Below the pieces are notes generated by a model. That model was given only the letters and a program-made list of their open reading frames with translations. It was not told where the DNA came from and did no database searches. Source: Candidatus Onthoplasma faecigallinarum (lineage in GTDB: Bacteria; Bacillota; Clostridia; Christensenellales; UBA1242). Taken from it: DNA of 35,134 nucleotides. The stretch is from NCBI GenBank assembly GCA_018715225.1, contig DVMB01000071.1, forward strand, positions 1-35,134, written 5' to 3'. The position numbers and the translations under genes are program-made. Below, piece after piece: positions 1-35,134 of this stretch (position 1 is the first letter of the stretch; each line of letters begins with the position of its first letter).

Positions 1-1
1 T

Positions 2-1417
2 GGCATCATGGGCGGAATAGAGAGCGGAACATATCCTGACACAAAAAATGTATTGTTAGAAAGTGCCAATTTCTATTACGCCAACATTCGACGCAGTTCG
101 CACGCTCTCGGGCTAAGCAGTGATAGTAGCATACGTTACGCAAAAGGAGTGAATGTTGAAAATACCGATATTGGTTTGAAACGTGCTTTGAATATAATCA
201 CAAAATTAAAAGCGGGAAATATCTCAAACGTCATTGTCGATAAAAACAATGGTCTACCTAAACCTCGCACAATCAAAAGCAATATTGTGAGGATCAACGA
301 ACGTCTTGGTCTAAATATAGAGACTGATGTCATGGTAGATATATTGAATCGTTTGGATATAAAGACACATGTAGAGGGCGACAGCCTTGTGTCCACCCCA
401 CCAGCAAACAGGACTGACCTAGAGAGAGATTGCGATATATGCGAAGAAATAGGGCGAATCTACGGGCTAGATAAAATTTCTCAAGACGCTTCAACTTCCA
501 GCGACTTTTCTACCGTGGGCGAATTGACTGTTGAGCAGAAGAATATAAATAAGTTAAAAACTATGTCCGCCTATACTGGATACAATGAAATAATGACATG
601 GCAATTTGGTTCGCCAAAAACTATAACAAATGCAGGATTAGATCCAGACAAACATATAAAGATACTGAATCCTATCGGTCAAGATTATAGCGTGGTTCGT
701 ACTAGCCTAATTCCAGCCATGCTCAACACCATATCGTTTAACCTAAAACAAGGGAACAAAGATTTAAAACTATTTGAACTAGCACGAGTATTCATTGCTA
801 AACAATTACCTTTGACCGAACTACCTGATGAGCATAGTAATCTCTGCCTTAGTCTAACTGGAGATTATGATTTCTACAAATTGAAAAACGATTTGAACAA
901 AATCATGTCAAGTATTGGTGTTCATCTAGATTATAGACAAGCGAAAATTCCACAAATGCACCCAGGAATCTGTGCAGAAATATTGTTATACAATAGACCT
1001 GTAGGATATATTGGAGAAGTTCATCCAAATATTTTGAGCAACTTTGAGATATCTCAAAAAGTGTACATTGCGGAAATCAATCTGTCTAACGCAATAATTA
1101 GACTTAACGATAGACACACCGGCAACGCTCCAGAAAAATTACCTTATATCACTCGAGACCTTGCCTTTGTGCTAGACAAAGATGTCCCAGCAAACAAAAT
1201 CATAGAAGTTGCGTTAAAAGCAAACAGATCGAGTGTTGTCGCTTGTAAAATATTTGATGTCTACACATCAAAAAGCATTGGCGGAAACAAAAAGAGTGTG
1301 GCAATCACACTCTCAATAAAACAGGGTGAAAAACCTCTAAATGAAGCAGAGATCGCACCTATAGTTGATTCAGTTTTGCAGGCTGAAATCAAAAACTTTG
1401 ATGCAAAACTTAGATAG
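2..1417 (+). CDS. pheT: Phenylalanyl-tRNA synthetase beta subunit, C-terminal part (5' end outside the window)
   Basis: Frame open to the window edge (G-I-MGGIESGTYPDTKNVLLESANF...SSDSSIRYAKGVN, B3/4 region), B5-like middle, C-terminal FDX-ACB-like region (KLPYITRDLAFVLDKDVPANKI). Confidence 0.93.
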   Translation, partial: GIMGGIESGTYPDTKNVLLESANFYYANIRRSSHALGLSSDSSIRYAKGVNVENTDIGLKRALNIITKLKAGNISNVIVDKNNGLPKPRTIKSNIVRINERLGLNIETDVMVDILNRLDIKTHVEGDSLVSTPPANRTDLERDCDICEEIGRIYGLDKISQDASTSSDFSTVGELTVEQKNINKLKTMSAYTGYNEIMTWQFGSPKTITNAGLDPDKHIKILNPIGQDYSVVRTSLIPAMLNTISFNLKQGNKDLKLFELARVFIAKQLPLTELPDEHSNLCLSLTGDYDFYKLKNDLNKIMSSIGVHLDYRQAKIPQMHPGICAEILLYNRPVGYIGEVHPNILSNFEISQKVYIAEINLSNAIIRLNDRHTGNAPEKLPYITRDLAFVLDKDVPANKIIEVALKANRSSVVACKIFDVYTSKSIGGNKKSVAITLSIKQGEKPLNEAEIAPIVDSVLQAEIKNFDAKLR

Positions 1418-1423
1418 ACCAAA

Positions 1424-2656
1424 TTAATTCTCACTTTTTACCTTGATGTCAATATTAAATTTGATGCCATCAAGGTAATTTTTTTCGCCCACTGTACTCA
1501 AATACTCTTCAAATTGCTTATTTTTTAGATTATAAAAATGTTTATAAATACTTAACAAATCTACATCATTTGAAACACAAAACGAGATTGCGTCCAACAT
1601 GTCGAGTTGCACCTTTTCTTTTATCTTTTCCACAACTGCATCAGTCAAAAAGTCTTGTTCCCTACCTAACAGATTTTTATTAATCTCGTCTTCTATGATC
1701 TCATCTATAAATACAGTTAATCCCACTTCTGCATTGTAAACTGGCACACCGTTTTCAAATTTCGGTTTTATTTTAGTATCCTTTTTCAATATATTTAAAA
1801 CAATCTTGGCGTCATTATAAATATGGTCAGTTACATTTTCTATGACGATGCTACCTTTCTGTGCATCGTTTATAAATAGATTTATTTTCTTGACCATATC
1901 TGGAGTAATGTCCATGTATTTTTTACCCTCTTTAAATACAGAAATTGTCCCATCGTTCACAAGAAATTTTTTATTTTCCTCTCCATCTCCTGTTGTAGTC
2001 ATGTTTGAATTTGAACCTGAATCAGTGTTCGCCACCTCTATTGAATTATAGTCCTCTTCTGTCTCCATTTTGATTTTGGGCATGATGCCTAGCGGAACTT
2101 TGTTGTAATAACCTATATAAAAGGTCTCTATATTGCTATCTTGAGAAAGAATATATCGCTTGTCAAAATTTATGATTTCATCTAAATTTAGGGACTTTTC
2201 TAAACTTAAGTTAGATATCGCTTGGGCAAACTCGACAATCTCTCCTGTAAAATTTATAAGAATTGCGTTTCGTCCAACCTTTTTTGCCCTCGTCATATAA
2301 TCGAGTGCTTGCATCACTCCCTCTTCACAAAGTTCGTCGCCCAGTGCCATGATTCCACATTGAGCAAAACCCATCTCTTTTCCTATCGCTAAAGATACGC
2401 TATCCACTGCCGAGCCCAGCGTATCCCCCTCGCCTGAAAACACCTGATAGTTGGCTTTTTTGTCTTGAGAAGGAGTTAGAACAGTTACTGCCACTTTGAT
2501 TTTATCCTCCACTTTGTCCACACACAACATTGTAACGATCGCATCAGTCTGGCTCATCGCCGGCTCGTTGACGGTAGGAAGGGTAAAAATCAAAACTATG
2601 ATAGACAACCACAACACCAATTTTCTAGGACTGAATAATGTTTTTAATTTTTTCAT
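1424..2656 (-). CDS. gerAC: Ger(x)C-family spore germination protein
   Basis: Third gene of a gerA-type operon; Ger(x)C-like C-terminal half; SD AGGAG upstream of ATG. No lipobox Cys seen. Confidence 0.75.
   Translation of the reverse strand: MKKLKTLFSPRKLVLWLSIIVLIFTLPTVNEPAMSQTDAIVTMLCVDKVEDKIKVAVTVLTPSQDKKANYQVFSGEGDTLGSAVDSVSLAIGKEMGFAQCGIMALGDELCEEGVMQALDYMTRAKKVGRNAILINFTGEIVEFAQAISNLSLEKSLNLDEIINFDKRYILSQDSNIETFYIGYYNKVPLGIMPKIKMETEEDYNSIEVANTDSGSNSNMTTTGDGEENKKFLVNDGTISVFKEGKKYMDITPDMVKKINLFINDAQKGSIVIENVTDHIYNDAKIVLNILKKDTKIKPKFENGVPVYNAEVGLTVFIDEIIEDEINKNLLGREQDFLTDAVVEKIKEKVQLDMLDAISFCVSNDVDLLSIYKHFYNLKNKQFEEYLSTVGEKNYLDGIKFNIDIKVKSEN
1438..1485 (+). terminator. Intrinsic terminator for pheT, inside the 3' coding end of the convergent gerAC
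   Basis: Perfect 11-bp inverted repeat TTACCTTGATG (1438-1448) / CATCAAGGTAA (1468-1478) followed by TTTTTTT (1479-1485). Confidence 0.65.
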
Positions 2657-3752
2657 CTGTCTTCTCTCCTTGTTTAATATTCTTCCTTCTATTCTTTACC
2701 GCATAACCAATCAACAACAAGAAAGGTACAATATATTGTGAAACTAACGTGATGATTGAAGCAAAATGGGTAAAGAAAACTTTTTCTAGTCCTATTGTAT
2801 TTTCTCCAATCAAACTCCAAAGGAACAAATAAATCAACACTATCAATATCGATAAGGTATTTCCTTTTATATTAAATAACATTTTTAGACCTTGGACAAT
2901 ACAATAACAATACAACGCCAACTGAACTGCCTGTGCCACTATCCACAATGACACCACCAGCCAAGACAGTTCATTGATGCTAGATTGCCCACTCGTAAAT
3001 TGGCTTATATCGCTGATGCAATAATTATGTGTAGGGCTGGTTACCTCAAAAAGTCCATAAAAAACAAAATACAAAAATTGCACCAAAAGGATAGCAAAAA
3101 TTATATATTTGACCATTTGACTTTTCTTTTCCTTAGAAAAATCAACCTTCCCAAACAGCATCAACAAAAAGGTAGCCGAACCGAACCAACTCAAATGCAC
3201 ATAAGCACTTTCAAATAACGGTAAAACTCCATCATGGAACATAGGTAAATACGACAGAATGTCGACCCCTGCAATCGCCTTAAGCCCAATATAGATGACC
3301 CCCACAACTATTGCCCAGCATATCATTTCGCTGACACGAGCGATGTTCCTTATCCCTTTGTATACCATGAATCCTACCAATATAATCAATGGCAGGACAA
3401 AAACTACCCAGTTGAATTCTGTATACAGATTTTCCACGACAAAAAATTCTAGACCCTTTGAGATGTTTGCCGATACGAGTGCATATTTGATAATCAGTAC
3501 GATCAATATGATTTTGCTCAAAACTGGACCTAGACATTCACGCATAAATTCGTATAGATTTTTTTGCCCACTTTTTTTCATGAGGTCAAGTATCAAAAAG
3601 ACATATAGTCCATCTACTATCATCAAGACCAAAGCCACTAAATAACTCATGTTCCCGCTAATAACATACATCAAACTTGGCAGAGCCAAAAATTTTAAAG
3701 CAATGAAGCTCATGAAAACCATAATGGAGAGTTGTCTATAATTAATCTTCAT
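2625..3752 (-). CDS. gerAB: GerAB-family spore germination permease
   Basis: About 10 hydrophobic segments, GerAB-like sequence (YLVALVLMIVDGLYVFLILDLMKKSG), overlaps gerAA and gerAC. Confidence 0.85.
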   Translation of the reverse strand: MKINYRQLSIMVFMSFIALKFLALPSLMYVISGNMSYLVALVLMIVDGLYVFLILDLMKKSGQKNLYEFMRECLGPVLSKIILIVLIIKYALVSANISKGLEFFVVENLYTEFNWVVFVLPLIILVGFMVYKGIRNIARVSEMICWAIVVGVIYIGLKAIAGVDILSYLPMFHDGVLPLFESAYVHLSWFGSATFLLMLFGKVDFSKEKKSQMVKYIIFAILLVQFLYFVFYGLFEVTSPTHNYCISDISQFTSGQSSINELSWLVVSLWIVAQAVQLALYCYCIVQGLKMLFNIKGNTLSILIVLIYLFLWSLIGENTIGLEKVFFTHFASIITLVSQYIVPFLLLIGYAVKNRRKNIKQGEKTDEKIKNIIQS

Positions 3753-5196
3753 CTTCGCCTCTCCTGATTGAATGTTTTCGATTGTTGGCTATTGATTTTG
3801 GCCTAAGTTTCATCTCCTTTATCGTCTTTCGCATAAAGGTATCCTTTTGGTCCTCTGGAATATATGGTGCGGTCGGTGCTAGATACGCACTTTTGTAACT
3901 GTCAAAACTGGACAAGTACGATACAACAAACACGCAGAACAAAAGCACTCCATATAGCCCTAAACATGCCCCAATTATGACCGCACACAATCTCAAAATG
4001 CTGAATTGAGCAGCCTGACCTGGAATGATATAGAACGCTATGCCCGACAGCGCCACGATCATAACGGCGGGAGGGCTGACTAGCCCCGCATTGACTGCTG
4101 TCTCGCCTAGGATCAATGCCCCCACAATAGACATAGCCATGCCAAAATATTGTGGCATACGTAAATTCGCTTCATACAATATTTCAAACAGCAAGATTAC
4201 AAACAAGATTTCCACAAACGGAGAAAATGGTATGCCTTGCGTCGTATTCATGATTGTAATCAAAAATTCTGTTGGCAAGATCTTGTAATGATATTTTTCT
4301 AGAGCGATATATAACCCCGGTAATAGTACCGCTAGAATGACGCCCACAAATCGCAGCACTCTAACAAATGCCACTCTAATAGGTTGGCTATAATAATCAT
4401 CGCTATTTTGCAGTTCTTCCAGCAACGTAAATGGCAGGGTCAGTACAATAGGACTCCCGTCCACCATGATACCTACTCGTCCTTCCAGCATTTTGCCCAC
4501 CAAAATATCTGGTTTTTCCACATCGCCAATCTGTTTGAACAAAGAATGAGTGTTTCTCTGTAGATACGAAACTAAATAATGGCTATCTATTATGCCATCT
4601 ATTTTTATTTTCTCTAGTCTCTTGGTAATGTCTTTTACCACACTTTTATCAGCAAGAGAATCAAAATAGACTATAGCGATTTGTGTCTTCGTGAGTTTGC
4701 CTATCTCCATCATTTTGACAACGAAATCTGCTGACTTTACCCTCCTACGTATTAGTGCCAAATTGTATTTTATGCTTTCGTTGAAACCTTCTCGAGGTCC
4801 TTTTATTACCACACTTGTAGGAGGTTCTTCCACCGAACGTACTGTAATTTTTTCTAGATCGCACCCCAGTATTAAATCTGCTCCGTCTACTAACAACAAA
4901 GTGTTGCCTGCAAGCATCTTGTCTATGGCGGTTTGCAGATCAGCACACTCAGTTACTTCTTGGTTTGCCAACACTTTTTCTTTCAATGTAGTAAGGGCAT
5001 CTTGCCCTTTTTCAAACGGATAACTGAGCATTGGAGATAGTATCGTGTTGTTCAGCAACAGATTGTCTGTGATTGGAGCAAAATAACAAATTGATACCTG
5101 CGTGCCAAAAAACTGCATGGTTCGTGTCTTTAAATCACTACTTTCATGCAGTTTTGTCTTTATCTCATTTAGTGTTTTTACTGCATCGACTTTCAT
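3742..5196 (-). CDS. gerAA: GerAA-family spore germination protein
   Basis: GerA hallmarks VIKGPREGFNESIKYNLALIRRRVKS, EGRVGIMVDGSPIVLTLPF, C-terminal TM block. Confidence 0.92.
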   Translation of the reverse strand: MKVDAVKTLNEIKTKLHESSDLKTRTMQFFGTQVSICYFAPITDNLLLNNTILSPMLSYPFEKGQDALTTLKEKVLANQEVTECADLQTAIDKMLAGNTLLLVDGADLILGCDLEKITVRSVEEPPTSVVIKGPREGFNESIKYNLALIRRRVKSADFVVKMMEIGKLTKTQIAIVYFDSLADKSVVKDITKRLEKIKIDGIIDSHYLVSYLQRNTHSLFKQIGDVEKPDILVGKMLEGRVGIMVDGSPIVLTLPFTLLEELQNSDDYYSQPIRVAFVRVLRFVGVILAVLLPGLYIALEKYHYKILPTEFLITIMNTTQGIPFSPFVEILFVILLFEILYEANLRMPQYFGMAMSIVGALILGETAVNAGLVSPPAVMIVALSGIAFYIIPGQAAQFSILRLCAVIIGACLGLYGVLLFCVFVVSYLSSFDSYKSAYLAPTAPYIPEDQKDTFMRKTIKEMKLRPKSIANNRKHSIRRGEDED

Positions 5197-5230
5197 TAAG
5201 TGTAGTTTAACTAATCGTCGAAAATTTATA

Positions 5231-8200
5231 CTAACTAAATTCTAATGTGAATATATATGTGGTCATTTCATTCACTGTATCGTACAGGTTGATGACGTCG
5301 ACATTCACATTCTCATAAATTGAATTGCTGTAGTAAGAATTTATGTCGGCAACAATCGTTTCAATCGTAGAGTTAGAAGGTAGAGAGGTATTCCCCATCA
5401 TAGCACTTCTGCTGACCCTAAATTCGAAACTGCTCCTATTTGATTCGTTCACCAACAATTGATTGTATTTAGCATACAGAACTGCGTTCATGACGTATGC
5501 TTGTAATTGACTATAGCCTTGGGTTCGGTCGTATATTTGATATGTAACCTGACCATTTTCAATATATTCTTTCATATAAGTGAAGTCATCTATATCGCTT
5601 CCTGCTCCGCTGATAGTAGCGTTGATTTCATCTACTGTCATGCCAAAGGTTGCGTTTGCATAATAATCATATGTCGTGTTGCTGACTGGAAGATTGACCA
5701 AATTGCTCTCTAATAAATTTAGATGTTCGCTTAAGAAACTGTCTGTAACTAAGAAATACAAGTGCGAGGACATACCATAGCAATCTCTAAAATTATAAGG
5801 AACATAATAGTTGTCCGAATAAGTCAAATCTAATGAATACCATATTCGTGCATTGTTGTTGTCGGTAACGTCTAGATAGACTTTGTTCCAACTGTGATCT
5901 ATGCTGACATTATCGCCATTCAAGACGTAGGTATATGTCCCGTTGACTTTCCTCGTCTCTATTCCCTCTATTGCACATAGTAGAGTGAAGGCTTTTGAAT
6001 ATGCTTCTGCTGTCGCATTCCTGTTGCCGAGATAAAATTCGCCGTCATGTCCGCCCACTGCACTATTGTTCAAATCATAGAAAATACCTTCTATATAAAA
6101 TTCTTTCCTTAATCCATAATCAGCGACCGTTCCTTCCACTATTGATCCACCAGAAGTGGTCCTGTTCGCATAGTAGTTCAAATTGTATGCATATTCCAAC
6201 CAATCGAATATCGCAGTAACTTTTTCTAAATCTGTCATATTGTTGTTGATAATCGCAACCAAGACAGATTTTGCGTTGGCATACACCTGCTCTGCCACTG
6301 CACTATCCCCAACAAATCTTGGTTTTCTGCCGTATTGTACCGCCATCAATAATTGTTCGGTAGTGGTTACGTCCATCTCAGGTAGAGAATCTATCGCAAA
6401 ACTTGTAGTCGTGTTTCTCCTAGAGTAGATGTCCAAATACTGATAGTCATTGCCGTAATCGGTAGCCAGTTGAATATATGTGTTTGGAGTATCCACCTTT
6501 GGCTCATCTAATAGATTTTCATAATATATTTTGAACATTTGACTATTTGTATCGTGTGATACATTGATCTCGCTCAATACATTTAATTCTGGATATAGTT
6601 CAAGAAGTTTTTCACATAGATAACTAAAAATCGTACTTTCACTGGATGATTCAAGATGACCCAACCAAACATCATCGCCCGCAAAATTATATAATACTGA
6701 ATCGGTCGCTTCTTGAGCCAAACGCTCTAACGCCTCTACCACACTCTCTCCTTCATTTAGACGCAGATACATGCTGAGCATGTGTTCATCATCTACTCCA
6801 AATAGATAATGATACCACAACAAGTTCATTAAGTCGTTCACATCGTCAATGGCAAAATCATAATAACTTCCATACATATACACCGAATATCTCTCAAAAT
6901 CATGTTGAATGGTGTATGTGTAGTAGATAGACCAGTCATCACTGAATGGACTAGAGGTATATTCCATAGCGTTGTTCCCGGTAGAATTTACCATTGATTT
7001 TATGGATACTAAATAGTTTCCTTCTACCGTAATACTATCGTTGATGTTGTACATATCCGTGTCATACGCATGATATTCATCTATTTCGCCATTAGGATCA
7101 GTAACTCTAATGATATAATAATCAGCATGGTCGTCCCCCGTCCATGTAACCAAGAATTCGTCTGCAGAATTATTGGCATATCGTATATCTGTCGGGGTGT
7201 TTAATGTCGTCAATTTATTTAGTACTGCATATGTGCTTGATTCGTCCGAATCTCCATAATAACTATTTTTAGGAGCCAGAGCCGTAACATAAATATAATA
7301 TTCTCCCGCCTGACGAACATATTCTGTAATATCGGTCGATTGTATAACCTCGAACGGATTTTGTAGCCCTAAATCGTATAGATAATCTGTATAAGTGCCA
7401 TCATTGATCTTGACAATTCGCACTCTGTATGAAGCCGCATTGTCCTGCATGTCAAAAGACAACGTATAGATACCATCATTCTCTGCAACTCGTATGTTGG
7501 TCACCTGATTCAACTGCATTGTTAGGACAAATTCGTATGTGGCGTAACTGCTTGGCTTGACGCTTTCGCTATCGCTTGGCAAGGCTCTAACCATAATCGT
7601 ATAACTATTGGCAGATGATACGTAATTCGTGATGTCTACTTCATATAAATTTAAGCCAAAAGTAGCAGGGACATTGATTGTATTGAAGTTTACCATCACT
7701 TCGTATCTTGAGGCAAATTCTACCCCATAAAAACATAGATAATAATATGTCCTTCCATTTATTACCCTTCGAACGACTGGAGCGGGCTCATTGCTATCAT
7801 TTCTCAAAAATTCTGGAGTCGACAACACTCTTTGATGAGAGACTACCAACGAGCCTAGACTCGTCAACGCACTATTTGTGTACCCGCTATAAGGTGCTGC
7901 CACCGCCTGAATCTGCACATAATAATCTCTATATTCGCCCTCTTTTATGATGTACTGAGATAAGTCAATCACAGTGGAGGTAAACAATCTATTGATCCTC
8001 ACCGCTTCGGTATTGTCTCTCCCCATCAAGTATACATAATAGCCAATCGCATTATTAACTCCAGTAAAGGTCAACACATATGGTTCGCTATCTTGGAACC
8101 CTTGTCCGCTACCGATTATTGGAGTAGCCAACTGTATGGTATAACTCAATTCTGCTCTCACAGTCTTGATTGCAAAGTCAGCAGATATTATATGTATAGT

Positions 8201-9682
8201 GATATGTTCTATTACGCCATCGTATGCCAACAAATCTATATAGTTAGTTTGTAGCATGACGATATTGTTGTCCAATTCCACAATATATGTAGCACCTGGC
8301 ACTTCCGTCCATTGAACACCATTATTTGATAGAGAAATCTCTATATCTTCATCTATCGTTGAAGAAGTTTTATTCACAAAATTACTAAAAGGACTTGATA
8401 TATATGCCCCTTGTCCTACCGCTTGAACAAACACTACATTATAATCGTCTGGAAGAGTAAAAGTGCTGATATTTTTGTCCAAGGTGTATTTATCAACAAG
8501 ACTATTATTTTCTGTAAATATGTAGAGATTAAATCCACTTGTATTGCTGAGATTTTCTCCCACCCAACTCGCAATATATCTTTGACTCAATTCATCAAAA
8601 TTTACTTCCAAAACAGGAGCCTCTAGTCTAGTTGTGTTTGAATAATATGTAGCAGTTGTAAAATTCGAATCTATATAATATTTTTCTTGTTCATTAGTCG
8701 TAACATAATTTGCCTGTACTCTAAACTCATACTGCTTTAGTTGCGTCAAGTCAAGAGTCGCTCCATTGATCACAACATCTCTAAAGAATACATTAAGATT
8801 GATGTCCACCATATTGTCCGTCATGCTAAGAGATGGCTCGACAGAGTTTAATTCAATGGTCTTGACATACTCGCCTGAGCGAATGGTAATGGCATTGGCG
8901 TTTGGATCTAGCACAGTTATAAGGTGCAATAACTCCTCTCCTCCCACGCTCGTCACGCTATAAATTGATGGCGATGTAGGGGTATCTAGTGGTACTTCAT
9001 TGAAATATACTGTCTTGCTGGTATATCCGCTGTCTGTATAACGGCTGTCATAACTCACTGCATTGACATAAAATTTATAATATCCCGCCCCTGTCAACAA
9101 TGAAGAAAAATCAAATCTATTTGTACTAAACTGATATGATGATATTTCTGTAGAATTCGCTACACTTTCAGCATCGTCTAGGGCAAGGTCGTCATACGGA
9201 GTAACCACTTTTACTAGATAAAAACTAGCATTTTCTACCGCCTCCCAAGTGAGAACTGTACCATTTATCTGCACATTGTTAGGTTTAGACATCTGTATGG
9301 TATGAGTATACGAAATTGTATTTGTATAATCACTTGACCTTTTGCTCTCTCCTCTAGCCTGTACTCGTATACTATAACTTTCTCCCAAAACAAAAATCTT
9401 TGACGCATCGTATTGCAGGTAATTTATACCATTGTATGTATATAGATCAACGAAATTGCTCTCTAGCGGAAAGACATTTAATTCCACATCGTTAATCGCT
9501 ATTGTATAATAATCTTCGCTCTCATCCTCATTTGAACTGCGTTCAAAAGTGATGAGTCCGCCCGTCTCTACAGTCAAATTGTTTGGAGTCTCAAGAGTCT
9601 GCCTGTTGAAATTGGAACACCCCGTAATCAAAAAAGGCAACACCAAACATATAGATAAAACTAAAATTTTAAATTTTTTCAT
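5231..9682 (-). CDS. Giant lipoprotein (1483 aa) with tandem fibronectin-III-like domains and a C-terminal transglutaminase-like domain
   Basis: Lipobox LVLPFLITGC; repeated FnIII-like units (LDTPTSPSI..., LSTPEFLRN...); TGc-like ATAEAYSKAFTLLCAIEGIETRKVNG...DHSWNKVYLD...WYSLDLTYSD; SD AGGGG. Confidence 0.8.
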   Translation of the reverse strand: MKKFKILVLSICLVLPFLITGCSNFNRQTLETPNNLTVETGGLITFERSSNEDESEDYYTIAINDVELNVFPLESNFVDLYTYNGINYLQYDASKIFVLGESYSIRVQARGESKRSSDYTNTISYTHTIQMSKPNNVQINGTVLTWEAVENASFYLVKVVTPYDDLALDDAESVANSTEISSYQFSTNRFDFSSLLTGAGYYKFYVNAVSYDSRYTDSGYTSKTVYFNEVPLDTPTSPSIYSVTSVGGEELLHLITVLDPNANAITIRSGEYVKTIELNSVEPSLSMTDNMVDINLNVFFRDVVINGATLDLTQLKQYEFRVQANYVTTNEQEKYYIDSNFTTATYYSNTTRLEAPVLEVNFDELSQRYIASWVGENLSNTSGFNLYIFTENNSLVDKYTLDKNISTFTLPDDYNVVFVQAVGQGAYISSPFSNFVNKTSSTIDEDIEISLSNNGVQWTEVPGATYIVELDNNIVMLQTNYIDLLAYDGVIEHITIHIISADFAIKTVRAELSYTIQLATPIIGSGQGFQDSEPYVLTFTGVNNAIGYYVYLMGRDNTEAVRINRLFTSTVIDLSQYIIKEGEYRDYYVQIQAVAAPYSGYTNSALTSLGSLVVSHQRVLSTPEFLRNDSNEPAPVVRRVINGRTYYYLCFYGVEFASRYEVMVNFNTINVPATFGLNLYEVDITNYVSSANSYTIMVRALPSDSESVKPSSYATYEFVLTMQLNQVTNIRVAENDGIYTLSFDMQDNAASYRVRIVKINDGTYTDYLYDLGLQNPFEVIQSTDITEYVRQAGEYYIYVTALAPKNSYYGDSDESSTYAVLNKLTTLNTPTDIRYANNSADEFLVTWTGDDHADYYIIRVTDPNGEIDEYHAYDTDMYNINDSITVEGNYLVSIKSMVNSTGNNAMEYTSSPFSDDWSIYYTYTIQHDFERYSVYMYGSYYDFAIDDVNDLMNLLWYHYLFGVDDEHMLSMYLRLNEGESVVEALERLAQEATDSVLYNFAGDDVWLGHLESSSESTIFSYLCEKLLELYPELNVLSEINVSHDTNSQMFKIYYENLLDEPKVDTPNTYIQLATDYGNDYQYLDIYSRRNTTTSFAIDSLPEMDVTTTEQLLMAVQYGRKPRFVGDSAVAEQVYANAKSVLVAIINNNMTDLEKVTAIFDWLEYAYNLNYYANRTTSGGSIVEGTVADYGLRKEFYIEGIFYDLNNSAVGGHDGEFYLGNRNATAEAYSKAFTLLCAIEGIETRKVNGTYTYVLNGDNVSIDHSWNKVYLDVTDNNNARIWYSLDLTYSDNYYVPYNFRDCYGMSSHLYFLVTDSFLSEHLNLLESNLVNLPVSNTTYDYYANATFGMTVDEINATISGAGSDIDDFTYMKEYIENGQVTYQIYDRTQGYSQLQAYVMNAVLYAKYNQLLVNESNRSSFEFRVSRSAMMGNTSLPSNSTIETIVADINSYYSNSIYENVNVDVINLYDTVNEMTTYIFTLEFS

Positions 9683-9690
9683 ATTACCCC

Positions 9691-9739
9691 TAATAATCTA
9701 TTTAGATTATTATACCCAAATAATCGTCATAAATCAAAT
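9691..9739 (-). promoter_or_regulatory. Putative sigma-A promoter plus dyad for the giant lipoprotein
   Basis: Minus strand TTGATT-N17-TATAAT (-10 at 9714-9709); perfect 10-bp dyad TAATAATCTA-TT-TAGATTATTA (9691-9712) across the predicted TSS. Confidence 0.45.
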
Positions 9740-9824
9740 AATTTAGACAAAATATATTTTTTATATTATTTTTAAGAATATCATATTCAGTGAATTTACA
9801 CATAAATTATTTTTAGAGGTAAAT

Positions 9825-10556
9825 ATGTATTATTGTAATGATTTTCTATCACTTTCGGTGCTATCTTTATATGAAGGCGAATTGTTAGGTGTTGTGGACA
9901 AACTATATTTTGACAAAAAAATGAAAAAATTAATAGAATTAGAATTGATCGGCGAAAATGACACCAGGCTAATTTTACCTACAAAAAATATTTATCATGT
10001 AGGTAAAAATGCTATTACTGTCAAAAACAATCAAGCCGTGAGTCTAAAGGTTGAAGACTCGATCCTTTCACTATGCCCGATTGATTCTAAAGCCTATACC
10101 ATAACAGGGGAATATCTAGGTAAAATAAAAGAGATTAGTCTAAATGAAAAATATTTGACTGACAAATTTTCTTTGGACAACAATTCCACTTTGGACATAA
10201 AAAATCTAGCATCATGCGGGAAAAATACAATCATATTTTATGACACATCTACAAAAATCAATGTCCACAAATTCACTCCACAAAAAACACCAAAAATATT
10301 TAAAACAGAGCCCGAGCAAACTGCTAACATCCTGCCAGTAGTAGAGGACGAGCCATCTCAAGCCGTTCAAATAGAATCAAAACCAAAAACAAACTCACAA
10401 AATGCGGAATTTTTGATCGGTAGGATTTGCACCAAAGACATATTCAATTTCAACAACGAACTATTGATAAAAGCCCACGGCGTAGTAAACAAAAAGAATT
10501 TAAAAGAGATCAACAAATTCGGTAAACTACGTGAATTGATGCTTTACTGCAAATAG
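9825..10556 (+). CDS. PRC-barrel domain protein
   Basis: GELLGVVDKLYFDKKMKKLIELELIG...LILPTKNIYHVGKNAITV is PRC-barrel-like; C-terminal LIGRICTKDIFNFNNELLIKAHGVV...GKLRELML. Confidence 0.7.
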   Translation: MYYCNDFLSLSVLSLYEGELLGVVDKLYFDKKMKKLIELELIGENDTRLILPTKNIYHVGKNAITVKNNQAVSLKVEDSILSLCPIDSKAYTITGEYLGKIKEISLNEKYLTDKFSLDNNSTLDIKNLASCGKNTIIFYDTSTKINVHKFTPQKTPKIFKTEPEQTANILPVVEDEPSQAVQIESKPKTNSQNAEFLIGRICTKDIFNFNNELLIKAHGVVNKKNLKEINKFGKLRELMLYCK

Positions 10557-10557
10557 T

Positions 10558-11070
10558 TTAAATGGACAAAAATCTAACACTATCCCTGATGTATTGAAAG
10601 ACCTTGATATGCTGTTCTTCATCTTCTATTATTCTTGAAAACAGATTTTTAAGGCTTTCATTTTTTACTCTCTTTATTGCCTCTCTATAACTATTGATAG
10701 CCATATTTTCCGCTCTTATATTGTTGTCTAACATCTCTTTTAATTTTGTGGTATAGTTAATGCAATTTGTATTGAAATAATTTCCTTGGCTATCCTCATA
10801 TTTTGGCACTCCGCCGAAGTCTGTTACAGCATGCATCAACAGATCTAGATGTATCATCTCAACTATACCTATCTCTTCAATAATTCCGCCTATCTCCTCC
10901 ATAGTCTTATCCGCCACTACGGATTGATATATGTATTGCAAGACTGCTCCCAATTCACCTGGCCTTGAAATTAAATTTTTCAAAATAGATACCGTCATCG
11001 TATCATCACACGCCCCGACAATCTCTGGATATGGTTTATCAATTTTTACTTTCATATCTTTTAAATTCAT
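10558..11070 (-). CDS. Ferritin-like / rubrerythrin-type diiron protein
   Basis: Two four-helix-bundle-style motifs: ELGAVLQYIYQS...EEIGIVEMIHLDLLMHAV and IRAENMAINSYREAIK...RIIEDEEQHIKVF. Confidence 0.8.
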   Translation of the reverse strand: MNLKDMKVKIDKPYPEIVGACDDTMTVSILKNLISRPGELGAVLQYIYQSVVADKTMEEIGGIIEEIGIVEMIHLDLLMHAVTDFGGVPKYEDSQGNYFNTNCINYTTKLKEMLDNNIRAENMAINSYREAIKRVKNESLKNLFSRIIEDEEQHIKVFQYIRDSVRFLSI

Positions 11071-11306
11071 TTTTCCTCCTCGCTATATTAATTATTCAAA
11101 ATTAATTTATTTTGTTAAACCCAAAAAATAAATATAATATTTGAAATATAAAAAAATGATCATAAAATATCAAAAAAAATTAAAAAAATATTAAAAAATC
11201 GTTCTAAAATTAAAATATTTTAAAAAAATTTATCATTTTATTATATAATTATTGATAAAAATAAAATTTATATAAAAATAAATATATTAAATTACATCTA
11301 AAATCA

Positions 11307-11335
11307 TTGTTAAATTGACTAAGATATGGTACAAT
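11307..11335 (+). promoter_or_regulatory. Putative sigma-A promoter of the P-type ATPase
   Basis: TTGTTA (11307-11312), N17, TACAAT (11330-11335) with TGn extended -10; ATG at 11351. Confidence 0.45.
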
Positions 11336-11350
11336 CATATCAGGTGATAT

Positions 11351-13735
11351 ATGAAAAACAAAAAGAAAAACAAACGTACATTGACTCAAAATATAACCAG
11401 ATTCAACCCAAAGCCAAATACTGGCTTGACTCAAAAACAGATACAGCAACGAAGTGAGGAAAATCTGGTCAATATTTCCAACATAAAGACGACAAAAAGT
11501 TCGTGGAGTATATTTGCAAAAAATATATTTACATTTTTCAATATGACTTGTCTAGTGGTAGCTATAGCACTCATCAGCGTAGGTGCGTACACGGATATGA
11601 TGTTCATGGTCATAGTTATACTTAATACCACAATAGGTATCATCCAAGAGATCCGTGCAAAAAAGACTATGGACAAACTGTCTCTAACCAACTCCAATTT
11701 TACCAAAGTGATACGTGATGGAGAAGAAGAGGAAATCTACAAGACAGAGGTCGTGCTAGACGATGTCCTATGCCTCAATCCTGGTATGCAAATCGCCTGC
11801 GACAGCATTGTCCTCGAAGGTCAGGTGGAAGTAAACGAAAGTTTGCTCACAGGAGAAAGTCAACCTGTGAAAAAATCAAAAGGAGACAGCCTGCTAGGTG
11901 GGAGTTTTATCTCCAGTGGCACATGCAAGGCAAAAGTAAACAAAGTTGGAAATGACAACTACATCGTCCAGTTGAGTGAAAAAGCCAAAGCTTTTAAACA
12001 GGCAAAAAGTGAATTGCTCACTTCCCTCAGGGCTTTGATAAAAATAATTACCATATTCATGGTGCCTATCGCAATAATGATGTTATACAACAACTATACC
12101 TACTATTCAGCCAATCCAGCGGCAGAATATTCTCTAATATATATGGTAATCACAAAGACCAGCGGATGTATAATCGCCATGATTCCAGCGGGAATGTTCC
12201 TATTGACGTCTGTTGCCTTGGCAGTCAGCGTCATGCGTCTAGCCAAAAAGCGAACCCTTGTCCAAGACCTGTATTGTATTGAAATGCTCGCAAGGACCAA
12301 TGTCCTCTGTCTAGACAAAACGGGTACATTGACTAATGGTTCAATGAGTGTAAAAAATGTAGTCATGCTCAGCAAAAAGACAGAAAAAGATGTGGACAAA
12401 ATTGTCTCATCCATGGTGGCATCATTCCATGACGCTAATCACACAGCGTTGGCACTAAAGTCCTATTTTGGAAAACCCGTTTACTCTGCCGAAAAATCTG
12501 TACCTTTCTCTAGCGAGAGAAAATTCATGGGCTGTAAATTCAAGTCTATAGGAGCGTATAAATTAGGTGCCTATGAATATGTCTTGGATAATCCAAGCGA
12601 AGAGATAAAAAAGCAAGCAGAAGAATTCGCCCTGAGTGGTTACAGGGTATTGCTACTAACCGAATGTGATAACAACTTTACCAACAACAATTCAAAGCCT
12701 GTGGCTATGATTTTACTTCAGGACAACATTCGAAAAGACGCACCAAAAACTATAGAATGGTTCAAACAAAATGATGTGGACATCAAAATAATATCTGGCG
12801 ATAATCCTATAACGGTCAGCGAAGTGGCTCGCCGTGTAGGAGTTGATAATTATGATAAATACATCAGCCTACATGGACTTTCTAACACAGAGGTTATGGA
12901 GGCTGCCACAAAATACTCTATTTTCGGTAGAGTCAGTCCAGAACAAAAGGCAATATTGGTAAAAGCCTTAAAATCTCAGGGAAAAACTGTTGCCATGACG
13001 GGAGATGGCGTGAACGATATATTGGCACTGAAAGAGGCTGATTGTTCGGTAGCCATTGCAGCAGGAAGCGATGCTGCTCGTAGCGTGAGTCAACTGGTCT
13101 TGCTCGACAGCAACTTTAGTTCTATGCCAAGCGTGGTAGCAGAAGGTAGACGTGTGGTCAACAATATTCAAAAGTCCTCCTCTCTATTTTTGATGAAAAC
13201 CATATTTGCAATATGTATTTCAATCTTTGTGCTGTGTATGAACAAGACTTATCCATTTTCACCAATACAATTCATATTGCTAGAAATATTTGTCATAGGA
13301 CTGCCTTCTTTCTTCCTTGCACTGCAACCAAACACAAATCCTATCAAAGGCAAATTTATGTCTAACCTAGCGAAAAATGCGCTCCCCGCTGGTTTGTGCC
13401 TCGTGGGAGTAACGATCACTATGTACATCTATCAAATGTTCACTGGTATTTCTACCGAACTACTAGTTACAATGTCCTCTATCGCTATCGTTGCTGTAGG
13501 GTTTATGGCATTGTTTAGAATGTGTAAACCATTCAATTGGTTTAAATCTATTATGTACATTGCCTGCCTTGCAATATGTATAACCTGCGTTATCTTCTTG
13601 CATGACTTGTTTAGATATGTTGCTATTCCATATACCGATCTGTTATTCTTAATTATAGTTATAGAATCTGCTTTCCCTGTTTATTTGACTTTCAACTACC
13701 TAGCAGATCTATCAAAACACATATCTAAAGACTGA
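11351..13735 (+). CDS. Cation-translocating P-type ATPase (HAD-IC family)
   Basis: TGES, CLDKTGTLTNG, GDNPITVSEVARRVG, MTGDGVNDILALKEADCSVA; TM segments. Confidence 0.93.
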   Translation: MKNKKKNKRTLTQNITRFNPKPNTGLTQKQIQQRSEENLVNISNIKTTKSSWSIFAKNIFTFFNMTCLVVAIALISVGAYTDMMFMVIVILNTTIGIIQEIRAKKTMDKLSLTNSNFTKVIRDGEEEEIYKTEVVLDDVLCLNPGMQIACDSIVLEGQVEVNESLLTGESQPVKKSKGDSLLGGSFISSGTCKAKVNKVGNDNYIVQLSEKAKAFKQAKSELLTSLRALIKIITIFMVPIAIMMLYNNYTYYSANPAAEYSLIYMVITKTSGCIIAMIPAGMFLLTSVALAVSVMRLAKKRTLVQDLYCIEMLARTNVLCLDKTGTLTNGSMSVKNVVMLSKKTEKDVDKIVSSMVASFHDANHTALALKSYFGKPVYSAEKSVPFSSERKFMGCKFKSIGAYKLGAYEYVLDNPSEEIKKQAEEFALSGYRVLLLTECDNNFTNNNSKPVAMILLQDNIRKDAPKTIEWFKQNDVDIKIISGDNPITVSEVARRVGVDNYDKYISLHGLSNTEVMEAATKYSIFGRVSPEQKAILVKALKSQGKTVAMTGDGVNDILALKEADCSVAIAAGSDAARSVSQLVLLDSNFSSMPSVVAEGRRVVNNIQKSSSLFLMKTIFAICISIFVLCMNKTYPFSPIQFILLEIFVIGLPSFFLALQPNTNPIKGKFMSNLAKNALPAGLCLVGVTITMYIYQMFTGISTELLVTMSSIAIVAVGFMALFRMCKPFNWFKSIMYIACLAICITCVIFLHDLFRYVAIPYTDLLFLIIVIESAFPVYLTFNYLADLSKHISKD

Positions 13736-14582
13736 TTATGTTGCTGATTTTATGTGAATTTATCTCAAAATTATAAATACCCGCAAGGGTATTTTTTTTG
13801 AATAGAAAGACCTTGTTTTCACTGATTGGATAATAGTCATCAAATTCATCAAAAAAGTCCATTATACTATTTTCATTTTCCTGCCTTATATTGTCATCTA
13901 AAAGTGAATTACAATACTTGAAATTTTTATTCAACAAGCAATCTAAGAACGTGCACGCCACAAACTCGTCTTTTAGTTTCAACTCTTCTTCATCTAGATA
14001 TACGAGATATGTGTCAAACTTTTTGTCTTTGATTTGATACACTCTTCCGTGATTCAATACATCATGCTTTCTACACATAAACAATGTCTCATTATCTGCC
14101 ACATTGATTTCATCATAATAGTCCGCACAACATACCTCAGTCCCATTCAGTATGACAACATACTCTCTCGCTCCAGAAAAATATATAACACAAAGATCCC
14201 CCACCAGTTCGTAATGTGAAAACGTGATTTCTTCGACCCGTGTTTGCAATACAATTTCTCCGCCGACCAAGATCATAAGGTCTTCACTCAAGTTCAGTTG
14301 AACGTCCTTGTTGCCGTATTTAAAAGTGGTATAAAAGCCATTAGTGCTATAATGTGGCATGAGAAAAAAATAGTCGTCAACACCCTCTCTTATATGTACG
14401 ATCGATTTAGTGTTACAATCAGGGTTTGCAAAATTTATGATAATAGGAGATTCATTTCTATATCCTAAAAAAACGCAATTTTGATTCACACTATCTATGA
14501 CCTTATATTTTACATTAGGTAAAATCTCTGTTTTACTTTCCCCAAACATCAAACAATGAAACTTAGATACTAGATAAATCAT
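13725..14582 (-). CDS. Hypothetical protein (285 aa)
   Basis: Long ORF, convergent with the ATPase; no family recognised. Confidence 0.65.
   Translation of the reverse strand: MIYLVSKFHCLMFGESKTEILPNVKYKVIDSVNQNCVFLGYRNESPIIINFANPDCNTKSIVHIREGVDDYFFLMPHYSTNGFYTTFKYGNKDVQLNLSEDLMILVGGEIVLQTRVEEITFSHYELVGDLCVIYFSGAREYVVILNGTEVCCADYYDEINVADNETLFMCRKHDVLNHGRVYQIKDKKFDTYLVYLDEEELKLKDEFVACTFLDCLLNKNFKYCNSLLDDNIRQENENSIMDFFDEFDDYYPISENKVFLFKKNTLAGIYNFEINSHKISNIISL
13775..13799 (+). terminator. Intrinsic terminator of the P-type ATPase gene, inside the convergent ORF
   Basis: AAATACCC-GCAA-GGGTATTT followed by a T-run. Confidence 0.7.
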
Positions 14583-14679
14583 ATTAATATTTATGAAACA
14601 AATACAAAAAACTTTCTAAAACTACAAAATCAATTATATACCGCACAATAATTATTCAATTAAAGGTAAAAATAAAATT

Positions 14680-14976
14680 ATGATAAAAAATTTAGTAAAA
14701 ATAAAATCCATCTCAAAAAAAGCAAAATGGAAAGATACAAAATGTAACATACATGTCATGCCCCCAACAATCACTGATGACGACATCACGGCGCTTTTCA
14801 ATGGCATACTAAATGTCATGCGAAAGAAAATAGAACTTGAGACTCGTGCCGAAATCATAAATATGAATGTCAACATTGAAAAGATAATGAAACAACTTAA
14901 CGAGAAAAAAGCAGAGTGTATAAGACTAAAAAATGAAATTTTGTATCTAAAATCAAAATACAACTATATCAAATAG
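14680..14976 (+). CDS. Small hypothetical protein with C-terminal coiled coil
   Basis: 98-aa ORF with heptad-like C-terminus (NIEKIMKQLNEKKAECIRLKNEILYLKSK). Confidence 0.5.
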   Translation: MIKNLVKIKSISKKAKWKDTKCNIHVMPPTITDDDITALFNGILNVMRKKIELETRAEIINMNVNIEKIMKQLNEKKAECIRLKNEILYLKSKYNYIK

Positions 14977-15384
14977 TACTTCTATGTCTATTGCATAATT
15001 TTTTACACCTTTATCTATCGCAAAATCAATCATAGAGTTTACAATATGCCGATTTTTTTCCGTAGACAAAAATATAGCGTCAATAGAGTTTTCTATAAGA
15101 TATTTAGTCAACTCTATGTTGTCCGTATTCATAATTTTGTCCAAATTAAATTTTGACTTGGAGTTATTAAAAACCATTATTGGCATTACCTTTCTACCTT
15201 TCGCCCTATCCCTCAGTTTGTCATATATCCGCTTTTCAAAATCGCCAAAACTATCTACATATATTTCATGATAGACGTATGCAATAGAGTCTACGATCTC
15301 TACTAACTTTTTTATAACTACATCATCAAAAAACTTTCTCTCAACAATTCCGTATCCTATTATAAAGCATTTTTTCATAAGCAA
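14953..15384 (-). CDS. SLOG/DUF1273-like Rossmann-fold protein
   Basis: Start likely TTG (15384; AGGAG 7 nt upstream) or ATG (15378). IYVDSFGDFEKRIYDKLRDRAK resembles the F-YVG-x-GxFD segment of DUF1273-like proteins; N-terminal beta strand KKCFIIGYG. Confidence 0.5.
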   Translation of the reverse strand: MLMKKCFIIGYGIVERKFFDDVVIKKLVEIVDSIAYVYHEIYVDSFGDFEKRIYDKLRDRAKGRKVMPIMVFNNSKSKFNLDKIMNTDNIELTKYLIENSIDAIFLSTEKNRHIVNSMIDFAIDKGVKNYAIDIEVLFDIVVF

Positions 15385-15409
15385 AATTTTTCTCCTTTGT
15401 GCTTTTTCT

Positions 15410-15441
15410 ATTATATACGTATAGATTTCTATACGTATAAT
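15410..15441. promoter_or_regulatory. Divergent overlapping promoters around a perfect operator-like dyad
   Basis: TATACGTATAGA-TT-TCTATACGTATA (15414-15439); TATAAT on the minus strand at 15415-15410 and on the plus strand at 15436-15441. Confidence 0.6.
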
Positions 15442-15468
15442 TAAATTGATAACGTTTATCATAATAAT

Positions 15469-15708
15469 ATGAAAATAAACAAGGCTTTTGCATTAAAATT
15501 GTCGAAAATTATGTACGAAAAGGGCATTTCAAAATACAAACTTGAAAAAAAGACAGGTCTGTCACATGCAACTTTTCGAAATATTTTCAATGAAGTAAAT
15601 AGTGATATAATGTTTTCAACAATTATAAATATTTTGTCGGCGTTGGGCATTGAATTGAAAGATTTTTTTGACGATGAATTGTTTGATTACAAAAATCTAG
15701 ATTATTAG
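15469..15708 (+). CDS. XRE-family HTH transcriptional regulator
   Basis: ALKLSKIMYEKGISKYKLEKKTGLSHATFRNIFNEVNSDIMFSTIINILSALGIELKDFF: Cro/CI-type HTH. Confidence 0.9.
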   Translation: MKINKAFALKLSKIMYEKGISKYKLEKKTGLSHATFRNIFNEVNSDIMFSTIINILSALGIELKDFFDDELFDYKNLDY

Positions 15709-15733
15709 TTGAAAAACATGAATTTTCGATTTT

Positions 15734-15757
15734 GTCAAATGATTTTGACTTTTTTTT
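15734..15757 (+). terminator. Intrinsic terminator after the XRE gene
   Basis: GTCAAA-TGAT-TTTGAC followed by T8. Confidence 0.6.
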
Positions 15758-15776
15758 CGTTTTTTTAAAAAATTAT

Positions 15777-15805
15777 TTGCATAAAAAAAATAAAATTGCT
15801 ATATT
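15777..15805 (+). promoter_or_regulatory. Putative sigma-A promoter of the DAC-like gene
   Basis: TTGCAT (15777-15782), N17, TATATT (15800-15805), 21 nt before the ATG. Confidence 0.55.
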
Positions 15806-15826
15806 GTTTTAAAAGCGAGTTGAATT

Positions 15827-17044
15827 ATGGAAGAGATGATTTTTTTTGACAATGCAAAAGAAAACGTAACAAATTTTTTTGAAAAAGAATTTGAAAATTT
15901 TCCACCACTTTTGATGTCCAACTTTTTGAACAAATTTAATGATATCCTCAATTACAGCGAAGAAGGCAAGAGCATTAAACCAAGAATAATTTTCACTGAC
16001 AACATTGAAGCGATAATTAGAACCTTTCCAAAATCAAATGCTCTCACCATCTTTGAAGACGCTGAACCGACCATGTTCAACTCAAGGTTGAAATCGATCC
16101 TAGCGATTACACGTAATGACTGGTGTCTATTCGTGGATATAAAAGAAAACAAAATAACATACGGCCTAGTCATGTCGTTTAGAAGCATAAAGGACAAAAA
16201 ATTTCTTCAACAACTGGAAGAAAATACTACCCTAAAAGATAGACCCACAAAGATTCACTGCGTCGTGATTCGACCACTAAATTTCTTCACCATGTACCTA
16301 CACTCAATTTCGGGCAATGACTTGGTAGTCAATTTCGCTCTCGACAAATCAAAGAACAATATCTTTTCAACGGAAATTAAAGAATTTGTAGATGCAACAT
16401 TTTCAAAACTTAGGACAACTCAACGCAAACTGCAAGACATGAAAAATATGTATATAAATATTTTCACAAACGTCATGAGCGATGTAAATGGTGCAATATG
16501 CGTCATTGTGGACAAAGATTATAAAGACAATGGTCTCTTCGCTGACGGCATTTGGCTGAAAGAGCCAATAAGTTTTAGCAAACTATTCACTCAGTCAAAA
16601 AGTTATAGCGAAGAAAAACTGCAAGCCTATGCCGAACTATTCATCAACATGCTAAATTTTGACGGCATTACTATCATAGACAATCAAGGACGTATTCTTG
16701 CCTACAATGTGTTCGTAGAGCCAAATTCAAAAAAGGTTGGATACATCGTCGGTGGAGCAAGAAAGAGAGCCGCCTATTTCATCTTGAGTAGCAAGCGTAA
16801 AGGTATAGTGGGCGTCTATTTTCAGTCTCATGAGGGGGAAGTATTCTTCCAAGAGATTAAAAAACCTATTAGAAAATCTCAAATCAAAAAACCAGATCCA
16901 AAACCTGAGCCAAAAGCAGAGCCAAAACCCGAACCTAAGCCCGAGACTAAAGCCGACATCAACCCTGAGATTAAACTCGACTTGAACCCTGAGATAAAAA
17001 TTGACACTAAGACTGCTGAGATTGTAGCGGTAGAGGAAAATTAA
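15827..17044 (+). CDS. DisA_N / DAC-like nucleotide-binding domain protein with EPKP-rich C-terminal tail
   Basis: FNSRLKSILAITRNDWCLFVDIKENKITYGLVMSFRSI sensor-like segment, then DGITIIDNQGRILAYNVFV...GGARKRAAYFILSSKRKGIVGVYFQSHEGEVFF, matching DGA and GTRHRAA motifs of the DAC fold; tail DPKPEPKAEPKPEPKPETK. Confidence 0.7.
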   Translation: MEEMIFFDNAKENVTNFFEKEFENFPPLLMSNFLNKFNDILNYSEEGKSIKPRIIFTDNIEAIIRTFPKSNALTIFEDAEPTMFNSRLKSILAITRNDWCLFVDIKENKITYGLVMSFRSIKDKKFLQQLEENTTLKDRPTKIHCVVIRPLNFFTMYLHSISGNDLVVNFALDKSKNNIFSTEIKEFVDATFSKLRTTQRKLQDMKNMYINIFTNVMSDVNGAICVIVDKDYKDNGLFADGIWLKEPISFSKLFTQSKSYSEEKLQAYAELFINMLNFDGITIIDNQGRILAYNVFVEPNSKKVGYIVGGARKRAAYFILSSKRKGIVGVYFQSHEGEVFFQEIKKPIRKSQIKKPDPKPEPKAEPKPEPKPETKADINPEIKLDLNPEIKIDTKTAEIVAVEEN

Positions 17045-17053
17045 ATACGAGAT

Positions 17054-17086
17054 AAAAAAGAAGCATGAAATCATGCCTCTTTTTTT
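17054..17086. terminator. Bidirectional intrinsic terminator between convergent genes
   Basis: AAAAAGA-A-GCATG-aaat-CATGC-C-TCTTTTT, with A-run and T-run flanks. Confidence 0.65.
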
Positions 17087-17819
17087 ACTTCTTTTTGAAC
17101 TTGATGACTGTTCTAAAAATGGTCTTGTCCACGCACTTGCCTTCAATATAGTAATATGATTTATACTTTTTTCGATATATGTCTATCTTGTCCCCTTCAT
17201 GACTTTCGTTGACAAAATAGATTTCATATTCCTTAATATCCATTGACTTCATCTCATCTACAGAAAAACAATCTAACGCCATAAAATTATATTTCAAATT
17301 GTTCGTGTGATTGTTGACATCTATATCAGTCGATCGAATTGTCTTCGTGTAGACATAGTCATCTTTATCAACATCTAACTTCATATTGGTGTAATTAGTC
17401 GGTATCTTTTTTGTCTCCACCATCTCTAATTGTGGGAAATTTATTGAATTACCTTTCCTTATTCTTCTCGTTTCGTAATCTAGACAACACCATTCAGCGA
17501 TAGCTTTGGCTTTTATTGAAGAGCCCACTTTCAATTCGCAGGCCCTGTCAAACCTGATCATACCTGGTTCATAGGTCCAGGTCTTGACCGTTGCTTTGTC
17601 CCCACTCTTTAGAGAACCAGTTACCAGCAATTTCATCTTGCTGACTATCCAAAAAGCGTTGCTCGTCTTTATCATATTGTCATGGTCTAGCCCGATGCTA
17701 TCCGCATGATTGAAAGTCGCAATCTCAAGCATTCGCATAATTTCAGTAATAGGAACTCTCATTTCATAATCTATGCTGGTATCATCGACCACCAATTTTT
17801 CTTTGTACATATTTTTCAT
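17085..17819 (-). CDS. Acyl-ACP thioesterase (FatA/FatB-like double hotdog)
   Basis: EIMRMLEIATFNHADSIGLD, ...AFWIVSKMKLLV, RFDRACEL, second hotdog IRSTDIDVNNHTNNLKYNFMALD. Confidence 0.85.
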   Translation of the reverse strand: MKNMYKEKLVVDDTSIDYEMRVPITEIMRMLEIATFNHADSIGLDHDNMIKTSNAFWIVSKMKLLVTGSLKSGDKATVKTWTYEPGMIRFDRACELKVGSSIKAKAIAEWCCLDYETRRIRKGNSINFPQLEMVETKKIPTNYTNMKLDVDKDDYVYTKTIRSTDIDVNNHTNNLKYNFMALDCFSVDEMKSMDIKEYEIYFVNESHEGDKIDIYRKKYKSYYYIEGKCVDKTIFRTVIKFKKK

Positions 17820-20800
17820 TATCTTATCCTCATTCTAGTTCTTAATACAATTATGACGGTTACCACTGTGATAACAACTGCCACAACTACAACAATAATT
17901 ATTATCGCCCACACGTTCAATGGTTCTTTTATTACAGACTTGAAGCTCAGTATTACATTCCCCGAACTACTTTCAAGCCTGATGTAATAATCGCCTGCTC
18001 CGTTCTCGCTTTCTGTAATCGTGTATTGCATCTGCTCAACTGCTGAATTCTCATTGATCTCTGTTACAAGTATATCGTTGATATACAGATAACTATCCCC
18101 TACCTGGTCATAAATAATGCCTGGGTTAAATGTTATTGTGAAGCCGTCTGTAGTCGTCTCTCCCGTAGGTAGAGAGCATTCTATATTAGGAGTTTCATTG
18201 TTCATCGTAAACAAGAAGGTTATCTCTCTTCTAGGATAAATTCCGTCATCTACAACATATGTCATTGTAAATGTCTGTTTACCAGAAGCGATCCCCAATT
18301 CAGCACTATTTTCCATCAATTTATCATACGTCAACAACATTCCATTCACACTACTATTCATATTTAGCATATTTAGGAATGTATCCGTAACGTCTCTTCC
18401 ATATCCGTTGATGACAGAAGAAATTTCATAATTACTTAGGCTCGTAAAATCAATAGACACACGGGCTTCATTTTCATTGACGATTGTGAAGATCAAAACT
18501 TTTCTTAAACTCAACCCATTGTAGTTGGCGGTAACCGTAACTCTATATGTGCCGTAATCCGTGAAAGTATAATTATATTGTGATTTGATAGGAGAGTATG
18601 ATTGACCATTGCGTGTAGCGACTAGATCAATTGAACCCAAATCATAGATAGACGGACTATATACACTTATCTCTACTTCTCCGTTGTAATAAGCGTAATC
18701 GATAGGTGCTGTGCCGTTTACTGTTACTGCCACTTCTCTTAAGACAATGATATCTAGATTGGTTTGTGTAGTACCATAGGTTGTTGTAAACACATGTGAA
18801 TTTCCCGCCAAATCTTTGAATACAAATGAATATTTTCCGTTCCCCTCTATCTCGTACTCTACATTCGCTCCATTGTTCTGTTCGTCAATTGTAGATACCA
18901 AGACGTCGTTGTAATACACCTCGAGAACAATGCTATTTTTCCTGATCACATAATTGTTTAGTGCCAGTACTTGTCCAAAGGATAATACATATTCAGTCGT
19001 GCTAGCATCACTATAGACGAATGATAGGTTATTATTAGTAGATAGGTTATCTGTATTTAATCTTATATTTTGTACAATGGTTTCCAAATTAGGAACTTGC
19101 AATATACCTAAATACAGGCTATATGTCGTAGTCGCTATTCGATAAATTTTGAAGACATAACCCGTCGTGCCAATCTCAGCTTCAAATTGTGTCATGGTAG
19201 CCCCTTGGTCCGCCGCCACTATCACAAATAATTCCTCATTGCTGATATACAATGGTATATTTGTGTTGACCGAATTCAAATCAGGAGCTGTAGCCTCTTC
19301 TGTCAGTTTTAGACTTCCCGCAACCGAGTTCGCTGTAATATTAAACACTGCCAGATTCGTGTCCGCAAACAATTCCTGGAATCTAAATGTTGAGTTGGAA
19401 GATACTGCCACATTGTTGCCCGTCTGTACATAATATAGTTGATTAATCATTGATTGAACTGAGAAGGTATAAACTTTGTTCCCTAGATACAACCCCTCTA
19501 CCGTGTAAATCTCTATCTCAAACTTGTATGTACCAGTGCTATCTTGGCTCGTATTGATCACATAATTAGTTTGATTATCTAGTTGAGTCGTAACATATTC
19601 GCCATCTTGCATCAATTCGTGTATTGAATAATAATACCTAAAGTAATCATTAGTTGGAACTGTCCAGGATAGATTCATTGTACCAGAAGTCGTGCTAGTA
19701 TAAATGGTATCCTCATAATTTGTATTGATGTCGATGTTCATATTTTGACTTACATTGTTGGTATCTCTCAAAGTTACCGTACCTGTAGTCGAATCCAGAA
19801 CAATATTATATCCAAATTCATATTCGTTGTTGTATATGAACTGAACTCTCACTTGCAAAATTGCCCCCGCATAATTTGATCCAATGAATGGATATACGAC
19901 AATATTACCATTTTCTCTGTCTATCTCAATGATGGTTATTCCGTTGTAAGTTACAACATTTTGATCGACTGACACTGTGAGATTTTCTCCATTTATATTG
20001 TAAGTTATATTCAATTCATATAAAGATGTGTCGTATGAGATATTGGCTTGATTGAAAGTGTAGTATGTGTTATTTGTCTCATAATAATTTGCAGTCCCAT
20101 CCTCTCCAAAGGACAAACTATAAAATTCTTCGCCCGAAGTGTTGAACCTATAGGTTGAAACTGTCCCAAACGCATCTGTCATAACAATTTGATATGTACC
20201 GCTCAGGTTTGTCAAGATGTGCGATGCAACTGGCTCTAAATTTGAACCATTGACGATGTAATAATTATACTCGTTGTCGCTAGGTATACATCTATAAGTA
20301 GTAGACTCATTGTTATGAATTATCTGTATTTGTTCGGCGTAGTAGACTATGTTGTTGTAAGTCTCATTTGCCCCTTGCAAATTTATCACATATTGCCCAT
20401 CCCTGAATTCTACCAGATTGGCGACATTCAACTCTATTCTGTCATCTGCGTCATAATAATTTAGCGTGCCAGAATATGTATTCGTCCTCGACCTTATTGT
20501 AAAGATATAATTACCTCGTCCAGCATTCTTTACCATATCTATGATTTTTTGTGCCAACTCTGTGCCGACAAAATCATCTGTGCCATTTGTATTGATTGCA
20601 ACTGTCTCTCCCGATGCTAAATTCGTCAATTCAAATCTATAGAATTTATCCACAACAGAATTGAATACATCCACACTTGGCAAAGCCAAATCAAATATAG
20701 TCAAACTGTCATTCATTGTGTCTGTAGATAAGTCAAATACTCTGTTGCTTGCTGAAATGACTCCCGAATTTACAGTAGTCAAATTTAACGTCATGGTCAA

Positions 20801-23800
20801 ATTGTCATATTCTTGGTCTGCATAGAGCACGACATATTGTGTCATATTCCCAGCCGAGTCAATTTCCAAAATTTCCACATATCTACCCTGCTCGCTATAG
20901 GTCAAAATTCCACCATATGTAGATACAAGAGCTAGCGAACTTGCGGCAGTATAACCTGCAAAATTAGTAATAGGCAAACTTAAATTCACTTCGCTAAGGT
21001 CATTTATTGACCTAAAATACACTCTGTCAACATCTGTGTTGTCAAATGGAGTGTTTGCATTCACTACAAAGGCATAGATTTTGCCCGCATTTGAAGTTGT
21101 ATAATATGCGTCATATCTATTGACGAAATATATCCCCGCATTAGTTTCATAAATATAATTAGAAAACATTTCTGTCTCGTTCTCTAAATTATAGTACTCG
21201 ACCAACGTATCATTTTCTACTAAATAATCTATATTGTTTTCAGGTGGGATACGATCTATAATTACTCTATACCTTGTCTCGTAATAAGTTACTAAATTGC
21301 CATTGGCGTCATAGTAATAATAACAATCTATATATCTATTGCTAACACTGTTCCCGCTAAGTTTGTATCTTATAACTATATCATAATATAAGGTGTCATT
21401 GATAGAATCGTAATTGATATTTCCGGAAGAATCACGCAAATAAGTATTCAAATATATCACTCTAGACACGACATTGCCTGAATCGTCTCGTATGTTTTGA
21501 ACAGCACTGGAGTCCGTATTCAAATCAAACTCGCCACCAGTGTTGGAATACTCGTATCTTATATAATCGGTAGTCCTGCCATTTTGCGTCCTGGTAACTA
21601 TCAAATAATTGATATCAACCTGTGCTGTGGTACTATCAACATTGTATTCGTTTAAGTTTATCTTGACGAATTCTTCGCTAGTAGTCAACACATATGTACC
21701 ATCATTATTCGCCTCACTGGCAACGTAATAAGCACTATCCACTCCCAAATCGCTTTCTGGTACCGAATAAACATCTGTTGTTGGGTTGCTTGTCTCGATC
21801 CTAAAGCCTATGATCTTGCTATGACTTCCCGTCGTGCCTACCACAAGGTCTTTGATTATGACAACATAATCTCCAGGAAGACACAACCAATCGGTCTCAT
21901 TGTTCCCACGTATAAAGATCTCTTGTAACGGATTGGACAAATATTGAGTCATATCGATATTGTAATAGTTTCCGTCATAGTTAGATGTGTCGGCACTATC
22001 TGTGGTGTCTATACTGAAAAGTTTTATGGTCGTTCCACGACTGCTTCCGCTCAGTTGATTTTGCCTATCCACAAAATACACATCAAATACCAGTCTCCCT
22101 GCATAATAATTTGAGCCGTATCTTCCGCCGAAATATTTGCCTACTGGTATACTTAGCGTTGCAGGCAATTTATCTGTCCTCAAGTACAAATCATATCTTT
22201 GATTGCTGATATTGTCCTGTATGTAACTGAATGTTGAATTGTCTGTATTGATTTGTGAAAATTCATTGAATTCGGTTTCATTCTCTAAGAGATTGATAGT
22301 TATAAAGCCACCATTTATGTCATTGTTTCTATCTATGATATCATTTCTATCCACAATGAAATAATAATTTTGCACCCAACTATCTTCGCCAAAGTCGGTC
22401 GATTCGTCGCCAACATATCTACGCTCAATGACATACAATCCAGCACGAGTCATTCCGTCTACGACATTGATTAGAGCAAAACCTTGCGTCCCTGAATTGA
22501 ACGATCGTGCTCCGTTCGAGAACGCACCATTGGAATACAATGTGATTTCATTGACGAAAGAATAATATTTGAGATTTGTCCTATCTGCGTTCCAATTGTC
22601 AGTATAGTTGTCCTCACTCAAATTCAACTCATAGAATCGATATGTAATCGAGCCAACTTCGTACGTACCTGTACCCATGTTCCAGACAAAAGCCACATAA
22701 TTGTCGCTAGTAGCCATGGCACCATCAATACCATTATAGGTTATATCCTCAACTGTATTGTCGCTACCAGTATCTAGAATCGTCCCTGAAGAGATGGTAT
22801 CATTGTCGACATTGATCGCATCTTGGCTATAATACACTGTACCACGTGAGTTGTCTTTGTTGATAGTGAGGGTTACAAACGAGTTGGAATCTTGCGAGTC
22901 GGTTATGGTTTGGTTCTCGCTCATCAAATACAACACCCTTATCATGCTGGTCGAAGCAGAAGCCACATACTGCATTGTGCGTGTATGATTCGACGCCGTT
23001 ATATTTTGAATAGATAGTGAGTTATCTAAAATTCCAAGGTTAGAATAAGCAGTCAGCGAATTGTTCTGTACTGTCAAATAATAACTATTGTCATTAGGTA
23101 AATATGTAAAAATTCTACCTAGAGCCGCTGTATTAGTACCGCTCTCCAAGAAATAGTCATTGTCCTGATATTCTCCCTTGATGAGAGAATATAGTTCATT
23201 TGTCTTTTCGTCGCTCGTGGCGTTAGAGTCCATCAACTTGAACACTTTGTGCGTTCCAACTTCAAACTCTATGTCATCGCCATACAGCAAAGACGCACCT
23301 GTTACCATCTCGCCTTCGACTTTGAAATACGCTTCCGTATTGTCAATGACGAACATATATTTGCATGTAAAGCCCGCTTCATCTGTCAGCGTGAATACAT
23401 AAATTCCTTGATTGAATAAAATATTTGATATTTGTACTTGGCTACCTATTGAATCTACCCTAGATATATCAAACGAGCCAATGGTCGTTCCCAATTCATA
23501 ATTCGTAGTGTACCATATCGCACTGTCGGACAGATAGACTTCGCTTGCACTGAGATTGTTGTTTCTCACAAATGGTGTGTAAGTATATGTTGCAGTGATG
23601 TTTGCTCCGCTGGCTTTGTCGTTCCAATACAATGTAACATAACTATCTATTATTGAACTGGTAACTCTAATGTATTCTCCCGAACTCGTTGTCTTGAATT
23701 CATAAGAAGTCGAATTATCCACATTGGAGACTGCTTCCACTGCATAAGGCATAACCCCCGAGATTGGTTGTCTATCTATAGTAAACATTCTATAAGTCGC

Positions 23801-25954
23801 TGCACTACCTTCGCTGATCAATTCAATCAAATATACTGCGAATTGCCCATTTTGAATATTTTGACCAATTAGATCCCCGCTCGTCAATGCGGTGTAATTT
23901 AAATTCAAGAGTTGATCTTTTGTGTACACTTGATTTACGATATAATAATATCTCGCTGTGATTTCACGTTCAAACACATCTGGCTGAGCCCATGTGATGA
24001 TCACATTTTTATTCGTATATCTCCCTGAACCAACGACCTCCCCGTCTTCTGTATTTACATTTATATTTATAGTGTCAGTGGTGTATCTAAAAGCAAAGAT
24101 TTGATAATATCCCTCTGCATTGGTTGGAGTAACATAGATAAATACCAAATAATATCCCGTCCTGTTGAACGACACTTGGTTTGTGTAATTTATGCTTGTT
24201 GAGATGATCTCATCGTTTGAAGTTGTGTATAGACTTGTAGGGCTTATCGCACTCGTCGAGTAGAAATAGAAACTTCTATTCAAACTGAAAGTATCATTAC
24301 TGCTAAGCCACAAAGAGCCTTGATTTGTCTTTTCGTATGTGATCTCGCCCAAGATTTCTGCCACACTATTTATAGCATCGGCATTTGCCGTTGGATCATC
24401 TAGTAATGTGTCATAGTTTTGTACATTATCCGCAAAAGCGTCCGCATCAAAACTAGAATTTATATCATTGATTTTATGATTGATTGTCGCATCTTGATAT
24501 GACCAAACAGTACCTACTTTTGTAGGAGTTTCTGTATTTGAAAATTCTGTTTTGAAGTCATAAGATAGTCCCAAACCGTCAATAGATGGTTCCGCACCGA
24601 ATAGATAACCATTTGGCACAACCAAGTCCACGCCCGCACCAGCATCTTTTGACAAGAGCAAATATCTCATCTGTGCTTCCTGATAATTTGCCTTTGAATA
24701 TTTCAATTCAAAGCCGTGTATATTCAATGCTTGATTGGATATTGTTAAGTTCATATCTGGCATATTGTCCGCATTGTAGCCCGAATATACATACTCAAAC
24801 GAGAAATTATAACTACCCACTTCGGTCAATAATAATACAACTATATTGTTTGTGGCATTTATATCGTACTCCCCTAAGTTGTACGTCTCATACCTTGTCC
24901 CCGAAGAAGATGTGATTGTGCAAACTAAGTTGGCAGTCGTCCCTCCTATAGTCGTATTAGTTGTGTAATCATAGTCGTATGTAGTAACTCTTCCATTTGC
25001 GGTCAGCGTATAACTCATCTTATATTTTGTATAATCGTATGTAAGCGTAGGATAATTTGCTGATGTTTGCCCTAGATTGTATTGCAAAACATTCGACGCA
25101 TCCGTAGTAAGACTCACTCCCTCGCACTCTATCGTAGGCTGTGCATTGTACTGAAATCCGTTATGGCTGATCATCCCATCATAAGAAGATTCATATAAAA
25201 TATAAAAGTTAAATGTTTGGAAATATGTTACATTGTTATATCTATATGTAATATTGAACTCGTAGTACCCTTCATTGCCGTCCACTTGCGGAATTATGTA
25301 TACAAAATCTTGATACAAGTTGTTGTCATATTGTCTCACGCCTGGCAAGTTGGTAATTGGCACACCATTCCTGCTGGCTTGTACATTGATATATTGAATG
25401 TTGGCTCCTGTGTTTTCTCCAGCATATTCTGCAGACGTTGTCCCATTGACAAACACATATTGACCAAATGACACCATCACGGCCTCCGCCAAACTGACTG
25501 GCTCATAGGTTTGCGAGTCTTCATCATATACAAATCCCGTCTGTGAATTTGTATATCCAGATGATGAGATGTCGTTATTCAACATTACAAAATCGCCATT
25601 ATGGATTATATATCTATCCTGCCCATCATTCGAGATATCATCAAAATAATATGCACCATCTCTCGTCAACATTGAATTATATACAGTATCTAATGATTGA
25701 GCATCATATAGTGGGGTTGTGAATGGAGAGTCGTCTTCAATCTCGTCATTTGTGGAAATTACATTTACCTTTTCCACCGCCAGCACAATATTGTTGCTAT
25801 CCACCGCACTAAATTCAGGATTGTTGCTAAGTTCGGCAGCAAAGACAGTTTCTCGTCCTTTATAATTAAAATTTATTGACAAACAAATACCGGCTGTGAG
25901 CAACACAACCATTATTATTAATATTTTATTGATTAATTTAACTTTCCCCTTCAA
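17819..25954 (-). CDS. Giant (2711 aa) secreted, membrane-anchored Ig-like repeat surface protein
   Basis: Signal peptide-like N-terminus, many degenerate G-x-Y...D-xxGN...Y-x-F units, C-terminal TM VWAIIIIVVVVAVVITVVTVIIVL + RTRMRIR. TTG start with SD AAGGGGAAG. Confidence 0.8.
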   Translation of the reverse strand: MKGKVKLINKILIIMVVLLTAGICLSINFNYKGRETVFAAELSNNPEFSAVDSNNIVLAVEKVNVISTNDEIEDDSPFTTPLYDAQSLDTVYNSMLTRDGAYYFDDISNDGQDRYIIHNGDFVMLNNDISSSGYTNSQTGFVYDEDSQTYEPVSLAEAVMVSFGQYVFVNGTTSAEYAGENTGANIQYINVQASRNGVPITNLPGVRQYDNNLYQDFVYIIPQVDGNEGYYEFNITYRYNNVTYFQTFNFYILYESSYDGMISHNGFQYNAQPTIECEGVSLTTDASNVLQYNLGQTSANYPTLTYDYTKYKMSYTLTANGRVTTYDYDYTTNTTIGGTTANLVCTITSSSGTRYETYNLGEYDINATNNIVVLLLTEVGSYNFSFEYVYSGYNADNMPDMNLTISNQALNIHGFELKYSKANYQEAQMRYLLLSKDAGAGVDLVVPNGYLFGAEPSIDGLGLSYDFKTEFSNTETPTKVGTVWSYQDATINHKINDINSSFDADAFADNVQNYDTLLDDPTANADAINSVAEILGEITYEKTNQGSLWLSSNDTFSLNRSFYFYSTSAISPTSLYTTSNDEIISTSINYTNQVSFNRTGYYLVFIYVTPTNAEGYYQIFAFRYTTDTININVNTEDGEVVGSGRYTNKNVIITWAQPDVFEREITARYYYIVNQVYTKDQLLNLNYTALTSGDLIGQNIQNGQFAVYLIELISEGSAATYRMFTIDRQPISGVMPYAVEAVSNVDNSTSYEFKTTSSGEYIRVTSSIIDSYVTLYWNDKASGANITATYTYTPFVRNNNLSASEVYLSDSAIWYTTNYELGTTIGSFDISRVDSIGSQVQISNILFNQGIYVFTLTDEAGFTCKYMFVIDNTEAYFKVEGEMVTGASLLYGDDIEFEVGTHKVFKLMDSNATSDEKTNELYSLIKGEYQDNDYFLESGTNTAALGRIFTYLPNDNSYYLTVQNNSLTAYSNLGILDNSLSIQNITASNHTRTMQYVASASTSMIRVLYLMSENQTITDSQDSNSFVTLTINKDNSRGTVYYSQDAINVDNDTISSGTILDTGSDNTVEDITYNGIDGAMATSDNYVAFVWNMGTGTYEVGSITYRFYELNLSEDNYTDNWNADRTNLKYYSFVNEITLYSNGAFSNGARSFNSGTQGFALINVVDGMTRAGLYVIERRYVGDESTDFGEDSWVQNYYFIVDRNDIIDRNNDINGGFITINLLENETEFNEFSQINTDNSTFSYIQDNISNQRYDLYLRTDKLPATLSIPVGKYFGGRYGSNYYAGRLVFDVYFVDRQNQLSGSSRGTTIKLFSIDTTDSADTSNYDGNYYNIDMTQYLSNPLQEIFIRGNNETDWLCLPGDYVVIIKDLVVGTTGSHSKIIGFRIETSNPTTDVYSVPESDLGVDSAYYVASEANNDGTYVLTTSEEFVKINLNEYNVDSTTAQVDINYLIVTRTQNGRTTDYIRYEYSNTGGEFDLNTDSSAVQNIRDDSGNVVSRVIYLNTYLRDSSGNINYDSINDTLYYDIVIRYKLSGNSVSNRYIDCYYYYDANGNLVTYYETRYRVIIDRIPPENNIDYLVENDTLVEYYNLENETEMFSNYIYETNAGIYFVNRYDAYYTTSNAGKIYAFVVNANTPFDNTDVDRVYFRSINDLSEVNLSLPITNFAGYTAASSLALVSTYGGILTYSEQGRYVEILEIDSAGNMTQYVVLYADQEYDNLTMTLNLTTVNSGVISASNRVFDLSTDTMNDSLTIFDLALPSVDVFNSVVDKFYRFELTNLASGETVAINTNGTDDFVGTELAQKIIDMVKNAGRGNYIFTIRSRTNTYSGTLNYYDADDRIELNVANLVEFRDGQYVINLQGANETYNNIVYYAEQIQIIHNNESTTYRCIPSDNEYNYYIVNGSNLEPVASHILTNLSGTYQIVMTDAFGTVSTYRFNTSGEEFYSLSFGEDGTANYYETNNTYYTFNQANISYDTSLYELNITYNINGENLTVSVDQNVVTYNGITIIEIDRENGNIVVYPFIGSNYAGAILQVRVQFIYNNEYEFGYNIVLDSTTGTVTLRDTNNVSQNMNIDINTNYEDTIYTSTTSGTMNLSWTVPTNDYFRYYYSIHELMQDGEYVTTQLDNQTNYVINTSQDSTGTYKFEIEIYTVEGLYLGNKVYTFSVQSMINQLYYVQTGNNVAVSSNSTFRFQELFADTNLAVFNITANSVAGSLKLTEEATAPDLNSVNTNIPLYISNEELFVIVAADQGATMTQFEAEIGTTGYVFKIYRIATTTYSLYLGILQVPNLETIVQNIRLNTDNLSTNNNLSFVYSDASTTEYVLSFGQVLALNNYVIRKNSIVLEVYYNDVLVSTIDEQNNGANVEYEIEGNGKYSFVFKDLAGNSHVFTTTYGTTQTNLDIIVLREVAVTVNGTAPIDYAYYNGEVEISVYSPSIYDLGSIDLVATRNGQSYSPIKSQYNYTFTDYGTYRVTVTANYNGLSLRKVLIFTIVNENEARVSIDFTSLSNYEISSVINGYGRDVTDTFLNMLNMNSSVNGMLLTYDKLMENSAELGIASGKQTFTMTYVVDDGIYPRREITFLFTMNNETPNIECSLPTGETTTDGFTITFNPGIIYDQVGDSYLYINDILVTEINENSAVEQMQYTITESENGAGDYYIRLESSSGNVILSFKSVIKEPLNVWAIIIIVVVVAVVITVVTVIIVLRTRMRIR

Positions 25955-26218
25955 AATACTTCCCCTTTTTATTTTCCCTTAAATGGGAAAAAATATTTAT
26001 TTTGTTTATATTATATATAAACATAATTGTTAACACAATTATAGCATAAGGTTTTTTAAAAGACAAACAAAAAAATATTTGATTTTAATTAATTTTCAAT
26101 CAATTAATTTATAATATAAAACATTTTTGTAATTTTTATTTTTAAAATTTTTGAAATAAAAAATTTATTTTTTGGAATTTATTTATAAAAAAAATTAAAA
26201 AATATTAAAAAATCAATA

Positions 26219-26255
26219 AAAAATACGCATAAAACATGAATTTATACGTATTTTT
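26219..26255 (-). terminator. Intrinsic terminator after ypeB
   Basis: AAAAATACGCATAAA / TTTATACGTATTTTT, 15-bp stem with one mismatch, loop ACATGAA, T-rich on the minus strand. Confidence 0.6.
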
Positions 26256-26262
26256 TTATTTT

Positions 26263-27696
26263 TTATATTAATTTTTGCACTCCTTTCATTGACACCACTT
26301 TCAAAGTTTTTGCTATCTCATTGGTGTTTGCGTCAATGTAATAAAAATATGTCCCATCTATTCTGTCCACCATAAACTCATATGTTGCAACCTCTTTTCC
26401 ACTATCTAGACGAATTATCGCCTTGGTTACTTTCAGTATTTCATAATCAAATCCCAACAATTTTTCAGCATCGCTCTCTTCAATCGTGAAATTTGCTTGC
26501 CTCTCCACATGATTTAGGGCATAATTTACGGCCTCAAAACCAATTATCTCTTGTGCCGTCAAATCTACCTTAACTTTCACCAAGTCGGGATACAAGATGA
26601 TGTCATTCTTTACTGGAGCCAAGTTGATATACGCCACATTTTCATGCGTCTCCAACCATACTGGTTCCATACTATCAAAGCCTATATTGTTGGCAAATGT
26701 TTTTGCCATTTCCATCGCTTGTTCGCTCAGCATCACGGCATCCCCTCCTTCCGCATATCCAGAAAGAGTGATCAAAAGTGAACCAGTTTTGCTCACTTGC
26801 GCATAAAATTTCTTTTTGTTTATCACAATGTTGAAATTATATGTCGCTATGTCTCCGTTCGTCTCATTTTCGTAACTAATTGAAACATCTCTATTTTTAT
26901 ATACAGTATTTACTAGGTAATCATACACTTCTTCTTGACTGACCTCTCTATCTCCCAAGCCTTTCACTTCGCTTGTCTCCAAAGCAGTAGAGAATGGTCC
27001 ATCGAAAATCATTGCAGGATAATCTATACTCTCCCCTGTCAAATCTCCCATGCCAGCGGACAATTCGTTCATGCCAGTACTATCAAAAATCCCCGCATCA
27101 ACAAAAGTGAAATTTGTATCATACATACTTTCGTTTTGTTTATTTAGGTTCGCTTTGATTTTATCCAATACTAAGCCAATTTTGTTGAACATCAATTCTT
27201 CTTCCTGAGTCAACGTCTCTCCTTTGTTTAGAGTGGTGGCATATGCTTCACATAAGCCATTTACTTGATTGAAAAATTTAGTTGCTGCGGCAGCATTTTG
27301 TTCATCAATCGGCAAGACACTTAAACCCGCCAAAATATAATTGCAATCTCCCATCATGTCCTGCAATATAGCCAATTTTGCCTGCCTTGTACTTAAGGTA
27401 GAGTATTTTGAAATGTCTACCGCTAAATTGTTCACATTATCCACCATTGAATAATAACTGGAAGTGTACACCCCCTCTAGAACATTGGCATTTTGCTTGC
27501 TAGATTTGTTGACCTGATAATAGGCTATCAGCACACATGTCAAAATTATCAAAAGAGTAACTATTATCACAATCAAGATTGGCATCGCCTTTTGGGCGTT
27601 ACTTTTTTTCTTGGTCTCTTTGTCTTGATTTACTTTTGACTTTTTGCTTTCTTTTTCTTCGTCAAAATCTACGCTAGATATTTTGTTTTTGTCCAT
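26263..27696 (-). CDS. ypeB: Germination protein YpeB
   Basis: N-terminal TM, YpeB/PepSY-like architecture (YFYYIDANTNEIAKTLKV), directly downstream of sleB. Confidence 0.85.
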   Translation of the reverse strand: MDKNKISSVDFDEEKESKKSKVNQDKETKKKSNAQKAMPILIVIIVTLLIILTCVLIAYYQVNKSSKQNANVLEGVYTSSYYSMVDNVNNLAVDISKYSTLSTRQAKLAILQDMMGDCNYILAGLSVLPIDEQNAAAATKFFNQVNGLCEAYATTLNKGETLTQEEELMFNKIGLVLDKIKANLNKQNESMYDTNFTFVDAGIFDSTGMNELSAGMGDLTGESIDYPAMIFDGPFSTALETSEVKGLGDREVSQEEVYDYLVNTVYKNRDVSISYENETNGDIATYNFNIVINKKKFYAQVSKTGSLLITLSGYAEGGDAVMLSEQAMEMAKTFANNIGFDSMEPVWLETHENVAYINLAPVKNDIILYPDLVKVKVDLTAQEIIGFEAVNYALNHVERQANFTIEESDAEKLLGFDYEILKVTKAIIRLDSGKEVATYEFMVDRIDGTYFYYIDANTNEIAKTLKVVSMKGVQKLI

Positions 27697-27708
27697 AAAC
27701 TCTCCTTT

Positions 27709-28416
27709 TTACACTGCAAATATATGATTGCCTATTTGCGTAACATATGTCGTTGACCATATCCATTTACTTGTAGCGGTCGCTGGATTGTAATAATAGA
27801 CCGAACCATATGTAGGATCCCAACCATTCAAAGCATCATCTGCCGCTTGATATGCAGTTTGGTCTGGTTCGAGATTTATCTGGCCGTCATTGACTGCTGT
27901 AAACGCCCAAGGTTGATATATGACACCCGCTATAGTGTTAGGAAATCTACTATCTTCCACTCTATTTAGCACTACCGCACCGATAGCAACTTGTCCAGTG
28001 TAACTCTCTCCTCTAGCCTCCGCATATATTACTTTTGCTAGCAGGTATCTATCATTACTAGAATATCCAGATGAACCACTAGAAGAATTTAGAGAAATAC
28101 CCATCTTTGCTGCCGTGAGAGGTCCCACAATTCCGTCCTGCGTCAGCCCATATTTCTTTTGGAATCTTTTTACCGCACTGATTGTAAGAGGACCATTTAT
28201 TCCGTCCACATTACCTGTATAATATCCCCATTTTTTTAGTCTTTTCTGCACTTCTGTGATGTCAGCCGTCGCAGAATATGCGGGCTCAATCTCGGCTATG
28301 GTTTGCCTCGCTTCTCCTGTGTCATCTGTGCCCTGAATCACTCCCACGGTGCCCAAGACACCAAATACAGACGAAAGCATGACCAACAATGCTACTAACA
28401 TTTTTTTCATATTCAC
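27709..28416 (-). CDS. sleB: Spore cortex-lytic enzyme SleB
   Basis: PG_binding_1 (VQKRLKKWGYYTGNVDGINGPLTISAVKRFQKKYGLTQDGIVG) plus Hydrolase_2 (LLAKVIYAEARGESYTGQVAIGAVVLNRV). Confidence 0.93.
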   Translation of the reverse strand: MNMKKMLVALLVMLSSVFGVLGTVGVIQGTDDTGEARQTIAEIEPAYSATADITEVQKRLKKWGYYTGNVDGINGPLTISAVKRFQKKYGLTQDGIVGPLTAAKMGISLNSSSGSSGYSSNDRYLLAKVIYAEARGESYTGQVAIGAVVLNRVEDSRFPNTIAGVIYQPWAFTAVNDGQINLEPDQTAYQAADDALNGWDPTYGSVYYYNPATATSKWIWSTTYVTQIGNHIFAV

Positions 28417-28419
28417 CCC

Positions 28420-28944
28420 TTAATTAAATAAACTCAAAATCCATTCAAGAATTTTTGATTTATATTTAATTTGCATTGAGTTTTCATTTTTATTCACAAA
28501 ACACAAAGGTGGATACATCACACACCACCAATTATCTCCAACCGCATCGCCCAATTCTACAATGACCGCATCATAATATCCCGACTCCAAAGTGGTATTG
28601 CTGTATGTCCTTGTGGGGAAATATTCATTGTTTATTTTTATATTGACAGAATAATTAAACCCCTCCTCACGCAACACATTTTGACATACATTTATCAGTG
28701 TTGGAGTCAAATTCTCTATTATGTCGATCGCCTCTGCTTTACTAGGCACATTACATAGATATGGCGTCAAATATTCTACCAATGTATCCTTCACTTTATA
28801 TTTAACATTTTGGTCGGCTGTCGTATTGCTGTTTGCCCGTATATGTATACGTAGATAATCATATTCCTCACTCTCTGGCAATGCTATACCCATGCACACA
28901 ATACCCACTATCAGCAAAACTATTATTATCACTTTCTTTTTCAT
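28420..28944 (-). CDS. spoIIR: Stage II sporulation protein R
   Basis: YDYLRIHIRANSNTTADQNVKYKVKD ... GDNWWCVMYPPLCFV. Confidence 0.92.
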   Translation of the reverse strand: MKKKVIIIVLLIVGIVCMGIALPESEEYDYLRIHIRANSNTTADQNVKYKVKDTLVEYLTPYLCNVPSKAEAIDIIENLTPTLINVCQNVLREEGFNYSVNIKINNEYFPTRTYSNTTLESGYYDAVIVELGDAVGDNWWCVMYPPLCFVNKNENSMQIKYKSKILEWILSLFN

Positions 28945-28964
28945 AACCTGATCTTTGGCCGTTA

Positions 28965-28997
28965 CAAAAAAATAATACGCACGAATTTGTGCGTATT
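28965..28997 (-). terminator. Intrinsic terminator after the amidase gene
   Basis: Perfect 9-bp stem AATACGCAC-GAATTT-GTGCGTATT; minus strand continues into ATTTTTTTG. Confidence 0.7.
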
Positions 28998-29024
28998 TAA
29001 AAGGAAAAACAAAGAAAATACATA

Positions 29025-30083
29025 TTAGTTTGGATTTGCTCTCCCCGAGCTAGCCTCTAATGCCCTCCATGTATTAGCACCAACTATCCCGTCCACGGTC
29101 AAACCATTTTCGCTCTGGAAAGAGCGTACCGCATTCTCTGTCTCCGGGCCGAAAATTCCATCTAAATCAGTTATAGGATATAGGTACGACAACAACAAAC
29201 GCTGCAAGTACAGGACAGCACTCCTTCTACTTCCTCTACGCAGGACATATGCAGTTGGGTCAATGTTCAACAACGCTGACCAAGTATTTGGACCCACTAT
29301 ACCATCTTGAGTTAGACCATTGTTTGCCTGGAAATTGATGACTGCTCTATAAGTATTCCCGCCAAAAATGCCATCTGTTTGCAAGCCATAACCGTATTGA
29401 TTCAAAAGGTATTGCAACATTTCTACAAAATTATTACGATCTCCCTGCCTAACCAATGGTAAATTTTGAATTTCCCTGGCGACATATGGTACACCTAAAA
29501 AGTTACATACACCAATGCATGTACTCTCCCCAACATTCAACACAAAACTTGGGTTGAGCATAAGTTTCGCCTCTTCAAAATTGGTCATAAACCCAGCCTC
29601 CACTAGACTAGACGGAAAATTCACATTCGAAAGCACGCCTATAGATGTTGTTCCAACGAATCGACCTCTCCTTCCTGTATTGTTGACCAGTTGTTCAAAG
29701 ATCTCTTCACTCAACTGTCTACTCTGTTCTGGATATGGGTTGTAAGGGCTGTAGTAGACTTCTATCCCTTGAGCAGAGTTGAAACTCGTTCCCGTACCAA
29801 AAGCGTTATAGGCAAAAGTTACCAATAAACTAAGTCCCGCCCGATTGGCTCTAACCACTCGTGTAGAGACGCTTATATCCTGTATCTCTGGGTGCACGTC
29901 GTACACATTATATCCACATCTTAGACACGCTATTATAAAATCAATTTTTGCTTGTTTATTAAATTCGTTCTCATAAAAACTCCTACCTATATACGGCATA
30001 ATAGGAGTTCTCTTTCCTGCCGTGGGCGGATTGAGCCCATGTTCATCATTCGCTCCAATCAAAAAATCACTTGCTATTGCCAT
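29025..30083 (-). CDS. N-acetylmuramoyl-L-alanine amidase-like (Amidase_3) protein with two PG_binding_1 domains
   Basis: GANDEHG..., EAGFMTNFEEAKLM, two PG-binding modules (VEMLQYLLNQYGYGLQTDGIFGGNTYRAVINFQ; VLYLQRLLL...DGIFGPETENAVRSFQ). GAGGTG SD favours the ATG at 30083 over the longer ORF start at 30194. Confidence 0.85.
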   Translation of the reverse strand: MAIASDFLIGANDEHGLNPPTAGKRTPIMPYIGRSFYENEFNKQAKIDFIIACLRCGYNVYDVHPEIQDISVSTRVVRANRAGLSLLVTFAYNAFGTGTSFNSAQGIEVYYSPYNPYPEQSRQLSEEIFEQLVNNTGRRGRFVGTTSIGVLSNVNFPSSLVEAGFMTNFEEAKLMLNPSFVLNVGESTCIGVCNFLGVPYVAREIQNLPLVRQGDRNNFVEMLQYLLNQYGYGLQTDGIFGGNTYRAVINFQANNGLTQDGIVGPNTWSALLNIDPTAYVLRRGSRRSAVLYLQRLLLSYLYPITDLDGIFGPETENAVRSFQSENGLTVDGIVGANTWRALEASSGRANPN

Positions 30084-30367
30084 TTTCACCTCATAATCTT
30101 GTATGAGTATGGATTGAAAAATGTTAATATTTTTATTTACATACATTAAACTACTCTTTATTCTATTGCAAGAAATAATATATATAATAATCATGTAAAT
30201 ATTGATACCTAAATAAATTATAGATAGACAGCAAAATTAAACTCTCAATCAACTGACAAACTTAATCAAAATCTTAAATTATCTTTGAATACAAAAAATT
30301 GAGATAAAATCTATATATAAAGAAAACAATTTTCTTACGAAAATATGTTTTGTTGTTAACACAATAA

Positions 30368-30397
30368 AAAATTTTAAGCTTTTTAACTTAAAATTTT
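30368..30397. terminator. Intrinsic terminator downstream of the HD gene
   Basis: Perfect 11-bp stem AAAATTTTAAG-ctttttaa-CTTAAAATTTT with T-rich flanks on both strands. Confidence 0.5.
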
Positions 30398-30461
30398 ATT
30401 TTTTATTATTTTATTTAATAATTTACAAATTAAAATTTTTAATAAAATTTATGTCAATAAT

Positions 30462-31049
30462 TTACTCGTCTAAGTAAGTAGCCATAAAATCTGCCATATG
30501 CATCAATACACAATTAGGATATCTTGTGAATGCTTCACTCAAATCAGTGCCAGCCTGTGCTCGTGGATCAAATCCTCCCATGTGCCAGTTGATACACATT
30601 GCTTCTTCTCTGGTTAGACGCATATATCCGCTTATGATATATACAGATTTCTCCCCGTGCCCATAAGGTAATGTGTTGTGATACGCATAATATGGAACTT
30701 GCACCCATTGCCCATCGATCTTTTGATTTTTATAATCTAAGGTATAGGTGTTGACTTTACATATGTCATGTAGCAACGAGATAATTGCTATACTTTCATT
30801 CGATATATGTTTTTCATAATCATCTCCATATTCGTTGATGATTAGATTTTTGAATCTATTGTACACATTGATAGAATGAGATGCCAGTCCTCCCTCAAAG
30901 ACGGAATGCCTCCTGCCCGACGCTGGAGCGGTGAAAAAATCACATGAATTCATTAGATAATCAAGCAATTTATCTGCTCCCTCTCGCTTTATGTTTTCTT
31001 TATAGATTTTAATAAATTCGTCTTTGTATTCTTGTGCTGACTTTTCCAT
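30462..31049 (-). CDS. HD-domain phosphohydrolase
   Basis: FEGGLASHSINVYNRF ... AIISLLHDICKVNTY; downstream GHGEKSVYII and NWHMGG. Confidence 0.82.
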   Translation of the reverse strand: MEKSAQEYKDEFIKIYKENIKREGADKLLDYLMNSCDFFTAPASGRRHSVFEGGLASHSINVYNRFKNLIINEYGDDYEKHISNESIAIISLLHDICKVNTYTLDYKNQKIDGQWVQVPYYAYHNTLPYGHGEKSVYIISGYMRLTREEAMCINWHMGGFDPRAQAGTDLSEAFTRYPNCVLMHMADFMATYLDE

Positions 31050-31056
31050 ATCTCTC

Positions 31057-32364
31057 CTATCTTTCTTTGTATGTTGTATGCAAATACTGCTTTGCTTTGT
31101 CGCTCAAAGGTGCGGTCAAAAATTCATCATAGAGCATTTTGATCACAGGGTTTTCATAACTAGATTTCAGTTTCATAATATCATCCTGATGATACAAATT
31201 TTCTGCTCTCTTTATTACAGCGGTATCATTATCTGCCTGTTTTGGCTGACCGCCTCCGCCTACACACCCATTTGGACAAGCCATAACTTCTATCATATCA
31301 AAATGCTTGGATTTTAATTTGTCTAGCACAGTTCTAGCCGCCATAGTACCAAAAATGACACACAACTTGACATCTCTACCTAGCAATTTGACTGTAGCCG
31401 TCTTCACATCTTTGTATCCACGCAATTTCTTGAAATGCAACAGATCAGCTGGTGGATTTTCTCCTGTCGTAATATGGTATGCCGTCCTGACCGCTGCCTC
31501 CATCACTCCACCACTGGCTCCAAAGATCACTCCCGCTCCACTTCCAGTAGGGAACGCCTCGTCAAAAGGAGTGTCTTTCAAAGATTTGAAATTGATCTTT
31601 TGTTTTTTCAAAAGTTTTCCCATCTCTCTAGCAGACACAACAAAATCTGTATCCTGCCCATAGAGCCCACGGAGTTCATCTCTCTTTATCTCAAATTTTT
31701 TTGCCACACATGGCGTCATAGCGACTAGGACGATGTCGCTTGGATCAACCTTTATCTTCTTTGAAAAATAATTTTTTATGACGCTTGCTTGCATTGATAT
31801 AGGACTTTTGCAACTAGATAAATTAGGTATGTATTTAGGATAAAAAGTCTCAACAAACTTTACCCATGCAGGACAACAACTGGTAAACTGTGGCAAAACC
31901 TTGTTGTTTTTTATCCTGTCGATAAGTTCACTAGCCTCTTCCATGATTGTGAGATCCGCACCAAATGCCACATCAAAAACATAGTCCGCACCCAACTTCT
32001 TTAATGCCGATACCATTTTGCCAGCGACAAATTCGCCCGCAGGATAATTGAACATCTCGCCTAGGGACACTCTAACCGCTGGGCTTGTCATGATTATCAC
32101 TGTCTTTTCTTTGTTGTTGATAGCGTCCATGAGAGACGCCGTATCATCTTGCTCAACGATGGACTCAACTGGGCAGACATTTGCACATTGTCCACAATTG
32201 ATGCACACAATGTCTTCACTATCATATTTCCAATAGCCCGCAACACCCATTTTCTTTTTGCAGACGTCTTTGCATTTTCCACAAAGCACACACTTGTTTT
32301 CTCTTCTCTTTATACTTGGGTTGTCATGACTGATTGGGACTCTTATCTCACTGTATTTATCCAT
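31057..32364 (-). CDS. [FeFe] hydrogenase (short form, two N-terminal [4Fe-4S] ferredoxin clusters)
   Basis: CVLCGKCKDVCKKK, CINCGQCANVCPVES; H-cluster motifs TSCCPAWVK, MTPCVAKKFE, MACPNGCVGGGGQP. Confidence 0.92.
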   Translation of the reverse strand: MDKYSEIRVPISHDNPSIKRRENKCVLCGKCKDVCKKKMGVAGYWKYDSEDIVCINCGQCANVCPVESIVEQDDTASLMDAINNKEKTVIIMTSPAVRVSLGEMFNYPAGEFVAGKMVSALKKLGADYVFDVAFGADLTIMEEASELIDRIKNNKVLPQFTSCCPAWVKFVETFYPKYIPNLSSCKSPISMQASVIKNYFSKKIKVDPSDIVLVAMTPCVAKKFEIKRDELRGLYGQDTDFVVSAREMGKLLKKQKINFKSLKDTPFDEAFPTGSGAGVIFGASGGVMEAAVRTAYHITTGENPPADLLHFKKLRGYKDVKTATVKLLGRDVKLCVIFGTMAARTVLDKLKSKHFDMIEVMACPNGCVGGGGQPKQADNDTAVIKRAENLYHQDDIMKLKSSYENPVIKMLYDEFLTAPLSDKAKQYLHTTYKER

Positions 32365-32367
32365 AAA

Positions 32368-33621
32368 TTATCCTTTGTTTAATATTTTTATTTCTACATC
32401 ATTGCTATAATCTTTGTAAGTCGTAACCGCATTGGCTACCTCTACAATTTTTTCATAAAAATTTTTCATGTTTTTAGGTCTAGCATATAGAGATACATTA
32501 TAGTTTTGTTGTAATTTTTCTTTCGCTTGATACACTTTCAATATATCGTCATCTTGATCGTATAATAAAATTAGGTTCTGTCTAGAAGATAGATGCACTT
32601 TTCTCTCAGCCAAAAGCATGGCGACTGGTTCGAATCCTATACTGCACCCAACTGCTGGAACACTGTTTCCGGTCAATTTTTCCACCATTTTGTCATATCT
32701 TCCGCCACCGCCGATTGCTCCAGAGAAGCCATCGGTATATATCTCATACACAGTGCCTGTATAATAGCCCTGTCCACGTACAATGGATATGTCGAATATT
32801 ATTTGAAAACGGTTGCCAGTAAGTTTCCCTAAATTTTCGATTAAATATTTGACATTGTTCACTACCGACTCATCAACCCCGTATTTTACAGATACATCTA
32901 TTCCGTTTTTTATGACATCGTTGATTGTGTCTACAAGGTTGTTTATCTTATCCGTATCAAAGCCTTTTTCTATCAACTCCATCATGACGCCTGTGATAGA
33001 AATTTTGTCTATCTTGTCTAGCGTAACGCATACCGTAGACACGTCCTCGTCCGCAAAGCCAGATGATCGCACAAGCGTGTTTAAAATTCGCCTATCATTT
33101 ATACGCAAAGTCAACTTTTCAAACCCCAATGAATAAAGCGTATCTAAACTTGTTTTCAATAGATCCAACTCAGCACTTATGCTCGTGTCGCCGAATATGT
33201 CAATATCGCATTGAATGAATTGTCTATTTCTGCCCCTTTGTGGACGCTCCGCTCTAAACGCCGAACCTATCTGGATAGATTTGAAGGGAGTGGGCAATTT
33301 TTCTCTATTGTTGGAGTACATTCTCACTAGAGGAACTGTTAGATCATATCTAAGACCCTCTTCCACGATGTCCGCTTCTGTCAAATTCGGTTTTGATAGA
33401 TCCAATTTGTCTCCACGCCTGATTGTCTTGAACATGAGACGCAAGTTGTCTCCACCCTCACTGCTATTCAAAAATTCTAGATTTTCTAGAATAGGTGTAT
33501 CTATCAAATTGTAGCCGTTGGACATATAACTATCTAGGATGATTCTCCTAAGACTTTCTCTTAAAGTCGCTTCATTTGGTAGATAATCAGCAGTCCCCCG
33601 TATTGGATTAAAATTCTTCAT
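32368..33621 (-). CDS. hisS: Histidyl-tRNA synthetase
   Basis: RGTADYLPNEA, EEGLRYDLTVPLVRM, FRAERPQRGRNRQFIQCDIDIFG, GGGGRYDKMVEKLTG. Start moved to MKNFNPIRG (AGGAG upstream). Confidence 0.95.
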   Translation of the reverse strand: MKNFNPIRGTADYLPNEATLRESLRRIILDSYMSNGYNLIDTPILENLEFLNSSEGGDNLRLMFKTIRRGDKLDLSKPNLTEADIVEEGLRYDLTVPLVRMYSNNREKLPTPFKSIQIGSAFRAERPQRGRNRQFIQCDIDIFGDTSISAELDLLKTSLDTLYSLGFEKLTLRINDRRILNTLVRSSGFADEDVSTVCVTLDKIDKISITGVMMELIEKGFDTDKINNLVDTINDVIKNGIDVSVKYGVDESVVNNVKYLIENLGKLTGNRFQIIFDISIVRGQGYYTGTVYEIYTDGFSGAIGGGGRYDKMVEKLTGNSVPAVGCSIGFEPVAMLLAERKVHLSSRQNLILLYDQDDDILKVYQAKEKLQQNYNVSLYARPKNMKNFYEKIVEVANAVTTYKDYSNDVEIKILNKG

Positions 33622-33631
33622 ACAAGCTCCT

Positions 33632-33665
33632 AAAAAAATAATTGCAAATTTTGTTTGCAATTATT
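33632..33665 (-). terminator. Intrinsic terminator between veg and hisS
   Basis: Perfect 12-bp stem AATAATTGCAAA-ttttg-TTTGCAATTATT followed on the minus strand by TTTTTTT. Confidence 0.65.
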
Positions 33666-33687
33666 ATAGGAAAAATAAACTTTTAAG

Positions 33688-33927
33688 TCAATCATTTGAT
33701 ATCTTTACTTCTCCACACAATATATCATTATATGAATATGTGTAGACCGAGTTTATATCTGTAGAACAAGATTTCACAGTAAACACACTGTTGTATACAT
33801 CTTCTATCCTTGCACGTAAACTGCTGATTTTCCTGCGTCCACGGTTTATATATAAATTGACTTCTTGTCCTTTCAGCATCATGATTTTCTGTTTAATGTT
33901 CTCTACTGTGTTTGGCATTTTTTTCAT
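33688..33927 (-). CDS. veg: Veg family protein
   Basis: VENIKQKIMMLKGQEVNLYINRGRRKISSLRARIEDVYNSVFTVK...YTYSYNDILCGEVKI matches the Veg pattern (GRRK, Y-PSVF, YSY-D-L). Confidence 0.85.
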   Translation of the reverse strand: MKKMPNTVENIKQKIMMLKGQEVNLYINRGRRKISSLRARIEDVYNSVFTVKSCSTDINSVYTYSYNDILCGEVKISND

Positions 33928-33961
33928 AGTCCACCCCTAGATATTTTTTGCCGAAAAAACA

Positions 33962-33991
33962 ATATTAATCACTGACGACAATATTAGTCAA
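33962..33991 (-). promoter_or_regulatory. Putative sigma-A promoter of veg
   Basis: Minus strand TTGACT-N18-TAATAT starting just after the upstream ORF stop. Confidence 0.4.
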
Positions 33992-33992
33992 A

Positions 33993-34832
33993 TTAATCTA
34001 GATAATCAATTAGATTGTCAGGAGCCTCTTCAAATACAGTATTCACTTTTGAATGATGACAGACCCCCGCATATAAATTCAAAAGAAAATGCAGGTCATA
34101 ATGCTTCAACAAAAATTCAATCTTCTCTTTTGTGCGTGGCACATGCCTAAATTTTCGTGCAAAATTTCCGTCCTCTATTATATCTTCGATAGGTACAGCC
34201 ATATTTTTGGTCAAATAACTGCTGATTATATTGACAAGTAAAAGCAGAGTTCGGTCTATAAGTTGATCTGTCAAAAATTGGTAATACGCTTGTTCGCCTT
34301 TTTGATCTATGATGCTAGATAAATATAGATATATTGGGTGCAGATTATCGACATCGACATTTTTTAAATTCAAAATATTTTCATATATATCCAAAGCCTT
34401 TTTCTCCTCGCCCTCGGCTATAATTTTCTTTTTGACATTGAATAGATGTACAGTGTCCCAATATGGACTGGTCTCGTCTAGATCTTCTCCCACATCTAAT
34501 ATTTTACTGATATATTCTAGTTCAGCAATGTCGTCAATGATAAATATTTGATTGACATCTCCGCCCTCTAGGTCAAATATGTCTATGCAAAAGACATTTT
34601 CTCCACGCCTCACACCCAATAGCACAAAATCTGGGCTATTCTTTATATAACCAACCAATGGACTATATTCTTTAGGAAAATCGGTGTGCCTTAGTCCTAG
34701 ATTGTCAACAAAACAAAGTTCGATCTCTCCGTCTAAATCTCCAATGTGGCTATCTTTCAGTTTGATAGAAATATTGAATTTTTTTTTATTTTCTTTCGTC
34801 CTACTTATTTTACTTATTAAATTTTCATCCAT
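33993..34832 (-). CDS. Hypothetical protein
   Basis: Long ORF; MDENLISKIS (34832) preferred over MSGLWW (34862) because the longer start lies inside a near-consensus promoter. Confidence 0.7.
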   Translation of the reverse strand: MDENLISKISRTKENKKKFNISIKLKDSHIGDLDGEIELCFVDNLGLRHTDFPKEYSPLVGYIKNSPDFVLLGVRRGENVFCIDIFDLEGGDVNQIFIIDDIAELEYISKILDVGEDLDETSPYWDTVHLFNVKKKIIAEGEEKKALDIYENILNLKNVDVDNLHPIYLYLSSIIDQKGEQAYYQFLTDQLIDRTLLLLVNIISSYLTKNMAVPIEDIIEDGNFARKFRHVPRTKEKIEFLLKHYDLHFLLNLYAGVCHHSKVNTVFEEAPDNLIDYLD

Positions 34833-34838
34833 GACATT

Positions 34839-34867
34839 ATTATACCACCAAAGTCCGCTCATTTCAA
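34839..34867 (-). promoter_or_regulatory. Near-consensus extended -10 promoter, predicted leaderless
   Basis: TTGAAA (34867-34862), N17, TGG-TATAAT (34844-34839); predicted +1 falls on the A of ATG at 34832. Confidence 0.65.
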
Positions 34868-34877
34868 TAGCAAAATG

Positions 34878-34900
34878 AAAAAAACTGGACTATTGCCCAG
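34878..34900 (-). terminator. Intrinsic terminator of the acidic-tail gene
   Basis: Minus strand CTGGGC-AATA-GTCCAG (one G-U) followed by TTTTTTT. Confidence 0.6.
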
Positions 34901-34901
34901 C

Positions 34902-35134
34902 CTAATCATCATCTTCTTCGTCATCGTCGTCATCGTCATCATCATCTTCGTCGTCGTCATCGTCGTCTTCTTCGTCGTCAATGATGCCAAGATCTAGGTC
35001 GTCATCATCATCGTCATCTTCATCATCGTCATCCTTATCTAGATCATCGGAAAAATCAAACTCGTCTACAATACCTGTAGTGTCTTCCAATTCGTCTTGA
35101 TCATAAATATCATCTGTCAAGCCATCATCGTCTT
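34902..35134 (-). CDS. C-terminal acidic tail of a protein truncated by the window, possibly RNA polymerase delta subunit (RpoE)
   Basis: Frame open to the window edge (DDDGLTDDIYDQDELEDTTG...), then Asp/Glu-rich tail to TAG, as in RpoE; the diagnostic N-terminal domain is outside the window. Confidence 0.5.
   Translation of the reverse strand, partial: DDDGLTDDIYDQDELEDTTGIVDEFDFSDDLDKDDDDEDDDDDDDLDLGIIDDEEDDDDDDEDDDDDDDDDEEDDD

Follow-up and report, generated by a model that had tools for sequence, protein, structure and literature searches.

Diadenylate cyclase (DAC) enzymes have been known so far as housekeeping producers of c-di-AMP. The canonical members require a DGA and an RHR motif (PMC8573169; PMC3328451), and exchange of RHR for AAA abolishes the activity of DisA from M. 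tuberculosis (PMC3328451). Onthoplasma, of the GTDB family UBA1242 within the Christensenellales, comprises reduced-genome gut bacteria of farm animals, in which sporulation genes were termed unexpected (PMC12306168).

A stretch of 35,134 nucleotides from an Onthoplasma genome (1.01 Mb, 76% complete) was analysed and is referred to as the window. A first-pass annotation had proposed that four small ORFs within it form a nucleotide-sensing regulatory or defence module built around SLOG-like, XRE and DAC-like proteins. Nucleotide-centred signalling with a DAC-like fold was upheld for one gene, the DAC-like gene, but not for a SLOG-XRE-DAC module.

Results

Genomic setting

All four ORFs were present where they had been placed. 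To the left of the quartet lie pheT and a gerA-type operon, to its right ypeB, a cell-wall hydrolase gene, spoIIR, a hydrogenase gene and hisS, which agrees with its description as located between housekeeping and sporulation genes. With its gerA-type operon, ypeB and spoIIR, the window is in line with the sporulation genes noted in the published account (PMC12306168). No Rfam match was obtained in the window. For a genome of about 1 Mb, the window also encodes two giant proteins predicted to be surface-located or secreted, one of 2711 aa (17819-25954) and one of 1483 aa with a transglutaminase core (5231-9682).

The first ORF of the quartet (14680-14976, plus strand) encodes a coiled-coil-type protein of 98 aa with no family match in the Pfam scan. 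In most of the congeners sampled, it is a syntenic neighbour of the DAC-like gene. It is inverted relative to that gene at two loci (L041 and L044), so that the two do not form a fixed operon.

The SLOG-like ORF and the XRE gene

The second ORF (143 aa; 14953-15384, minus strand; alternative upstream start possible at 15462) had been assigned to SLOG/DUF1273. This identity is unsupported by sequence searches: no match was obtained in Pfam or NCBIfam at E <= 1 or, with the longer start, in PADLOC at E <= 0.1, and the copy in the closest sibling had no Pfam match. In a PDB sequence search, a regulator domain of the LacI/CcpA type was the only match below 0.1, and a weak one; with an E-value of 7e-4 over a poor alignment, a LacI-type assignment was dropped. 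The ORF is lineage-specific: of 24 Onthoplasma-type genomes searched, two had it, and of 16 genomes from other families, none. The third ORF (79 aa; 15469-15708, plus strand), which diverges from the second, is an XRE/Cro-type regulator as annotated, its HTH_26 match (7.4e-11) scoring 42.6 bits against a curated Pfam cut-off of 22.

Among the DAC-like loci compared with 5-kb flanks, only two, those of the window and of its closest sibling (L031), had the SLOG/XRE pair between the coiled-coil gene and the DAC-like gene; the pair is an insertion common to only two species. The SLOG-like copies are 46% identical with a dN/dS of about 0.28. The XRE reading frame of the sibling is broken by two +1 shifts, for which an assembly error is possible in this MAG. 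A perfect palindrome with 12-bp arms, TATACGTATAGA-tt-TCTATACGTATA (15414-15439), lies between the divergent genes and is a likely XRE operator. Its location in the divergent promoter region and its conservation in the sibling suggest self-regulation of the inserted pair, which would be a recent and separate insertion, probably under its own control.

Architecture and family of the DAC-like protein

The fourth ORF (15827-17044, plus strand) encodes a protein of 405 aa, comprising a putative sensor domain, a linker helix, a divergent DAC domain and a variable tail. Homologues were found in Candidatus Onthoplasma and in other gut MAGs labelled Clostridia or Christensenella. The N-terminal alpha/beta domain (about residues 1-190; 15827-16399, plus strand), putatively sensory or regulatory, had no family match; its YxEEG..P motif and W99/G113 are conserved as far as the prophage and plasmid members. 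In the full-length AF2 model, this domain was well predicted (mostly pLDDT 75-91, residues 11-170) and the C-terminal half poorly. The PDB search with that model was meaningless, which was remedied by modelling the DAC domain separately from an alignment that included prophage sequences. With the resulting model of residues 196-348 as query, the top 50 PDB matches were all diadenylate cyclases (DisA, CdaA, DacA, CdaM), with a best E-value of 1e-5, a probability of 1.0 and a TM of about 0.5. The DAC-like domain itself (residues 196-346; 16412-16864, plus strand; model pLDDT 80.1, pTM 0.72) matched DisA, CdaA, CdaM and DacA only. The Lys/Pro/Glu-rich tail (16874-17041, plus strand) varies in length within the genus and is missing from most other members.

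The window protein had no DAC match in Pfam or NCBIfam even at E <= 1, and the Pfam gathering score for PF02457 was not reached. Across the family, PF02457 was the most recurrent Pfam match, occurring below threshold in 9 of 30 members (best 5e-4) compared with two members for the next best. When genomes of sister genera were searched with PF02457, their DAC-like ORFs were again matched; the alignments were in register and the scores below the cut-off. Alignment of the family profile with the CdaA of the order by hhalign gave an E-value of 0.007 at a low probability of 5.5; the elements G-A, DG(I/A), A..F and G(A/T)R(K/H)RAA were in register, and the real score was not reached by any of 200 column-shuffled alignments. 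Matches of the window protein to DUF816, Anti-RecBCD_p2, PARP and TonB/ClfB were single-member, coiled-coil or tail-composition matches, unrepeated in the family, and were rejected. Pfam also holds DACN-type domains, none of which matched here.

The recurrence of PF02457, the in-register CdaA alignment and the exclusively DAC structure matches bear out the DAC-like call of the first-pass annotation. By profile comparison and structure modelling, the ORF is a true, highly divergent member of the DAC (DisA/CdaA) family, its fold being settled as far as computation allows. A literature search of partial scope found no published description of this family and nothing relevant on DACNV-type sensor domains or on defence by DAC plus HEPN proteins. 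The best explanation as a whole, which we consider probable, is a so far unrecognised subfamily within the DAC superfamily, in which the N-terminal alpha/beta domain is combined with a divergent DAC domain.

Active-site signature

The active-site positions were compared among 64 family sequences, spanning Onthoplasma to plasmid members. The counterpart of the DGA motif is D279-G280-I281 (16661-16669, plus strand); all 64 sequences have DGI, so that D and G are retained and the canonical DGA is absent. GTRHRAA corresponds to GGARKRAA at residues 309-316 (16751-16774, plus strand), with T replaced by A, H by K and both Arg kept. This region reads A-R-[K/R/S]-R in 64/64 members, RKR in the window, and the canonical RHR is absent from all of them. 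S334-H-E-G (16826-16837, plus strand) is the counterpart of SEE(T)G, in which S, the acidic residue and G are kept, and S-x-[E/D]-G was likewise invariant (64/64). The CdaA proteins of the order had DGA and TRHR in 11/11 cases and SEETG or SEENG in 10/11.

Binding of nucleotide and metal is favoured by the invariance of Asp, both Arg and the S-x-acidic element. The replacement of the RHR histidine and the preceding threonine makes catalysis uncertain, and it may be lost. In the proposed mechanism, the N-terminal domain would sense an input and the DAC domain would bind ATP via D279, R312, R314 and S334-x-E336. On balance, the DAC domain would condense a pair of NTPs to a cyclic dinucleotide, which may be other than c-di-AMP; a non-catalytic nucleotide-binding regulator is somewhat less likely.

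Conservation and distribution

The DAC-like gene was present in 33/33 sampled congeners and, within the GTDB family of the host, in 39 of 98 genomes and 19 of 42 genera. It is inherited vertically and conserved genus-wide. The core of the protein was 96% identical in amino acids between the window and its sibling at saturated synonymous sites (pN 0.02, pS 0.76), and by these substitution levels the gene is under very strong purifying selection. When the loci were compared with 5-kb flanks, most congeners shared one gene order: P-type ATPase, 285-aa ORF, coiled-coil ORF, DAC-like gene, thioesterase and giant surface protein. The thioesterase gene was missing from a few congener loci. Usual neighbours were matched on one side only at L042 and L047, and at the diverged loci L045, L046 and L048 none was matched. 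In several sister genera, the DAC-like gene appears to adjoin small ORFs that by eye resemble the sporulation/division genes yabP-yabQ-divIC (L085, L090, L092 and L095), and in others it follows pheT. Weak profile matches in other families (G327, G215, G049, G279 and G139) were not adopted; two of them, L069 and L070, seem to be shadow frames within genes of another kind.

Of 24 genomes representing the other families of the order, 21 had a canonical DAC above the cut-off, compared with only 1 of 98 genomes of the host family; the genus itself had none. The one exception, G335 (L071), carries a canonical CdaA that is a relic or contamination (4%). MAGs are incomplete; CdaA was missing throughout the genus in many genomes, of which several are at least 95% complete. 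About half of the genera in the family had neither a canonical DAC nor the DAC-like protein, suggesting that c-di-AMP may be dispensable in the family and weakening the view that the DAC-like protein is its essential sole source of c-di-AMP throughout. The c-di-AMP-associated families CdAMP_rec and YbbR were absent from 36/36 family genomes tested; each was present in 9 of 24 genomes of other families, most of which lack each.

Relatives on mobile elements and the partner gene

Full-length relatives of the DAC-like protein were detected on three IMG/VR contigs (L099, L110 and L111), apparently of Bacillus-type hosts, and on Vibrio and Agrobacterium plasmids. Homology between the window family and the prophage members extends over the full length (hhalign E 5.5e-83). 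Neither the DAC-like protein nor its partner had a match in the phage genome collection. At L110 and L111, the DAC-like gene has a repressor gene of the XRE-ImmA/IrrE type on one side and phage-type genes on the other. Restriction-modification genes (TdeIII and BsuBI/PstI) and a patatin plus a SMODS-like nucleotidyltransferase recur near mobile DAC-like genes, and the mobile pairs of DAC-like and partner gene are mostly situated beside restriction-modification, CBASS-like or repressor genes. Within 8 kb, L099 (1323-9210) encodes a TdeIII restriction endonuclease, a C5 methyltransferase, the DAC-like/partner pair and an AimR arbitrium-type receptor. On the Agrobacterium pAt plasmid (L101, 5674-10260), a CBASS-like combination of patatin and SMODS-like nucleotidyltransferase adjoins the pair. 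PADLOC matched no known defence system.

In 5/5 mobile-element members the next gene encodes the partner, overlapping the DAC-like gene or 1-2 bp away. These partner proteins have 441-444 aa (about 400-445 aa over all partners), and most are about 32-49% identical to one another. Within the host family, eight genomes of four genera have the partner immediately after the DAC-like gene; it was present in 8 of 39 DAC-like-positive and 0 of 59 DAC-like-negative genomes (Fisher p 4e-4), always adjoining the DAC-like gene and never found without it. No partner gene was found in Onthoplasma, the simplest reading of which is loss. In the DAC-like tree, the partner label changes three times and is more clustered than in shuffles; the branches of this tree are long and its root is unsafe. 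On mobile elements and in the few relatives that have it, the DAC-like protein would act in a translationally coupled pair with this helical partner of about 400-445 aa, which on the mobile elements would probably be the component responding to the DAC-like protein.

The DAC-linked partner matches phrog_27609 (4e-22), and its standalone homologues of about 470 aa, encoded by plasmids and prophages, have an RNHxxAAHP-type motif resembling that of HEPN proteins. The HEPN motif is R-x4-6-H (PMC3710099). It is present in the standalone homologues and absent from the DAC-linked partners, which may possibly be HEPN-derived. Further phrog_27609-type proteins of about 450-490 aa, mostly standalone and with a HEPN-like R-x6-H, were seen on prophages and conjugative plasmids (L119, 4731-6209; L121, L123, L125 and L127; plasmid loci L102-L107), and 75 plasmid records match. 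These proteins could possibly be unrecognised abortive-infection RNases. At L118 (1045-6305), a caspase-like peptidase (Peptidase_C14, 1.4e-13) is fused to the DAC-partner domain and adjoins a SIR2-like protein. Going by domain content, the fusion together with the SIR2-like gene is a candidate defence system.

Discussion

The four ORFs are not one module, and the proposed SLOG-XRE-DAC module does not exist. What spoke for a joint role of these genes in nucleotide signalling or defence was their adjacency in the window, the XRE gene upstream of the DAC-like gene on the Vibrio plasmid and the XRE-ImmA repressor in two prophages. The genes do not co-occur in relatives, the DAC-like gene being present in all 33 congeners and the SLOG-like ORF in 2 of 24 genomes, which by itself largely refutes the module; given also the broken XRE frame of the sibling and the undetectable SLOG homology, it retains hardly any probability. 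The suggested link to conflict systems applies to the distant relatives of the DAC-like gene that prophages and plasmids carry, not to the gene trio of the window. That the gene is in Onthoplasma still a mobile defence gene and not a domesticated core gene is very unlikely: those relatives mostly adjoin defence or repressor genes, but the universal presence of the gene in the genus at a conserved syntenic position disfavours this, as do the almost unchanged amino acid sequence against saturated synonymous change and the absence of the partner.

More weight is due to a catalytically dead DAC domain that does no more than bind ATP, ADP or c-di-AMP and serves as an allosteric sensor or scaffold. 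The exchange of both the RHR histidine and the TRHR threonine in all 64 members and the frequent loss of the partner gene make this quite possible; the metal-binding Asp, both Arg and S-x-E/D are nevertheless invariant from prophages to Onthoplasma, which exceeds what the fold alone would need. Functional replacement of CdaA, with the DAC-like protein as the only c-di-AMP-producing cyclase in these cells, would fit the absence of a canonical DAC, the universality of the gene in the genus and the purifying selection on it. It is rather unlikely in view of the altered RHR motif, the many sister genera with neither protein and the absence of the CdAMP_rec and YbbR families.

As a member of an unrecognised DAC subfamily, the Onthoplasma protein would have been retained for a housekeeping role in nucleotide signalling or sensing, in a lineage from which canonical CdaA has been lost, acting alone with the partner gone. 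A wider scenario, in which the variant-site DAC and a HEPN-derived partner constitute an undescribed mobile module for defence by nucleotide signalling whose synthase was domesticated in Onthoplasma and reduced-genome relatives after CdaA loss, is speculative and rather improbable. If true, the fixed altered site, the unrecognised N-terminal domain and the conserved mobile partner would amount to a second branch of DAC signalling, possibly used in phage-bacterium conflict. With the Onthoplasma copy, the replacement of CdaA by such a protein becomes testable in cells with a 1-Mb genome.

Compared with CdaA/DacA, DisA, CdaS and CdaM (PF02457), the DAC-like protein shares the fold by structure search and the order of strands and helices, and the DG, R-x-R and S-x-acidic-G positions are in register. 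It differs in having DGI for DGA, A-R-[KRS]-R for T-R-H-R and S-x-[ED]-G for SEETG, and it has a different conserved N-terminal domain and neither transmembrane helices nor HhH. The DAC-linked partner belongs to the same family as phrog_27609 and the standalone proteins of about 470 aa but lacks their RNHxxAAHP-type R-x6-H, and the window encodes no partner of this type. In contrast to CBASS, the mobile DAC-like systems have a DAC fold instead of a CD-NTase/SMODS fold, no recognised effector and no PADLOC match. With CBASS and other nucleotide-signal defence systems they share the two-gene layout of a synthase-like protein and a partner, and the Agrobacterium copy directly adjoins a patatin and a SMODS-like nucleotidyltransferase.
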